Assembly (NCBI GenBank): GCA_034521575.1 | Contig: JAXHMJ010000005.1 | Coordinates: 2,046,001 to 2,110,000 of the forward strand | Reading direction: 5' to 3' | Length of the DNA stretch: 64,000 nt | From: a candidate division KSB1 bacterium | GTDB lineage: Bacteria; Zhuqueibacterota; Zhuqueibacteria; Residuimicrobiales; Krinioviventaceae | In this document: positions 1 to 64,000 of the stretch, one piece after another | Position numbering within the stretch: the stretch's first letter is position 1 | Layout: every line of letters begins with the position of its first letter | Notes under the pieces: model-generated | What the model was told of the DNA's origin: nothing | Database searches by the model: none | Seen by the model: the letters and a program-made list of their open reading frames with translations, nothing else | Position numbers and translations under genes: made by a program

Positions 1-1
1 G

Positions 2-1288
2 ATTGGCATTGTCATGGTCCTGGATGCCCTGTCTGCCTTTATGCTCATCATTGTCAGCGGCGTGGCCGTGACCGCGCTTTTGTATTCGATTCAATACATC
101 CGGCATTTATCTGCAAACTGGAAATATTACGCCCTGTTCATGCTGATGCTCAGCGGGATGAATGGCGTCATCATTACCGGAGATCTTTTTAATCTCTATG
201 TGTTTATGGAAATTGCCCTGCTGGCCGCATTCGCTCTGGTGGCTTATGGGTCCAGAGCCCGGGAATTTGAAGCGGCTTTTAAATACGCGATTATGGGGTC
301 TGTTTCATCCATGCTGATTCTGATCGGTATCGGCGTCACCTACAGCGCCACTTCGACGCTGACTCTGGCGAAAGTTGCCCAGGTTCTTCCGGAACAGCCG
401 GCACAGCTGATAGTGTGGCTGGCTGCTTTTTTCCTCGCCGGTTTCGGCCTCAAAGCCGCTATGGTGCCGTTTCACGCCTGGCTGCCGGATGCGCATTCCT
501 CGGCGCCGGCGCCCATATCCTCCATGCTGTCCGGCGTGTTGATCAAAGTCCTTGGAATCTATGTGATAATCCGGCTGTTTTTCAATGTATTCAATGCGCC
601 GCCGGTTTTATTGTCTGTTTTGACGGTACTGGGTATCATATCCATCGTTGCCGCGGGACTGGTTTCCATACTGCAGTGGGATCTGAAACGGCTGCTGGCT
701 TACAGCAGCATCAGTCAAATTGGCTACATTCTGCTGGGACTCGGACTGGGCACCCCGCTTGCCATACTGGGCGCTGTGTTTCACCTGTTCAATCATGCTG
801 TTTTCAAGTCGCTGCTGTTTTACAATGCCGGCAGCATTGAACTGTCCATGGGCACCCGCAATCTCAAAAGCATGGGCAGATTAACCGAACGCCTTCCCGT
901 CACATCCGGCACTTCCATGATTGCATCGCTGGCGATTTCCGGTATCCCGCCGTTCAATGGTTTTTTCAGTAAACTGATCATCATCATGGCAGCTGTCGCG
1001 GCGGGAAAATTCTGGCTGTCCGCTCTGGCCATTATCGGCAGTGTCCTGACGCTGGCAGCGGTTCTGAAATTTCAGCAATACAGCCGGCGCCGTAGCGTCG
1101 AGGTCGAGTCGACAGGAGAAACAACCGGATTGGCCATGAATACCGCCATGCTGGCTCTGGCTCTGATTTGTATTATCGGCGGATGCCTGCTTCTGCCGGG
1201 CATCAAGGAATTCACATTGGAACCGGTGGTGAATGTGATTTCCGGAAAACTGCAATACATTCAACTGGTTCTGGGGAGGTCGTTATGA
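2..1288 (+). CDS. mrpD: Mrp-type Na+/H+ antiporter subunit D (5' partial)
   Basis: Membrane subunit of the Mrp/Mnh cation-proton antiporter, homologous to the proton-pumping NuoL/M/N subunits. The visible 428 codons are almost entirely hydrophobic helices. They include the family's conserved TM7-8 region (KAAMVPFHAWLPDAHSSAPA) with its Lys and His residues, and the later LLAYSSISQIGYILLG block. The frame is open to the left edge (IGIV precedes the first internal Met), and MrpD is normally about 490 residues, so the N-terminus lies outside the window. The stop overlaps the mrpE start (ATGA), indicating translational coupling. With the ferredoxin-like and maturation-protease genes downstream, it probably belongs to a hydrogenase-linked Mrp module rather than a stand-alone antiporter. 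That last point is inference. Confidence 0.9.
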   Translation: MGIVMVLDALSAFMLIIVSGVAVTALLYSIQYIRHLSANWKYYALFMLMLSGMNGVIITGDLFNLYVFMEIALLAAFALVAYGSRAREFEAAFKYAIMGSVSSMLILIGIGVTYSATSTLTLAKVAQVLPEQPAQLIVWLAAFFLAGFGLKAAMVPFHAWLPDAHSSAPAPISSMLSGVLIKVLGIYVIIRLFFNVFNAPPVLLSVLTVLGIISIVAAGLVSILQWDLKRLLAYSSISQIGYILLGLGLGTPLAILGAVFHLFNHAVFKSLLFYNAGSIELSMGTRNLKSMGRLTERLPVTSGTSMIASLAISGIPPFNGFFSKLIIIMAAVAAGKFWLSALAIIGSVLTLAAVLKFQQYSRRRSVEVESTGETTGLAMNTAMLALALICIIGGCLLLPGIKEFTLEPVVNVISGKLQYIQLVLGRSL

Positions 1289-1788
1289 GTATCAAATTTA
1301 AAAGCAGAATTTTTGTTTTTATTCTGTCGCTGCTGGTCTGGCTGGCTTTGACGGATATTAAAAACGTTCAGGAACTCATCGCGGGATCTATCGTTGCGCT
1401 TCTGGTCAGTCTGACAGCCGGCCACTGGCTGATCACAACGAGCAAACAAAAGCATGTGCTGCATCGGTCGCTGTACGCGTTGATCTATTTTCTCAAATTT
1501 CTCCGGGAAATGGTCAAAGCCAACCTGCATGTTGCCTATATTGTGGTGCATCCCCGCCTGCCGATCAAACCCGGTATTGTGAAAATAAAAACCCGACTCA
1601 CCAAGGAAGCGGCGATCACCGTACTGACCAATTCGATTACGCTGACACCGGGCACTCTAACGATTGATGTGGACGAAAAAAAGTCGATTTATGTTCACTG
1701 GATTGATATTAAAAGCAAAGAGGTTAATGAATGCACCGAGTTGATCGGTAACCGGTTTGAACCCCTGCTCACGGAGGTGTTTGAATGA
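1285..1788 (+). CDS. mrpE: Mrp antiporter subunit E
   Basis: Small membrane subunit of the Mrp/Mnh antiporter, 167 residues, the usual length for MrpE. I chose the ATG at 1285, which overlaps the mrpD stop as ATGA and follows GGGGAGG. An open frame extends further upstream but would run back through mrpD. The protein has two to three N-terminal hydrophobic helices, then the typical soluble part. That part contains the family block VLTNSITLTPGTLTIDV and a late YVHWIDI stretch. The stop overlaps the next gene (ATGA). MrpE is needed for assembly or activity of the multi-subunit antiporter. The MbhA subunit of membrane-bound hydrogenases is the same family. Confidence 0.92.
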   Translation: MSIKFKSRIFVFILSLLVWLALTDIKNVQELIAGSIVALLVSLTAGHWLITTSKQKHVLHRSLYALIYFLKFLREMVKANLHVAYIVVHPRLPIKPGIVKIKTRLTKEAAITVLTNSITLTPGTLTIDVDEKKSIYVHWIDIKSKEVNECTELIGNRFEPLLTEVFE

Positions 1789-2123
1789 AATTTTTGCGAT
1801 GGCTTTCCGGATTGCTGTTGATTGCTCTGTTTTTCTATATCAACTTTTTTATATATCAAGGTGAACTATTATTCAAACTAATCAATATTATTTTATTCAG
1901 TTCGCTGTTTGTGCTGCTGCGTGTGATTTTCGGGCCGTCTCCGGCGGACCGGATCGTTGCCGTGGATATTCTCGGTGTACTGATTGTCGGTATGCTGGCG
2001 CTGATCGGACTGTATTATGACAATGATTTTTTTGTCGATATCGGGCTCATCTGGGCACTGTTGAGTTTTATCGCCTCACTGGCGTTTGCTAAAATTCTGG
2101 AAGGGAGGTCGCTTGATGATTAA
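1785..2123 (+). CDS. mrpF: Mrp antiporter subunit F
   Basis: Three-helix membrane subunit of the Mrp/Mnh antiporter, 112 residues. The core matches MrpF: FGPSPADRIVAVDILGVLIV in the middle, then a helix with an acidic residue (DNDFFVDIGLIWALLSFI). It is slightly longer than the usual 90 or so residues because of an extra N-terminal hydrophobic segment (about residues 8-25). The start overlaps the mrpE stop by four bases and the end overlaps the mrpG start by eight, so the whole set is a coupled operon. MbhB of membrane-bound hydrogenases is homologous. Confidence 0.92.
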   Translation: MKFLRWLSGLLLIALFFYINFFIYQGELLFKLINIILFSSLFVLLRVIFGPSPADRIVAVDILGVLIVGMLALIGLYYDNDFFVDIGLIWALLSFIASLAFAKILEGRSLDD

Positions 2124-2454
2124 TGAGACCATTGGACTGATCTTTATAGGTATGGGTATCGCATTCGACTTTTTCGGTGTTTTGGGTCTGCTGAGGCTTC
2201 CGGATGTTTATAATCGACTTCAGGCAGCAACCAAATGCGTCACCTTTGGCTCGGCCGGCGTCCTGTTTGGCGCTTTTATCATAAAAGGATTTACCCCGTT
2301 CGGATTCAAAGCCCTGTTGGGCATTGCGTTCATATTTCTGACAGCTCCGGTGGCAGCGCATGCCATATCCCGGGCCGCACATCGAAGCGGTATCCCGCTG
2401 ACCCGGGAAACAGAAATTGATTATTACGCAAAAGATCATGAACTGAAAAAATAA
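2116..2454 (+). CDS. mrpG: Mrp antiporter subunit G
   Basis: Three-helix membrane subunit of the Mrp/Mnh antiporter, 112 residues from the ATG at 2116 that follows GGGAGG. An in-frame codon 30 bases upstream lies deep inside mrpF and has no ribosome site. The diagnostic MrpG stretch is present: GVLGLLRLPDVYNRLQAATK in the first half, then LLGIAFIFLTAPVAAHAI. It ends eleven bases before the ferredoxin-like gene. Having D, E, F and G in this order followed directly by an iron-sulphur subunit departs from the plain mrpABCDEFG operon and resembles antiporter-hydrogenase fusions. Confidence 0.92.
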   Translation: MINETIGLIFIGMGIAFDFFGVLGLLRLPDVYNRLQAATKCVTFGSAGVLFGAFIIKGFTPFGFKALLGIAFIFLTAPVAAHAISRAAHRSGIPLTRETEIDYYAKDHELKK

Positions 2455-2465
2455 AGGAACAACGA

Positions 2466-3068
2466 ATGTTTCTGCCAAAATTGCGCGAAGTGAAAGAAGC
2501 GCTTTCTTCCCTGTTTTCCGCTCCGTATACTACCCGGTTTCCCAAAGAAGCGTTTGAACCGGCTGAACAGTTCCGGGGCTTTCCCAAATACCATGAGGAC
2601 TATTGCGTGGGATGCGGCGCCTGCGCCCAGGTCTGTCCTCCGGCAGCAATCACCATGACGGATGACGTGGAACATAAAACCAGAAGATTGACGGTTAACT
2701 ATGCCTCTTGCATTCATTGCGGTCAATGCGAGGAAAAATGCATGACGGAACAGGGTATTCAATTGTCAACGCAATACTCGCTCTCGGGCACAGACCTCGA
2801 GGCAGAGGACATGTTCGAACATGTGGACAAGGAACTGCTGCTTTGTGAACTATGCGGAGAGGTCATCGCGGCGCGCGATCATTTGCTATGGCTCAAAGAC
2901 CGGTTGGGCGCCAAAGCCTATGCCCATCCGAATCTGTTGCTGGAAACTCAAAAAGCATTCGCCGACCTGCCAAGAGCAGATGCCAAAGCCCGGATACGCC
3001 GGGAAGACCAGTTCAAGCAGGTATGCCCGCGATGCCGGCATAAAACCGTGGTTGCGGATGAATTTTAA
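2466..3068 (+). CDS. Two-cluster 4Fe-4S ferredoxin-like subunit (NuoI/MbhN/EchF-like) with extra Cys pairs
   Basis: Electron-transfer subunit of a probable membrane-bound hydrogenase or related complex, 200 residues. Residues C47, C50, C53, C57 (followed by Pro) and C82, C85, C88, C92 form two CxxCxxCxxxC motifs, as in NuoI, EchF and MbhN. The second lacks the usual Pro. Beyond the ferredoxin fold, two CxxC pairs (C127/C130 and C187/C190) are about 60 residues apart; these could bind zinc or a further metal centre. It follows the Mrp genes and overlaps the maturation protease gene by eleven bases, which ties it to a [NiFe] enzyme whose large and small subunits would lie left of the window. 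The family is clear; the exact complex is inferred. Confidence 0.82.
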   Translation: MFLPKLREVKEALSSLFSAPYTTRFPKEAFEPAEQFRGFPKYHEDYCVGCGACAQVCPPAAITMTDDVEHKTRRLTVNYASCIHCGQCEEKCMTEQGIQLSTQYSLSGTDLEAEDMFEHVDKELLLCELCGEVIAARDHLLWLKDRLGAKAYAHPNLLLETQKAFADLPRADAKARIRREDQFKQVCPRCRHKTVVADEF

Positions 3069-3534
3069 AACATTCTGTAAAACCCTCTTCCCCGCCCAAC
3101 CCCTGGTCTTTGTTGGTCTTGGCAACGACGCCCGGGGTGATGACGCCGCGGGATTGCTGTTTCTGCACATGCTGAACCAGCAACCGGAATTTCGTTCTGC
3201 GGTGTTCATCCGGGCCGGCGCTAATCCGGAAAATGTATTACAGCCCATCCTGAACGCTCAGCCGTCTATGCTGATTTTCATCGACAGCACGGACTGGGGC
3301 GGCGCACCCGGGGATATCCGCTGGATTGATCGCAGTGAGCTCGATCAAATCCGTATCAGCACACATGCCTTTTCAATCTCAATGGTAGAAGAATACCTCA
3401 AGGCTCACCGGGCAATGGACATCCGTTATTTGGGGATACAGGTGCGCTCCACCCGCACCGGCGAACCAATCTGCAAACCGGTTCGTCGTGCCATCAAATC
3501 ATTTTTCACCCCCGCTGGAGAAAGCACACTGTAA
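3058..3534 (+). CDS. Hydrogenase maturation protease (HycI/HyaD family)
   Basis: Nickel-dependent endopeptidase that trims the C-terminal tail of the [NiFe]-hydrogenase large subunit once nickel is inserted. It has 158 residues from the ATG at 3058, which overlaps the preceding stop. The family signature GLGNDARGDDAAG is at residues 20-32; its acidic residue is a nickel ligand in HycI/HybD. The second acidic site (FIDSTDWGG) and the conserved His (STHAFSISM) are also visible. Length matches HycI (156 residues). It is the last gene of the Mrp/ferredoxin operon. Its presence is the strongest evidence that the operon encodes a hydrogenase, since these proteases are specific to one large subunit. 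Confidence 0.88.
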   Translation: MNFKTFCKTLFPAQPLVFVGLGNDARGDDAAGLLFLHMLNQQPEFRSAVFIRAGANPENVLQPILNAQPSMLIFIDSTDWGGAPGDIRWIDRSELDQIRISTHAFSISMVEEYLKAHRAMDIRYLGIQVRSTRTGEPICKPVRRAIKSFFTPAGESTL

Positions 3535-3665
3535 CAGCAGCCCTGTTTTCCGAGAATCGCAGCCCTAACCACACATCATCATCATTTAGACATAGAGACA
3601 GAAAACCTTGCAACAGCATGATCCGGCGTGACTCACGAAATCGATATCAGACGCCTGTTCCGGTA

Positions 3666-4853
3666 TCACAGACTGAGAATCGGCAGGATACGCTGCTGAA
3701 CATCACCGGTAATATCGATCTTGCCGTCTTCAGTGACAAATACATCAATCTCGGTTCGAAAGCCCATGTTTTTTTCCGGCATATAAATGCCGGGCTCAAT
3801 AGAAAAACAGGTTCCCGGCAAGATTTTACGTTCGTCACGGGTTTCCAGATTATCAATATGCACCCCGTTGCCGTGCACCTCTTCTCCGATATTGTGTCCG
3901 GTACGATGCGTGAAATAGTCGCCATAACCGGCGTCTTTGATGACATTGCGGCACACCTCATCCACTTGCCAGCCGTGTACGGGTTTCTTTTCTGCAAACC
4001 GCTGTTCAACGAGTTTGACCGCCGCGTCACGGGCAGAAGCGATAATACTGAACAGAGAATCGTAAGAGTCGGGGACCTCGGTATCGATAAATCCCATCCA
4101 GGTGATATCATAATAGATACCGCCGGGGACATCCTGCTTGGCCCACAGATCAATGAGCACAAGATCGCCCTGTTTCATGGTAGCGCTGTTGTCCGGAGTG
4201 GGCTCGTAATGCGGATCACCGGCATGATCATTGACCGCCACAATAGGGCCGTCCGGCCATACCATGTGGTTCTCGCGCATTTTCTCCTGAATGAACACCT
4301 GTATCTCATGTTCCGTGGGGGGATTATTCTTGACCAAGCGGATTGCGATCTCTTTAAACGCCGCATTTTTAATGTCCTGAATGATGCGGCCGGCTTGTTT
4401 GTGGCGCTCCCAGTCTTGCATTGTCAGGTGGGCTTCGAACTGCCCGACCAGGTCGGCGCTGGACACCACGTTGAATCCGAAACTGCGTACCAAATCGATG
4501 GTACCGGCATCCACGATGGAGACGTACGGAATGGCGTTGTTGGGTGAATACTGCATAGCGACCGTTTTGGCATTACCGAGCATGTTTTTCAATTGTTCTT
4601 CCAGGCTCTGCCAGGCCAGGTACACCTGTTTGTCGCCCGGCAGGTGGTCGCAGCGCCAGGATTCGATGCGGTGCACCAGTTTTTGCGGTGTACCGTGGGC
4701 GGGAATAAAATAAAACCATCGTCGTGTCGCCGACCGGCTGGTATCCATGTTCAGAACGCGCGCTGCAATCGCATCTCGGTCATGAAAATCATAAAACAAC
4801 CAGCCGTCAATATTTTGAGTGTTCAGGGCTTGCTGTATAGCGGGAATATCCAT
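3666..4853 (-). CDS. M24 family metallopeptidase (Xaa-Pro aminopeptidase-like)
   Basis: Predicted cytoplasmic dinuclear-metal aminopeptidase, probably removing N-terminal residues before proline; 395 residues. The N-terminal creatinase-like domain (about 1-160) is followed by the pita-bread catalytic domain. The five M24 metal ligands can be followed: Asp in VLIDLWAK, Asp in YYDITWMG, His in THRTGHNIGEE, Glu in SIEPGIYMP and Glu in FRTEIDVFV. It starts nine bases after the four-helix-bundle gene, so the two are probably cotranscribed. It converges on the maturation protease gene at its 3' end, with no clear terminator between. Substrate is unknown. Confidence 0.9.
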   Translation of the reverse strand: MDIPAIQQALNTQNIDGWLFYDFHDRDAIAARVLNMDTSRSATRRWFYFIPAHGTPQKLVHRIESWRCDHLPGDKQVYLAWQSLEEQLKNMLGNAKTVAMQYSPNNAIPYVSIVDAGTIDLVRSFGFNVVSSADLVGQFEAHLTMQDWERHKQAGRIIQDIKNAAFKEIAIRLVKNNPPTEHEIQVFIQEKMRENHMVWPDGPIVAVNDHAGDPHYEPTPDNSATMKQGDLVLIDLWAKQDVPGGIYYDITWMGFIDTEVPDSYDSLFSIIASARDAAVKLVEQRFAEKKPVHGWQVDEVCRNVIKDAGYGDYFTHRTGHNIGEEVHGNGVHIDNLETRDERKILPGTCFSIEPGIYMPEKNMGFRTEIDVFVTEDGKIDITGDVQQRILPILSL

Positions 4854-4862
4854 AACCGACCT

Positions 4863-5219
4863 TTAATTTTGAGCGTTCGAACGAATCAATCGCTTAATCA
4901 TTCTCTCAATGGTTTCGAGATCTTCGTACATCTCGTCGGCATTTTTCAGACATTCCAGGTCTTTGGCCAGGAGAAACAGATAGGAAACATCCTGGAGAGC
5001 GGTTAACGCTTCCCGGTAGTAATGGATCTTGGCTTTTTTCCCGCGTTTTTTAAATCCGATTGCCAGATTGCTGGGAATATCTACGATTCTTACAGTCAGG
5101 AGATCAGCAAGGGCCTTGCCTTCCTTGCCGGAAAATTTGGATTTAAAAACAAATTGTGCGAGTTTGTGACTCTTTTGCCAAACCACCAGATCCTGGAATG
5201 ATTCAACTTTTGAGCTCAT
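4863..5219 (-). CDS. Four-helix-bundle protein (23S rRNA intervening-sequence / S23 family)
   Basis: Small soluble protein of 118 residues. The N-terminus carries the family hallmark (SFQDLVVWQKSHKLAQFVF), and the rest is helical and charged, including REALTALQDVSYLFLLAK. Relatives were first seen encoded within 23S rRNA intervening sequences, but most copies, like this one, lie elsewhere. Diversity-generating retroelement accessory proteins (Avd) share the fold, though no reverse transcriptase or variable-repeat target is present here. A ribosome site (AAAGG) precedes the ATG. It lies directly upstream of the M24 peptidase gene. Biological role unknown. Confidence 0.85.
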   Translation of the reverse strand: MSSKVESFQDLVVWQKSHKLAQFVFKSKFSGKEGKALADLLTVRIVDIPSNLAIGFKKRGKKAKIHYYREALTALQDVSYLFLLAKDLECLKNADEMYEDLETIERMIKRLIRSNAQN

Positions 5220-5334
5220 AGAATTTTACCTTTCAAAAATAGTGTTATAACGGTTTATAGGAAACTGGTTTGGAAAGAACGACTGTACGATCACAAATTA
5301 AACTTAATAAATTTAAGGGCTAGATGCAATCTTT

Positions 5335-5658
5335 TTAATCAAAATCGAACATGGACACCACATTGCCGTCTTTTGTGTCCGGTTCGGGTGTTTCAGGTTC
5401 ATCGGATTCAGGCGCGCGCACCCGTCGTATTTCCACCGGCACCCCCTTGATCGTAAACGTCTGTCCGCGCATCTGGTCGGAATCCAGTGTCCAGGTCATG
5501 GTTTTCAGCGGTTGCGCCAGAATCAGCAGATTCAGCTGCCACCAATCTTTTTTTCTGTCAGGTGTTATTGATTCAACCCGGGCGAAGAACGTCGGCTCAT
5601 TGTTCATATAGACCAACAGCACCTCGCCTCTTTGAAACATTTTTCCATATGGAATCAT
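5335..5658 (-). CDS. Conserved-looking small protein of unknown function
   Basis: A 107-residue soluble protein that I do not recognise. The first part looks like a small beta barrel: it opens MIPYGKMFQRGEVLLVY and continues with alternating hydrophobic strands and a WW pair (KKDWWQLNLLILAQ). The tail is acidic and proline-rich (residues about 85-100, ESDEPETPEPDTKDG), ending in MFDFD. An AGAGGA ribosome site lies ahead of the ATG, and codon use matches the neighbours, which supports a real gene. It is divergent from pyrR and lies 115 bases upstream of the four-helix-bundle gene. There are no membrane segments or catalytic motifs. Confidence 0.65.
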   Translation of the reverse strand: MIPYGKMFQRGEVLLVYMNNEPTFFARVESITPDRKKDWWQLNLLILAQPLKTMTWTLDSDQMRGQTFTIKGVPVEIRRVRAPESDEPETPEPDTKDGNVVSMFDFD

Positions 5659-5746
5659 GCGCTATCCTCTCTGGTTGCTCTGTCTCATTTCCACCCTAGT
5701 CTATGCATAATATTGAAAAAAGTCAAGCCCATGTTGGAGAATTAAC

Positions 5747-5775
5747 TTGCTTCTATCCGTCATTATTCTTAATAT
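5747..5775 (+). promoter_or_regulatory. Possible sigma70-type promoter for pyrR-pyrB-pyrC
   Basis: TTGCTT (5747-5752) and TAATAT (5770-5775) are 17 bases apart, about 40 bases before the pyrR start, inside the divergent spacer. A perfect TATAAT overlaps at 5773-5778 but would need a 20-base spacer. The short leader shows no terminator hairpin and no recognisable PyrR-binding loop, so classic PyrR attenuation is not evident. Prediction from consensus only. Confidence 0.4.
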
Positions 5776-5815
5776 AATAACAAACTAAATTGCGGGGAAA
5801 GATATCGGCGGAATT

Positions 5816-6370
5816 ATGGACACAAAAATAAAAGCAACGGTAATCTCTTCGGAAGATTTAAACCGGACGGTAACACGATTGGCGCATCAGATTGTTGAAT
5901 ATAATTCAGGCGCGGAAAAGCTGGCTCTGGTCGGCATCCGAACCCGGGGCGCCACACTGGCTGAACGGCTGGTGAAAAAAATAGAAGAGATTGAGCAGAA
6001 AAAAGTGCCGCTGGGCATTCTCGACATTACATTGTACCGGGATGATTTCAAAAAACGATTCAAGCAGCCCAACATTCAGCTCACCGATCTTTCGTTCCAA
6101 ATTGATGATATTCCGGTTGTTTTAGTGGATGATGTTTTGTATACCGGCCGCACCGCACGCGCCGCCCTGGACGCTCTGATGGATTACGGCCGGCCCTCCA
6201 ATATACAGCTGGCCGTTCTGATTGACCGCGGCCATCGTGAACTCCCGATCCAGCCTGATTTTATCGGCAAAGTGGTCACCACCCAGGTGGGTGAAGAGAT
6301 CAAGGTCAATCTGGAGGAAATCGACGGTCAGAACTGTGTTCATTTAATTCAAGTTTCGGAGAATATGTAA
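5816..6370 (+). CDS. pyrR: PyrR: pyr operon regulator / uracil phosphoribosyltransferase
   Basis: Bifunctional pyrimidine regulator, 184 residues, the normal length. The phosphoribosyltransferase PRPP loop reads VVLVDDVLYTGRTARAALDA (about residues 101-120). The N-terminal LALVGIRTRGATLAERL and the IDRGHRELPIQPDFIGK block are typical of PyrR rather than of Upp. In Bacillus it binds pyr mRNA in response to UMP and also makes UMP from uracil and PRPP. It sits one base before pyrB and heads the pyrR-pyrB-pyrC set, which suggests local control of the pathway. No attenuator is seen in the leader, so the mechanism here is uncertain. Confidence 0.93.
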   Translation: MDTKIKATVISSEDLNRTVTRLAHQIVEYNSGAEKLALVGIRTRGATLAERLVKKIEEIEQKKVPLGILDITLYRDDFKKRFKQPNIQLTDLSFQIDDIPVVLVDDVLYTGRTARAALDALMDYGRPSNIQLAVLIDRGHRELPIQPDFIGKVVTTQVGEEIKVNLEEIDGQNCVHLIQVSENM

Positions 6371-7303
6371 ATGCCTGTATCCATTTCACATTTACTCGGT
6401 CTGGAAGATGTTTCCGCTCAGGATATCGGGACGATTCTGGATACCGCGGAAACATTCAAAGAGGTTCTGGAGCGCCCCATTCCCAAAGTCCCCACGCTGC
6501 GCGGCACCACCGTATTGAACCTGTTTTACGAACCCTCGACACGCACACGCATCTCGTTTGAACTGGCGGAAAAACGTTTAACCGCAGATACGATCAACTT
6601 TTCCAAAGCCACCAGTTCGGTATCCAAAGGCGAAGTCCTGCGCGACACCATCCGCAATATTGAAGCCATGAAAATCGATATGATCGTGGTGCGTCATTCG
6701 GCCGCCGGCGTGCCCCTGTTCCTCACCCAGTGCTCGGATGCAGCTGTGATCAATGCCGGTGACGGCAAGCACGAACATCCTACCCAGGCGCTGTTGGATA
6801 TGCTCAGTCTGCGGCAGAAATTCGGTTCATTAAAAGGGCTCAAAGTGGCCATCGTGGGCGATATTCTGCACAGTCGTGTCGCCGGGTCCAACATTCACGG
6901 ACTTTTAACCATGGGCGCCGAGGTTATGCTCTGCGGTCCCAAAACCCTGATCCCGCCGCATATCCATGATCTGGGCGTATCGGTCTCCTATCAAATTGAT
7001 CAAGCCCTGGAATGGGCGGATGCGGTCAATGTTCTCCGCATTCAGCTGGAACGCCAGAAAAGCGGCCTGTTTCCCAGTATTCGCGAGTATCACGCCCAAA
7101 TTCGGCGTGACGCGCCGCCGTATCGAACAACAGAAAAAGAAATCACCATTATGCACCCCGGGCCCATCAATCGCGGTGTGGAACTCGACAGCGATGTTGC
7201 GGATTCGGACGCCTCAATCATTCTGTATCAGGTGACCAACGGAGTCGCCGTGCGTATGGCTGTGTTGTATCTGCTGGCCAATCCGGAAGGTAAAGTTGAA
7301 TAA
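6371..7303 (+). CDS. pyrB: Aspartate carbamoyltransferase catalytic subunit
   Basis: Second step of de novo pyrimidine synthesis: carbamoyl phosphate plus aspartate gives N-carbamoylaspartate. It has 310 residues. The carbamoyl-phosphate-binding motif FYEPSTRTRISFE lies near residue 55. KATSSVSKGEVLRDTIRN carries the 80s-loop Ser/Lys, and HPTQALLDMLSLRQ, MHPGPINRGVEL and LYQVTNGVAVRMA are all present. It starts immediately after pyrR and is followed twelve bases later by pyrC. There is no pyrI regulatory-chain gene beside it, so the enzyme is probably a class without the E. coli-type regulatory dodecamer. Confidence 0.95.
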   Translation: MPVSISHLLGLEDVSAQDIGTILDTAETFKEVLERPIPKVPTLRGTTVLNLFYEPSTRTRISFELAEKRLTADTINFSKATSSVSKGEVLRDTIRNIEAMKIDMIVVRHSAAGVPLFLTQCSDAAVINAGDGKHEHPTQALLDMLSLRQKFGSLKGLKVAIVGDILHSRVAGSNIHGLLTMGAEVMLCGPKTLIPPHIHDLGVSVSYQIDQALEWADAVNVLRIQLERQKSGLFPSIREYHAQIRRDAPPYRTTEKEITIMHPGPINRGVELDSDVADSDASIILYQVTNGVAVRMAVLYLLANPEGKVE

Positions 7304-7315
7304 ACAGGACGTGAC

Positions 7316-8605
7316 ATGAATTTACAAGCATTGAAACATATCTGTCTGAAAAACGCCGAGCTCGTAGACCCGGTGGCCCACACCCGGCAATCGGCCGATA
7401 TCATTATCAAGAACGGAATCATTCAAGAGATCGGCAAAATTGATTCCTCGTTCTCAGGAGAAAGCGTGGATTGCAGCGGTCAGGTTATCTCTCCCGGACT
7501 CGTTGATATGCACGTACATCTGCGCGAGCCTGGACGCGAGGACGAGGAAACCGTGGAAACCGGCTGCGCCGCAGCCATGGCCGGCGGTTTTACAGCCGTG
7601 CTGCCCATGCCCAACACCGATCCGCCCTGCGACAATCAGCAGGTGGTGCGTTTTCTCAAACAAAAGGCGGAAAAAGAGCTGGTGGACGTTTATCCGGTCG
7701 GTGCGATCACCAAGGGCCGCAAAGGAATAGAAATGGCGGAAATCGCCGATCTGTATCAGGCCGGCGCCGTGGCCTTTTCCGATGACGGCAGCACATCATC
7801 CAACAGCCTGGTGATGCGCTACGCCTTGGAATACGCCAGTATGTACAACGCACCGATCATTGATCATTGTGAAGATCACAAGCTGGCCAATCAGGGACAT
7901 ATGAACGAAGGTGTCATGTCCACGCGCCTGGGCATCACAGGCATACCCAACGCCGCAGAATCCGTGATCATTGCCCGGGACATTGAGCTGGTACGGCTGA
8001 CCGGCAGTGCGCTGCACGTGGCGCACCTGTCCACAGCCGAGGGTGTTGAACTGGTCAGACGCGCCAAACAGGAAGGATTGCCGGTCACCTGCGAGGTGGC
8101 GCCGCATCATCTGTTGTTCACGGACCAGGACTTGACCGGATTTGATCCCAATTTAAAAATGAATCCGCCCCTGCGCACCCCAAAAGACATGGACGCCCTG
8201 ATGCAGGGCATTGCCGACGGCACCGTCGACGTATTCGCGTCCGATCATGCGCCGCACTCGCTGGAAGAAAAGCAGGTCGAGTTTGAAGCCGCACCCTTTG
8301 GTATTATCGGATTACAGAGTATGCTGAGCGTCATCCTTAAAACCGTCGTAGAATCCGGCGCCCTGTCCCTGGAACAGGCCCTAGAAAAAATGTGCGTCAC
8401 ACCGCGTAAACTGCTAAATCTACCGGTCCCACAGATCAAAACCGGAGAACCGGCCAATCTGAGTATTTTTAATCCAAAAGCCAAAACCGTGCTCAGGAAA
8501 CAGGATATCAAATCCCTGTCACATAATTCGCCCTATATCGATATGGAACTTTCCGGAAAGGTGTATGGCGTGTGCAACAAGGGATTGATGTATATAAATA
8601 AATAA
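7316..8605 (+). CDS. pyrC: Dihydroorotase (class I)
   Basis: Third step of pyrimidine synthesis, cyclising carbamoylaspartate to dihydroorotate; 429 residues, the length of the class I (amidohydrolase, PyrC/AllB-like) form. Metal-site motifs are intact: DMHVHLREPG with the HxH pair, AFSDDGSTSS, IDHCEDH, ALHVAHLSTAEGVELV, EVAPHHLL and the catalytic Asp in FASDHAPHSLEEK. Product binding matches MNPPLRTPKDMDAL. In some bacteria class I dihydroorotase associates with the PyrB trimer; the adjacency here is compatible with that. The operon appears to end here, about 100 bases before hypA. Confidence 0.95.
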   Translation: MNLQALKHICLKNAELVDPVAHTRQSADIIIKNGIIQEIGKIDSSFSGESVDCSGQVISPGLVDMHVHLREPGREDEETVETGCAAAMAGGFTAVLPMPNTDPPCDNQQVVRFLKQKAEKELVDVYPVGAITKGRKGIEMAEIADLYQAGAVAFSDDGSTSSNSLVMRYALEYASMYNAPIIDHCEDHKLANQGHMNEGVMSTRLGITGIPNAAESVIIARDIELVRLTGSALHVAHLSTAEGVELVRRAKQEGLPVTCEVAPHHLLFTDQDLTGFDPNLKMNPPLRTPKDMDALMQGIADGTVDVFASDHAPHSLEEKQVEFEAAPFGIIGLQSMLSVILKTVVESGALSLEQALEKMCVTPRKLLNLPVPQIKTGEPANLSIFNPKAKTVLRKQDIKSLSHNSPYIDMELSGKVYGVCNKGLMYINK

Positions 8606-8705
8606 TGCAAGCCCCCTACATTCCTCCAGAACCGCAACCGAACCGCATATTCCGGACCGACTTGCTGCTGACATATTTTTACGAGCGTTAATGACGAGTG
8701 TCTGT

Positions 8706-9059
8706 ATGCACGAAACCGCTATTGCCGGAAACATTATTGACATTGTAACCGAAACCGGACGCCGTCATCCGGATGTGGAAATCAAACGTGTTCGGGTGGT
8801 CATTGGTGAAATGATCGCGGTGGTGCCGGAGTTGCTGCTGCACGCCTATGATTCGCTCATCACCGACACGCCTCTGCAGTATTCAAGTCTTGATCTCACG
8901 ATTATTCCCGTTACCGCAAACTGCAGTCAATGCGATGCATCATTTGGCATCGACGAATTCGAATTTACCTGCCCTTTTTGTCAATCCAGCAGTATTCAAC
9001 TAACGTCAGGTCATGAATTTTACGTCAAAGAAGTGGAGGTGGAACCATGTCCATCATAA
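8706..9059 (+). CDS. hypA: Hydrogenase nickel incorporation protein HypA
   Basis: Nickel chaperone that works with HypB to load nickel into the hydrogenase large subunit; 117 residues. I place the start at the ATG at 8706, giving MHETAIAGNIIDIV. His2 directly after the initiator Met is a nickel ligand in this family, so an in-frame ATG fifteen bases upstream would bury it. The zinc site is two CxxC pairs, CSQCDA and CPFCQS, at about residues 77-97. The end overlaps hypB by thirteen bases. This is the first gene of hypA-B-F-C-D. The 100-base gap after pyrC may hold its promoter, but no strong consensus is seen. Confidence 0.93.
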   Translation: MHETAIAGNIIDIVTETGRRHPDVEIKRVRVVIGEMIAVVPELLLHAYDSLITDTPLQYSSLDLTIIPVTANCSQCDASFGIDEFEFTCPFCQSSSIQLTSGHEFYVKEVEVEPCPS

Positions 9060-9706
9060 CAGTGGAACGCAAAGTGTTGGAAAAAAATGACGAGATCGCG
9101 GCTGTCCTGAAAAAGCAGTTCTCGGATCAGAGAACCGTTGTATTAAACCTGGTAAGTTCTCCCGGTTCCGGAAAAACCACCTTGCTGGAGCAAACCCTGC
9201 AGGCGCTGCAGGGTCAGGTTCGCATGGCTGTCGTGGAAGGGGATGTGCAAACCGATAACGATGCCAAACGCATTGCCCGCTACCATGTACCGGTGGCGCA
9301 AATCGTCACCCACGGCGCCTGCCATCTGGATGCACAACTGGTGCGCGATGCCGTATCCCGGATTGATCTTACGGGTGTTCAGCTGCTGTTTATCGAAAAC
9401 GTCGGCAACCTCGTCTGCCCCGCCAGCTATGATCTGGGCGAACAGCATAAAATTGTCATGGTGTCCACCACCGAAGGCGACGACAAACCTGTGAAATATC
9501 CGCATATGTTTCGGGCTGCGGATCTCTGCATTCTGAATAAAACCGATCTGCTGCCGTACGTTGACTTTGACAAGCATCAATTCCGGAAAAACGCGGAAAA
9601 AATCAATGCAAATCTCTTATTTTTTGAGGTTTCCGCCAAAACCGGAGAGGGATTGCAGGATTGGTGTCAATGGCTGGTTGACGGCACACAAACATCCGGA
9701 AACTAA
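9047..9706 (+). CDS. hypB: Hydrogenase nickel incorporation GTPase HypB
   Basis: SIMIBI-class GTPase that drives nickel delivery; 219 residues. The P-loop is SSPGSGKTTLLEQ at about residue 38. Switch and metal-site residues follow in VEGDVQTDNDAKRI and ITHGACHLDA, whose Cys-His pair is the G-domain nickel/zinc site. FIENVGNLVCPASYDLGE and the G4 motif NKTDLLPYVDFD are also present. The protein lacks both the N-terminal CxxCGC high-affinity nickel motif and a His-rich stretch, so storage capacity is probably low and HypA does most of the handling. It lies between hypA and hypF with short or overlapping spacing. Confidence 0.94.
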   Translation: MSIITVERKVLEKNDEIAAVLKKQFSDQRTVVLNLVSSPGSGKTTLLEQTLQALQGQVRMAVVEGDVQTDNDAKRIARYHVPVAQIVTHGACHLDAQLVRDAVSRIDLTGVQLLFIENVGNLVCPASYDLGEQHKIVMVSTTEGDDKPVKYPHMFRAADLCILNKTDLLPYVDFDKHQFRKNAEKINANLLFFEVSAKTGEGLQDWCQWLVDGTQTSGN

Positions 9707-9709
9707 AAC

Positions 9710-12010
9710 GTGCAGCGCATCAAAATACAGATTCAAGGCGCGGTTCAGGGCGTCGGTTTTCGTCCGTTCGTCTACCGCACAGCCCGCGCTCTCGGACTGA
9801 CCGGCTGGGTGTGCAATGCGCCGCAGGGTGTTACAATCGAAGCTGAAGGTGACATTCGGGCTCTTGAATCGTTTCTGGCCGGTCTTGAATTTGAAAAACC
9901 GCAGCCGGCCAAGCTGTATTCGATTAAACATCAGTTTTCTGATCCGGTGGGCTATAGCGAATTTCATATTCGCAAAAGTACGGCAAAAGGAGACTGTTCC
10001 GCCTGGATTCTGCCGGACATTGCCACGTGTCCGGATTGCCTCAACGAACTCTTTGACCCGGACAACCGGCGCTATCTTTATCCGTTTATCAACTGTACGC
10101 ATTGCGGTCCGCGCTTTACCATCATTGAAAACATTCCCTATGACCGCCTCCAGACCACAATGCGTGAGTTTCGCATGTGCCCGACCTGTCAAAGCGAGTA
10201 TGAGAATCCCGATGACCGGCGCTTTCACGCGCAGCCGAATGCCTGTCCGGACTGCGGCCCGCAGGTTGAGTGGGTCGATACATCCGGTCGGTCGATAGCA
10301 AGCCGAAACGAGGCGATCGCTCAGTGTGTCGAGCTGTTGCGGGACGGCCGGATTGCCGCGGTCAAGGGACTCGGGGGTTTTCATTTGATGGCGGATGCCG
10401 GAAATACCGATGCGGTTCAGCGTTTGCGCCGGCGAAAACATCGCGACGAAAAGCCTTTTGCCCTCATGATGAACGCTGCGGATGCAGAGACCGTCTGCGA
10501 CATCAGCCTGCTGGAGAAAAGCGCGCTGCACGCTCCGGGAGCGCCCATTGTTCTCCTGGCTAAAAAACAGCAGACCTCTGAATGCCATGGCAACATAGCA
10601 GAGAATATCGCCGCGAACAATCCCTGGCTGGGGGTGATGCTGCCGTATACGCCGCTGCATCATATCATTCTTGAAAAATTCGGTCGACCCCTGGTGGCCA
10701 CCAGCGGAAATTTATCCGACGATACAATCTGCACAGATAACCACGACGCGCTGGAGCGTCTGAGCCGGATCGCGGATGCCTTTTTGATGCACAACCGCCG
10801 CATTGCCCGTCACGCGGATGATTCGATCGTCCGGGTGATCAACAACCGACTGGTGGCGCTGCGGCGGGCGCGCGGGTATGCGCCGCTGCCGGTGCGCCTC
10901 CGCCAGTCCCTGCCTGCGGCTGTTTGTGTGGGCGGGCACTTGAAAAATACGGTTTGCGTGGGGTCCGCCGGTCTGGTCTTTCCCAGTCAGCATATCGGCG
11001 ATCTGGACACCCCGCACGCGCTGCAGGCGTTTCATCAAATGATAGACGATTTCAGCCGCTTGTATGACATCACCCCCGACTATATTCTTCACGATGCTCA
11101 TCCGGATTACGCTTCCACCCGGGAATGCATGCAGTTTTCAGGCAAAAAGATCGCGGTTCAGCATCACGTCGCTCATGTTCTCTCCTGCATGGCTGAAAAC
11201 GATGTGGAGCCGCCGGTTCTGGGGGTGGCCTGGGACGGCACCGGTTACGGACCGGACGGCACGGTCTGGGGTGGCGAATGGCTGGATATCAGCACAACCG
11301 GGTATACCCGTGCGGGGCATTTGCGCACGTTTGCACTGCCCGGCGGAGATGTTGCCGTCAAGCAGCCCTGGCGCTCAGCGGTCGGACTGTTGTATGAATT
11401 GTACGGCACAGACACCGAATCCATTCAGCAACTGCCGCCGCTGCAGGCAGTGTCGAAACCAACACTCCGAACCCTCTTGAGTATGCTGAACCGGCGTGTC
11501 AACAGTCCCCGGACCAGCAGCGCCGGACGCCTGTTTGATGCGGTCGCCTCGATCCTTGATATTCAGCACATTAATCACTTTGAAAGTCAGGCAGCTATGG
11601 CACTGGAACACCTGGCCTGGAGAAACAAACATACAGACGGCTATGATTTTGACATCCGATTTGATGAAAATCGGCAAACCTGGGTGCTCGACTGGCAGCC
11701 GATGATCCACAGGATAATCAACGACGATCAGCAGGGCGTATCGCCGGGCCGGATCGCCGCCGGTTTTCACAACACATTGGCAGAGATGATCGTCACTATG
11801 GCGCAAAACATAAAACAGCCGAAACTCGTGTTGAGCGGCGGCACCTTTCAGAATCGATATCTGAGCGAACGGGTGCAGGCACGGCTCGAACAAGAAGGAT
11901 TTCAGGTCTATACGCATCAGCAGATACCGCCCAATGACGGCGGCATCAGTCTGGGTCAATATGCGGCATTGACCTTTCAACTCGAACCCAAAGAGGTCGT
12001 ATGTGTTTAG
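9710..12010 (+). CDS. hypF: Carbamoyltransferase HypF
   Basis: Makes the thiocarbamate on HypE from carbamoyl phosphate and ATP, the source of the cyanide ligands of the [NiFe] centre. It has 766 residues, full length, with a GTG start three bases after hypB. Domains in order: acylphosphatase-like (GAVQGVGFRPFVYRTARALG, 1-90); paired zinc fingers (CPDC, CTHCGPRF, CPTC and CPDCGP, about 105-185); YrdC-like (LGGFHLMADAGN onwards, 200-380); Kae1/HypF carbamoyltransferase domain with AVQHHVAHVLSCMAEN, GVAWDGTGYGPDGTVWGGEW and a late LSGGTFQNRYLSE. All key motifs look intact. Its end overlaps hypC by ten bases. Confidence 0.96.
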   Translation: MQRIKIQIQGAVQGVGFRPFVYRTARALGLTGWVCNAPQGVTIEAEGDIRALESFLAGLEFEKPQPAKLYSIKHQFSDPVGYSEFHIRKSTAKGDCSAWILPDIATCPDCLNELFDPDNRRYLYPFINCTHCGPRFTIIENIPYDRLQTTMREFRMCPTCQSEYENPDDRRFHAQPNACPDCGPQVEWVDTSGRSIASRNEAIAQCVELLRDGRIAAVKGLGGFHLMADAGNTDAVQRLRRRKHRDEKPFALMMNAADAETVCDISLLEKSALHAPGAPIVLLAKKQQTSECHGNIAENIAANNPWLGVMLPYTPLHHIILEKFGRPLVATSGNLSDDTICTDNHDALERLSRIADAFLMHNRRIARHADDSIVRVINNRLVALRRARGYAPLPVRLRQSLPAAVCVGGHLKNTVCVGSAGLVFPSQHIGDLDTPHALQAFHQMIDDFSRLYDITPDYILHDAHPDYASTRECMQFSGKKIAVQHHVAHVLSCMAENDVEPPVLGVAWDGTGYGPDGTVWGGEWLDISTTGYTRAGHLRTFALPGGDVAVKQPWRSAVGLLYELYGTDTESIQQLPPLQAVSKPTLRTLLSMLNRRVNSPRTSSAGRLFDAVASILDIQHINHFESQAAMALEHLAWRNKHTDGYDFDIRFDENRQTWVLDWQPMIHRIINDDQQGVSPGRIAAGFHNTLAEMIVTMAQNIKQPKLVLSGGTFQNRYLSERVQARLEQEGFQVYTHQQIPPNDGGISLGQYAALTFQLEPKEVVCV

Positions 12011-12252
12011 CCATACCCGGTAAAATTCTCAGTATAGAGGGCAGTGATCCGGTCACACGCAAAGGCCGCGTCAGTTTTGACGGTGTGGTCCGGGAGGTGC
12101 ATCTCGGTTATGTCCCGGACGCCAAACCCGGTGATTACGTGAATGTTCACGTTGGTTTTGCCATCGGTGTGCTTGATGAACAGGAAGCCAAAGAAATCTA
12201 CGGGATTCTGGACGAGATCGAATCGATCACACAGCAGCGGAAACGCCAATGA
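12001..12252 (+). CDS. hypC: Hydrogenase assembly chaperone HypC
   Basis: Small chaperone of 83 residues that carries the iron precursor with HypD and binds the large-subunit precursor. It starts MCLAIPGKI. Cys2 after Met removal is the essential ligand, and the [20 protein letters not shown] middle and [12 protein letters not shown] stretch are typical. It overlaps hypF upstream and hypD downstream (ATGA), so the three should be made in step. Only one hypC/hybG-type gene is present in the window. Confidence 0.95.
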
Positions 12253-13334
12253 AACGCGACCAGCCCTTTCGTGATGCCGACGTCGTCAAACGTTATATTC
12301 AGGCCATTCATGATATCACGGATCAGCCGTGGACCATCATGGAAATCTGCGGGGGACAAACGCACGCCTTCCTGCGCCACGGGATCGACACCCTGCTGCC
12401 GCCGGACATCACCCTGCTGCACGGACCCGGCTGTCCGGTTTGCGTGACGCCCATTGACAAAATTGACAAAGCCATAGAACTGGCCCAACAGCCGGATATC
12501 ATGTTGTGCTCGTTCGGCGATATGGTGCGCGTGCCCGGCAGCCGGGAAGACCTGCTGTCCGTCAAATCCCGGGGCGGCGATGTCCGCATTGTCTATTCAC
12601 CCACAGACGCCCTCAAGCTGGCGCGCCAGCATCCGGACAAGCAGGTGGTGTTTTTCGGCATCGGGTTCGAGACCACAGCGCCGGCCAATGCCATGGCTGT
12701 GCTGGGGGCGCAATCGGAACAGCTGAACAATTTTTCCGTATTGACCTCGCAGGTGCGGGTGCCGCCGGCCATCCGGGCGATCCTTTCTTCGGACGACTGC
12801 CGTGTAAACGGTTTTCTGGCTGCCGGACATGTGTGCACGGTGATGGGCTATCACGAATACACCCCCCTGGCCAAAGCGTTTAAAACCCCGATGGTGGTCA
12901 CCGGATTCGAACCGGTCGATCTGGTGCAGGGCATGCTGATGTGCATCCGGCAGCTGCGGGAAGGTCGTTACGAGGTGGAAAATCCGTATAAACGGTCGGT
13001 GACCGAGGCCGGAAACCGGCCCGCGCAGCAAGCATTGCTGAATGTATTTGAACGCGTCGATCAGACCTGGCGGGGGATCGGGGTGATCCCGGACAGCGGA
13101 CTGGCGCTGCGCGACCAATATGCCGCGTTCGACGCGGAAAAAAAATTCCAATTGAAAAACATGTCCATCCGGGAAGAAACCGACTGCATGTCCGGTCTGG
13201 TGCTGCAGGGACTGAAAAAACCGACCGATTGTCCCTGTTTCGCCGATTCCTGCACCCCCGAGCATCCCCTGGGCGCCACCATGGTGTCATCGGAAGGGGC
13301 GTGCGCGGCGTATTATCGGTATCGGAAACGCTGA
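12249..13334 (+). CDS. hypD: Hydrogenase iron-cyanide assembly protein HypD
   Basis: Scaffold on which the Fe(CN)2CO group is built; 361 residues. It has the N-terminal [17 protein letters not shown], the redox CxxC in [11 protein letters not shown] (about residues 60-70), and the C-terminal cluster region [20 protein letters not shown] that binds a [4Fe-4S] cluster. It is the last recognisable gene of this hyp operon. hypE, whose product is the partner of HypF, usually follows hypD but is missing. The sequence right after the stop is non-coding and runs into an AT-rich decayed segment, so hypE may have been lost from here or may reside elsewhere. Confidence 0.96.
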
Positions 13335-13639
13335 ACCCTTCTGCTGTATTCGGCAAGTGGTTTTACCGCGCTTCCGGTCGGTTACCGTAGCCTCGACCGT
13401 GGTGTTTTTCGTCGTTTGGACGACAATGCCGCCTTTCGGCAATGTAGGATAATGATCGCGCGGGGTATCGGAATTATGATAACGATGATTGATTAATTTT
13501 TTTCTTGCATAGTATCCGGAAAATACATACAATGCCAATGCAGGATCATCTGTGTCAACGGGGCAGTACATATCTGACACAGGGTTCATAGGATGTTTAG
13601 ATTCCTTTTTTGGTACATTCGTTAGCATGCAAAAAATTA
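13335..13639 (+). other. Intergenic stretch after hypD, no supported gene
   Basis: About 300 bases between hypD and the TolB remnant. The first half has the GC-rich composition of the hyp genes; from roughly 13470 it turns AT-rich. A short hairpin (TGCCG at 13427-13431 pairing with CGGCA at 13437-13441) is the only clear structure. An open frame on the minus strand covers most of the stretch but shows no recognisable motif and overlaps the hypD end, so I do not call it. Confidence 0.5.
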
Positions 13640-13903
13640 TTTAGTTCAGCTGTGGTCGATAATATGGGGTAATAGTGAATATAAATTTATATAATGAATT
13701 CCGATTGTTCAAATCTGCGTTTACTAACAACAAAAGGTTACTATCCATCTTTTTCACCTGATAGTAAGTGGGTGGTTTACACGAATACAGACAGCAGGGA
13801 TGGGCGTATATGGAAAACAAGTGTGACAGGAGGTGAGAAAATAGCCGTTACTCCGCCGGCTCCGGATAGTTATTTTGATGAACATGATAATTCACCGAAA
13901 TGA
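13640..13903 (+). pseudogene. Remnant of a TolB-like (PD40) lipoprotein gene, internally deleted copy
   Basis: This segment is a collapsed copy of the TolB-like gene at 16636-17555. Bases 13640-13687 match about 16858-16910, with a few substitutions and a five-base loss. The sequence then jumps to the match with about 17338-17555, at a shared TTTAT. The encoded tail (SPDSKWVVYTNTDSRDGRIW) is a TolB/PD40 beta-propeller repeat. No signal peptide or start region remains. It ends twelve bases before the subtilase start and now acts only as that gene's upstream flank. Confidence 0.8.
13694..13903 (+). repeat. Direct repeat, copy 1 (partner at 17346-17555)
   Basis: About 210 bases that match 17346-17555 essentially base for base, apart from a TG/GG-type difference near 13706; offset 3652. 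It encodes the last TolB-like repeat and stop codon of the lipoprotein gene. The near-identity implies a recent duplication. Confidence 0.92.
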
Positions 13904-13915
13904 AAGGAATTTAAA

Positions 13916-16307
13916 ATGAAGAAAACCTTTGTTTTAATCTTATGCTTAGCATTTAGTGCTTTCAGCGCTGAAAAAGAAATGAAAAAAAAACTGATTATCC
14001 ACCTTAAAAAACCTATTATAAAGTTATCAGATGCAAAAAGTGAATTTACTTTAAACGCTATTAAAATAAGTGATGAATCTCTAAAGAAAACTTTGGATGA
14101 ACTGGACATTCAAACAATTAAAAGAACTGTACCATCTTTTAAGATGGAAAATCATACCAAAGAAAATCTAAATAACAAATTTTTTCAAATATCAGATCTG
14201 TCATTAATCTATACAATATCATTTAAACCGGATATTAGTAAAATTGAAGAATATAAAAATGCTTTATCAAAACTTGATAATATAAAAATGGTTGAATTTG
14301 TATATCAATATGAAAATACAGATGAAACGATCATTCCTAATGATGATAGATTTAAATATACTGATAATAATTCAAATGGTGTGTATAATTTTGGAACTGA
14401 TACTCCAGGGAGGCAATGGGGATTATTTGATTACTATGTGTCCAATCCTCAGAACAGAGCTGATGTTTCTATGCCTGAGGCCTGGGATTTTTCAACCGGA
14501 TCATCAAATATTAAAATAGGATTTGTAGAATCAACTTCATCGGCATATGAGGGTGATCCAATAAATGGTATAACAGAATTGAAGGGGCGTAATTCAGGAA
14601 GTAATGGTGTTAGTTGGGGTGATAATAGTCATTCTGTAGCAACAGCAGGCATTGCCATTGCCAATACAAACAATGATCATCTGGTAGCAGGTGTAGATTG
14701 GAATGCTAAATATTATTCGGCCGCGCATGGAAATAATTCTGAAGAATTTGCCTCCGCAATACAATCCTGTGTAAATGAAAATTGTAATGTAATCAACAAT
14801 AGCTGGTCAATAGAAGCGGGTAATGATGGTTCATATAGTACAATGTTAGCAATAAGAAATGCTTTATTTTAATGGTTCATTCGTAGTTGCTGCTATGGGT
14901 AATAATAACGGGTCTCAAGATCGAGTACCTGCCTGCTATTCTGATATTGTTTTTTCTGTGGCATCGGCTAATAAAAGCAATAACTATTCAAGTTTTTCTA
15001 ACCATAATTCTTATGTGGATGTAACAGCACCGGGCGGTACAAATTCGTCGTCCCAATACGATGATATATGTGTTATTACTGGTGATGATGATGTTGATTA
15101 TATGTATGGTACTTCTTTTTCTACTCCTTTAGTTTCAGGTGTTGCAAGCTTGATGATGAGTATGCGCGAAGATGTCAGAGCGGAAGATGTCGAATATATT
15201 TTAAAACACACTGCCGATGATATTTATTTAGCTGGTTTTGATAATTTTACTGGTTATGGCAAAATTAATGCTAAAGAGGCAATTCGCAGACTATCTTCAA
15301 TATATAATATGGAAAGGTATACAACCAACGGTGGAACAATTATCCAAGTTGATAACGACTGGAAAACCTTTGTTCTTTATGCAGATTTTTATACTTGTGT
15401 TGCAAAAAAATATAGAATTGAGAAGAACATAAGTTTTAATAATTATAATCAAAGTACAATTTTGATATGGGGAAATATTGACGGTACTCTTGGTGTTGCT
15501 CCATCAAATCCAAATTATCAGATACCATGGTGTGGAGTAAAAGAGGGGACAATTACATCTTCCAGTGCAACGATTCAGACATATGTTTATAAATGTAAAG
15601 AACTTTATTACCCTTATCAAACTTTCTGGTATCCATGTGAACCCTCGGAAGTTGAATTTGCCTATACAGTGCTTGGGGATCCTCCGCCTTCAACACCATC
15701 TATATCTCTTGGCACACAATGGGATCCAGATATGCATATTAATCATCCTAAATTAACAATTACACGAGGTAGTGAAGATACTGATGAATATAATATATAC
15801 AGAATGAAAAATGGTTCCAGTTTTGATGTGGTGGCTACGATTAGTTGCTCTGGTACAACAACTACATGGGTGGATGAAATAATAATGTCTACACAATACT
15901 ATGGTGATAATTGGTGGTATAAAGTAAAGGCCAAAGATGATTTTGGAAGTGAATCAGATTTTAGTAATACTGTATATACCAAGGGAGTTCAGGTAGATTC
16001 ATCAATGAATAAAGACGAGCCAATTACGCTCGAGATACCCGAACTACCCTCTGGATATTCACTTTCTGCATTTCCAAATCCCTTCAATCCTACAACAAAT
16101 TTTAAAATTGGCTTACCAGAAGCAGGTAATGTAAAATTATCAGTTTATAATTCTATTGGACAGAATGTTTTTAAATTCGATGAATATCGCGAGGCGGGAT
16201 ATCAAAATATTGTTTTTGAAGCAAAGAATTTAAATGCCGGCGTATATTTTTATCGGTTAAATGTAAAAAATTATAGCAAGAGTGGAAAAATTTTATATGT
16301 AAAATAA
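13916..16307 (+). pseudogene. Secreted S8 subtilisin-like protease with T9SS-type tail, frameshifted
   Basis: The gene reads in two frames, 13916-14872 and 14859-16307, joined by a one-base insertion in the T runs at 14863-14870. Removing one T gives a continuous protein of about 796 residues. Parts: signal peptide (MKKTFVLILCLAFSAFSA); prodomain; S8 catalytic domain; a fibronectin-like region; and a C-terminal FlgD/T9SS sorting domain (FPNPFNPTTNFKIGLPEAGN, then GVYFYRLNV). The catalytic His (NSHSVATAGIAIA) and Ser (GTSFSTPLVSGVASLM) are visible. The position of the catalytic Asp reads IGFVESTSS, so Asp appears replaced by Glu. The AT-rich codon use contrasts with the hyp genes. Frameshift plus triad change make an active protease doubtful. 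Confidence 0.85.
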
Positions 16308-16635
16308 AAACTGCCTGCTAAATTAGAATATTCAAAAAAATATTCTGAGCAGACCGGCTCACCAGCAGGCAGTTCAAAGACCACTAGTCAGTTTATGGTT
16401 AATGGCCTTTACTATTTTAGGTCTCCTGAAAAAATCATTTTACAGCATTATGGGCTCGTAATACAGCCAAACTCGTTTTTTGACATGCATAAACAGCCGA
16501 ATTAACCGCTTTCTAAAGCATGTCCTGATAGGCATAAAAAAATAATGTCGGAAAAAATGAGTTGTATTCATAATATATCACATTTAATTTATAGTAACCT
16601 ATAAAAATTATAATTCAATTCAATTAATTAAGTTT
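16308..16635 (+). other. AT-rich non-coding spacer with inverted repeats
   Basis: There are 328 bases between the subtilase and the next TolB-like gene, with no supported gene. It holds the nested inverted repeat listed separately. It also has a looser pair, GACATGC (16482-16488) and GCATGTC (16518-16524), that could fold into a second hairpin. Most of the remainder is A/T-rich. Confidence 0.55.
16309..16374. repeat. Nested inverted repeat just after the subtilase stop
   Basis: AACTGCCTGCT (16309-16319) pairs perfectly with AGCAGGCAGTT (16364-16374). Inside the loop AGAATATT (16325-16332) pairs with AATATTCT (16339-16346). It starts a few bases after the stop codon, so it may work as a terminator or 3' end stabiliser. 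However, the right arm is followed by CAAAGACC rather than a T run, so it is not a standard Rho-independent terminator. Confidence 0.6.
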
Positions 16636-17555
16636 ATGGAAATTATGAAATTAAACTGTTTTTTCCTGTTTTTTATATTTCTTCTTTCTTGTAACCAGCC
16701 AACCGATAATAATAATGAAAGAGATTCACCCTCTTTTATGAAGGATGTGTGCCCAATTTGGTCCCCAATTACAAATAAAATCGCTTATATTCATGGCGGA
16801 AAGATTACAACTCCTGGTGTTTATTTAATCAACCCGGATGGGTCGAATAATCATTTATTATTTAGTTCAGTTGTGGTTGATAATATAATATGGGGTAATA
16901 GTGAATATGAATTTATTTTCGATGCTTACAAGCAAATCTGGTGGTACAATTATGAAACGGGCAGTTCTTTTCAAATTACCAATACTCCAGGAGGAAATTT
17001 TTTCCCGTCACTTTGTCCAAATGGTAAATTCAGTTCTATATTCAAAATCAATTGGTTCGGATAATTATAAAGCGTGGTATTTGGAAAATAAATACAGATG
17101 GAACAAAAGATCACCTTTTAATTGAATATGGTACGCAACCTTGTTATATGGCCGATGGAAAAATGTTTGTTTATTGTGATTATGCTGATAGAGCGCAAGT
17201 ATATAAATATTTTATTAACGATAGTAGTTTAGAAAATTTGACAAATATGAAGTGGAATTGTTTACTCCCCAAAGTTTCTCCCGATGGTAAGCTAATTGTT
17301 TTTATGCACTATGCAAACTATTTGGATTACTATAATATTTATATAATGAATTCCGATGGTTCAAATCTGCGTTTACTAACAACAAAAGGTTACTATCCAT
17401 CTTTTTCACCTGATAGTAAGTGGGTGGTTTACACGAATACAGACAGCAGGGATGGGCGTATATGGAAAACAAGTGTGACAGGAGGTGAGAAAATAGCCGT
17501 TACTCCGCCGGCTCCGGATAGTTATTTTGATGAACATGATAATTCACCGAAATGA
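16636..17555 (+). pseudogene. TolB-like (PD40) lipoprotein, two frameshifts
   Basis: It begins with a lipoprotein signal (FFLFFIFLLSCNQPTD, Cys at the lipobox), then PD40/TolB propeller repeats such as VCPIWSPITNKIAYIHGGKI and SDGSNLRLLTTKGYYPSFSP-type units. The reading frame must change twice, near 17026-17036 and near 17065-17078, to connect the parts; the repaired protein would be about 305 residues. The last 210 bases are duplicated at 13694-13903. Relatives are periplasmic or surface propeller lipoproteins of unknown binding partner. It is followed 22 bases later by another gene of the same type, so the locus was probably a small tandem family. Confidence 0.75.
17346..17555 (+). repeat. 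Direct repeat, copy 2 (partner at 13694-13903)
   Basis: The 3' end of the TolB-like lipoprotein gene, matching 13694-13903 almost perfectly. The sequences diverge right after the shared stop codon (AAATGAAA), so the repeat boundary is the gene end. Confidence 0.92.
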
Positions 17556-17577
17556 AAAAAGAGGATGGGTAATCACC

Positions 17578-18175
17578 ATGAAGGCTACCACAATATACAC
17601 ATTACTCTTTCTGCTGCTTTTAACTGTAGCATGCCATGTAACCGAACCGAACAAGAAGGCTCACCGTAGACCTGATAATGAGACGATTGCATGTGTTTCA
17701 GACTTGGTGATATGGCTTCGTCTGTTGCAATCACATATAATTGTCAAGAATTGATTAATCTCAAAACACGAGGTACGTTTTATGTGGACTGGTCGCCAGA
17801 TAAAACGATGCTTGTCTATTGCAAACATTATAATATTGAAAACGGGATACGGGTTGAAATCTGGACAATGAATTCCGACGGATCAGAACAAAAGAGGATA
17901 AGTGGAACCGATACGTTGTGCTATTTTCCTGAATTTTCCCCCTCGGGAGATAAAATCATGTATACAGCTACAAACCGTTTTAGCACACGAATCGTGGTGT
18001 GCGATGTGAATGGTAATTTCAAAAAAACGGCGCTCACCTCGTTTCAGGCCACAAACATCGATACAAGCTGCGTGTACGGTATGGACTGGAAGAATGAAAG
18101 TGAGATCATATACAACTACTGGGGTAGAGGAATGACCGGGTATATGAAGGCAGCCTCTTATAAAATAAACAGTAA
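17578..18175 (+). pseudogene. Second TolB-like (PD40) lipoprotein, frameshifted and 3'-truncated
   Basis: It starts with a lipoprotein signal (TIYTLLFLLLLTVACHVTEP) at 17578, then shifts frame near 17690-17700. It continues with two PD40 repeats, visible as YVDWSPDKTMLVYCKHY with WTMNSDGSEQKRISGT, and FPEFSPSGDKIMYTATN. The propeller stops abruptly near 18175, where the sequence joins the middle of a TonB-dependent receptor gene. About half of a normal TolB-like protein remains. Base composition is intermediate between the AT-rich island and the GC-richer receptor. Confidence 0.72.
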
Positions 18176-20389
18176 AGAACATTTTTCATTGGCGTTTCTG
18201 ATGTCAATATCTATACACCGGACTCCAATCGGGGGGCAGCCTCGGACTCGACCGGTCGGTTTACACTCACGCTTCCCGGCGGGGCTCACAGGCTCTGTTT
18301 TGCGCATGTCGGCTATGAAACAAGGTGTCTGCAGGTGGTCGCGCATCCGGATTCCCCGGCTGTGATACCGGATGTGGCATTGACAGCACGGGTGCTTGAG
18401 GGCAAACAAGTCAGTGTGCAGGCGTACGGAGACGTTGCCAAGCTCGACCAGTATGAGGTATCAGGCGCCCGGGCGGGACGACCACCAATCCCCTGCCGGA
18501 ATCCGCTTTTAACGTTAAAGACGCTGCCGGGGGTGTGGTCGGTCAATGATCAGAGCGGCAAGTTTCAGGTGCGGGGCGGCAGTTACGATGACAATCTCAT
18601 TGTGATCAACGGTGTCGAGATCGAGCAGCCGCATCTGGTGCGCAAGGGCGTGATGGAAAATCCCTCGCTGATCAATCCCTATCTGGTGGACGCCATCAAA
18701 CTGAGAACCGGGGCGTATCCCGTGACCTATGGCGACCGTCTTGCCTCGGTTCTGGATGTCACTTACCGGAAAAACGACAGTCAACAATGGAGCGGCCAGG
18801 TCAATGTGTCCATGGTCGAAGCCGGCGTCGCTCTGTTTTCACCCGAATCCGAAACCTTTAATTTCAGCACCTCTGTCAGGCGCATTGACTATGGCCATAT
18901 CTACAAATCACAGCACCGGCAGGGAGAGTACAACCCGGATTTTTACGACTGGCAGAGCCTGTTCAGCTGGAACCTGTCAGACCGGCACAAATTCAGCGGA
19001 TACGCCGCACTGGCGCGCAGCCGTTACCGGTCAGAGCCTTCGAGTGTGAAAGCGGTGCCCGGTTTCCCCGAGGCTCCGCAATACAGCATCCATGAATCAG
19101 GACAAGAACGCTTTGATCACAATACGGGTGTTTTGGGGATTCAGTGGAACGCGGACTGGACCAAGAGCTGGTCCACGCTGGTGAAATCCTCCATCGTTGT
19201 GCAAAACGAACGCGAAGACACCCAATTGTATACGCAAATTATACCCCTTGATGACGAAGAACTGCCGGATTCCGCTCTGACACTGGACGGGCGCCGGGAA
19301 TCCTATGACAACGCGTTTACCCACCGGCAGGTTCACGTTCATATGCGAACCCGATTCCAAACTCCGCTTCAGCAATTGATATTCGGGGTCGAAGGCCAGT
19401 GGCTGAATCAGGACCTTGATGCGGATGAAGCGGTGTCCGGCAATTATCAGCTGCCGGGTGATGCGGTCGGTCCGGTTCAGCAGGATATTCTCTGGAACAC
19501 CTCAGGCACCGCCTGTTTTCTGCAGTATCAGCGCGATCTGTCCGCTCTTTTCAAAATAAATGCGGGCGCGCGACTGTTTCGTTATGCGTTTAACAAAGAG
19601 ACGGTGTTCATGCCGCGCCTCGGATGCCGATACCGGGTGACGGATCACACAGAGACGGCGTTTCATATCGGACGCTATGCACAGCCGCCGTTGTACAGGG
19701 AAATCCAACACGTACCGCTTCAAGACCGGCCTGCGTTGAAAGCCCAGAAAGCCTGGCAATCCACACTGAGCCTGCGGCAGACACTTCCCAACCGGCATTA
19801 TGTGCAGATGGAAGTTTACTATAAAACAATGAGCGACCTGATTTCCTATGACACCTATGATGTGCGCACCCTGTATTCCGGTCAAAACGACGCCAAAGGC
19901 TATGCCTACGGTCTGGACGCCATGCTGTTCGGAGAGTTTGTCCCGGACTGTATCAACTGGATCAGTTACGGATATCTGATCGCCAAAGAAGATCTGATCT
20001 ACGATTCCGAGGGCTGGGTGAACCGGCCGTCCGCACAAACGCATACCCTGAGCTTTAATCTGCAGGACAAGATGGAGCGCTTTCCGGGATCACGCATGCA
20101 TTTGCGCATTCTCCTGGGAAGCGGATCATACTATACGATTTATTATTCAAAAGACGACGAAATACTGACATCTGCCCGAAACGCGGGACGGCTGCCTCTG
20201 TATCAACGGTTTGATCTGGGACTGACGCAGCGGTTTACGTGGAAGGGATTTAAATTTACCTTCAAAGAAGAAGTGCTGAACATGTTTGATCACACCAATG
20301 TGCTGAGCGCAAGCTGGTTTGAAAACACGCTTGTCAAAACCTATCTGAGCGGCATCAACTACAATGTGGGAGTCCGGGTGGAATTTTAA
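18176..20389 (+). pseudogene. TonB-dependent receptor lacking its 5' end
   Basis: An outer membrane receptor for uptake of an unknown ligand. The frame is open from 18176 to the stop at 20389 (about 737 codons) but has no ATG, signal peptide or first strand of the carboxypeptidase-regulatory-like domain. The domain is entered part-way at GVSDVNIYTPDSNRGAAS and continues with STGRFTLTLPGG and FAHVGYETRC. The plug follows (LTLKTLPGVWSVNDQSGKF, QVRGGSYDDNLIVINGVEIE), then a long beta barrel ending in F (NYNVGVRVEF). The only early start would be a GTG at 18335, after the regulatory domain. That would yield a receptor without export signal, so the gene is most likely non-functional or the product of a recombination joint. 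Confidence 0.82.
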
Positions 20390-20614
20390 GAGCTGTCTCT
20401 ATATGTTTGCTTTTTATGTTGGATAGCGTTGGCGTGAAGCGATTCAACGACATCACTGTTAAAAGGGAATTAACTAAAATTCAGGTCAATAAAGAAAGTA
20501 ATTTGGTTTTCTCTTGTTTTGCTCTGCGACCTCTGCTCCTCGTGCGTGGGGACAAGCTTGAACTCGACCGCGAAACAAAACCAATACGATTGTGTGCATC
20601 CGGAATCTTTTTTT

Positions 20615-21208
20615 TCATGATCTTGCGCGTGACGCAAACGGCGATCCCTTGATCCGGAACCGCCACGGCCAGTCTGCGCACTCGCCCGCATAGGCCACTC
20701 CCACCCGCGGGCCGGATTCGATGGGACGATCGTTTTGCTCCGGTTGAATCCAGAGTTCATTGTTGTCGATAGAGGCGCCGTTAAAAGACAGATCAATGCC
20801 GAAAGCCCGGGTCAGGTTTCCCGGTCCGCGCGCCAGATCGCGGTCAGATATGTGATCGCCGCGATGACGGCGCATGATATCCAGACCTTCAAGCGGTTCA
20901 AGCGCGCGCAACAGCACCGCGCCGGCTGTTGTTTCCGGACCGGTGACCACATTCAGACAGACATGCAGCCCATAGACTTTGTACACATAAATGATCCCGG
21001 GCGGACCGAACATAAGACGGGCGTTGCCTGGATTTTTCCGCGAGGCGTGCGAGGCGCGGTCGTCAGGGCCACTATAGGCCTCGGTTTCAACAATGCGACC
21101 GGCAACCAACCCGTCAGAAAAGCGGCGCACCAGCCGCATCCCCAACAGGGAACGGGCGACCTCCGGGGCGGATTGTTGAAAAAAAGATGAGGATAAACGG
21201 GTACTCAT
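20615..21208 (-). CDS. DNA-3-methyladenine glycosylase (AAG/MPG family)
   Basis: Base-excision repair enzyme that removes alkylated purines; 197 residues, the normal bacterial length. Family motifs are intact: VARSLLGMRLVRR, GRIVETEAYSGPDDRASHAS with the catalytic Glu, MFGPPGIIYVYKVYGLHVCLN, AVLLRALEPLEG and ARGPGNLTRAFGID, with GPRVGVAYAG near the end. The start codon abuts the stop of the beta-helix gene upstream on the same strand, so the two are probably cotranscribed, although no functional link is known. Confidence 0.93.
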   Translation of the reverse strand: MSTRLSSSFFQQSAPEVARSLLGMRLVRRFSDGLVAGRIVETEAYSGPDDRASHASRKNPGNARLMFGPPGIIYVYKVYGLHVCLNVVTGPETTAGAVLLRALEPLEGLDIMRRHRGDHISDRDLARGPGNLTRAFGIDLSFNGASIDNNELWIQPEQNDRPIESGPRVGVAYAGECADWPWRFRIKGSPFASRARS

Positions 21209-22882
21209 TCAATGCACCAATGCCAGTTTCAAACGGTGGCGATACGTTTCCGTATCGAGTACAATCAAATAAATGCCGCTCGGACAAACAGCGCCCTGGT
21301 CATTGCGTCCGTCCCAGGCCGCATAATGGGAACCGGCCGAATAGACCCTGTTCAGCGTTGAGATACGGCGTCCGAGCATATCGTAAATGCTTATGTTGAC
21401 CGGTCCCGGTTTGGACAGATAAAAATGAATCCGGGTACCCGGATTGGCTGGATTGGGCGCGCAGCTCACGTTGAACTTTGATAGGGGAGCTCGGGTCTGC
21501 ACAGCGGTTTCCGTCGACCGCTCATAAGCGCCCAGATCCGGAGCCGCTCCCTGATGGCGCGGATTGCCGGCCAGATCAACGACAAGATGCGTGGGCATAG
21601 CGGCATTCAGGGCCGGACTCGAGGCGGACAGACGATAATCGCCGTCCCCGCCCCAGGCGGGTCGGACAAACCGCGGATCCGCGGCCAGTACGCCGTCACC
21701 GAGAGCAGGAATCGTCTCTGCGCTGTATTCGTCCTGTCCATGCTGCAGTAAAATATCGTTCTCCGGCATCCAGAACAGCGTGTGAGACACAGAAAAATTG
21801 ACAGTTTCGGTCAAAAACAGGGAAGACCGGCGTCCGCGGCTGCTGATAATGGTGTTGAGCATATTCACGTGGATCGGCACCTGCGGATGATCGTACTGCG
21901 CCCACATGCAGTAATTCTGTCCCAGGGAATCGTCAATGCTGCAATGCACAAACTCAAACACCGCGTTTGGGAATTCGGTGTCAATCACCACCGCGGACCA
22001 GGGTGTGGGCGTGGCATCGCCGTCGCCGCGGCCGTAGATCAGCGTGTTTTCAATGCGGCCGTAGCGCCCCCAGAGTTTCAGACCGTCCGTGCGATTGTTG
22101 GCAATGATGCAGCTGCGTACGATGGTCGTATCAGATTTGCTATCCAGTCCGTCGCCGTGATTGTGTTCCAGCCTGCAGCGCACAAACTCTACCGGTCCCG
22201 GGCCCGGTTCGATGCCGAATCCGTCCGGGCGACCGTAAGGATTTTCAGAATCGCCGTTCTGATAATAATGGCCGGACCGGGATAATTGTGAATCCGTGAA
22301 TCTGACATTCTGCCAGCCGCCGCCGCTCCCCGCTTCCGGTCCGCCGGCGGCGCCGAATCCGCAGTGATGAATAGTACACGAGTCCACCGTCAGATCAGTC
22401 ACATCCCGGATATTCAAGCCGAATTCATCGAGATGGTGAATATGTAGATTGCGCAGGACAATATGCGAACAGGGTTCAGCCGTGGCATTGATGCCGTCGC
22501 GGGCGTATTCCTGCCCGTCATGCGTGAATTCCAGATCGGAGATTTCGACATAATGGGCGCCGGACAAATTGATCAAGGCATAGAGGTTATCGGCTCCGGC
22601 CAGGACCGCGGCGCCCGAATCGCTGCCGCGGATGCGGGTAACCTGTTGCGCAGAACCGGACGGCGGCTGCAGGATATCCGCATCAAAGACACGCTGCACA
22701 TAGGTGCCGGGCAGCAAAACCAGTTCATCGCCGCCCTGCATCCGCCGGGTCGCCCAAGACGCAGAGGCCCAGGGGGCGCCCAAACTGCCGTCATGCCTGT
22801 CATCGCCGTCAGGCGAAACGTAATAGGTCGCCGGATAGACGGCTATGGCGACCAACAGAAAAAGCAAAATATGTCGTACCAC
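21209..22882 (-). CDS. Secreted right-handed beta-helix protein with T9SS-type C-terminal domain
   Basis: An exported protein of about 557 residues. I prefer the GTG at 22882, which puts the signal peptide (HILLFLLVAIAVYPATYYVS) at the very N-terminus after an AGAGGG site; an ATG 36 bases upstream is also possible. The mature part opens YYVSPDGDDRHDGSLGAPWA, common in polysaccharide-lyase-like and DUF1565-type beta-helix proteins. Parallel beta-helix repeats follow (IVLRNLHIHHLDEFGLNI, DGLDSKSDTTIVRSCII). The end carries the FlgD/T9SS domain (CAPNPANPGTRIHFYLSKPG, SIYDMLGRRISTL, PSGIYLIVL). It is probably surface-bound or secreted and may act on or bind a polysaccharide; no catalytic residues could be assigned. 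Confidence 0.85.
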   Translation of the reverse strand: MVRHILLFLLVAIAVYPATYYVSPDGDDRHDGSLGAPWASASWATRRMQGGDELVLLPGTYVQRVFDADILQPPSGSAQQVTRIRGSDSGAAVLAGADNLYALINLSGAHYVEISDLEFTHDGQEYARDGINATAEPCSHIVLRNLHIHHLDEFGLNIRDVTDLTVDSCTIHHCGFGAAGGPEAGSGGGWQNVRFTDSQLSRSGHYYQNGDSENPYGRPDGFGIEPGPGPVEFVRCRLEHNHGDGLDSKSDTTIVRSCIIANNRTDGLKLWGRYGRIENTLIYGRGDGDATPTPWSAVVIDTEFPNAVFEFVHCSIDDSLGQNYCMWAQYDHPQVPIHVNMLNTIISSRGRRSSLFLTETVNFSVSHTLFWMPENDILLQHGQDEYSAETIPALGDGVLAADPRFVRPAWGGDGDYRLSASSPALNAAMPTHLVVDLAGNPRHQGAAPDLGAYERSTETAVQTRAPLSKFNVSCAPNPANPGTRIHFYLSKPGPVNISIYDMLGRRISTLNRVYSAGSHYAAWDGRNDQGAVCPSGIYLIVLDTETYRHRLKLALVH

Positions 22883-22977
22883 AAGCCCTCTCAATCCTTT
22901 TTGATCAACAATATACAATAGAGATGATCCTTATGCAAGCCCGGCAAAGCCAATTTAATCCATTCATGAAATAGAGG

Positions 22978-23006
22978 TTGTTTGAACGGGATAGTTTTCG
23001 TATAAT
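22978..23006 (+). promoter_or_regulatory. Orphan consensus-like promoter
   Basis: TTGTTT (22978-22983), a 17-base spacer and a perfect TATAAT (23001-23006), pointing right. No plus-strand gene follows for about 900 bases; the next feature is a minus-strand gene at 23104-23496. If used, it would make a non-coding or antisense transcript. Confidence 0.35.
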
Positions 23007-23103
23007 AATTTCAAGAATGACAGTGAACCCAACAACGGTCTGTGTCTGTAATTTGTACAATATTGATGATATTCGTTTATGTTTGTAAAATTCCCATGCA
23101 GAG

Positions 23104-23496
23104 TTATGGAAAATACATTAGATCATCGACATCTTTCGTCCAATCGCTTTTTTTCAAAATGTTGTAAATCGATGATTCTATCAATGATGCTTGGCCTTCT
23201 GGTGGTAAATTATTCCAGAACAGTTTTTTGTCTCTACCATGAAAAGTATCAACCCAAACACCGTTCCAGCCATCTTTTTGTAAAAATCTCAAAATCGCCA
23301 ATTCACCAAATAAATTTTCATTATCAATTTTTACCAGTGGTTTACTCAAGTATGTTTTGGAAAGTCGTTCGTCTGTCAGATATCTGGGTTCAGCCGGTTC
23401 AAATTGCATTTTGAAATTTGTGATATTGATTACATCTGAATCAAGAATCCTTACATCTTTTTGAATTTCAGTTGCTAAACTTTTCAATATTTCCAT
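23104..23496 (-). CDS. Hypothetical protein, 130 residues
   Basis: A soluble protein that I do not recognise. It starts MEILKSLATEIQKDVRILDS and contains a well-packed middle (ENLFGELAILRFLQKDGWNG) followed by VWVDTFHGRDKKLFWNNLPP. The tail is helical and ends MYFP. The mix of strands and helices and the absence of low-complexity sequence support a genuine product. It stands alone, flanked by non-coding DNA on both sides, within the rearranged 18-27 kb region. There is no signal peptide or membrane segment. Confidence 0.62.
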   Translation of the reverse strand: MEILKSLATEIQKDVRILDSDVINITNFKMQFEPAEPRYLTDERLSKTYLSKPLVKIDNENLFGELAILRFLQKDGWNGVWVDTFHGRDKKLFWNNLPPEGQASLIESSIYNILKKSDWTKDVDDLMYFP

Positions 23497-23563
23497 TTTG
23501 TACTCACATTTTTTCTGCCCAACGAGTTGTTAGATTCTTATATTTAATGGTTTAGGGTAGGGT

Positions 23564-23595
23564 AAAAGAGTACATACTATAGTACATACTCTTTT
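23564..23595. repeat. Hairpin with A and T flanks, possible bidirectional terminator
   Basis: AAAAGAGTA (23564-23572) pairs with TACTCTTTT (23587-23595) around an inner perfect palindrome TACTATAGTA. The A-run/T-run flanks fit a terminator in both directions. Its position upstream of genes on both sides is odd for a terminator, so an operator role is also possible. Confidence 0.5.
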
Positions 23596-23621
23596 AGAAA
23601 AGCGCATGCAATGTATATCCC

Positions 23622-23635
23622 GGGGCTGCAGCCCC
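23622..23635. repeat. Perfect 14-base GC palindrome
   Basis: GGGGCTGCAGCCCC is its own reverse complement and lies 27 bases from the hairpin at 23564-23595. It could be part of a REP-like element or a protein-binding site. Only one copy was noticed in this window. Confidence 0.5.
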
Positions 23636-23916
23636 CTCGTCCTCCTCTCCAATCCGGGTGAATCCCTGTTCTATGGCATCCATTCCGGGCCGGGCCATAC
23701 GCGACGGGTGCCTCTGAAATGTTAGGGGCCGGGATCGAGATGCATGGCGAACAAATTTTATAGCAACTGCTATTGATCTTTAATAAAATACAGATCCTCT
23801 GTCTTGAGTGTTTGACATTATTTGTGGTCGAGCAGCAAATCGTAAAAAGAAAGAAGAAAAAATCGTGAGCGTTGAACAGTCGTACCTCTGACGTTGCGAA
23901 TTTGTGCCAAATACAT

Positions 23917-24309
23917 ATGATGTCCAAAGAATACGAAAAACCGTTGATTTTCGTTGTAAATGGGGTTATCTCCCTGTGGGATGTTTTAACGGCTGTTCTG
24001 CTGCTGTCCGTCGGTACGGGGTTTTACCGGTTGATGCGACCGAATCTGGGCAGCATGCGGATACCGGTGATCGCCTATATTGTGATCATTTCGGTGATGG
24101 TCAACCGGGCCGCTTCTGCGCCTCTCAGTCCGGAATTCACCCCCTCCCAGGCCTTGCTGGTCCTGTTCGGCGCGCTGCTGTTTTATCTGTCGGATGTGAT
24201 TCTGGCCGCCAACAAGTTCTGGAAACCCTGGAGATACAACCGCATCAGTCTGGTATTTTATTACAGCGGACAACTCTTGATTGCATTAAGCACCGGATAT
24301 TTCTGTTAG
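23917..24309 (+). CDS. YhhN-family membrane protein, N-terminally truncated
   Basis: The C-terminal half of a YhhN/TMEM86-type protein, a family that includes lysoplasmalogenases. The 130 residues from the double ATG at 23917 hold about four hydrophobic helices. They contain the conserved blocks MRIPVIAYIVIISVMVNRAA and LFGALLFYLSDVILAANKFW, then FYYSGQLLIALSTGYF. Full-length members have about 200 residues and seven to eight helices; roughly the first 80 residues are missing, and the sequence upstream does not supply them in any frame. I regard it as a decaying gene, although the remaining frame is clean. Confidence 0.7.
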   Translation: MMSKEYEKPLIFVVNGVISLWDVLTAVLLLSVGTGFYRLMRPNLGSMRIPVIAYIVIISVMVNRAASAPLSPEFTPSQALLVLFGALLFYLSDVILAANKFWKPWRYNRISLVFYYSGQLLIALSTGYFC

Positions 24310-24429
24310 TGAACCCTGCCAATATAAAAGGTAACCGACCGCCTGGAATCCTGATGTGGAAGAAATGAATCCGGTGCAAGTTGTGTTGCAGTCATACGAG
24401 TTGGTATATTTTTAAAAAAGGATGATCTC

Positions 24430-24690
24430 TTGAAAATTTTAAATGACAAACCGATTATTCATTATCCCTGCAACTGGTCTTACCGGATCATCGGCCGGGA
24501 CGAACAGCTGCTGCGGTCAACAGCAAAATCCGTTGCGGACGGAAAAACATACAGCATTAAACCTTCGAACAAGAGTTCGGGCGGCAAATACGTGTCCCTC
24601 AGCTTTACTGTACATGTTGATGGTGAACAGGAGCGCTTGTCAATTTTCACACAATTGAAAAAGAGCAAAGCCGTAAAATACGTTTTATAA
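24430..24690 (+). CDS. DUF493 (YbeD-like) family protein
   Basis: Small cytoplasmic protein with an ACT-like alpha/beta fold, 86 residues. It starts at a TTG preceded by AAGGA; no ATG is available in frame. Family landmarks are clear: IIHYPCNWSYRIIGRDEQLL near the N-terminus, SSGGKYVSLSFTVHVDGEQE in the middle, and LKKSKAVKYVL at the very end. Function in this family is not settled. It lies just upstream of the DUF188 gene on the same strand. Confidence 0.85.
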   Translation: MKILNDKPIIHYPCNWSYRIIGRDEQLLRSTAKSVADGKTYSIKPSNKSSGGKYVSLSFTVHVDGEQERLSIFTQLKKSKAVKYVL

Positions 24691-24712
24691 AAATCTCGAA
24701 AGACATGTTGCT

Positions 24713-25171
24713 ATGCTTCACATCTATATCGATGCGGACGCGTGTCCGGTGAAATCCGAGGTATACCGCGTTGCTGAACGACATCATCTGCAGGTTACGC
24801 TGGTTTCGAATACATTCATGCGGATTCCGGACAAACCATGGATCCGACTCGAGCGCGTGCCGGAGAGTCTGGACGCCGCGGATGACTGGATCGCTGACCA
24901 GGTTCAGGCGAATGATATTGTAATCACGTCGGACATTCCGCTCGCCGACCGTTGTGTGAAACAGAGCGCCCGGGTATTGACGCCAAACGGCAGGGAATTC
25001 ACCGATGAGAATATCGGCGAGGCGCTGGCTGCCCGCAACCTGATGACGGAACTGCGCAGCGCCGGACAGGTCACAACCGGACCGCCACCGATGAAAAAAC
25101 AAGACCGCTCGCGCTTTTTGCATGAACTGGATCAAATGATTCGGCGTGTTCTGCGGGAAGCAAACAATTAA
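24713..25171 (+). CDS. YaiI/YqxD (DUF188) family protein
   Basis: A 152-residue cytoplasmic protein with a PIN/NYN-like fold. The N-terminal IYIDADACPVKSEVYRVAER carries the conserved Asp/Asp/Cys set. ANDIVITSDIPLADRC holds the second acidic patch, and VLTPNGREFTDENIGEALA with the GPPPMKKQDRSRFL tail are diagnostic. The acidic residues suggest a metal-dependent nuclease-like fold, but no activity is established. It follows DUF493 by 22 bases. Confidence 0.9.
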   Translation: MLHIYIDADACPVKSEVYRVAERHHLQVTLVSNTFMRIPDKPWIRLERVPESLDAADDWIADQVQANDIVITSDIPLADRCVKQSARVLTPNGREFTDENIGEALAARNLMTELRSAGQVTTGPPPMKKQDRSRFLHELDQMIRRVLREANN

Positions 25172-25242
25172 CCGATTAGACGACGGGTGAATATCACGAC
25201 AAAAAGAAGGATATATGATCGTTTTTATGCGACTCAAAAAGC

Positions 25243-26508
25243 TCACGTCCCATTCACCAGGCTTTTGTTCTTTATAAAATCATACATGGTCGTGCGTTGA
25301 AGTTCGGCCAGAGCCAGTTGATAGCTGATATAGGCATCCAGATAGGCAAGTTGTGCATTGAGATAGCGGTCCCGGTCCAGTGCCAGCTCCTGACTGGTGA
25401 TATCGCCGTTATCGAAACGTTTTAGCGAGATATCGAATGCGCGATTGGCGACATCGCGTCGTTTTTCAAGCACATCAAGCTGACTGCGGGTTTCTTTTAA
25501 TCGTCCCACAACATCGCGTACCTCGCGTTTAATTGTTTTTTTTTGCTCCTGTAGTGACAAATCGGAATTGGAAAGCCGGGCATGTGCGGCCTGTACCGCC
25601 GCTTTGTTTCCGCCCCAGTCCCAAATCGGCACGGAGACATTGAACATCACACCTTTATTATTCGGTCGTCGGTCCATGTCGTCCAGACTGGAGGTCAAAA
25701 GATCCCGCGGTGCGGTTTCAAAAGGCAGCGTCGGGCTGGAAACACCGGTAATATCGTAGAACGCGCTCAGGGTTGCGTGAAAATCGCGCCTGGCATCCAC
25801 CTCTTTGACCTGAATTTTCGATAATTCCACATTGATTTCACCCAAACGGATTTCAGATCTGTTTTGTAATGCCAGCTGAATGGCGCGTTCCTGGTCCACA
25901 TGGGTTTCCTGGATGGTAAAATCCGTGACTATGCCCACATCATCCGTTAATTTCAACCCTATAAGCTGCTTAAACCGGTCGGCGCTGCGTTCCCGGCTGG
26001 CTGCCGCTGCCACCTGTTTGCTTTGGCTTTCTGCCAAATCAGCTTCCATCTGCAGCGCTTCCACCTGGGGAATCAATCCGGCGTCGTATTTCTGTCGGGC
26101 CAGATCATACAGTTCCGTCTGCTGCTTCAGATCCTGCCTGGCAATCTCATATTCACGAGTCGCACGATAAAGCTGATAGAAAGATTGAGTGACACGATAA
26201 ACAATATCCAGTTGATCGCGATTGTAGCGCCTGACTGCGCTTTCATAATTCAGGTTTGCTTCTTTCAGGGATTTTAGCTTTTTCCGCGCCTGCTCAGCTT
26301 CTATTTCGTACTGCTGAATTTCCAGCGTTTGTTTCTCGCGCACATTCGGGGCTTCAAACTGCAGTTTGTCCAGCTGCAGACGCGCCGATTTTTCCGATGC
26401 GGCAGCCGCGTGCATTTGAGATGTATATAACTGCAACTGCATCTTTAATTCAGAAGAACGCCGGGCGGCATCTGCTTTGGTAATCTTTTTTACAGGAAAA
26501 CAAAACAT
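25243..26508 (-). CDS. TolC-family outer membrane efflux protein, 5'-truncated
   Basis: Outer membrane factor of a tripartite exporter; 421 residues remain. The two long helical repeats are visible (VYRVTQSFYQLYRATREYEI with YDLARQKYDAGLIPQVEALQ; and VSVPIWDWGGNKAAVQAAHA with ISLKRFDNGDITSQELALDR). The first residues (MFCFPVKKITKADAARRSSE) do not form a signal peptide. The usual N-terminal tract before the first helix is absent, so roughly 40-60 residues were lost. The break, near 26480-26510, lies next to another gene fragment on the opposite strand. Without export it cannot work as a TolC protein. No membrane-fusion or pump gene is nearby. Confidence 0.8.
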   Translation of the reverse strand: MFCFPVKKITKADAARRSSELKMQLQLYTSQMHAAAASEKSARLQLDKLQFEAPNVREKQTLEIQQYEIEAEQARKKLKSLKEANLNYESAVRRYNRDQLDIVYRVTQSFYQLYRATREYEIARQDLKQQTELYDLARQKYDAGLIPQVEALQMEADLAESQSKQVAAAASRERSADRFKQLIGLKLTDDVGIVTDFTIQETHVDQERAIQLALQNRSEIRLGEINVELSKIQVKEVDARRDFHATLSAFYDITGVSSPTLPFETAPRDLLTSSLDDMDRRPNNKGVMFNVSVPIWDWGGNKAAVQAAHARLSNSDLSLQEQKKTIKREVRDVVGRLKETRSQLDVLEKRRDVANRAFDISLKRFDNGDITSQELALDRDRYLNAQLAYLDAYISYQLALAELQRTTMYDFIKNKSLVNGT

Positions 26509-26560
26509 GTTTTTCCAAAAGTGAGTCGACTTTCAATCCATTTTGATCTCCTATCAACTT

Positions 26561-26766
26561 GAAACCCACACGCCTATTGTGGTTTCTATCTATAATTTGC
26601 TGGGACAAAAAATCAAAACAATCATCAATCGAATCCGGCACCCCAGGAACTATTAAAATCGCAGGGGGACAATGAAGGAAACGAGCCAGCAGTTTCGGGC
26701 AGTGATATGCTGCAGTTGACAGCCAAAAAGGCACATCAGAGCCCAAAACTGATACTGCTCAGGTAA
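26561..26766 (+). pseudogene. Fragment of a T9SS-type C-terminal sorting domain
   Basis: On the plus strand the block at 26561-26629 reads PIVVSIYNLLGQKIKTIIN, the strand-turn core of FlgD/T9SS sorting domains. After at least one frame change, 26710-26766 reads LQLTAKKAHQSPKLILLR followed by a stop, matching the family's last strand. Everything upstream of the domain is missing. This is the tail of a lost secreted-protein gene, ending fifteen bases before the convergent NUDIX gene. Confidence 0.65.
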
Positions 26767-26780
26767 ATTGACCGCCTTGA

Positions 26781-27230
26781 TCAAGAGGTGTTTGAGTTTA
26801 GGAGGTGCAATGGAAGCTTCATATGCTCAAGTATGGTTCGGATGAGTTCATACTGGATATCCGGAAAAGTCAGCAAAGAGGGCAGCCGGTCGGTGAGGAT
26901 CACCGCATCAATTTCGGAATCCGGACGCGGTTGACGTTTTTTGATTTCAGCGAAAAACAATTGTCCATACAATTCTCTGCCGGCGCTGCGAACACCGTAG
27001 CGGGTGACCGGCGTGAGCAGCGCACTCACCGTCCCGGTTTCTTCATACAATTCTCGTCGCGCCGCCTCTTCAGCCGTTTCTCCCGGTTCAACATGACCGG
27101 CCGGAATTTCCCAGGTCCCTCGATCTTTTTGTCTGACAAACAGCCACTTTTCCCCTTGCCTGGAGAGAATCAGCACATAGGTTAGCGACAAAACCTGTGT
27201 AAGAGGATAGTAATGAATTTCAGAGTGCAT
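26781..27230 (-). CDS. NUDIX hydrolase
   Basis: A 149-residue pyrophosphohydrolase. The NUDIX box is complete: GHVEPGETAEEAARRELYEE followed by TG, at about residues 44-66, preceded by the LFVRQKDRGTWEIPA strand. The C-terminal half is short and hydrophobic, with nothing that fixes the substrate. Candidates include damaged nucleotides and nucleotide sugars. It lies 17 bases downstream of the repaired end of the giant TPR/CHAT-like gene on the same strand and may be the last gene of that transcript. Confidence 0.9.
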   Translation of the reverse strand: MHSEIHYYPLTQVLSLTYVLILSRQGEKWLFVRQKDRGTWEIPAGHVEPGETAEEAARRELYEETGTVSALLTPVTRYGVRSAGRELYGQLFFAEIKKRQPRPDSEIDAVILTDRLPSLLTFPDIQYELIRTILEHMKLPLHLLNSNTS

Positions 27231-27247
27231 AGAAATCCACAGAAATA

Positions 27248-30200
27248 TTATTCAGAGTGTTCAACCATACGGTCATATCCATAAAGCATATAGCCGCTCC
27301 AAAAAGCCGGATGCCTGTCAATATCACGAAAAACCGTCTGCCTGGCCAACTGCAAAGCTTTGGCCGGAGGATGCCCGTCGACCTGATACCGGAAATATCG
27401 TTTGGTCAGTACTGCTGCCGCGGCCGGAATCCGCGTAAAAGGTACTGAACAAAATCAGAGGATGTTGATAAAGTCGCAACGTGTACGGAAGCAAAATATC
27501 AGCTCCCGCGCGCCACATCCCCGTCCGGTTCATTTGATGTTCACTGAGCACAATCTGATATCCGGGCAAAGCATGCTGAATCAAAAACCCGAGCTCCAGT
27601 TTGTCCCCCAAGGTGCTGTCCGGGGACAGAGCAACAAAAGACCGCAGGGGATCAACAGAATCACTGCGTGCCGGACAGTTAAACAGCAGCGAAAACAAAC
27701 CGGAATCCGGTCGGGAAACATTTGATACGGTAGCACCTTTTCCCTGCAGTAAATTCACAGTATAATCATAGGATAGATCTCTGGCCAACATGCGGGAATA
27801 GGGCGATTGTGAATATTCTATCCTCAGAGGTTCTACAACCGTTTTGATGCGCAGATCAGCGGACGCAGGATCGGGAAGCGCGGTCATTTCAGACAATTGA
27901 TTGGCTCGTGACCAATGATGCGTCAGGCCCAGCCATTCTTCTCCGGACCTCAGAGCGGCGAACGGCAGCAATTTTAGCTTGCCGTATGCGATAATCACCA
28001 CCTGATCGAAGGAATTCAGCGATTTTTCCCAGGGTTTGATCACAGTGTCGTACAGATAATTCGGTTCCTGGCCCAAATCCTGTGCGGTTTGCAGTTTCAC
28101 GAGAAACTGCTCCAAAGTTTGTTCAAACTCCGGCTGTATCAATTCCTTGCGGTCAAAGCGCACATTATCCGGTTCAATACCCCACGAATAAAGGTAATTA
28201 TCTACAGCTTTAAAGATTAGAGTGACCGTATTTGAAGGGCGGCTGCCGGACAGCGTGTCCTGGCCCGGGATGACCAGTTGTCTCAGGGGTTCAGAGACAT
28301 CCGGATTTTGATAAAGTTGATCCAGATCGGCATAACTTTTATCAACCGGGTTGCGGTTGACCGTATCCGAACGCGTCAAAGCATAACGATATTCCCACTC
28401 GTGTTCGCACACAATCTGATTCAGTGAATCCCGGGCGCTGAGGAAAGACCTTAGAGAACCGGGAAAATCGGCGGAATATCTGGAAAATTGGCGAATCCGG
28501 TGCAGTTGTTCAATACGATCCGCAAGCAGCAGCGCCTGACGGGGACGATCGTTGTTTACAAAAATGTTGAAAAGTTGTTGATAAATCAACCAATAATCAG
28601 GCGAATCCATCAGCTTTAATTGGCTGCCGTATACAGAAGCGAGTCGTGTTTTCAGAAGATTCAACGCCTCTGTGTGCATCGTCCATCCCAGGCTGTCATT
28701 GACTCCCATGTTGTGACGGGCAACCTGGGTCATGGCAGCGGCCTGCAGAAGCGGGTAGGCATAATAGCGGGCGCTATCCAGGGCTGAACGCGCCGCATTC
28801 AGCCCTTCCTGTTTTTCATAAAGCAAACTTGACAAAAGATGTCGCTTGATATCTATTTCTACATTCTGAAGAGAATCGTTGATCTGTTGAACAATCAGAT
28901 TCGTCTCCATCGCTTTCAGTTTCAAACCCTGTTCCCGGTACAAATAAGCCATTTGCAGCAAATGACGCGCACGATTTAGAGGCTGCGAGTTGACGGAATC
29001 GAGATCGGCCGCGGACTGTAACTGAAAAACAGCGGAACGGTGGTTTTGCCATTTCCGATCCAGCCAGGCCAGGGTTTCGAGAACCTGAGAGCGCTTCTGG
29101 GACTGCGGGCCCGTAGATTCCAGAGCTTTATAAGCGGTACTCACAGCAGATTGCATGTCATGAAACGCGGCCTGAACCCGGCTGATTTGAAGCAAAAACT
29201 GATAAAGATCACTCTGCCCGCCGTTCGCCCGATAATACTGAAGCGCAGTTTCCGCGGCTTGTTTTGCCGCATAAGGATTGTTATTGATCATATGTAATCT
29301 TGAAACCTGCAGTACAATATCCGCCGCAGTCCCGGGATACAGGTCAGGATCAATGAGGTTTCGCGCTTGCTGAGCGTACTCGTACGCATTGTTGAACAAA
29401 TCCATTTGAGCATAGAGTTCGGAAATCCGTAAAAGATGCTGCGCAGATCGTTCCGGCAAGTCTGCAGATTTGAGCAATTCCAGAGCCTGGATATGAACAC
29501 GACGCGCCTGAACCGGTCGATTCTGTTGGCTCCAGATATCCGCAATATGCCGGATGCATTCAGATTGATCAGCAATCCGGTTTTGACCGGCATAGATTTG
29601 CGCCGCCTCCTGATACGCCCGAATGGCCTGTTCATACTCACCGCCGCGCTGATAGATCGCCGCCGTTTCTTCAAGCATACGTCCTTCATCCGTGGATAAT
29701 CCGTATTCTTTGACCAGATGATTGTATTCCTGGCGGGCGTCAATGGCCTTACGGCTTTCCTGCTGCTGATTGTAATAATAAGCGAGGTTGAAATATCCGG
29801 CTGCCATATTCTCCACATTATGGTGCTGCCGGGCCTGCTCGATGAGTTGTTGTTGCAGTGAAACGGCTTCATCCCACATCGCTCCGTTCACGGCACATTC
29901 CAGCATCCGATTTAACAACGGTACGACCTGTTCGGTCCATTCAAAATATCTGTAAACAGTCAAAGCACGATGATAGATAGATAACGCCTGTTGAAATTGA
30001 TGGTCATCAAACGCCTGGTCGCCTCGCTGCACCAGCTGCTCCACATTATCCTGGCGGGACTTGAGCTCTTCTTCAGGGGTCATCCCTTGAAAACCGTAAA
30101 GATAGCGGGAGGTGAGATAATGCGACTCTTCTCCGTGGAAAGCCTGGTGCACCGTCGTTTCCCTGAGGTTCCTGTAAAACTCGTCATAATAGGAATCATC

Positions 30201-33200
30201 TTGGTTGGACACGGTTAAAACTAACGTGCCGATTCCGCTGTATAACAGAGTTTGTTCCAGGGCAATCATCGCCTCTTCGGCTTGATCCGGCGGTTCTGAC
30301 AGGTCCAGTACCAGACAATACGCATTCTGCCGGTACCGGAGAAAATCCTGAACCGCCAGCTTTTTCAATCCGGAAAGTTCCAACACAGATTTTAAAGGCG
30401 CCATTGCATTGACCTGCAAACGCCCGGCGAGATGAATGATATGCGCTCCTCCCCATCCGGACAGAGAATCCCGGGGGATGATCTGATAATTCAGAGCGGA
30501 AAGAGTATCTCCAAGGGCAGCGGAAAACGAACCGGCAATGCGGTCGCCGGAAATATGCTCCTGCATATCAAATTGATAATAGCTGTACAAGCTGCTGTTC
30601 AGCCGGATAATCCGGGGGAACCGGGTATTCGGTCGAACCTGTTCATCGAACCAGGGATACAGCAAAAAAGAACGATCGGGAATCACAATCAGTTGATCCA
30701 CATCCGGATACTCGGAAACAGGCTGCAAAAGCTGTTTTACAATTTCAATTTGATCCAGGCGCTGCAAGCGTTCAGAGTCTGCCTGCAGATCATTGATCTG
30801 ATAATCGACCGGAATTTGAACAAGTTGAATGGTATCACGGGTGATCAGCCAGACCAGGCTTTTTCCATCTATATGGGTTTGATAATAAACCATTTGCCCC
30901 TGTAACAGATGTGTTTGTATACGGGCGGCAGGAATGGTTACCGGTTTCAGGTACGGCAGGAGAGCGGGTGCAGAGTTTGAAATTTCAGTCAGAATCGAGT
31001 CATATCGGGCCTGAACCGTCTGTATGGGTTCCTTGTCTGCATTCAGCGCCGGTTGTTTTCCCGTCGTGATTTGTCCGTTATGCTGACGGGTGCGAAGCCT
31101 GTCGCGCAAACTCGCAGCCTGCTGGAACATCAGGTTATGAGACGGATTTGCAAAGCGGGGATTTGACCGTTCCGATATGCGCATGAACGTAGCGGCCCGC
31201 ATACGCTGCGCACAGGCCAGGGCATTCAAGGTATCGCCTCGTTCAACAGACTCCTGAATTGTCAGCTTGTAGGGATTCTCATACAGGTTTAATACGGTTT
31301 TAATATCCATTCCCGGAAGGTCCAGAAATTCAGTCTCCAGCGCATTTAGAGCCTGTTGATAATAGTAAAGAGCATCCCGGGCATTCAGATTTTGTCGCAC
31401 ACTGTCCGGTAAACGCTCGGCAATCAGCCCAAGCTGAGTATAGGTTTTCCAGACCAAATCGGGACGTTGTTGTTCTCTGGCCAGGTTCAAAGCATTTCGC
31501 TGCAAAGAAAAGGCTTTGTCCATGTCCCCCCATTTTTTTTGCAATTTACCAATTTTGTATTGAAGCGCTGCAGTTTGTTCATCTTGTTGATAGGATTTGC
31601 TGATGCGCAGAGCTTCTTCAAGATGATTTAACGCTTCCTGTGAATGTTCCAGAGCAAACAGAGTGGCGCGCATCTTGTCTACCGGATTCGGACTGTTATA
31701 ATGCAGCGGATCCACCATAACAGCATCCGCGCGGTAGGCGTGAAAATCAATCAAATCGCGGTAATAACTGCGCTCTTTTGTGCTCAGCTGTTCAATGATC
31801 ACAGCGGTTCGTTTTAAAAGCCAGCGTCTGGCCTCTTTAAAGGCCGGACGCTCCGGGAGATCCCGGCTGCGAACCCGCGCCAGAAAAATTTGTCCGGCAT
31901 TGCGGAGATTCAGAGCCTCACCGGCAATATAGTTGGTTTTCCTGCATTTCCAATAGGCTTCTCTGAAATGATCCCAGGCGTTCTGATAATCTCCCCGCAG
32001 GTAATTAATATACCCCATATTGTTGTAAACAATCGCCACCGCCTCATAATCATGTTCCTTGAGATACAATTGCTGCTTATCCTGATAATACTCCAATGCC
32101 CGGTCAAAATCATCCCGTGCCAGGTGAGTTTGACCCAGAATACTGTAAATAAATGCGGTTTCATCCATCGAAGAAAAACTGAGTGTGGACTGCAGTCCGA
32201 GGCGGCGCAGATCATAAGGGACCGGAACGTACAAACCGAACAATCCGAGTTCGATATAAAGCGGCTTGTCTTCGCTCTTTGTGATCAAATCGCTTTTCAG
32301 CAATGACAGGGCTTTTTCCGCATACCCGGCGGCCTGGTCGTAGTTTTGCAATTTGTTGTTATTGTGAGCAATGCTTCGATAACTGCGCATCAACCCGTTG
32401 TATAAATTCAGCCGCTGTTCAATCTGCATGGCCTGTTTATAATACTCTACAGCATTTTCATGATTACCGTCCAGCTCATACAGCAGCGCCAAACGTTTGA
32501 GACTCGACAGGGCTCGTTTGTCCTGATCCAGTTCCTGATACAGACGTACGGCCCGGGTCAGATAAGGAACACCGTTTGTCAAATCTTCAAGTACAAAGGC
32601 ACAATGTCCCATTCGTTCATAAATCAAGGCTTGCTGGTTTTTGTCCTTGAATGTATTGTCATACTTTAATTTCAGATGATAATACCGATAAGCATTTTCA
32701 AACCCGAATTCGCCCAGATTATAATAATTATTGGCCATATTCAATGCCAGTCGGGCTTCCAGTTGAGGAAACTGAGACTCGTCGTTTAACGCCAGCGCCC
32801 GGCTGAGTTCACGAATGGCCTGCTCATAATAACGCACTTTTTGATCCCGGGTCCAAAAGGTAACCGTATCGTACAGCCAGAGCAATGGATCGACAATCGT
32901 GTTCAGAGCGCGTTTTAAAAACGGTTTTTTTCTATCCTTCAAGGCCTGATAATAGGTTTCAAGAGCCTCATAATTATAGCTCAACGTCAAATACGCGTCA
33001 ATCAGTGTGTAATCCAGCGCCAGTGCACTGTGCAGGAACGTATTGGATTCTTTGAGAACTTTGGGTCTCATTTTGAAGACGCTGTTTTCGCGTTCAGCAG
33101 CGGCTGTGGCTTGATAAGAGAGAGCGAGGCCGGCGCTGTAGAGAATAATATTATTATCAGGTAATTGTGCACTCAGAACCTTGTATTCTTTAACGATTTC

Positions 33201-35402
33201 ATCAATTTGCCGGGCAGCCTCCAAGCATTGAATATATCCGCGGTGTGCCGGCAAATAATTGTTATCGATACTCCAGGCGCGCTTGAACACCACCGCAGCC
33301 AATTTAATGTTACCGCGTCTCTGTAACTCGGCGCCGGTTTGCAAAAGTCCTTTAAGCAGCAACTGTTTAGCCTGATCCGCCCACCGGGGATGTTCCGGTT
33401 CCAGCGAATTCATGAGTGAATACAATTCCTCATGAAAAGCTTGAAACTCTCCGGTTTTCAGGTAAAGTTCAGCACGCTGCAAGCGGGCAGTCAGCTGTTG
33501 GTCGCTGGAAACGTTTTTGTCATCGACAATGGTTGTATAGAGTGTACGGGCCGAATCCATCTCACCCTGAGACTGCAGCAAGTCCGCAGCCCGTAACCGT
33601 GAGGCAGCAGACAATCTCGGAGCATGCCGATTTTCCCGCGCCGTATGTATATATTGTGCAATTTTTTCAGTCCGGGTTAATTCCCGGGTGACAATCGAGA
33701 AAAATTGCTGCTGCGCCCGCGGGCTCCATTCCGCATGATAAAGGGAATCCGTCAGCAATTCGGAAAATCCGTTCAGGGCCCGGTCGGTTTTCCCCTGTCG
33801 GTTTGCCACCCTGGCAATCATATAGCGGCTTTGAGCCCGAACATCCGTATTATCGTCAAACTCCGTCATCATCGATGAAAAAGCCGAATGGGCGGCATTA
33901 AAATTTCCGGCACGGAACAACAGATTCGCTTTTAAAAGCGCAACATGAGCCTGCATTGACCGGGGAATATCGTTTTGCATGCTGCTCAGGCTGTCATAAA
34001 AGGCCGTCCAACTCCGATCCAGGTCACCGTGACGCTGCTCTAGATCCAGGGCAACTCTGAGGATTTGTCCCAATGTCTGGATGTCTACCTGATTCCGATA
34101 CTTTGATCTCAGCGAGTCCAGAACCTCACCGGCTTGACTGTGCATCCCCAGCAGCCAGTATCCGATGCTCTGTTCATACCAGGCATTAGCGCAGAGCTGT
34201 GTCGAGTCTGGAAACCGGTCTATCAGGGTTCCAACGGCTTCGGTCCGACTCCAGATCACCTGTTGCTGCGCAAAACTCAGGGAATCCTGTTCATAAAACA
34301 AAATATCCAGAGACGATGAAGACCATTGATGCGGAAGCTGAAAGGAATTGATTGCATGATTAAATTGATCACGGGCAGTTTCAAATTCGGGCATGGCATT
34401 GCTGTCCGGGCGCGTCCAGACGTCAAAATTCCCTTTGACCCGAGATGCAAAATAAAAACGTTGGTCTCTGCCCCATTCCGGTTGCACGGCGTTGAATTGA
34501 GGAAACGTAACCGGGCGCGGAGTCCTGTTCGTGTTCAGGGTATCGCTCCCCAAGGAACGTGCTACACTGGGGCGGATGTCCTGAACGGACAATATGGCCT
34601 GATCGGCCAAAGTGATTTGCTGATCCCCATTGGTATCCTGCTGCCGCCTGACAAATACAATCTTTTGTTCATCGGGGGAAAACATTGGAAATCCGTCCAT
34701 TGCAGCACCGCGGGTGACTTTATAAACCGGCGGCTCGAAGGTAAACGCAAAATTGATCCGTTCGATAGTACGGCGCGCTTCTTCCACATTCATAAACCAG
34801 ATATCGCCGTGATTGTCGTCCGACGACCGGAAGGATGTAAACACCAGATATTCATGTCTGGGACTCCAGCAGGGATGTGTAGCGCCATTAAACGTGATCT
34901 GGCGGATCAGTTTGTGCGGGCCTCTGTTTTGCAGCCAGATATTGTCCAGACCTGAACGGTCGGAGACCCAGACAATCTGTCGTCGCGCCGAAATACTGGG
35001 ATAGGCATCCAGACCCTTGTACTCGGTTAATTGCTCGGGAGGTTTGCCCGCATAAATGTAATCGTCCTTTTCGTTCAGCACCAGCCGGTACAAATCACCT
35101 TTGGCGTCACTGCGTTGAGAGACAAAAACAATATATTCGCTTTTGGGGTCCCAGGCCGGCTGATAATCATCCGCCTTGTGAAACGTGACTTGATAGGACA
35201 TCGCGGTGCGCATATTACGTATCCAGATGTCATTATTTCCAGATTTTTTTGATGTATAGGCAAGCCATTTGCCGTTCGGCGACAGCCTCGGAGTCAAATC
35301 CTGGTTCGGATGTGTGGTGACCTGCCGGAATGGAACAGCCGCAGGCAAATAACCGGCGCTAAACAACCAAACACTGCAGAGTATGATTAAAAATTTAGCC
35401 AT
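27248..35402 (-). CDS. Giant exported TolB-propeller / TPR / CHAT-like / TPR / CHAT-like protein (frameshift near its end)
   Basis: The uninterrupted frame gives 2,692 residues, ending at 27324. A one-base correction in the A4 run at 27437-27440 (TTTT on the coding strand) extends it to a stop at 27248, about 2,717 residues. That restores a typical CHAT ending (VLTKRYFRYQVDGHPPAKAL, then HPAFWSGYMLYGYD). Order: signal peptide (1-22); TolB/PD40 propeller (about 25-335; SPNGKWLAYTSKKSGNNDIW); long TPR array (about 345-1490); CHAT-like domain (about 1497-1770; VIPDRSFLLYPWFDEQ); second TPR array (about 1790-2310); second CHAT-like domain (about 2387-end; NYLYDTVIKPWEKSLNSFDQ). CHAT proteases use His and Cys. 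Here those places read IIHLAGRL and LVLDLSEPP in the first domain, LLFNCPARSD and VLSEHQMN in the second, so both look inactive. Probably a periplasmic or surface scaffold. It is last in a run with AsmA-like and DUF1318 genes. Confidence 0.82.
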
Positions 35403-35411
35403 GAGTCTCCA

Positions 35412-35963
35412 TCACTTTTTGGGTTTTTCAAGCCAGCGTCCATCCTTCGTCTGGATCAGAGTTTCAGGAGGCGACTCTTCCTGGCGCATCTGCGCGAGTA
35501 TTCTTGCCACTTTGATACTGTCGGTTTTAGACACGGAAATATTGGCTGCGATCAACCGTTGATAAATCATACTCCGGCTTTTATTTTCCAGATCAACGCG
35601 CTCATGGGTCCATAGATGATAATCCATATCATTTTCGTATTTTTGTCCGCCCAGAATGTCCAAAAAGCCTTTATTGTTTTCTCCCACCGTCTGGTCGCGT
35701 TTTAATTCATTGATATCATCGCTATAGAACCTGCGATTTTCCAGCGCGTCCTGAACCGCGGTCTGCTGACCGTCCCGCGCTTGAATAAAAGCAACCTCTC
35801 CGCTGCGCGCCGAAGCAGTCAACCAGGTTTGATGCTGAATCTGTTCATGGGTGCCCAGAATTTGGCTTTCAATGACCGTTTTTTCGCCTGTCAGAGTGAT
35901 TTCCGGCGCCTTGATGCTGCACCCCATGAAAGACAAACTGAACATTATTAAAATCCACCGCAT
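35412..35963 (-). CDS. DUF1318 (YdbL-like) lipoprotein
   Basis: A 183-residue lipoprotein. I start at the ATG at 35963, which follows GGAGGCGTCT and opens directly into the lipoprotein signal MRWILIMFSLSFMGCSIKAP; an upstream in-frame start would overlap the AsmA-like gene. After the Cys comes PEITLTGEKTVIESQILGTH. The C-terminal third (ENKSRSMIYQRLIAANISVS, then TLIQTKDGRWLEKPKK) resembles DUF1318, the family of E. coli YdbL. In E. coli, ydbL lies in an operon with ydbH (AsmA-like) and the lipoprotein gene ynbE. Here the gene sits directly after an AsmA-like gene, the same arrangement. It precedes the giant gene by nine bases. Confidence 0.75.
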   Translation of the reverse strand: MRWILIMFSLSFMGCSIKAPEITLTGEKTVIESQILGTHEQIQHQTWLTASARSGEVAFIQARDGQQTAVQDALENRRFYSDDINELKRDQTVGENNKGFLDILGGQKYENDMDYHLWTHERVDLENKSRSMIYQRLIAANISVSKTDSIKVARILAQMRQEESPPETLIQTKDGRWLEKPKK

Positions 35964-35985
35964 AGACGCCTCCAGAAAACCACGT

Positions 35986-38900
35986 TTATTGAAATAAATA
36001 ATTAATCGGTATGCGTGTAAATTCAATCCGGCTGCCGCTCAACCGCACGGGCATGTACCAGGGTTGTTTGAATGAAATAGACGGATAAAAATAACCGTTT
36101 TGGATCTCAAAGGAAAACAGTCTCGGTTTCAGTCCCCGGTTCAGCAGCATACGAGCCGAACGGATTCCTGAATCTTTGCCTTTGGGATCCATAGATCTCA
36201 GCAGATTATCTGCGAATTTAGAGCCGATCGTGGTAATATAAAAATACCCATTCAGATCAATTCCGGCTTGAGGATCTATGCTTTTTCCATCAATCTCGGT
36301 ATTGGCATTGACAACGCTTTCTTTCTTTTTTCCGGGAGTATCCGGCATCATTAAAGCGGAATTGATGCCTGCTATGTGCGAAGAGAGCCTAAACGTCACC
36401 TGATCCGGCGCCTTGCCCGCCGCGTCCATAGAAAAACGACCGCCGATGTTTCCATCGTACAAGTTGACATAAAAATTCGGGATTTCCACATGTCCGCGTC
36501 CCAAATATCCTTCGATAACCGCCTCGGTCAATCGGTAAGCGCCAATTTTGAGCGAATCTATGGTGATTATACTTTTTTCCTGACGGCTGAAATAATCCTG
36601 ATGCAGCGCATAATCGGGCGCTGAGTGGAAGGGGGTCTGGACCAGGGAATAATCCCGTCCGGTGAACAATCCGGTGTTCAGATCAAATCCCTGATCTACG
36701 AATAAATCCACCTGGATATTTTCAACAATTCCGCCGGGGGCGAAATACAAATTGATATTGTGACCGTTCACAGCCGCTGTCAAACCTATTTGTGAGGTGT
36801 CCGCATCGACCTGAACATCCGCGTTCAGGCTGCCGATCAACGAAACATCATCCGTCACATCAATCATTCGGGGAGGCGACAGATTCACCTGCGCCCGGGC
36901 CGTGCCGGCTGTAGAGGGCAGTGTATACACATCGGATAACAGCATCGCCTTTAAATACAAATCCGGGACTGTTAAAACGGTTGTATCAATATGATAATGT
37001 ATAAAATCAGTGGTATTGAAACGGTAATCCAGATTTGTATTGTAGAATGGCTGTGACCGCATGGATTCCAGCAGCGCTTCTTTGCAGGTCAGGGTGCCGT
37101 TAACGGCAACACCCACTTTTTCATCCAGTTCTGCGGTCAAATGCACTGAAACGCCGGACAATTCGGCATCCGGAGTGATGATTTTTGTGGTGCTGTCCAT
37201 ATTCAGCTGCACCGATGCTGCATAATTCATTCCTTCGATCCCGAGATGTCCCTGCGCCTCGGCCTGCAAGCGGGTCACACCGCTCAGAGCAATATCATTT
37301 TTAACGCTGGCCGGCAGCGGCAAAATCTCCAGCAAAGGATGATGATCCAGAGCCAGTTCCGGCATTTCGAAACTGAACAGGATACCGCGGGTAACGTTGA
37401 TGCTGGCCCTGGCCTGGGCGGAAAGTATATCATTCAAGGCAACATGAAAAGAATCGATGGTAATATTCTGAAACAATGTATCGCTTTGGACGCGCAGGTG
37501 ATTGTCAAGTCGAAGCGGAGGAATTGAGTAACTCAAATCATCCTGATAGAATGTGAGTTCATCCGTCGAACACAAAATGTGCGCAGTCATGGAATCCAGA
37601 GTATTGGCGGTGAAATCTATTTTTGTGTCAAAATGCCCGGCAAGGGGAAAATCAGGGATTTGTTCAAGATCAAGATGCGCAAGTTCGAACGTACCGGACC
37701 CGGTCAGCCCCTGAACACCGCCATTACGCGAGTACAGATTAAAGCGGCTGAACAATGCCGCATTCATAATATTGGGAAAGTCCAGTGTGAACCGCGCGCG
37801 TGAAGGATAAAATAAACGCGTCAGCTGGGTTTTAATATCCAGGCGCCCCGGTCCCGATGTGACAGGAATACTTTGTGGTTGTTTTACAAAGAGAGAGTCG
37901 TAATGCAGAATTATATGCGGTTCGGTGCTTTGGTGTTGTAGACCCGACAACTTTGACGTGAATTGAGCGCTCAAGTTAAAGTTTTGCAGCAAGGCTTCTC
38001 CGGAATTAACGGTTATTCCGAACCGATCCAGTTTTAGTTCCGAATGCAGTGTCCACGGCAGAGAAGATGTGTCATGGGGGGCGTAACCATTGATTCCGGT
38101 TCCTTTCAGAGACAGATACGAATTGGGGTTGTGCAAATAATAATCCCAAAGCAGGGTATCCGGGATAAAAGGCCGGGCCAGAGTCAGCACATCTTTTAAC
38201 GGGATTCGGCTTTCAATCACCTTGAAATCAATAAAAGGCCGGGTGGACAGACTGTCTGCTTTGCCCTGGATCTGCAACCATTCATATTGTCCGATCTGCA
38301 GGGCAATCGGATTGAAGATGATTGATTCCCGGTGCCCATCCAGTACTGCAACCGTTTGCAAAGACACCGGAAACGGTAATTTATAGCGAAATACAGAGTC
38401 TTGGATCACCTGTTCGAACGAGAGTTCGGATATCTCTGTGTTCATTTGCAGCAAAATATCGCTCAGAGATCGGAAAGTTAGGTTTGATACAAAATTCAGG
38501 TTGGTGTTCAGAGACAAACTACCGGACGGAGTCGTTTGTTCAATCCTCACGGGCGAATTTTCAGCGCTGAGTTTAAAATCCCCGCGAACTTTTGCCTCCG
38601 GCGCCAAAACATTACCCCGGGGCAGATAGAACTCTTTGATATTCAGGCTGATGTTGCCGATATGGAGCGTCTGTTGGCTGGTGTCATTATGGGCGCTGAA
38701 CCTGATTTCTGCATGGTTGAGTGAAATTTCGCGAATATCGACTGTAATGGGAATGTCGCTTTCAACCGAATCGAGTTTTTTCTCGTCACGAACAACATCT
38801 GCCGAGTCAGAATCTTGCGGAGGCGGCATCGGAATATTCAGCGTAAAATCGGCGGAATCAATCACGAGTTTATGAAATACCAGCTGTTTTCGCAGCAGGG

Positions 38901-39243
38901 GAACCAGGCTGTATTTGAACTGAATACGGGCTGCGTGTTTTACGGTGAGTGGGAAATCAGAATCCGTTGACGAATCCGGATAAAGGCGGATGTTCCTGAA
39001 CTCAAATCCGTTGAAAATACTGAAATGCACCCCCTGCATCTCCAGATTTTGTCCCAGATGTTCTTTTAAAAGACGCGATGAAATATTTTCAACCCGGCCG
39101 GGGGTAAGATACCAGTTGAGGGAGAAAACCGCCAGGCCCACCAGCGCAACTGCAAAAAGAACAAGCACAAGCAAAAAGATACAGAATCGGCCGAAAAATG
39201 AAGGCTTTCGGCCGGATTGGTGCGATCCGGATCGAGATTTCAT
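35986..39243 (-). CDS. AsmA/YdbH-like envelope-spanning protein
   Basis: A 1,085-residue protein with one N-terminal membrane helix (FCIFLLVLVLFAVALVGLAV, about residues 20-40). The AsmA-type opening follows (WYLTPGRVENISSRLLKEHL, GVHFSIFNGFEFRNIRLYPD). The rest is a very long series of beta strands (for example LDIKTQLTRLFYPSRARFTL) ending in a YdbH/DUF-like C-terminus (GRGHVEIPNFYVNLYDGNIG; RGLKPRLFSFEIQNGYFYPS). AsmA-like proteins such as YhdP, TamB and YdbH form hydrophobic grooves that move phospholipids between the two membranes. The neighbouring DUF1318 lipoprotein supports the YdbH branch. Start ATG at 39243 with AGGAG. Lipid transport is inferred from family and context. Confidence 0.8.
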   Translation of the reverse strand: MKSRSGSHQSGRKPSFFGRFCIFLLVLVLFAVALVGLAVFSLNWYLTPGRVENISSRLLKEHLGQNLEMQGVHFSIFNGFEFRNIRLYPDSSTDSDFPLTVKHAARIQFKYSLVPLLRKQLVFHKLVIDSADFTLNIPMPPPQDSDSADVVRDEKKLDSVESDIPITVDIREISLNHAEIRFSAHNDTSQQTLHIGNISLNIKEFYLPRGNVLAPEAKVRGDFKLSAENSPVRIEQTTPSGSLSLNTNLNFVSNLTFRSLSDILLQMNTEISELSFEQVIQDSVFRYKLPFPVSLQTVAVLDGHRESIIFNPIALQIGQYEWLQIQGKADSLSTRPFIDFKVIESRIPLKDVLTLARPFIPDTLLWDYYLHNPNSYLSLKGTGINGYAPHDTSSLPWTLHSELKLDRFGITVNSGEALLQNFNLSAQFTSKLSGLQHQSTEPHIILHYDSLFVKQPQSIPVTSGPGRLDIKTQLTRLFYPSRARFTLDFPNIMNAALFSRFNLYSRNGGVQGLTGSGTFELAHLDLEQIPDFPLAGHFDTKIDFTANTLDSMTAHILCSTDELTFYQDDLSYSIPPLRLDNHLRVQSDTLFQNITIDSFHVALNDILSAQARASINVTRGILFSFEMPELALDHHPLLEILPLPASVKNDIALSGVTRLQAEAQGHLGIEGMNYAASVQLNMDSTTKIITPDAELSGVSVHLTAELDEKVGVAVNGTLTCKEALLESMRSQPFYNTNLDYRFNTTDFIHYHIDTTVLTVPDLYLKAMLLSDVYTLPSTAGTARAQVNLSPPRMIDVTDDVSLIGSLNADVQVDADTSQIGLTAAVNGHNINLYFAPGGIVENIQVDLFVDQGFDLNTGLFTGRDYSLVQTPFHSAPDYALHQDYFSRQEKSIITIDSLKIGAYRLTEAVIEGYLGRGHVEIPNFYVNLYDGNIGGRFSMDAAGKAPDQVTFRLSSHIAGINSALMMPDTPGKKKESVVNANTEIDGKSIDPQAGIDLNGYFYITTIGSKFADNLLRSMDPKGKDSGIRSARMLLNRGLKPRLFSFEIQNGYFYPSISFKQPWYMPVRLSGSRIEFTRIPINYLFQ

Positions 39244-39255
39244 AGGCTCCTGCCG

Positions 39256-40668
39256 TTAATCCAATACGATATCACCCATAGGTTTGTAGTTTACAGGTAA
39301 TTTTTCTTTCAATTCATCAGCGGTCAATGCAAACAGCGGGCTGATCTCCACCCGGCATAGCAGATCACCGTTTTCATCCCGTAGCCCGGAGACACCGGCT
39401 TGTTCGAGCCATTCGGCATAATACTCGGATATATCCTGTCGGGCGGTTTCCGGTGAATCTTGACCTTTTTTGTTCTTAATGGGACTGAATTCCCGACTTC
39501 GGTCTGTCTCCATAATCATCACCTGATCCGCTTCCGGCATGGCGTCAAAAATAAACTGTTCAAATTTATAAGCATTGGGCTTATCGGGTTTGACGCGCGT
39601 GCCATCCGGTTGGATATACTCGATTTTCTTATGGGCCAGATGAAACGGCAATTCTTTATCCGTCTGCACCAGGGTTTTGAGAAACTTGACATCAAACACA
39701 TGAATGGCAATGCTGCCCTGTCCGTAAACCCAGGTCCCGTCTTTTGTTGTCGCCTTTTTATCCGCTTCGGACAGTTCAGAATATTCCACCACCACATTTT
39801 TGCCGTTTCGTTTTACCGGAATACCCAGTTTTTCATCCCAGGAGCGTTTGTAAATGGTTTTCGCGGACATGTCCGCCTGATTTTGAATATGAGCGCCGAT
39901 ATAAACCGGATCGCAAATCTGTACAAGCGCATTATCTACTTGAAAATAAAACAAATATTCAATCCCATTCTGAGCCATATCATCAAACAAGCCGTTTTGA
40001 TAAAGCGCATTGATGGTTCCGCCATGCCCGTCCGGTGAGGTAAACAGTTCATGTTTATTTTTTAACAAAAGTTTACCCTCCGCATCCATGGCCGGCAGCA
40101 TATTCTGCTTGAAAAAATGTATGGTATCCTCGGATTTGCCGAAACAGTTGTTTTCATTGTAAAAGGAACGCGTTTCCTGATCATTCGCGTGGCTGGTCAT
40201 GATATAGAACGGGATCGTGGTGTTATACTTTTGCTCCAGTGCTCTTGTCTTTTCAGTATGATATTGAAATAACGTCCGGCGGGTGACTGGTCCAACCGGA
40301 AACATGCCCTTGGGATGATGAAAACCCAAACGAGAGCCCTGTCCGCCGGCCACAAGAACAGCCGCAACCCTGCCGTTTTTCAGCGCTGTTTCACCGGTTT
40401 TTTTGTACTGATCCTGCTGTTTTTTCTGTTCCGGTGTTTCCGGCAGCCGCACCACAGGTAAAGGAGTCATCTCCCCGGTCAAAGTTGCCGAGTCGGCCTG
40501 CTCGTTGATCAATTTTTTAAACTGCCGGAGACGTTTTGAATTCAATTTTTTTATTTGTTCAGACAGCGCTTTTTTTTCAGAGTCGCTGCACTCATCCCAA
40601 AATGCCAGCAAGTGTTGTTGACCCATTTCTGCGAGTTTTGTCTCTAATTGTTCACGCGTATCCGACAT
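39256..40668 (-). CDS. UDPGP-family uridylyltransferase (UDP-GlcNAc/GalNAc pyrophosphorylase-like)
   Basis: Makes a UDP-sugar from UTP and a sugar-1-phosphate; 470 residues. It belongs to the eukaryotic-type UDPGP family (UAP1-like), not the GalU/GlmU type: the nucleotide-binding loop reads LVAGGQGSRLGFHHPKGMFP (about residues 104-123). It is followed by PFYIMTSHANDQETRSFY, TSPDGHGGTINALYQNG and YFQVDNALVQICDPVYIG. UAP1-like enzymes prefer GlcNAc-1-P or GalNAc-1-P; the sequence does not decide this. It lies between lon and the AsmA-like gene with twelve-base gaps, hinting at envelope polysaccharide or glycolipid precursors made alongside the transport gene. Confidence 0.88.
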   Translation of the reverse strand: MSDTREQLETKLAEMGQQHLLAFWDECSDSEKKALSEQIKKLNSKRLRQFKKLINEQADSATLTGEMTPLPVVRLPETPEQKKQQDQYKKTGETALKNGRVAAVLVAGGQGSRLGFHHPKGMFPVGPVTRRTLFQYHTEKTRALEQKYNTTIPFYIMTSHANDQETRSFYNENNCFGKSEDTIHFFKQNMLPAMDAEGKLLLKNKHELFTSPDGHGGTINALYQNGLFDDMAQNGIEYLFYFQVDNALVQICDPVYIGAHIQNQADMSAKTIYKRSWDEKLGIPVKRNGKNVVVEYSELSEADKKATTKDGTWVYGQGSIAIHVFDVKFLKTLVQTDKELPFHLAHKKIEYIQPDGTRVKPDKPNAYKFEQFIFDAMPEADQVMIMETDRSREFSPIKNKKGQDSPETARQDISEYYAEWLEQAGVSGLRDENGDLLCRVEISPLFALTADELKEKLPVNYKPMGDIVLD

Positions 40669-40680
40669 AAACCATCCTTG

Positions 40681-43074
40681 TTATTTTTCTGATTTGTTTT
40701 GTTTCGACCGGGTTCGTTTTCCATGCATGGCTATATCAAACACTTCATCGAGTAAATCCACTGGATAAAAGGTCATATTTTTCTTGTGCTGTTCATCAAT
40801 CTCCTGCAGATCATCCTCATTTTTCTTGGGCAGGATTACTTTTTTAATTCCGGCGCGCTTGGCGGCCAGTATCTTTTCCTTGATTCCGCCGACCGGCAGC
40901 ACTTTACCGCGAAGTGTAATCTCACCGGTCATAGCCACGTCGTGGCGCACTTTTTTATGGGTCAAAAGAGATAAAATTGCAGTAGCAAGCGTTACACCGG
41001 CGGAAGGCCCGTCTTTGGGTATGGCTCCGGCGGGCACATGCACGTGGATATCATGTTTGCTGAAACTGGAATTCGGAATATTATAGTCTTTGCTCTTTGA
41101 ACGAATAAACGACAGAGCCGCGTGAGCCGATTCCTTCATCACATCGCCGAGTTGTCCGGTCAGAATAAGTCCTTTGGTACCCGGCATACGGGTGGCCTCA
41201 ATGAACAGGACGTCTCCGCCGGTGGCGGTCCATGCAAGTCCCGTAGCCACACCGGATTGCGAGGTTCGTTCCTTGACTTCAAAATAGAGCCGCTGCGGTC
41301 CCAGAAAATCTGTCAGTTTCTCCGGGGTAATTTTCTGCTTTTCTTCATTACCCTCGGCGACCTTGTGGGCGACTTTCCGGCAGACCGTTCCGATCTCACG
41401 CTCCAGATTTCGGACTCCGGCTTCACGCGTATATCCATGAATAATCCGGCGTAACGCACTGCGGTTAAAGGAAATATGCTTTTTCTTTAATCCATTTTCA
41501 TTAATTTGTCGTGGAACCAAATATTTTATAGCAATTTGCAACTTGTCTTCCTCCACATAGCCGGGAATACGGATAATCTCCATCCGGTCCCGAAGCGGAG
41601 ACGGTATGGTATCCAGCACATTGGCGGTGGTGATAAACATCACCTGAGACAGGTCATAGGAGACGTCCAGATAATGATCGGAAAACATAGCATTTTGTTC
41701 CGGATCCAGCACCTCAAGCAGCGCCGACGACGGATCACCGCGGAAATCCTGACCCACTTTGTCTATCTCGTCCAGCATGAAAATGGGATTGTTGCTGCCG
41801 GCTGTTTTTAAACTACGTAGTATCCGTCCCGGCAGCGCGCCGATATAGGTACGGCGGTGACCGCGTATTTCAGCCTCATCATGAATACCCCCCAGAGAAA
41901 TCCGAACGAACTTGCGTCCCATAGCCCGTGCGATGGATTGACCCAAAGAGGTTTTGCCCACGCCGGGCGGACCGACAAAACAAAGAATCGGGCCTTTTGT
42001 GTCTTTTTTCAGTTTTCGCACGGAAAGATATTCGACGATACGCTCTTTAACTTTTTTCAGATCATAATGATCTTCATCCAGCACCTGTTGAGCTGACGCT
42101 ATATCCAGATTATCTTCAGTGTACACCGACCAGGGCAACGTGATCATCCAGTCAATATACGTTCGGGAAACCGTGTACTCGGCAGCGCCGGGCTGCATTT
42201 TGGCCAGCCGGTCGAGTTCGCGCAGGGCTTCCTTTTCAGCATCTTCCGACATGCCGGTTTCTTTGATTTTTGTTCTCAACTCTTCTATTTCATTATTGCG
42301 CTCGTCGCCCATTCCCAGCTCTTTTTGGATGGCGCGCAGCTGTTCGCGTAAAAAATATTCGCGCTGGTTTTTGCCCAGCTCGCTCTGCACCTCATTCTGA
42401 ATCCTGGAGCCCATTTCAATCACTTCAACTTCGCGATTGACGTACACCATCAGGCGTTCAAGACGTTTATCGACATTCTTAAGTTCGATAATCTCTTGTT
42501 TCTCTTCCAGAGAAAGATTCAGGTTTGAAGCCACCAGATCCGCCAGCTTTCCGGGATGTTCAGTGTTCATCGAAACCACCTGCAGTTCATCCGGCAATTG
42601 CGGCACTTGCGTGACAATTTTCTGAAATTGTGAGGTGATATTGCGTTTTATCGCTTCCAGTTCTGTGGTTTCTTTATAGGCATCTGAAATAACTTTAACT
42701 TTACACTTTAAATAAGGATCTGATTCCAGAGTATCCAGCAGCTTTATACGGGACATGCCCTGCATGAGTACACGGATTGAGCCATCCGGAAATTTCAGCA
42801 TACGCAAAATGCTGGCAGCCGTTCCAAATGTATAAATATCATCTCTTGTGGGTTCTTCTTCATTCGAGTCCCGCTGAGCCACCAATCCCACAATGCGGTT
42901 GCCGGCCAGAACATCATTCACCAGCTGAACCGATTTATCCCGGGCAATCACCAGAGGCGTCACGATGTTGGGAAACGCTACAGTATCCCGAAGCGGTAAT
43001 ATAGGCAATTCAGCAGGTATTTTTTGATCATTTTCCTTGGGAGGTATTTTTATCTCGGTATTTTGATCGGTCAT
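40681..43074 (-). CDS. lon: ATP-dependent protease Lon
   Basis: Cytoplasmic AAA+ protease that removes misfolded and regulatory proteins; 797 residues, full length for LonA. The N-terminal substrate domain ([20 protein letters not shown]) and the coiled region with the family block [20 protein letters not shown] are followed by the AAA+ module, with Walker [14 protein letters not shown] near residue 370 and Walker [13 protein letters not shown]. The C-terminal serine-lysine protease domain has the catalytic Ser in [14 protein letters not shown] (about 688) and Lys in [17 protein letters not shown]. The start overlaps the hsp20 stop by four bases, so a chaperone and a protease are coupled, as suits heat-stress control. 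Confidence 0.96.
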
Positions 43075-43526
43075 ATAATCGAAGGTCCTTTCTCCGGTTC
43101 GTCTTTGAAATCTATGGGAATTTCTACCGTGTCATCCTGTTTTGAAATATAAATATTCAGAATACCATCCCTGAACTCGGCGGTTATTTCATTGTGTTCA
43201 AGGGACTGGGGTAATAAAATTGACTTTGCAAATTCTCCACAGTTGATTTCCATTTGATGATAGCTGTACATATTACGGCACAAGGGCGCCCGTGTTCCTA
43301 TAATTGTCAATTTTCCATCTGTTACCTTGACGGTGATATCCTCGCGTTTTACACCGGCAAGTTCGACATAAATACATACATGGGTATCAGTCTCTAATAT
43401 ATCCGTATTGGGCACCCACCTTCCCATGCCGGGCTGGCGGGTATCTGAATAAGCGAATTGTTGCCGCTGTTTTCGAGGAGAATGTTCGGAAAATTCCCGT
43501 ATCACACGGATTAGATGTACAGCCAT
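43071..43526 (-). CDS. Hsp20/alpha-crystallin small heat-shock protein
   Basis: ATP-independent holdase of 151 residues. The alpha-crystallin domain runs from about 40 to 130 and includes VYVELAGVKREDITVKVTDG-type strands and DGKLTIIGTRA. The GILN turn (FRDGILNIYISK) and an HQMEINCGEFAKSILLPQSL strand are typical. A short charged tail follows. The stop overlaps the lon start (ATGA). An AGGAG site precedes the ATG, and a promoter-like pair lies just upstream. It heads the hsp20-lon-UDPGP-asmA-DUF1318-giant series. Confidence 0.92.
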   Translation of the reverse strand: MAVHLIRVIREFSEHSPRKQRQQFAYSDTRQPGMGRWVPNTDILETDTHVCIYVELAGVKREDITVKVTDGKLTIIGTRAPLCRNMYSYHQMEINCGEFAKSILLPQSLEHNEITAEFRDGILNIYISKQDDTVEIPIDFKDEPEKGPSII

Positions 43527-43551
43527 AGTTATTCTCCTGATTTCAAACTAT

Positions 43552-43581
43552 AATATACAAATCGCACAGTATAAAAAACAA
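43552..43581 (-). promoter_or_regulatory. Possible promoter for the hsp20-lon operon
   Basis: Reading leftwards on the minus strand, TTGTTT (43576-43581) and TATATT (43552-43557) are 18 bases apart, about 26 bases before the hsp20 ATG. No CIRCE inverted repeat (the HrcA operator) is visible in the short spacer. Consensus match only. Confidence 0.4.
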
Positions 43582-43604
43582 AATATTAATTTTAAATATT
43601 CTCA

Positions 43605-44261
43605 TTAATTCATCTTTTTAATCTTTTCAAGATCCTGATTTTTCCCCAGCAGCAACAAAACACTGCTGTCTTTGATCACATGCCCGGCTGTGGGGATCAC
43701 CACTTCTTCTTCCGGTATGAGATCTTTAACCACAAGCACCAGCACATTATATTTGTTTCGCAGATCCAGTTCATTCAGGGTTTTACCTACAAATTCTTCC
43801 GGAGGTGATGTCTCGATGATACTGGTATCATCGCCCAAGTCGATCACGTCCAGTAAATAATGATTTTCTACCGTCTTGGCAATCCGACCGGCTTCGTCGC
43901 GTTCCGGAAAGACAATTCGATGGGCCCCGATAATATTTAGAATTTTTTCATGATCTTCGGTCAGGGCTTTGGCAATAATATTGGATACCTCGAGTTCTTT
44001 TAAATACAAAGTCACCAAAATACTGGAATCCATTTGATCACCCAGGCTGACAAATACCCCATCATAATCAGCTACTCCGAGATTCGAAAGGGTTTCTTTG
44101 TCAGTGGCGTCAACAATAATTGCGCGGTCAACAAAAGATTTGACGCTTTCGATCCGAGTTTTACTCCTGTCAATGGCCATGACCATATGACCGTTTTCGG
44201 ACAGGGTTTTTGCTACATAAAAGCCAAAACTTGACAATCCGATTACTGCGAATGATTTCAT
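43605..44261 (-). CDS. ktrA: Potassium uptake regulatory subunit KtrA (RCK/TrkA family)
   Basis: Cytoplasmic nucleotide-binding ring subunit that gates the KtrB potassium channel-transporter; 218 residues, KtrA-like rather than the double-length TrkA. The N-terminal Rossmann RCK domain opens FAVIGLSSFGFYVAKTLSEN, with the acidic strand end MAIDRSKTRIESV and the IIVDATDKETL stretch. The C-terminal RCK_C domain starts at about residue 135. It follows ktrB by eighteen bases on the same strand. KtrAB systems are usually Na+-dependent and respond to osmotic stress. Confidence 0.9.
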   Translation of the reverse strand: MKSFAVIGLSSFGFYVAKTLSENGHMVMAIDRSKTRIESVKSFVDRAIIVDATDKETLSNLGVADYDGVFVSLGDQMDSSILVTLYLKELEVSNIIAKALTEDHEKILNIIGAHRIVFPERDEAGRIAKTVENHYLLDVIDLGDDTSIIETSPPEEFVGKTLNELDLRNKYNVLVLVVKDLIPEEEVVIPTAGHVIKDSSVLLLLGKNQDLEKIKKMN

Positions 44262-44279
44262 AATACTCTTCCTTTGTGA

Positions 44280-45665
44280 TTAACCCACCCAAACATCTTC
44301 CTCCGCATAGCGGATTCCCGTGTATTCGCGTCGGGAAACCGCCATACTCAGAGTCAAGGGTCCGATACGTCCCGCAAACATGAGAATGGTAATCACCAGT
44401 TTACCCGCTTCAGACAGATGGGCGGTTAGCCCCATACTCAGGCCCACGGTTCCAAGGGCAGAAGCTGTTTCAAATAGTACCTGCAAAAAAAAGTTACTGT
44501 GCGCACCCGCATAGCCGGTATTCGCCTCAGTGATACACAGCAACAGACACCCGACAATAATGGCGGCCAGAGCATAAAGCAGAATCTGCATCACTTTGTT
44601 AATGACGGCCCTTGAAACACCCCGATCAAACAACGTGATCTGACGTCTCTCATCATGAGAATGCGTGCGCAGCAGAGTCCATAGAACGGCAAATGTGGTG
44701 GTTTTTATTCCACCGCCGCATGAGCCGGGCGATGCCCCGATGATCATTAAAACAATGATAAAAAACAAGCTGGCATGCGTCAATCCGGCAATATTCAGTG
44801 TATTAAATCCGGCTGTGCGGGGCGTCACCGACTGAAACGCAGCCGTCAGCAGCTTGTCTCCAACCGAAAACGACGCCATATGGTGACTCCATTCCAGTAA
44901 AAGAATAACTGCAAATCCTGTAACCAGCAGCAGAGCAGTGGTGGTCAGGGTAATGCGGGTATGAATGGAAACCCTTTTTAACGGATGTGTCTTTTGACGA
45001 ATTCGTCTCAGATCGAACATCACCCAGAATCCAAGTCCACCCAAAATAATTAACAGCATCACGGATAGATTGATAATCAAATCAGATCGGTAGCTCATCA
45101 AACTGTCCGAAAACAAAGAAAATCCGGCATTGCAGAACGCAGACACAGCGTGAAACACTCCCGTGTAAATCGCTTCCGGCAACGGCATCATCTGTGCAAA
45201 CCGCCAACTAAGCAAAACAGCACCGAGGAGTTCAAATATTAATGTGCCCCCGACAATCCACAGCAACAGAGAGTTCATATTCACAGCACGCACTCCCCCT
45301 ACCGATTGTTCGAGCAGGGTTCGAGTACGGATATTCAACCGTCCCGAGAGTATATAGGCAAAAAAAGTGGAAAATGTCATAATCCCCAATCCGCCAGTCT
45401 GAATCAGAGCGAGAATCACTCCCTGTCCAAAACCGGACCAATACACACCGGTATCCACCACAATAAGACCCGTTACACAGACGGCTGAGGTCGCCGTAAA
45501 CAAGGCATCAATCATACTTGCGGTCTGCTTTTCAGCGCTCCAGGGCAGCGCCAGCAAAACAGTCCCTGCAAAAATAAGCAGAAGAAAGCTGAGAGCCAGA
45601 GTTGACTGTGGATTTAAGGGATCACCCCGGCGTTTGTTCCGGTTGTTTTGATGCGTATTTCTCAT
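44280..45665 (-). CDS. ktrB: Potassium transporter membrane subunit KtrB/TrkH
   Basis: An integral membrane K+ translocator with four repeated M1-P-M2 units, 461 residues. The selectivity-loop regions can be seen as ATSAVCVTGLIVVDTG, HAVSAFCNAGFSLFSDS, QSVTPRTAGFNTLNI and ETASALGTVGLSMGLT. The conserved GASPGSCGGGIKTTTF block follows the third loop. Size and single-RCK partner fit KtrB. It starts after a short spacer holding the terminator of the preceding ATPase gene. No c-di-AMP riboswitch is visible in that spacer. Confidence 0.93.
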   Translation of the reverse strand: MRNTHQNNRNKRRGDPLNPQSTLALSFLLLIFAGTVLLALPWSAEKQTASMIDALFTATSAVCVTGLIVVDTGVYWSGFGQGVILALIQTGGLGIMTFSTFFAYILSGRLNIRTRTLLEQSVGGVRAVNMNSLLLWIVGGTLIFELLGAVLLSWRFAQMMPLPEAIYTGVFHAVSAFCNAGFSLFSDSLMSYRSDLIINLSVMLLIILGGLGFWVMFDLRRIRQKTHPLKRVSIHTRITLTTTALLLVTGFAVILLLEWSHHMASFSVGDKLLTAAFQSVTPRTAGFNTLNIAGLTHASLFFIIVLMIIGASPGSCGGGIKTTTFAVLWTLLRTHSHDERRQITLFDRGVSRAVINKVMQILLYALAAIIVGCLLLCITEANTGYAGAHSNFFLQVLFETASALGTVGLSMGLTAHLSEAGKLVITILMFAGRIGPLTLSMAVSRREYTGIRYAEEDVWVG

Positions 45666-45701
45666 TTTGTAAACAAGAAACGACTTTTTTTAAGGGAAAG
45701 A

Positions 45702-45729
45702 AAAAAATACGCCCCGGTTATTCGGGGCG
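45702..45729 (-). terminator. Rho-independent terminator of the RecA-fold ATPase gene
   Basis: On the minus strand CGCCCCG (45723-45729) pairs with CGGGGCG (45710-45716) over a six-base loop, followed by a TATTTTTTT tail. It begins six bases after the ATPase stop and separates that gene from ktrB. Confidence 0.85.
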
Positions 45730-45735
45730 TTACAA

Positions 45736-46443
45736 TCAAGCACGGTGATTTGATAGCAGCAATGTTCGGGGATTCAGCTTGAGTCGAAGCTTTTTTTGCT
45801 CTCCCGGTGTATGGGATTTTAACAATTCAAGCTCAATATGATGCTGCATCGGATTCAGCATAATAATAACAGACAAAAGATGTGTAAACTGATTCACAGG
45901 AAACGGAATTCCGTTGTCATCAAACTTGGGGTCCTCCCGGTGCATGGTCGCTGAAAACCAGACAGCTGTCTTTTTTTCCTGTGCATAGGATTTCCAGTTC
46001 TGCACATCTTTAGCTGAAGCCGTCTCAAAGGGAAATCCATCCACAATGATGATCTGCGGTGATTGATTCATTCCCTTGATCAAATCCTGAATATCCTTGC
46101 AGATATGATCAAATTCAACCTGTTGTTTATAATGCAAGATCAAGCGATGTCGGATAATATCATCATGCACCTGACGTGCATCCTCGAGCTTGTAAGCCTG
46201 TGCAAGCTCATCGAATAAATGTTCGTACCAGTTGGTGATGTGCCGGGGATCATCCGCAAAAGATATATGTAACACATTCAGATCCCGCATTAATTTATCT
46301 GTGGCAATATGAATAAGACTGGCTGTTTTTCCAACGCCTTTTCTTGACGTTATAACGCCGAGGTTGCCGAGCCCGAGCCCTCCTTCCAGAGTTTCCTCAA
46401 AAACGCGAACCGGGCTCCGCTTTATGATTTCTGATTTTATCAT
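45736..46443 (-). CDS. RecA/KaiC-fold ATPase of unknown role
   Basis: A 235-residue cytoplasmic P-loop protein. The Walker A motif is [17 protein letters not shown] (about residues 31-47) and the Walker B strand [13 protein letters not shown] (about 129-141). In overall layout it resembles stripped-down KaiC/RadA/DnaB ATPase cores, with [16 protein letters not shown] leading into the P-loop. No DNA-binding or protease domain is attached. The ATG at 46443 has an AGAGG site and lies inside the last 47 bases of the EF-G gene, so the two are translationally linked. It is followed directly by a terminator. I cannot assign a function. Confidence 0.75.
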
Positions 46444-48550
46444 ATATATCCTCTTTATCGTTAAGGATTCTATAAACTTTAATTATTTTTTTGCTTTTCT
46501 GCAAATTCTTTTTCAGTTCTTCAGAAATGGATTCGGGCACCTTGGCGTATCGGCTGAATTCCATGGTGAATTCCGCTTTTCCCTGGGTATTCGAACGAAG
46601 AACCGTGGAATATCCAAACATTTCACTCAGCGGGACTTCGGCCTCAACCACCGTAAAGTTATTATCTTCGGTCGCACTGTGGATAATACCGCGTCTCTGG
46701 TTCAGCGTGGCGAGGATCGCACCCTGAAATTCACTCGGTCCTTCAACAGAAACGCGCATCACGGGTTCAAGAATGATCGGTTTACATTTGTTATAAACCT
46801 CACGAAAGGCCATAATCGACGCTGTTTTAAAAGCCATTTCCGATGAATCCACCGGGTGGTAATTGCCGTCATTCAAAGTTACTTTAACACCGACAATCGG
46901 GAATCCGATAAGCGTTCCTTTTTCCATACATTGTTCAAATCCTTCTCGACAGGCCGGGATATATTCACTGGGAATAACACCGCCTTTAACATTATCTTCA
47001 AATTCAAAATCTGTTTCATGGTTGGGTTCAACAGCGCCGACAACTCGCCCGTATTGGCCGGCGCCACCGGTCTGTTTTTTATGCGTATAATCAAAATCAG
47101 ACGCTCTTGCAATGCTTTCCCGGTAAGCCACCTGAGGCGCTCCGGTTTCCAGGTCTACATTGTATTCACGACGCATCCGCTCAATGTAAACTTCCAGATG
47201 GAGTTCCCCCATCCCTTTGACAATGGACTCGCCGGTTTCTTTATCCACAAAAGTCTGAAAAGACGGATCCTCCTTGGTAAACCGGTTGAGGGCTTTGGCC
47301 ATATTTTCGGATGCCTTGTTGTCTTTGGGTTTCAATGAAAGAGAAATAACCGGTGTCGGCACATACATTGAGGTCATGGAATAATTCAATCCCTCTGAGG
47401 TAAACGTATCACCCGATGCACAGTCGATGCCAAACATCGCTATAATTTCCCCGGGTCCGGCTTGAGTGATGTCTTCCATTTCATCCGCATGCATACGAAT
47501 CAAGCGCCCGACACGCACTTTTTGACCGGAACGACGGTTGAAAATCTCTGAACCTTTTTTCAGTGTACCCTGATAAATGCGAACATAGGTCAGCTGACCA
47601 TATCGCGTATCATCCAGTTTAAAGGCCAGTGACACCAGTGGATCATCGGGATGACTGGACAGTGTAACTTTACGCTCTTCATTGTCAAGATCAAGCGCAA
47701 TATTTTCAACCTGATCCGGATACGGCAGATACTGGATAACGCCATCCAGCAGAGGCTGAACACCCTTATTTTTAAAGGCCGATCCCATAAAAACGGGTGT
47801 AATTTCACGAGTCAGAGTTCCTCTGCGCACCGCATCATAGACCAGTTCTTCCGTCACATGATCTTCAAGATAAGCTTCCATCAGTTCGTCGCTGTACATG
47901 GAGACCGTATCCAGCAAAACATCCCGTTTTTCCACCGCGTGTTTCAAAAGCTCGTCAGGAATATCTTTATAAACGAGCTCTTCTCCGAACTGCCCCTTGA
48001 AATAAACCGCTTTCATCTTGACCAAATCCACCACACCTTCAAAATCATCTTCAAGACCGATGGGTAATTGCATCAGTACGGCATTGTGATTCAACTTGTC
48101 ACGCAGCTGCTCACTCACTCGTTCCGGATTGGCGCCCATACGATCGCATTTGTTGATAAACGCAATCCTCGGCACCTGATATCGCGTCATCTGCCGGTCT
48201 ACTGTTATAGATTGTGACTGCACCCCACCTACGGCGCACAGAACCAGAACCGCGCCATCCAAAACACGCAGAGACCGTTCAACTTCAACTGTAAAATCAA
48301 CGTGTCCCGGTGTATCTATGATATCGATCGGATGTTTTTTCCATTCGACATTGGTGGATGCTGATGCAATGGTAATACCGCGCTCGCGCTCCAATTCCAT
48401 AGAGTCCATTTTGGCGCCCACACCATCTTTACCTCGAACTTCATGAATCGCATGGATCCGATTGGTGTAAAACAACATCCGTTCCGTCAGGGTTGTTTTA
48501 CCCGAATCAATATGAGCGCTGATCCCTATATTACGACGTAAATTTCCCAT
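46397..48550 (-). CDS. fusA: Translation elongation factor G (mitochondrial/spirochaete-type EF-G1)
   Basis: Ribosomal translocase GTPase of 717 residues. G motifs: G1 [12 protein letters not shown] (11-22), G2 [12 protein letters not shown]3 DTPGHVDFT and G4 NKCDRMG. Domains II-V follow in normal order. The stretch [20 protein letters not shown] matches the wording seen in mitochondrial EF-G1 and its bacterial spd relatives more than the usual fusA type. It is not next to rpsL, rpsG or tuf, so it is not the str-operon copy. The C-terminus is extended by about 25-30 charged residues ([16 protein letters not shown]) that overlap the start of the ATPase gene. Whether this is the main translocase or a second paralogue cannot be decided here. 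Confidence 0.9.
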
Positions 48551-48757
48551 TTTATAATAGCTAACCTCATTTAATTCAACTATATTTTGGATTAGGTTTA
48601 AAAATCAAACAACCTATAATATAACAACTTTATTTATTAAATTCAATAAAAAATCAAATGACACCTGCACACCCTATAAACGGCACGTCTATTTAACAAT
48701 ATTCATACGCTATGTAGTTCCATAAACCCAACGAATTAAATATTCCGACTCCCCTTG

Positions 48758-48789
48758 AAAAACGCCCGCCGAAACTGAATTCGACGGGC
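48758..48789 (-). terminator. Rho-independent terminator of the hflK-hflC operon
   Basis: Minus-strand stem from TTCGACGGGC (48780-48789) and GCCCGCCGAA (48764-48773) with one mismatch and a six-base loop, followed by a T5 tail (A5 at 48758-48762). It starts nine bases beyond the hflC stop. Confidence 0.75.
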
Positions 48790-48797
48790 CATTGTCT

Positions 48798-49742
48798 TTA
48801 TCGTGTGCTCTTGAGATATTTGAGAAAGTCTGATTCCGTACTCAGAATGATTTTGGTCCCAGAATCTACCGCCGTTTTGTAGTTATCCAGGGCCTGCCAA
48901 AACGCGTAAAAATCTGCGTCACGCGAATAGGCGTCAGCGTATATCTCCGTGGCCTGTGCATCGGCTCGACCTTTGATCTGCTGTGCCGTACGATAAGCCT
49001 CTGATTCAATCCGGCGTAGTTCTCGTTGCATTCGACCTTGAATCCTGGATTTTGCGCCCATTCCTTCAGAACGGTACTTTTCTGCAATGCGCTCGCGTTC
49101 CGAGATCATACGGCCAAACACTTTTTGCCGTACCTCATCAATATAGTTAACCTGCTTGATGCGAATATCCAGCACTTCAATGCCGTACTGGGGCATGAGT
49201 TTTTTTACTTCAGTTAGGATATTTTCCGTGATCTTTACGCGACCGCGTTCGATCATCAATGTATCCGGTCGGATGGTCATCGTGGTTGAATCTTCAATAG
49301 AAATACGCATCTCCCGGTTTGAATTTCTTACCACTTCAATCAAATTATTTTCGGAAATAAAATCCCGGGTGATACCATCAATCACATCATCCAGTCTGCT
49401 TTGGGCATTGCGTTCTGTGTAAATTGACTGGTAGTATTTTAACGGGTCGACAATATGCCAACGCGCGAATGTATCCACCAGGATATATTTTTTGTCCGCT
49501 GTCGGAACCTGATTGGTGTCGCCATCCCACTCCAGAATGCGTTTCTCAAAAAAAGTGGCTTTTTGCACAAACGGAAGTTTAGCATGCAGCCCCGGTGACG
49601 TGACAGGATCACCCACCGGATCTCCGAATTGCGTAATAATAACCTGTTGGGTTTCATCAACAATATAAAGAGCATTGCTGATAACAATGAGGGCCACAAT
49701 GACCAGCAGCCCGATCAGATAGTATTTATTGGCAGGTTTCAT
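48798..49742 (-). CDS. hflC: SPFH-domain membrane protein HflC
   Basis: With HflK it forms a large membrane-anchored cage around FtsH that limits proteolysis of membrane proteins. It has 314 residues: an N-terminal membrane helix (YYLIGLLVIVALIVISNALY), then the SPFH/band-7 domain (DETQQVIITQFGDPVGDPVT, GLHAKLPFVQKATFFEKRIL), then a charged helical segment rich in Arg/Glu. Start overlaps the hflK stop by one base. The DARATEIYADAY-like helix near the C-terminus and the closing ILSTESDFLKYLKS are standard. ftsH is not in the window. Confidence 0.94.
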   Translation of the reverse strand: MKPANKYYLIGLLVIVALIVISNALYIVDETQQVIITQFGDPVGDPVTSPGLHAKLPFVQKATFFEKRILEWDGDTNQVPTADKKYILVDTFARWHIVDPLKYYQSIYTERNAQSRLDDVIDGITRDFISENNLIEVVRNSNREMRISIEDSTTMTIRPDTLMIERGRVKITENILTEVKKLMPQYGIEVLDIRIKQVNYIDEVRQKVFGRMISERERIAEKYRSEGMGAKSRIQGRMQRELRRIESEAYRTAQQIKGRADAQATEIYADAYSRDADFYAFWQALDNYKTAVDSGTKIILSTESDFLKYLKSTR

Positions 49743-50725
49743 TACTGCACCCCCTTTCCGTTCAGATTAAGAAGAGGCAGCAGATTCTCCATATCCTCAT
49801 CTATGATAATTTTACCTTCAATTTTGGGAAATATTTCTTTCATCGTTTCCAGATAAAGGCGTTTTCGCGTCACATCCTTGGCCAGACGATACTCGCGATA
49901 AACATCAATAAACTTTTCCGCATCACCTTTGGCATTATTAATACGTTCCGTGGCGTAGCCTTCGGCCTGCAGTACCGTCTGCTCTGCTTTACCTTCGGCC
50001 CGTGGAATCTCTTTATTATACTGCTCCCAGGCTTCATTGATAAAGCGCTCTTTGTCCTGACGCGCTTCATTTACCGAGTTGAACGCGGGTTGAACCGGCT
50101 CTGGCGGATTGACATCCTGAAGGTTCACAGTAACAATATGAATACCTGTTTGATACTCGTCCATCAGTTCTTGCAATAGCTTTTCGACGCGGTTTGCTAT
50201 TTCCTTACGACTTAGAATAATCACTTCATCCACACTCATATCGCCGACGACCTGGCGCATAACGGCCTCGGAGGCGTCGCGGATGGTGGATTCCACGTTG
50301 CGAACCTGGAACAAATAAGCTTCCGGATTCCGAATACGGTATTGGACAATCCATTCCACAACGGCAATATTCAAGTCTCCAGTCAGCATTAGAGCTTCTA
50401 TTTCATAATTTCGGCTTGAATATTGCGTCTTTACGCCCGCCTGAGCCGTGCGAAACCCGAATTCGTGTTTGAACACCCGCTGCACTTTGATCTTGGTTAC
50501 TTTTTCAATTCCCCAGGGTAATTTAAAATGCAGTCCGGGCTGGGTTTTCCTCACATACTTTCCAAATTGCTGAATGACGCCGACTTCATCGGCATCAACC
50601 GTATAAATTGAGGAGAACAGAAACAGGATGGCCAGAATACCCAAGCCGATATACAGCAAGGTCTTTTTTTTAAGATCGGGTACCTGCACCTGCTCTCCGC
50701 CAATATTTATTGTACGACGATTCAT
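49742..50725 (-). CDS. hflK: SPFH-domain membrane protein HflK
   Basis: Partner of HflC, 327 residues. The N-terminus is short, without the Gly/Pro-rich extension of E. coli HflK, then a membrane helix (LLYIGLGILAILFLFSSIYT). The SPFH domain follows (DADEVGVIQQFGKYVRKTQP; GLHFKLPWGIEKVTKIKVQR), then YRIRNPEAYLFQVRNVESTI and the HflK-typical DVNPPEPVQPAFNSVNEARQ. The AAAGGAGCTG site before the ATG supports the start. It is the first gene of the hflK-hflC pair. Confidence 0.94.
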   Translation of the reverse strand: MNRRTINIGGEQVQVPDLKKKTLLYIGLGILAILFLFSSIYTVDADEVGVIQQFGKYVRKTQPGLHFKLPWGIEKVTKIKVQRVFKHEFGFRTAQAGVKTQYSSRNYEIEALMLTGDLNIAVVEWIVQYRIRNPEAYLFQVRNVESTIRDASEAVMRQVVGDMSVDEVIILSRKEIANRVEKLLQELMDEYQTGIHIVTVNLQDVNPPEPVQPAFNSVNEARQDKERFINEAWEQYNKEIPRAEGKAEQTVLQAEGYATERINNAKGDAEKFIDVYREYRLAKDVTRKRLYLETMKEIFPKIEGKIIIDEDMENLLPLLNLNGKGVQ

Positions 50726-50876
50726 GGTGTCAGCTCCTTTCGGTTTTACTCATTATAATGTATTAATTTGTAAAATTATTCCTGTTTATATTTTTAGTAT
50801 TGCTTAGACACCGGATCATGTGCTTTTTGACCCTAAACACGTTCAAAAGCCCGAAAAGCCGGATATAAATAATGTT

Positions 50877-50993
50877 TTAGTGTTTGAACCACCCAAAAAC
50901 TTGCTCCTGTTTGAGTCTGACGGACTTGCAGATCCTGCAGTTCAGGCAAAACCGGGCCAATTTTAGATCCCTTTCTGTTATTGTTCTCTGCAT
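50877..50993 (-). CDS. Possible 38-residue Cys-rich small protein
   Basis: An ATG at 50993 preceded by GAGGG opens a 38-codon frame with a CxxCxxC run (FCLNCRICKSVRL) and a basic C-terminus ending FGWFKH. It lies 43 bases downstream of glgC on the same strand. The Cys spacing suggests a metal site, but a single cluster of three Cys is incomplete. After the stop, a different frame reads YPAFRAFERV, as if a longer protein had been broken. It could be a real microprotein, a decayed gene or chance. The remaining 310-base gap between glgC and hflK holds nothing else that I can see. Confidence 0.35.
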   Translation of the reverse strand: MQRTITERDLKLARFCLNCRICKSVRLKQEQVFGWFKH

Positions 50994-51035
50994 TGTTCCC
51001 TCGGAATTAATTTTTTAATCGTTTTTCTGCTCGTT

Positions 51036-52325
51036 TTAAATAACCGTTCCTTCTTTAATAACCGCGTTTTTGGTTATAACCACAATTCCGTCACGAATAT
51101 AAAACCCTTCCGCTTCGCGTTCAGACTCTTGAATGTCATCCTGATTGATAATTCGCACATTCGCTCCAATGCGCGCGTTTTTATCCACAATTGCCCGTTT
51201 GATCACTGTGTTGGGTCCAACCCCTATTGGAATTTCGCCGTTATCCAAAAGCGCCTGTTGTTTTTCATCCTTGATTAAAAAATCCGCGCCCATAATCAAA
51301 GAATTTTCAATGATTGCATTCTCATTGATGTAGGTGCGAATTCCAATCAGGGAATTGCGGATATGGGATTTTAACAGAGTACATCCTTCCGTGATCATAG
51401 AGGATTCAATATGGCAGTCGATTATTTTGGTCGGCGGTAAAAAACGCTGACGGGTAAACAGAGGCGCTGACGGATCATGAAAAGAAAATGCAGGATTGGG
51501 ATATTTCAGCAAATCCATATTGGCCTTGTAAAACGACTGAATGGTACCGATATCTTCCCAATAATCATCAAAAAGATAGGTTTTTATTATCTTTTCTCCG
51601 ATCGCCGCCGGGATGATTTCTTTTCCAAAATCGGTTTTTTTATGATCCCGTTTCAATAATTCAAGCAGCACATCGCGTTTAAAAGCATATATTCCCATCG
51701 AGGCAATATAGGGCTGCTGTTCCGCCTGTTCCGGATTCAATCCCAAAACCGTCGTATCCACCCGCATTTTTTTGAGATCATCCCCTTTAGGCTTTTCACT
51801 GAATTCGAGCACATTTTTCTCTTTATCTATCTTTAAAAGTCCAAATGACGAAGCGCGGTGTTCTCCAACGCCGATTACCGGGATAGTGACATCCGCGTTC
51901 GATTCGCGGTGCTCGTCAATAAAACGATGATAATCCATGCGATACAAGTGATCACCGGACAGGATTAAAAGATCGGTCACTTTAAATTCTTCAATTTGTC
52001 GCAGACACTGTCGCACTGCATCTGCGGTGCCTTGAAACCAGTCCTGGTTTTCAGGCGTCTGCTGGGCAGCCAGGACTTCAACAAATCCGTCGGACAAATG
52101 GCCGAATTGATACGCGAGATTGATATGACGGTTTAACGAGGCGGAATTGAACTGGGTGAGTACAAATATTTTCTGAATACCTGAATTGATACAATTACTG
52201 ATCGGAATATCGATCAGACGGTACTTGCCGGCAATAGGTACCGCAGGTTTAGCCCGCAGTTTGGTAAGCGGATGCAAGCGGGTGCCCTGACCGCCGCCTA
52301 AAATAATGGCAACCACATTTCGCAT
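51036..52325 (-). CDS. glgC: Glucose-1-phosphate adenylyltransferase
   Basis: Makes ADP-glucose, the committed donor for bacterial glycogen; 429 residues. The N-terminal nucleotidyltransferase loop reads [20 protein letters not shown], followed by [17 protein letters not shown], and catalytic-site motifs [11 protein letters not shown] and [14 protein letters not shown] are present. The C-terminal left-handed beta helix ([20 protein letters not shown], then [17 protein letters not shown]) carries the allosteric region. It is preceded on the same strand by a small unknown gene fourteen bases away. No glycogen synthase or branching-enzyme gene is in the window. Confidence 0.95.
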
Positions 52326-52339
52326 AGAGATATTCCTCG

Positions 52340-52588
52340 TTATTTTTTTGTATCATTGTCCTGCATCCATTCTTCTAAAGCGACTTCATAAGCCGCGATG
52401 CGCGCTTTTTGAGTAATGTGAAACAATTCACCCCGGCCCACCCAATCATTTCCTTCATTGATAAGTTCGGTTTCTATCAAATTCTCGAGATCTGCGGGAC
52501 GAAACAGCGGATCTCTTTTTCGCTTTTGGCGTATCTGTTCCAGACTGGTATGATAGGTATCTCTGTATTGTTGTTCCTTTATATCCAA
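52340..52588 (-). CDS. Small hypothetical protein upstream of glgC
   Basis: An 82-residue soluble, charged protein. I choose a TTG start at 52588 because it is preceded at proper spacing by GGAAGGAG; the longer open frame begins in AT-rich sequence without a ribosome site. The sequence opens with a helix ([20 protein letters not shown]) and continues to [18 protein letters not shown] and a helical end, [12 protein letters not shown] do not recognise the family. It sits fourteen bases before glgC and diverges from purL across a 170-base spacer that must hold both promoters. Confidence 0.65.
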
Positions 52589-52759
52589 GGCACTCCTTCC
52601 TGTTTTGATAATATAAATAGTGAAAACACCAATGTCCAATAAATTTTTTAAAAATAAAGCATTTTCGAAATCTATCACATTTATTTTACTGCTTGCTTTT
52701 TTGCTGATTTATTAGTAAAATTTTCTTTAATTATCTAATCCTAAACGAAAAGGCTCTTT

Positions 52760-55618
52760 GTGATCACAAGAATAGAATATACATTACAATCATCCTTTCA
52801 TGATTCCGAGGCGGAATCCGTCGAAAAAGGCGCTCATGACCTGGGGATTGACGGTATCGAAGCCGTACGGTTTTTTACAGTCACCTATATCAAAGGCAAT
52901 CTCTCATCCGAAGACAAAACCCGCATTGCCGAACAGCTGCTGGTAGATCCGGTCACTCAGTATTACGAAATTGATCAAAAGATTGCATTGTCTGCTGATA
53001 CAGCCTGGTCTATTGAGGTGACTTTTAACCGCGGTGTGACTGATATGGTTGCGGAAACCACATTAAAAGGCATCGCTGACCTCGGCATTGAAACCGCCGA
53101 GTCTGCAAAGACCGCCCGACGTTATGAGATCAGCGGATCTTTATCAGACAGCGACAAGGTGTTGATTGTTGAAAAACTGCTGATGAACAAAGTGAACGAA
53201 CATGTGGTGCAGTCCGATGAAGATATCTTTATGCCCACGCAGAGTGATCACTTTGAGCTCAAGCATACCCCCCTTCTTGATGCCGATGATACTGAACTGG
53301 AACGCATCAGTAAGGAGGGGGACCTGTTTCTTAATTTGAATGAAATGAAAACGATCCAGGAGTATTTCAAAACCCGGGATCGCGAGCCGACTGATATCGA
53401 GCTGGAAACTCTGGCGCAAACCTGGTCTGAACACTGCAGCCACAAAACGCTGACCGGTCGCGTTGAGTTCGAAGGTCAAATCATTGACAATCCGTTGAAG
53501 GAAACAATTTTCAAAGTAACCCGCGAACTGCAGAAACCCTGGTGCCTGTCGGTATTCAAAGATAATTCAGGAATCATCGAGTTTGATGAAGACTATGCGG
53601 TTTGTTTCAAGGTGGAAACCCACAACCATCCCTCAGCGATCGAACCCTACGGAGGCGCCAATACGGGTATCGGCGGAGTGATTCGCGATCCTCTGGGTAC
53701 CGGCATGGGGGCCAAACCTATTATCAATACCGACGTATTCTGCTTCGGTCCTCTAAATATGGATCACAAAGACCTGCCACAGGGCGTCCTGCATCCGAAA
53801 CGTGTGATGAAGGGTGTGGTTGCCGGTGTCCGGGACTATGGCAACCGAATGGGGATACCCACCTCCAACGGTTCAATTTACTTTGATCCGCGCTACCTGG
53901 GGAATCCGCTGGTGTTCTGTGGAAATGCAGGACTCATCCCCAATACCATGACGGAAAAGAATGTGCAATCCGGCGATTACATTATTGTTGTCGGAGGCCG
54001 CACCGGTCGTGATGGTATTCACGGCGCCACTGCATCGTCCGGGGAACTGCATGAAGAGAGTGAAAGCACCTGGAGCGGAGCCGTACAGATCGGAAATCCT
54101 ATTGTGGAAAAAAAGGTGGTGGATACACTCCTGCAGGCGCGGGACCAGAACCTGTACAATGCCATTACCGATTGCGGTGCAGGCGGATTATCCTCGGCCA
54201 TAGGCGAGCTGGCTGAGACCACCGGCGCAGAGGTGAACCTTGAACGGGTTCCGCTAAAATATCACGGTCTCTCTTATATGGAAATCTGGATATCGGAAGC
54301 CCAGGAACGTATGGTCATTTTTGTATCTCCGGAAAATCTTTATGACATTTTAACACTGTTTCAGAGTGAAGATGTGGAAGCGACGATCATCGGGCGCACC
54401 ACCAATGATAAAAAACTTTACTTGAAATACAATGAGACACGCGTGGGTGAACTGGATATGGACTTTTTACACAACGGTTTACCCAAAATAGAACGCAAAG
54501 CGGAATGGAGCCCTCCGCAAATCAAGGAATCCATTTTTGAACCGGCCTCCGACCTCGGCTCTGTCCTCAAGCAATTGCTGGCTCAACCCAATATTTGCAG
54601 CAAGGAATGGGTCATTCGGCAGTATGATCACGAAGTCCAGGCCGGAAGCGTGGTGAAACCGCTTGTGGGGGTGGAAAACGATGGCCCTGCAGACGCCTGC
54701 ATCACCCGTCCGCTCCTGAATTCCAATAAAGCGGTCATTCTCTCCAACGGATTCAATCCCAAGTACGGCTTGATCAATCCCTACTGGATGGCGGCATCCG
54801 CCATCGACGAAACGTTGCGAAATCTCGTTTGCGTGGGCGGTAACCTGTCGAGAACAGCTCTTTTGGATAATTTTTGCTGGGGAAATACCAATAAACCGGA
54901 CCGGCTGGGCGGCCTGATACGGGCTGCCGAAGCCTGCTATGATATGGCCAAGGTATTTGAAACTCCATTTATATCCGGAAAAGACAGTCTCAACAATGAA
55001 TTTCAAAGCGGTGATCAAAGTATATCCATCCCCCCCACCCTTCTGATCTCCGCCATATCCGTTATGGATGACGCCCGAAAAGCGGTCACCTCGGATTTAA
55101 AGCAGAGTCAAAATTTGATCTATATGGTCGGGTTGACCCGCAGCGAGATGGGCGGCTCACATTACTATGATCTTTTAGGGAAAAGCAGTTCCTACGTCCC
55201 CATAGTCAATCCGCAAATGGCAAAAATGATATTCCACGCCATATCTGTGGCCACTGAAAAAAACATTATCCGCGCTTGTCATGACTGCTCAGAAGGAGGA
55301 TTGGGCGTTGCCATAGCTGAAATGGCCTTTGCCGGCGGCTGGGGCGCCAGTATTTTCCTGGACCGGGTGCCGAAAAACGGATTTATTTCCAGAAACGATT
55401 TGATGCTGTTTTCGGAATCCAACTCCCGATTTCTCGTTGAAGTGAGTCCACGAGACAAAACTGATTTTGAAGCCATTATGCACGAACTTCCGTTTGCCCA
55501 GATCGGACGCGTTCTGGAAAAACCCGAACTCTGTGCGTATGGGTTAAACGGCGATCAAATCTTTAGTATCGATATCAATACGTTAAAAGAACACTGGCAG
55601 AAAACCATCAGGTGGTAG
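52760..55618 (+). CDS. purL: Phosphoribosylformylglycinamidine synthase PurL with tandem PurS-like N-terminus
   Basis: Fourth step of purine synthesis, converting FGAR to FGAM with ammonia from PurQ. It has 952 residues from a GTG start. The C-terminal 740 or so are a small-type PurL: TLAQTWSEHCSHKTLTGRVE, FKVETHNHPSAIEPYGGANT, GGRTGRDGIHGATASSGELH and ACHDCSEGGLGVAIAEMAFA. The first 150 or so hold two PurS-like units, each with an LG-centred helix and a GxLSxxDK strand (1-72 and 78-150), so PurS appears duplicated and fused. PurS normally bridges PurL and PurQ as a separate dimer. purQ follows three bases after the stop. Confidence 0.93.
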   Translation: MITRIEYTLQSSFHDSEAESVEKGAHDLGIDGIEAVRFFTVTYIKGNLSSEDKTRIAEQLLVDPVTQYYEIDQKIALSADTAWSIEVTFNRGVTDMVAETTLKGIADLGIETAESAKTARRYEISGSLSDSDKVLIVEKLLMNKVNEHVVQSDEDIFMPTQSDHFELKHTPLLDADDTELERISKEGDLFLNLNEMKTIQEYFKTRDREPTDIELETLAQTWSEHCSHKTLTGRVEFEGQIIDNPLKETIFKVTRELQKPWCLSVFKDNSGIIEFDEDYAVCFKVETHNHPSAIEPYGGANTGIGGVIRDPLGTGMGAKPIINTDVFCFGPLNMDHKDLPQGVLHPKRVMKGVVAGVRDYGNRMGIPTSNGSIYFDPRYLGNPLVFCGNAGLIPNTMTEKNVQSGDYIIVVGGRTGRDGIHGATASSGELHEESESTWSGAVQIGNPIVEKKVVDTLLQARDQNLYNAITDCGAGGLSSAIGELAETTGAEVNLERVPLKYHGLSYMEIWISEAQERMVIFVSPENLYDILTLFQSEDVEATIIGRTTNDKKLYLKYNETRVGELDMDFLHNGLPKIERKAEWSPPQIKESIFEPASDLGSVLKQLLAQPNICSKEWVIRQYDHEVQAGSVVKPLVGVENDGPADACITRPLLNSNKAVILSNGFNPKYGLINPYWMAASAIDETLRNLVCVGGNLSRTALLDNFCWGNTNKPDRLGGLIRAAEACYDMAKVFETPFISGKDSLNNEFQSGDQSISIPPTLLISAISVMDDARKAVTSDLKQSQNLIYMVGLTRSEMGGSHYYDLLGKSSSYVPIVNPQMAKMIFHAISVATEKNIIRACHDCSEGGLGVAIAEMAFAGGWGASIFLDRVPKNGFISRNDLMLFSESNSRFLVEVSPRDKTDFEAIMHELPFAQIGRVLEKPELCAYGLNGDQIFSIDINTLKEHWQKTIRW

Positions 55619-55621
55619 ACT

Positions 55622-56437
55622 ATGACGCCCCGCGCACTCGTATTAAGAGCCGCTGGCTCGAATTGTGATATAGAAACCAAATTCGCTTTTGATTCGGCAG
55701 GCGGACACGCCGATCTGGTCCATATCAACCGGCTGCTGGATCAATCTGTCAGCCTGAAAGATTATCAGATTCTTGTCGTGCCCGGCGGATTTACATACGG
55801 AGATGATATATCAGCAGGCAAAGTGCTGGCCAATCAGCTGAAAAACAAGCTGCATGATCAGCTTTATGAATTTCATGAACACGACAAACTGATCCTTGGA
55901 ATATGCAACGGATTTCAGGTTTTGATCAAATCAGGGTTGTTACCTAAAATCGACATGCAGGCGGAACAGCAAGTCACTCTGGCGTTTAATGATTCCGGTA
56001 AATTTGAAGACCGCTGGGTGCATTTAAGCGTCAACAGGGAATCACCCTGCGTGTTCACACGGGATATGAAATCAACGGTTCAATTTCCCGTCGCCAATGC
56101 CGAGGGAAAACTTGTCGCCAAGAATCATTCTGTACTTCAGCGTCTAAAAAAACAAAACCAGATCGTTTTTCAGTATACAAACCCGAACAGCGGCGAAGCA
56201 GACTATCCATACGATCCCAGCGCATCCATGCAACATATTGCCGGAATCTGTGATCCAACAGGCCGAATTTTGGGGCTGATGCCGCATCCGGAACGACATT
56301 TTCATCCGACTCATCATCCCCAATGGACACGAGTCGGTCTCGCAGAGGAAGGAGACGGGGTGCCCGTGTTTAAAAACGCGGTCAACTATTTTTATAAACA
56401 GCAACCCGTAAGCAGGACATGTTCAAAGAAATTTTAA
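55622..56437 (+). CDS. purQ: Phosphoribosylformylglycinamidine synthase glutaminase PurQ
   Basis: Class I glutamine amidotransferase subunit, 271 residues. The nucleophile elbow is LGICNGFQVLIKSG (Cys near residue 97), the oxyanion region is VVPGGFTYGDDISAGKVLAN, and the His/Glu pair is LMPHPERHFHP near residue 223. It is about 40 residues longer than the usual 225-230, because of a longer middle section and tail. It lies three bases after purL. With PurS fused to PurL, the pair should form the complete enzyme. Confidence 0.94.
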   Translation: MTPRALVLRAAGSNCDIETKFAFDSAGGHADLVHINRLLDQSVSLKDYQILVVPGGFTYGDDISAGKVLANQLKNKLHDQLYEFHEHDKLILGICNGFQVLIKSGLLPKIDMQAEQQVTLAFNDSGKFEDRWVHLSVNRESPCVFTRDMKSTVQFPVANAEGKLVAKNHSVLQRLKKQNQIVFQYTNPNSGEADYPYDPSASMQHIAGICDPTGRILGLMPHPERHFHPTHHPQWTRVGLAEEGDGVPVFKNAVNYFYKQQPVSRTCSKKF

Positions 56438-56525
56438 CAAACTGTAACCTGTTACAAAGAGTAAACGTATAAGCTTAATAGTCCTAATTTTTTATAAACC
56501 AACCACCAAACGACAGAGGGACGTC

Positions 56526-57857
56526 ATGAAACAATTTTTGAGTCTATGTATGGTCATGCTGCTTCTAGCTTTCTCAGCTCATGCACAGTACTCCAGTCAA
56601 TCGGGTTTTGGACTGTACGGGGAAGAAAACAATATGTTCTTTGGCGGTATCGGTCTCACCAGTATCGAAACCGATGGGGAATCCAACCTGTACTATAACT
56701 TTATGATGCGACCGGAACTCTCTTTTGGGAAATTTGGAGTCGGTCTGAATATCAATTTCAACATCAATACAAAAACCGGAGAATTGCGAAAAGAAGATTG
56801 GGATGAAAACTATGACTATCTGCGTCTGATCCGATATCTCCGTTACGGGCACAAAAATGATCCGTTTTACACGCGTCTCGGCGCGTTGGATGCGGCGCGT
56901 CTTGGTCATGGTACTATTGTAAACTATTACACCAATGAAGCTGTCTACGATGAGCGTAAGCTGGGCCTGGCATTTGATATGGATATGGGTACATTTGGAT
57001 TCGAAACCCTGACCAACACTTTTTCTCGTGCTGAATTGATCGCAGGCCGCGGTTACCTACGACCGCTTCGGAACGCGATTCCCATCCCTGTTATTAAAAA
57101 CCTGGCCTTCGGCGCGACCTTTGCCCGCGATTTTGACCCGGACGAACGCACCTCTACCGATGACGGGGTTTCTGTCTATGGTTTGGATACTGAACTTCCC
57201 ATCTTTCAAAATCGCTTTCTAAAAACCGCTCTGTACTATGACTGGTCGCAAATTCACGGTTACAGCACAATCGAAGACAAATCCCGCAGCTTTGGTAACG
57301 GACAGGCTGCCGGTGTGCAGTTTGATTTCCCCGCACTTTCCAGTATCTTTGATTTGACGTTTAAATTCGAACGCCGCTGGATGAGCGACGAATATATACC
57401 TTCTTTTTTTGATGCATTTTATGAACTGCAACGCTATAATAACGGCCTGAGAAAAACCGATCAGCTGCTCAGCATCACTGAAGATCGCACAGGATGGTTC
57501 GGCGAATTATATACAAGTATGTTGGGAAACACCATTCGAGGTATTGGTACATTTTCACGTCTGGATGACACACCGGAAAGCGGTATCATGCACCTGGCGC
57601 TGAATGCCCCGGACGCCATTCCGTCGATCGCTGCACATGCAACGTATGATAAAATTGGTATTGAACAACTCAACGATGTGTTCACACTGGATAACAGGAG
57701 TGTGGCCCGGGTCGGTGTCGGCTACAAGCTTAACGCTTTTATGATCATGTATGTTGATTATATCTGGACCTATGAAAAAGTAAACGAAAACGGCAATGTC
57801 TATTACAAGCCGCAGGAACGGTTTGAGCCGCGTCTCGTTTTCTCATATCAGTTTTAA
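56526..57857 (+). CDS. Outer membrane beta-barrel protein of unknown function
   Basis: A 443-residue exported protein. The signal peptide is MKQFLSLCMVMLLLAFSAHA, with mature start at QYSSQSGFG. The remainder alternates short amphipathic strands with Tyr/Phe girdles (LYYNFMMRPELSFGKFGVGL; FLKTALYYDWSQIHGYST), and the last residue is Phe (RLVFSYQF), the usual beta-barrel end signal. No plug or lipoprotein signal is present, so it is probably a porin-like protein or an anchored outer membrane protein. The stop overlaps the comF start (TAATG), and a strong terminator-like hairpin lies just after it. Confidence 0.75.
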   Translation: MKQFLSLCMVMLLLAFSAHAQYSSQSGFGLYGEENNMFFGGIGLTSIETDGESNLYYNFMMRPELSFGKFGVGLNINFNINTKTGELRKEDWDENYDYLRLIRYLRYGHKNDPFYTRLGALDAARLGHGTIVNYYTNEAVYDERKLGLAFDMDMGTFGFETLTNTFSRAELIAGRGYLRPLRNAIPIPVIKNLAFGATFARDFDPDERTSTDDGVSVYGLDTELPIFQNRFLKTALYYDWSQIHGYSTIEDKSRSFGNGQAAGVQFDFPALSSIFDLTFKFERRWMSDEYIPSFFDAFYELQRYNNGLRKTDQLLSITEDRTGWFGELYTSMLGNTIRGIGTFSRLDDTPESGIMHLALNAPDAIPSIAAHATYDKIGIEQLNDVFTLDNRSVARVGVGYKLNAFMIMYVDYIWTYEKVNENGNVYYKPQERFEPRLVFSYQF

Positions 57858-58564
57858 TGAACAAGTATTTTAAATATACGGGCCGTTTTGTATTCAAAGC
57901 GGCCCGTTTTTGTACGCTTCCCCTGCTCGACGTTCTTTATCCGGCATTCTGCTTAATCTGTGAAAATCCGCTGCAAAACAATACCTTGATTTGTCCTCAA
58001 TGCCAACACTCGCTGGATCAGGCCGTTTTACCAAGGGATCATCTCAAAACAAACCCCGTATCGGTACCGGAACCTCAATTTGATGCAGCTATTGCCGCGC
58101 TCTCTTATACGCGCAGCGTGCAAACGCTGATTCACAACTTTAAATATAATGGTTATTCCAGACTATCAAAAATATTCGCCGGTTATATGACGGATCAAAT
58201 TAAAACAAACAATCTGCAATTCGATTCACTTCAGCCGGTACCGCTGCATTCAGGACGAAAGCGCGAGCGCGGTTTCAATCAGGCCGAATCTCTATGTAAA
58301 TCTCTGAGCAAACAGTTCAATGTGCCGTTGCTTGACTGTTTGATACGTCACCGCTACACCAGCCAGCAGGCAAAATATCATCGTGAGAAACGCTTTCAAA
58401 ATGTGAAAAATGCGTTCAAACTAAAACAGTCGGTAAGGGTGAACCACATTGCCCTTGTAGACGATGTGATAACAACCGGCGCAACAGTAAATGAATGCAG
58501 CCGTCTTTTAAAAGAATCCGGGGCTCGAGAGATTACAGTTCTGACAATTTGCCGGATTGAATAA
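57857..58564 (+). CDS. ComF-family phosphoribosyltransferase-like protein
   Basis: A 235-residue protein of the ComF family, linked to DNA uptake in transformable bacteria but widespread. The N-terminal zinc ribbon uses CLICENPLQNNTLICPQCQHSL (two CxxC pairs, about residues 32-55). The phosphoribosyltransferase fold contains GRKRERGFNQAESLCKSLSK and the PRPP-loop-like IALVDDVITTGATVNECSRL near the end. The ATG at 57857 overlaps the previous stop. A downstream start is possible because a terminator hairpin covers the first codons and the first 25 residues lie outside the family core. Confidence 0.88.
   Translation: MNKYFKYTGRFVFKAARFCTLPLLDVLYPAFCLICENPLQNNTLICPQCQHSLDQAVLPRDHLKTNPVSVPEPQFDAAIAALSYTRSVQTLIHNFKYNGYSRLSKIFAGYMTDQIKTNNLQFDSLQPVPLHSGRKRERGFNQAESLCKSLSKQFNVPLLDCLIRHRYTSQQAKYHREKRFQNVKNAFKLKQSVRVNHIALVDDVITTGATVNECSRLLKESGAREITVLTICRIE
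57878..57911 (+). terminator. Terminator-like hairpin inside the start of comF
   Basis: ACGGGCCG (57878-57885) pairs perfectly with CGGCCCGT (57900-57907), followed by T5 at 57907-57911. It has the form of an intrinsic terminator for the outer membrane protein gene whose stop lies 21 bases upstream, yet it overlaps codons 8-18 of comF as called. Confidence 0.75.
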
Positions 58565-58579
58565 ACCAGAGATAAATCA

Positions 58580-59167
58580 ATGGATTACAACATGTTTCTC
58601 GAAACCCTGATCCAGCTTGATATTGCTGTCTTTATATTTTTCAACCATACATGTCAAAACCCGATATTTGATGTGCTGATGCCGTTCATCACTGTTAAAG
58701 AACATCTGGCTCCTGCGATGTTTCTGGTGGTCGGTTTATTACTGTGGAAAGGCGGCCGCAAAGGAAGAATACTGGTCGGAATGCTGATAGCCGCCATTGC
58801 TCTGTCCGATCAGGTGACCTCACACTTGATCAAGCCCTGGGTCAGCAGGCTGCGCCCCTGTTTTGTGTTCGAACCGCTCAGTTCCATCAACGCGCTATTT
58901 GGAAGCAAATCTTCACCCTCATTCCCGTCTGCCCATGCATCCAATGCTTTTGCAATGGCCTCGCTGTTTGCCCTCACGTATCCGCGTTCCAAAGCGATCG
59001 CGCTCGGCGCTGCTTGTCTGGTTGCATTCAGCCGGGTCTATGTGGGTGTGCATTATCCGATGGACATTATTTCAGGCGCCATTATCGGGACGCTATGTGG
59101 TATTTGGATAAAATATACATTTGATCTTGTATCAGGGTGGCCGGTTGAAAAACAGGGAAGCATCTGA
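58580..59167 (+). CDS. PAP2-family phosphatase
   Basis: An integral membrane phosphatase of 195 residues acting on lipid phosphates such as undecaprenyl pyrophosphate or phosphatidic acid. The three PAP2 motifs are in order: KPWVSRLRPC, SFPSAHASNAFAMASL with the catalytic His, and SRVYVGVHYPMDIISGAI. About five to six hydrophobic helices surround them. It follows comF by sixteen bases and converges on pckA. Whether it recycles undecaprenyl carrier or trims other lipids cannot be read from sequence. Confidence 0.9.
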   Translation: MDYNMFLETLIQLDIAVFIFFNHTCQNPIFDVLMPFITVKEHLAPAMFLVVGLLLWKGGRKGRILVGMLIAAIALSDQVTSHLIKPWVSRLRPCFVFEPLSSINALFGSKSSPSFPSAHASNAFAMASLFALTYPRSKAIALGAACLVAFSRVYVGVHYPMDIISGAIIGTLCGIWIKYTFDLVSGWPVEKQGSI

Positions 59168-59181
59168 CTTTATCGTTTTCA

Positions 59182-60824
59182 TCAGGCTTTCGGACATTCG
59201 GCGGCAATATCTTTCTCTACTTTGCCGGCAAAATTTGCTTCAAAATGGCCTTTAAATTTTTCAGCCAGCTTTTTAGCTGTACTTTCAAATGCCTCTTTAT
59301 CAGTCCAGGTATTGACCGGATTGAGAATATCAGCCGGAACATTCGGACAGGACTGCGGCACCAACACCTTGAATATGGGATCCGGCTTGAAATCGACAGG
59401 GTCGAGCTTACCGTTCAGAGCCGCGCGCACCATTGCGCGTGTTAAATTGATATCAATCCGATGGCCGACACCATAGGCACCGCCTGTCCAGCCGGTGTTT
59501 ACGGTGTAAACCTGAACGTTGTATTTTTTCATTTTATCACCCAAAAGACCAGCGTAATCAGAGGGGTTTCTCGGCATGAACGGTTCACCAAAAAACCGGG
59601 AAAACGTGGCCTGGGGTTCTGTTACGCCCGTTTCCGTTCCTGCCAATTTGGATGTATAGCCCATAATGAACCAAAACATGGCTTGTTCCGGTGTCAATTT
59701 TGCGATCGGCGGCAATACGCCGTATGCATCTGCAGCCAGAAACAAAATGGTGCTTGGATGTCCGGACGTTGAGGACTCTTTAATATTGGAATTATAGCAA
59801 AGGGGATAAGAAGCCCGGGAGTTGGGAGTAAACCTGTCATCATTGAGATCAAATGAACCATCAGGATAAACCATTAAATTTTCGACCATGGAACCATGCT
59901 CAAGATAGTGGTCCGGGTGAAAAGTCGCGTGAAATATATCCGGTTCCTTATCCGGATTCAAGTTAACGAGTTTCGCATAGCAGCCGTTTTCAAAATTGGC
60001 GATTCCGTTTTGATTCCATCCGTGTTCATCATCCCCCAAAAGAGATCGTTCAGGATCAGCGGATAATGTGGTTTTTCCGGTTCCCGACAACCCCAACAGC
60101 ATGGCGCTTTTTCCATCAGGTCCCTCGTTCGCAGAACAATGCAAAGGAAGAATATTTTCCCGGGTAAATAATAATTCATAACCGTAAAAATCAGCTTTTT
60201 CATGGATCCCATATAGGCGGACCCGTAGACAATCCCGATTCTTGATTCAAAATCCATAGCCACACAAATGGTGGAGGCGCCGCCGTCCGACAACGTTCTC
60301 AGTCTGTTCTCATAGCGTTTTGATTTGAGGTAATCACAAGGCAGCGCCAAAAGTGTAAATGGTTTGTCTACAAAAATACTCTTTTCGATATCGTTTGGTA
60401 CGGGACGGAACATATTATCAGTGAACAGCGCACTCAAAGGATTATCGGTCACGGTCAATATGGGCAGTGCGTAATCGGAATCCGCTCCAACCACACGCTT
60501 CAGGGCATAAATCCTGTCTTTAGATTTCAATGTGCTCAAAGCATCCTGAAACACCATTTCAAATGTATCCGGAGCCAGCTCGATACAGTTTGGCGAGCTC
60601 CAGTCAATATTATCAGAGGTTCCCGGTCGTTTTACCAGGTAAGTATCCATAGGGCTTCTTCCGGTAGAATGTGCAGGAGTCCATGTGGCCAGAGTTCCTG
60701 TATTCAGTACAATGGCACATCCCGATGCCACGGAATCATTGATCATCTTTTTCCTGGCCGGGTTGTTGTACACCTGATTCACATCATTGAGGATTCCACA
60801 GACTTGTTCTCGATACGATTCCAT
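59182..60824 (-). CDS. pckA: Phosphoenolpyruvate carboxykinase (ATP), interrupted by one frameshift
   Basis: Converts oxaloacetate to phosphoenolpyruvate in gluconeogenesis. The gene reads in two frames, starting at the ATG at 60824 (AGGGAG site) and ending at 59182. They join if one T is restored near 60166-60171, where the coding strand reads TATTATTT; the repaired reading is NYLFTRENILPLHCSANEG and gives about 547 residues. All motifs are then present: RSPMDTYLV, AYMGSMKKL, GLSGTGKTTLSADPERSLLG (P-loop), GDDEHGWNQNGI and NTGWTGGAYGVG. A single lesion in an otherwise perfect central-metabolism enzyme suggests a sequence error, or very recent inactivation. Confidence 0.88.
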
Positions 60825-61067
60825 TGACTGCTCCCTATGTTTTAGAATACCCGAATAGCACCCCATGCTTGACAAAATTCATTTGATCGGTTCAAAACAA
60901 TCCGATGCTTAACAACCCACGTAGAAATACAAGGCTTTAACGGGACATTGGAAAGAACAGCTAAATATCTCATTTTTCCCAGCTAAGAAAATAGCCAATT
61001 TTCACAATAAACACAATCTTTTTTTAACATTTGCTCCGGGGTGTTCAAGTACAAGACTATAACAGGT

Positions 61068-62321
61068 TCAGGTCTTGAGTTTTTTCTTGCGCGCAGCCGG
61101 AAACAGAATATTATTGAGAATTAATCGATAGCCCGGAGATTTTTTATGCAGTGAAAGCTGAGTGGGAGGATCATTAATAAAATGCTGATAGTCTTCGGGA
61201 TCGTGACCTCCGTAAAAGGTAAATGTGCCTTTACCCAGGTTTCCGTGTATATATTTGGCCTGCTTGGTCCCCTCTGCCTGTCCCATAATAACGATAGACT
61301 CTTTGATCAAATCTTTGTTAAACCCCGTGGTCTGTCCCATAAATCCTTCCACCGCATTCACATGACATTGAGTCAGCATGGTGGGTACCGGATCGTACTT
61401 TGCGGAAAATTCAAACAAGGTAAAATACTCGGCCTCTGCACCGCGCAAAACCGGATTATTGCTCGGCGGCACATCGATATCCGAATATTCATAAACCAGC
61501 GGGTTGGTCACCAATTGAAAATTTTTAAAAGCCAGCGTATTGGAATAATCAAGTTTTTGCTGAGCAGCCGGATTCGGGGGATCGCCGTCAAACGGAGCAT
61601 CGACAATATCTACCCCCTGAGCCGCCAGAGCGATATCCATGGTATCCGTGGCCGAGCACATGGCAAATAGAAATCCGCCACGGTTGATATAATCCTTAAA
61701 CGCCTGAACAACAGCATGCTTAAGTTGCCAGACGGTTGCAAAGCCAAGAGATTGGGCCATGCTTTTGTTTTTTTGCACCTGATCACGATACCAGTCCGTA
61801 TGTCGGTAATTGGCGTAAAATTTTCCAAATTGCCCGGTAAAATCTTCATGATGAAGATGCAGCCAATCAAACGTTTCCAGTTTGCCCTGCAGCACTTGCT
61901 GATCCCACAGGGTTTCATAAGGGATTTCGGCGTAATCCAGGGCCAGCAACACGGCATCATCCCAGGCTTGTTTGTTCGGAGGCGCGTAAATTGCTATTTT
62001 GGGAGCTTTTTCAAGCAGCACAATATCCATGTTCTCATTTTTAATCTCATTATAAATCCGGGCTGCTGCGGAACCGCCAACCGATTCATAGCTGACCCCT
62101 CGCAGCAAGAGTTCGCGTTCCAATGCCGGATAATGATCCATGAGAAACGATCCGCCACGGTAATTTAAAAGCCATTCGACATTAATACCTTTTTCAAGTG
62201 CAAAATAAGCCGCGCCATACGCTTTAAGATGATCAGACTGTTGAAGGTCCATGTTCACCAGTAATTTTTGAGCATGCAGTGTATTCAGCAAGATGAATAA
62301 AAGGATGAGAATTCTTTTCAT
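61068..62321 (-). CDS. Exported protein of unknown function (often labelled asparagine synthetase B-like)
   Basis: A 417-residue protein with a signal peptide (ILILLFILLNTLHAQ). The body has alpha/beta blocks resembling the Class I glutamine-amidotransferase fold, for example WDDAVLLALDYAEIPYETLW, a GGFLFAMCSATDTMDIALAA elbow-like segment with one Cys, and GKGTFTFYGGHDPEDYQHFI. Relatives in FCB-group genomes are sometimes named asparagine synthetase B, but no synthetase domain is present, so that name should not be used as function. The start overlaps the stop of the TPR gene upstream (ATGA), so the two are translated together. Confidence 0.68.
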   Translation of the reverse strand: MKRILILLFILLNTLHAQKLLVNMDLQQSDHLKAYGAAYFALEKGINVEWLLNYRGGSFLMDHYPALERELLLRGVSYESVGGSAAARIYNEIKNENMDIVLLEKAPKIAIYAPPNKQAWDDAVLLALDYAEIPYETLWDQQVLQGKLETFDWLHLHHEDFTGQFGKFYANYRHTDWYRDQVQKNKSMAQSLGFATVWQLKHAVVQAFKDYINRGGFLFAMCSATDTMDIALAAQGVDIVDAPFDGDPPNPAAQQKLDYSNTLAFKNFQLVTNPLVYEYSDIDVPPSNNPVLRGAEAEYFTLFEFSAKYDPVPTMLTQCHVNAVEGFMGQTTGFNKDLIKESIVIMGQAEGTKQAKYIHGNLGKGTFTFYGGHDPEDYQHFINDPPTQLSLHKKSPGYRLILNNILFPAARKKKLKT

Positions 62322-64000
62322 GATTTGATCTCCAGGTTCCTCAAACGCTCGCGGACGTTATCCAGATAAATACTCTGAGGATACTCGTATAAAAACTTTT
62401 CATACAACTGTAGTGCTTGTTCGGATTCATCCTGTCTGCTATGAATATTCGCCATTTCATACAGAGCTTTGTCTGAATACATTCCTTCTTTGTTGTTATA
62501 AACAGCTTTAAGTTTATCGATTGCCTGCTCTTCGCGCTGCAACTGAACCAGGGCATCAGCGGACAATAACAGAATTTCATCCCGAAGCGGTGTACCAGGC
62601 ACATTGGATATAAACCGTTCCAAAGTATCGACACAGGCCGAATACTGCAATTGCCGATATAACAACGACGCTTTTCCCAGAACACTCAAACTTGTCGAGT
62701 CCTGAACGGTTTTTTGCACCAATAGCTGCATTTCCAGCACGTCGTTAACCAAAGATTGATGACGGTTTAAATCAGATTCTAACAACGCCTGGATATATTC
62801 TGACACTTTTCCCGGTTTTTGCCGATAAAAAGCCAATTCCGCCAATTTATACAACGCCCGGGGTTCCGGTTTTTCACTATCATTCAAAGGGATCGATTTG
62901 AAATAAGACTCGGCGAGAGGCAAATCTCCCTTTACGACCGCGCATTCTCCGAGTTTGTAGCGGGCCTGCTTGGCCTGATTCTGATCATTGGCATAGCGGA
63001 CGACATTTTTATAGGCTTGCATGGCCTGTTCCAGATCAAAAAGCGCTTTAAAACACAAATCCCCCAGATTCATCATTGCATTGACGGCCTTGCTTGTACC
63101 GCGGTTGTTTTGTGCATATTGTTTGAGCATTTGCACCGCTTTCTCATACCGACCGCTGCCAGAGTAAGCCTTTGCGAGTTGAATGCGGGATTTTTCAGCA
63201 AACGATCCCTTGAAATGATCAATTAGATACTGAAATATTTCGATCGCTTTATCGGTATCACCAGCTGACAATACTGTTGAACCCAGATCATAAAGCTCTG
63301 AACCCAATTGGTAGCGATTCAGAAACGTGACCTGATCAGATTTTTGAGCCAGATTTTCAAAACGAATCAGATGAGAAAACGCTTTTTTGAAATTTCGCAG
63401 CATGGTATTAAAGTCGGCGCACCACAAATGAATGGCCCATTTATCATCAGCGTGTGACTCCAAGACCGTTAATACGGTTTTCTGGTCTTCCGGTGACCTT
63501 GCCGAGTGTTTTAGGTCACTGCGCAAATAATTAATTTGCTGAGGATGCTGTTCAAGATACTGGATATACTCTCGGGTTAATTCTTTAAAATTATCCTGTG
63601 CTTTGTAAATTGATGCCATATTAAACATAAACAAAGTCGGGTCATCAAATCGGCTGCGTCCCTTTTTATAAACTTCAAGAGCTTGATTCAGGAAATGATA
63701 GTCAACCATCGCACGCCCCACAAGCATATACACTTCCTGTCTGTTTGCATGCGATTGCAGCACAGAATTCCAGCTTTGCAGAGCTTTTTCAGGTCCATCC
63801 CGCTCAAATTTCAATGATGCCAGATCAACTTTATACCGGAGACCGGGTTTTTTCTGCTGCAAATAATAGATTAATGATTCAAGCTCCTTATATCGTTCGA
63901 TATGGATCAACGTTCGTTTCGCCCCCTCATAAGCAGCAAGATTGTCAGGGTCGGCCCGGCAGATTCTGACATACAATTCAGCAGCCTGTTCATAGCGATT
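62318..64000 (-). CDS. TPR-repeat protein (5' partial, runs off the window)
   Basis: The frame is open to the right edge; codons for NRYEQAAELYVRICRADPDN lead into the visible part, so the start lies outside. At least 560 residues of tetratricopeptide-like helical pairs are seen, including IFQYLIDHFKGSFAEKSRIQ, ARYKLGECAVVKGDLPLAES and ALYEMANIHSRQDESEQALQ. The end resembles the outer-membrane TPR assembly type (QLYEKFLYEYPQSIYLDNVR). No enzymatic domain is seen. It overlaps the downstream exported-protein gene by four bases, which suggests a two-protein envelope unit. Confidence 0.82.
   Translation of the reverse strand, partial: NRYEQAAELYVRICRADPDNLAAYEGAKRTLIHIERYKELESLIYYLQQKKPGLRYKVDLASLKFERDGPEKALQSWNSVLQSHANRQEVYMLVGRAMVDYHFLNQALEVYKKGRSRFDDPTLFMFNMASIYKAQDNFKELTREYIQYLEQHPQQINYLRSDLKHSARSPEDQKTVLTVLESHADDKWAIHLWCADFNTMLRNFKKAFSHLIRFENLAQKSDQVTFLNRYQLGSELYDLGSTVLSAGDTDKAIEIFQYLIDHFKGSFAEKSRIQLAKAYSGSGRYEKAVQMLKQYAQNNRGTSKAVNAMMNLGDLCFKALFDLEQAMQAYKNVVRYANDQNQAKQARYKLGECAVVKGDLPLAESYFKSIPLNDSEKPEPRALYKLAELAFYRQKPGKVSEYIQALLESDLNRHQSLVNDVLEMQLLVQKTVQDSTSLSVLGKASLLYRQLQYSACVDTLERFISNVPGTPLRDEILLLSADALVQLQREEQAIDKLKAVYNNKEGMYSDKALYEMANIHSRQDESEQALQLYEKFLYEYPQSIYLDNVRERLRNLEIKS

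Follow-up and report, generated by a model that had tools for sequence, protein, structure and literature searches.

What placed a subtilase gene between two almost identical direct repeats, and do these repeats mark the ends of a mobile block or the remains of a local accident? The question is raised by the following features of the window, by which we mean the whole 64-kb stretch of DNA analysed.

13636-13690, + strand: 5′ scrap of a propeller gene in the left copy, with its counterpart at 16857-16916
13685-13690, + strand: ATTTAT microhomology at the deletion junction, where 426 nt of the parent are absent
13685-13905, + strand: left direct repeat, 221 nt, the 3′ end of the propeller gene including its stop codon; holds a 69-aa ORF, 13694-13903
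13916-14872, + strand: subtilase (S8) gene, N-terminal part in a first frame, starting 10 nt past the end of the repeat
14859-16307, + strand: subtilase gene, C-terminal part in a second frame, carrying a T9SS type A sorting domain
16309-16374, + strand: branched inverted repeat directly past the subtilase stop, terminator-like
16636-17555, + strand: parent PD40 propeller lipoprotein-like gene with two frameshifts (ORFs 16636-17064 and 17052-17555)
17337-17557, + strand: right direct repeat, 221 nt, within the parent propeller gene
17578-18182 (ends approximate), + strand: second propeller lipoprotein-like gene with one frameshift, its 3′ end missing where the gene joins the TonB receptor
18192-20389 (start approximate), + strand: TonB-dependent receptor, about 45 N-terminal residues missing relative to its nearest relative

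The broken copy and its deletion junction

Self-alignment of the window by BLAST, the check proposed by an earlier sequence-only reading of this DNA, returned only two blocks of homology. The longer one pairs 13685-13905 with 17337-17557 at an offset of 3652 (221 nt, one mismatch), so that the near-identical repeats of about 210 bp described in that reading were recovered in slightly longer form; with an E-value of 6e-111, for an alignment to which the aligner adds six columns, a chance match is excluded. The shorter block pairs 13636-13690 with 16857-16916 (86.7% identity in 60 alignment columns; three substitutions and an indel of 5 nt) and corresponds to the 5′ scrap that had been matched to about 16858-16910. 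At 13685-13690 the two blocks meet in the 6-nt word ATTTAT, common to both donor blocks and containing the TTTAT noted before, and the parent stretch missing from the left copy amounts to 3652 - 3226 = 426 nt, close to the 430 bases first estimated. The broken copy, 276 bases in all, is thus joined at a short identical word of which a single copy has been retained, the mark of a microhomology deletion. When junctions were placed at random within the same AT-rich segment (200,000 draws for each scheme), 0.2% of the draws with the same spacing and 0.3% of those with random spacing gave 6 nt or more of homology. In a search of the whole genome (five contigs, 5.26 Mb), the matches of the left copy were confined to these places.

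The homology of the left copy stops two bases past the stop codon, where a plausible ribosome-binding site for the subtilase adjoins it and the subtilase start follows; the boundary of the right copy lies at the corresponding base, with the second propeller gene coming next. The two blocks have diverged unequally, with four changes in the 55 nt of the 5′ block (the three substitutions and the indel) against one in the 221 nt of the 3′ block, a difference with a Fisher p of 0.026 for substitutions only and 0.0065 with the indel, in a post hoc comparison of five changes in total. The sole mismatch between the repeats is a T at 13706 opposite a G at 17358, which gives D-C in the left copy and D-G in the right; the latter pair is usual in the PD40 repeat motif. 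Since the right-hand gene reads through to its stop codon and retains this usual D-G, the right copy is the parent.

By eye, the parent gene begins with a lipoprotein-like signal sequence, followed by PD40 repeats, and is readable in three frames, indicating two frameshifts. Its ORF 17052-17555 scored 35.2 bits with PD40 (PF07676), above the gathering cut-off of 20.9, whereas the 69-aa ORF of the left copy scored 18.8 bits and fell under it. The earlier label 'TolB-like' holds as a name for the fold and fails as an assignment to TolB itself, the gene scoring 63 bits with the NCBIfam TolB model (TIGR02800) against a curated cut-off of 343.15. It is well supported that the left copy represents an incomplete duplicate of the propeller gene, with 426 bases deleted from its interior at a short microhomology.

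A decaying segment on a rearrangement junction

The subtilase gene between the repeats is itself split by a frameshift. Both of its pieces contain Peptidase_S8 (PF00082; 32.6 and 80 bits, cut-off 21.8), and a Glu aligns at the expected catalytic Asp of solved subtilases in phmmer alignments that are weak (E 0.015 and 0.21), making the activity of the protein doubtful even if the frameshift is left aside. The hairpin behind the gene is predicted to fold with -31 kcal/mol (z -5.0, for 16295-16400), and the inverted repeat occurs once in the genome. Counted by eye from the reading frames, the subtilase and the two propeller genes together carry four frameshifts in three genes within some 4.3 kb of this segment. 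In the rest of the window, pckA (59182-60875, - strand) is split into two reading frames, which points to a residual assembly error or a pseudogene; in a non-exhaustive Pfam census of 20 further ORFs of the window, no family was found split and three ORFs had no family match. Because pckA and hypE (see below) are broken as well, some of the frameshifts in the segment may be residual sequencing errors. Such errors would hardly account for the gene truncations or for the deletion of 426 nt.

GC content is 0.32-0.42 over 13481-18200, against 0.53 and 0.59 just outside, and the AT-rich segment was probably acquired laterally. To its left, hypD ends at 13334. To its right, the TonB-dependent receptor begins inside its first domain; its nearest relative, at locus L044 (41% identity over 285 aligned columns), has the roughly 45 extra residues ahead of the point where homology starts. 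hypE was searched for in 12 genomes, namely this one and 11 relatives. Seven of the 11 relatives had hypE over the family cut-off, at eight loci, and the other four had none over it. At seven of these eight loci hypC, hypD and hypE are contiguous, with the hypD match directly upstream of hypE; the eighth, an additional hypE in one of these genomes, has no hypD match. Here, in contrast, hypE lies on a different contig from hypD and is frameshifted. The broken link between hypD and hypE, together with the 5′-truncated TonB receptor, places the segment on a rearrangement junction. A reciprocal junction was sought, and no piece of the segment was found in the 18 kb that surround hypE on contig C1.

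Several further repeats were recorded in passing. An 80-nt repeat is shared, at 85% identity, between 22969-23046 of the window and the upstream region of hypE on contig C1. Near hypE lies a direct duplication of 2.27 kb with 99.1% identity (L065:1010-3275 and 7298-9566, contig C1), and at 3.9-5.1 kb of the same locus there is a repeat-bearing gene in several frames. Neither an Rfam match at gathering score, over 12000-20500, nor a tRNA gene, in the whole 64-kb window, was found.

How the left copy may have arisen

We consider the left copy likely to be a remnant without function, left by duplication, a 426-nt microhomology deletion and probable gene conversion in a decaying, probably acquired segment. 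A duplicate of the propeller lipoprotein gene, or of its 3′ part, would have been placed immediately before the subtilase gene; it would then have lost its 426 internal bases through slippage or end joining at ATTTAT; and the 221-nt 3′ part would have stayed, or later become, near-identical to the parent, probably through gene conversion. The setting would be the decaying, probably laterally acquired AT-rich segment at the rearrangement junction of hypD and the truncated TonB receptor. The denser changes in the 5′ block suggest either a subsequent gene conversion or template switching prone to error. We infer this order of events, as we do the gene conversion and the lateral origin.

The second of these options leads to another explanation, in which a one-step templated insertion, made by replication template switching, copied about 55 nt of the propeller gene, slipped forward by 426 nt at ATTTAT and resumed for a further 221 nt, making errors close to the junctions. 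Such an event would account for the two blocks, for the microhomology and for the concentration of changes in the shorter block, but gene-scale events agree better with the end of the copy, which lies two bases past the stop codon and beside a plausible ribosome-binding site of the subtilase. From sequence alone, templated insertion and gene-scale mechanisms are indistinguishable, and we regard the insertion as rather unlikely.

The sequence-only reading had proposed a tandem duplication followed by deletion. Its second half, a microhomology deletion in the duplicate, is borne out; a plain tandem duplication encompassing the complete subtilase block is not. Direct orientation and a 3652-nt period are what would be expected had a unit of propeller and subtilase genes been duplicated and had the second subtilase and 426 nt of the first propeller gene then been lost. 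No second subtilase, spacer or other shared sequence was detected, however, by self-BLAST of the window or by DNA searches of the genome, in which the segment and the spacer each matched a single place, and this, together with a copy boundary on the scale of a gene, argues against a tandem duplication of a 3.65-kb block. It would also require a further deletion with an endpoint immediately after the stop codon, and it predicts equal divergence of the two blocks where unequal divergence is observed. We therefore judge it unlikely.

Single-crossover integration of the Campbell type, by a circle carrying a propeller gene, would likewise yield flanking repeats and a hybrid left copy, and the geometry is suitable, the left copy being joined to the host side and the right copy to a second gene of higher GC content (0.40-0.42 against 0.33). 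Against it, no integrase, replication gene or circle-borne relative was recognised. Protein scans with the C-terminal parts of the propeller gene and the subtilase found no relative among genome contigs; the subtilase had no match in the phage and viral collections, and its partial matches among plasmids, three records that aligned with 17-18% of the query each, had 31-41% identity. We hold such an integration to be decidedly unlikely. At the DNA level, the region 13300-18600 had matches in only two of 29 relatives, in three stretches of 75-91 nt from the sorting-domain region, and no ancestral or empty site was found among the relatives searched.

A reading of the block as an integron cassette or other mobile element was rejected, no recombinase gene or attC-like repeats having been found around it: none of seven scanned ORFs, from the segment and the receptor, contained a recombinase domain, and the strict attC core consensus was absent from the window and from 12 loci of the same genome, including those that carry the 121-nt repeats described next. 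These palindromic direct repeats, 99% identical (L033:6423-6543 and 7817-7937, at about 1.092-1.094 Mb of contig C5), flank an intact paralog of the PD40 lipoprotein gene (L033:6628-7572); they resemble integron attC sites or MITEs. The repeat occurs at eight places in the genome and has no match in the window, and it was therefore not used to explain the broken copy. At L033:8964-10990, a tyrosine recombinase (XerA- or integron-integrase-like, below cut-offs) adjoins an IS91 family transposase.

That the repeat is an assembly artefact, for which the possibly residual errors in pckA and hypE might speak, is scarcely credible, because the copies differ in one base, in both flanks and by a structured 426-nt internal deletion with microhomology at its junction, and 221 nt is short relative to common read and fragment lengths. 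Most likely, the feature represents ordinary genome decay, a deleted duplicate in a decaying, AT-rich and probably acquired segment.

Recombination potential and known counterparts

With 221 nt and a single mismatch, the repeats are long enough to recombine in a RecA-dependent manner, and a deletion of 3652 bp including the subtilase, by recombination between them, is plausible, as had been suggested before. We find it very improbable that the repeats act as a switch, with homologous recombination removing or amplifying the protease block in a fraction of the population while the propeller relic serves as a leader of the subtilase. What the locus offers is a clear example of a gene duplicate that has been shortened at a microhomology, leaving near-identical repeats on either side of a neighbouring gene, and a caution against taking such repeats for the termini of a mobile element; the evidence shows no wider consequence.

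The propeller genes share with PD40 and TolB-like beta-propeller proteins (PF07676, TIGR02800) the PD40 repeats with their N-S-D-G motif; unlike TolB, the gene here lies far under the TolB cut-off, has a lipoprotein-like signal sequence and is frameshifted. With T9SS-sorted subtilases (Peptidase_S8 plus Por_Secre_tail), the neighbouring gene has in common the S8 domain and the type A sorting domain, but it is split by a frameshift and has, in a weak alignment, Glu at the position of the catalytic Asp. Short-junction deletions, in which one copy of the shared word is kept at the junction, are known from bacterial genomes. The broken copy resembles them in its internal deletion with one retained junction word, and differs in that its deletion sits in a duplicate.

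Follow-up and report, generated by a model that had tools for sequence, protein, structure and literature searches.

A giant exported protein of KSB1 bacteria with two CHAT domains, both predicted to be catalytically dead in the copy analysed, encoded beside AsmA/DUF748 and DUF1318 genes

TPR-CHAT (Csx29) of Craspase, a type III-E CRISPR system, resembles the giant exported protein described here in placing a separase-like CHAT fold after a TPR array. It is the best structural match of the giant's first CHAT domain (CHAT1; PDB 8d9f, Z 19.5) and among the top sequence matches of its second (CHAT2; E 1e-9). Csx29, however, is a CRISPR component of some 700 aa that binds Cas7-11 and has a single active CHAT domain (His-Cys dyad H585/C627; PMC9729208), whereas the giant is exported, has two CHAT domains, a propeller and other partner genes, and has lost its dyads. 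The bacterial transmembrane protein DdvA (PDB 8rot) also gives CHAT-fold matches (Z 14.5 to CHAT1, E 1e-7 to CHAT2), but by its record title it is a transmembrane anti-sigma factor, with a CHAT topology that is itself deduced. We know of no propeller or AsmA operon for DdvA. A ciliary central-apparatus C1 protein (PDB 7n6g, chain 1N), very large and part of a structural assembly, likewise contains a separase/CHAT-like fold (Z 16.1), but it is eukaryotic and offers a parallel at most. For the genes beside the giant, the comparison is with the YdbH-YnbE-YdbL locus of Escherichia coli, which also brings together an AsmA-superfamily protein, a lipoprotein and a DUF1318 protein, and whose YdbH and YnbE function in carrying phospholipids to the outer membrane (PMC8593681, PMC12977461, PMC11784454). 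The E. coli locus has no giant CHAT protein, and its YnbE and YdbL are separate proteins.

The giant is encoded on the minus strand of the window (the 64,000-nucleotide stretch analysed here, from a candidate division KSB1 bacterium) in an open frame of 2,692 aa at 27324–35402, and orthologues of about 2,650–2,880 aa are found in most genomes of the same phylum. All parts named in the original prediction are present, in the order signal peptide, TolB-like propeller, TPR array, CHAT1, TPR array and CHAT2. The signal peptide (approximately residues 1–26; 35323–35402) is a hydrophobic N-terminus just ahead of the propeller; 36 of the 37 anchored homologues have such a segment immediately N-terminal to their propeller, and a few of them show a possible lipobox there. 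The TolB/PD40 beta-propeller (about residues 25–350; 34353–35330) matches PF07676 (E 5e-24) and TIGR02800 (E 2e-22), the latter through its propeller repeats only and not as the whole TolB of Tol-Pal (80 bits versus a cut-off of 343 bits). TPR array 1 (TPR1; about residues 351–1460; 31023–34352) is recognized by TPR_12 and other models (best TPR_12 E in the giant 2e-29), and TPR array 2 (TPR2; about residues 1791–2290; 28533–30032) by SNAP and TPR_12 matches from residues 1842–1966 onwards. Each CHAT domain is thus directly preceded by a repeat array of the kind that accompanies CHAT. Since the CHAT1 and CHAT2 profiles also align with each other over 350 columns (E 9e-51), the giant carries a duplicated TPR-CHAT unit. 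It fits a protein of the TPR-CHAT type in a new setting, the fold itself not being new.

At the C-terminal end the CHAT model PF12770 matches in two minus frames, at 27549–28058 in the main frame and at 27278–27421 in another, which points to a frame offset near 27425. Behind it, the C-terminal end of CHAT2 occupies 27248–27424; this other frame ends in HPAFWSGYMLYGYDRMVEHSE directly followed by the stop codon (27248–27250). The original prediction of about 2,717 residues ending at 27248 therefore holds when the final part is translated in the other frame, while the main frame itself stops at 27324. The offset is probably an assembly error, because a gene for an ATP-type PEP carboxykinase (PEPCK) in the same window (59182–60875, minus strand) is also divided between two overlapping frames (model positions 2–194 and 199–464), itself a likely assembly indel. 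A programmed frameshift is unlikely, given this second split and the orthologues, which cross the point in one frame. Since the offset lies downstream of both CHAT2 catalytic motifs, it leaves the reading of those motifs unaffected, and the other-frame tail is ruled out as the source of a catalytic pair. As a separate observation, two plus-strand genes of the window may also be split: a PD40/DUF5050 protein (16636–17555) over two frames, and a TonB-dependent receptor-like gene (17691–20389) near 18335–18365, with the Plug domain only in the second frame.

CHAT1 (residues 1460–1790; 30033–31025, minus strand) barely matches PF12770 in the window's protein (E 0.041), and the family model is matched in 29 of 35 homologues, at best with 2e-32. 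Its AlphaFold model (pLDDT 88, pTM 0.86) matches Craspase TPR-CHAT, Csx29 and separase with Z scores of 16–19.5 over about 290 residues. We fixed the catalytic columns by merging the CHAT1 and CHAT2 alignments. In the window's CHAT1 the His column holds Arg and the Cys column Ser; the Cys is absent from all 35 aligned homologues, and the His is found in only two of them, the window's protein not being one. This points to CHAT1 being the old pseudo-protease copy from the TPR-CHAT duplication, and by its sequence we class it as an ancestral pseudo-protease. The domain evolves fast (24–35% identity).

CHAT2 begins at about residue 2270, and its main-frame part spans 27425–28595 (minus strand). 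It scores 27.1 bits with PF12770, above the cut-off of 24, and its predicted structure matches Csx29 in Foldseek (E 2e-9). As this model is poor (pLDDT 70), the fold is assigned mainly from the family match and from orthology. Designed-PPR entries that head its PDB match list were set aside as short helical repeats summed. In the merged alignment the His column of the window's CHAT2 holds Pro and the Cys column His, and no intact His-Cys pair was found elsewhere in either CHAT domain. Both domains of the window's protein are thus predicted to be catalytically dead. This bears out the original prediction of a secreted, CHAT/caspase-type double-domain protein without His-Cys pairs, whose four motifs (IIHLAGRL and LVLDLSEPP in CHAT1, LLFNCPARSD and VLSEHQMN in CHAT2) had been correctly placed. 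Conserved loss, which it had named as support for its claim, held for CHAT1 and failed for CHAT2. The CHAT2 pair is kept in 23 of 28 readable rows of the merged alignment; in a larger set, made up of the window's protein and 45 orthologues, 33 sequences have an intact pair (SCHGE / SACETG), seven have lost it and six end before the motif, so that 33 of 40 are intact. Most family members therefore look, from their sequences, like secreted proteases with one pseudo-protease and one intact CHAT domain. The window's genome also encodes a second TPR-CHAT protein (L069:851-4352; G000:C2, ~366.8-370.4 kb) with an intact HFATHA / SACETG pair, spread over several frames, a sign either of many sequence errors in this stretch or of gene decay.

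In a tree built on residues 1–1440, the proteins with a dead CHAT2 fall into two separated clades, one comprising the window's protein and those of G004, G007 and G009, the other belonging to family f3 (G015, G019). By this placement the CHAT2 dyad would have been lost at least twice, once in the window's lineage, and the doubly dead form is secondary. Intact proteins share 54% identity with one another in TPR2 and 46% in CHAT2, but lost and intact proteins share only about 20% in either region. The propeller changes less between the two comparisons (52% against 46%), as does TPR1, where lost and intact proteins are still 33–36% identical (52% against 36% for its first part). The TPR2 and CHAT2 regions thus appear to have lost constraint jointly in the window's lineage, with the propeller and TPR1 held better. 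A short form of 1,646 aa, encoded in the complete genome G028 (L119:6973-11910) immediately downstream of the AsmA and lipoprotein genes, consists of the propeller and TPR1 only and gave no CHAT match. Together with the decay in the dead lineages, this form indicates that the TPR2-CHAT2 half behaves as a removable unit.

Two partner genes lie directly upstream of the giant, also on the minus strand. One encodes an AsmA/DUF748-family protein of 1,085 aa (35986–39243; AsmA E 2e-7), a candidate inter-membrane lipid bridge, and the other a lipoprotein (35412–36026) in which a lipobox (MGC) and an N-terminal motif, TGEKTxLExQxLG, are fused to a DUF1318 (YdbL family) domain (E 4e-8). DUF748 was matched in all 19 homologues of the AsmA protein, none of which matched the YdbH model PF11739, a difference from E. 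coli YdbH. All 20 homologues of the lipoprotein matched DUF1318, and none had a Pfam match to a YnbE family; the lipobox Cys is invariant and the fused N-terminal motif conserved. Most KSB1 loci with sufficient flanking sequence show the same gene order: AsmA/DUF748, then DUF1318 lipoprotein, then giant. An operon shared with lipid-bridge relatives suggests a role in building the cell envelope.

Presence and absence across 82 genomes bear on whether this neighbourhood reflects a common function. The giant and DUF1318 occur together in 56 genomes and are both missing from 20, with four genomes having the giant only and two DUF1318 only (Fisher P 3e-13, a value that overstates independence because the genomes share descent). 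All four giant-only genomes are incomplete, and none of the 53 genomes with at least 90% completeness is of this kind. The two DUF1318-only genomes, G076 (L110) and G064 (L112) of family f15, carry a canonical YdbH-YnbE-YdbL-like triad instead, with PF11739 matches in both and a YnbE-like lipoprotein of about 61–64 aa (assigned by judgement). We consider it unlikely that the link to AsmA and DUF1318 is mere shared descent of gene order, with the giant doing some other periplasmic job. Such a reading draws on the conservation of order over a wide block, in which the three genes are often preceded by those for Hsp20, Lon and UDPGP, so that proximity alone is weak evidence. Against it, besides the 20 joint absences, the giant and DUF1318 are paired even when unlinked, which argues for shared function: they are on different contigs in G030, and both searched Delongbacteria genomes with the giant also have a non-adjacent DUF1318 gene, which in one of them (L115) encodes the same fused lipoprotein as in KSB1.

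Two other readings concern the CHAT domains. The window's copy could be on its way to a pseudogene, its second half, dyad-less and frameshifted, being irrelevant and little function being left; the frameshift near 27425, the fall of TPR2-CHAT2 identity to about 20% and a long branch (1.2) would agree with such decay. We find this quite improbable, since 8 kb are still open with a coding-like codon-position composition through the end of CHAT2, three relatives with a dead CHAT2 have frames of 2,765–2,808 aa, the propeller and TPR1 are still 30–43% identical to those of intact orthologues, and assembly indels can explain the frameshift. Somewhat less improbable, though still rather doubtful to us, is that CHAT1 is an allosteric switch of CHAT2, as in other pseudoenzyme pairs, and that the family works chiefly as a secreted protease under regulation. 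The retention of a dead CHAT1 in nearly all homologues, the many intact CHAT2 domains and the duplication of a unit of the same order would suit a switch; the persistence of CHAT1 in lineages without the CHAT2 dyad argues against one.

We judge it probable, if only just, that the giant is exported and serves as scaffold for an AsmA-type lipid-bridge system with a DUF1318 lipoprotein, the CHAT protease being an accessory in most species and missing from the window's protein. In such a scaffold the propeller and TPR1 would keep the AsmA/lipoprotein machine in place, CHAT1 would offer a surface for binding or regulation, and TPR2-CHAT2 would be, in most species, an accessory cysteine protease cutting an envelope client. 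In the window's lineage, with the dyad gone and TPR2-CHAT2 freed of constraint, the protein would act only as a scaffold. Of the two roles first suggested, envelope scaffold or peptide receptor, the scaffold gains support from the operon and from the relatives that keep the propeller and TPR1, while nothing supported the receptor. Several points speak against the scaffold: the death of CHAT2 here need not mean that the scaffold role is the part retained, CHAT1 evolves faster than would suit a tight scaffold surface, Pfam's YdbH model finds no match in the AsmA protein of the operon, and DUF1318 occurs without the giant in two genomes, though there within the YdbH-YnbE-YdbL-like triad.

More tentatively still, and as a possibility that we would not call probable, KSB1 and Delongbacteria may have an undescribed AsmA-type envelope machine with the giant as its third part, in which CHAT1 is a permanent pseudo-protease and CHAT2 a protease acting on the lipid bridge, by trimming or licensing it, that has been repeatedly switched off to leave a pure scaffold. 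In the open-licence literature we found no report of a separase/caspase-like fold in outer-membrane biogenesis, and no paper linking CHAT to pseudoprotease, AsmA, KSB1, TolB or DdvA. If these predictions are correct, the giant would place this fold in outer-membrane biogenesis. It would also provide a series from nature, with CHAT2 active, CHAT2 dead or the CHAT region missing, for post-catalytic roles of a protease fold, and name a co-inherited partner for the DUF1318 lipoprotein in phyla that lack a genetic model.
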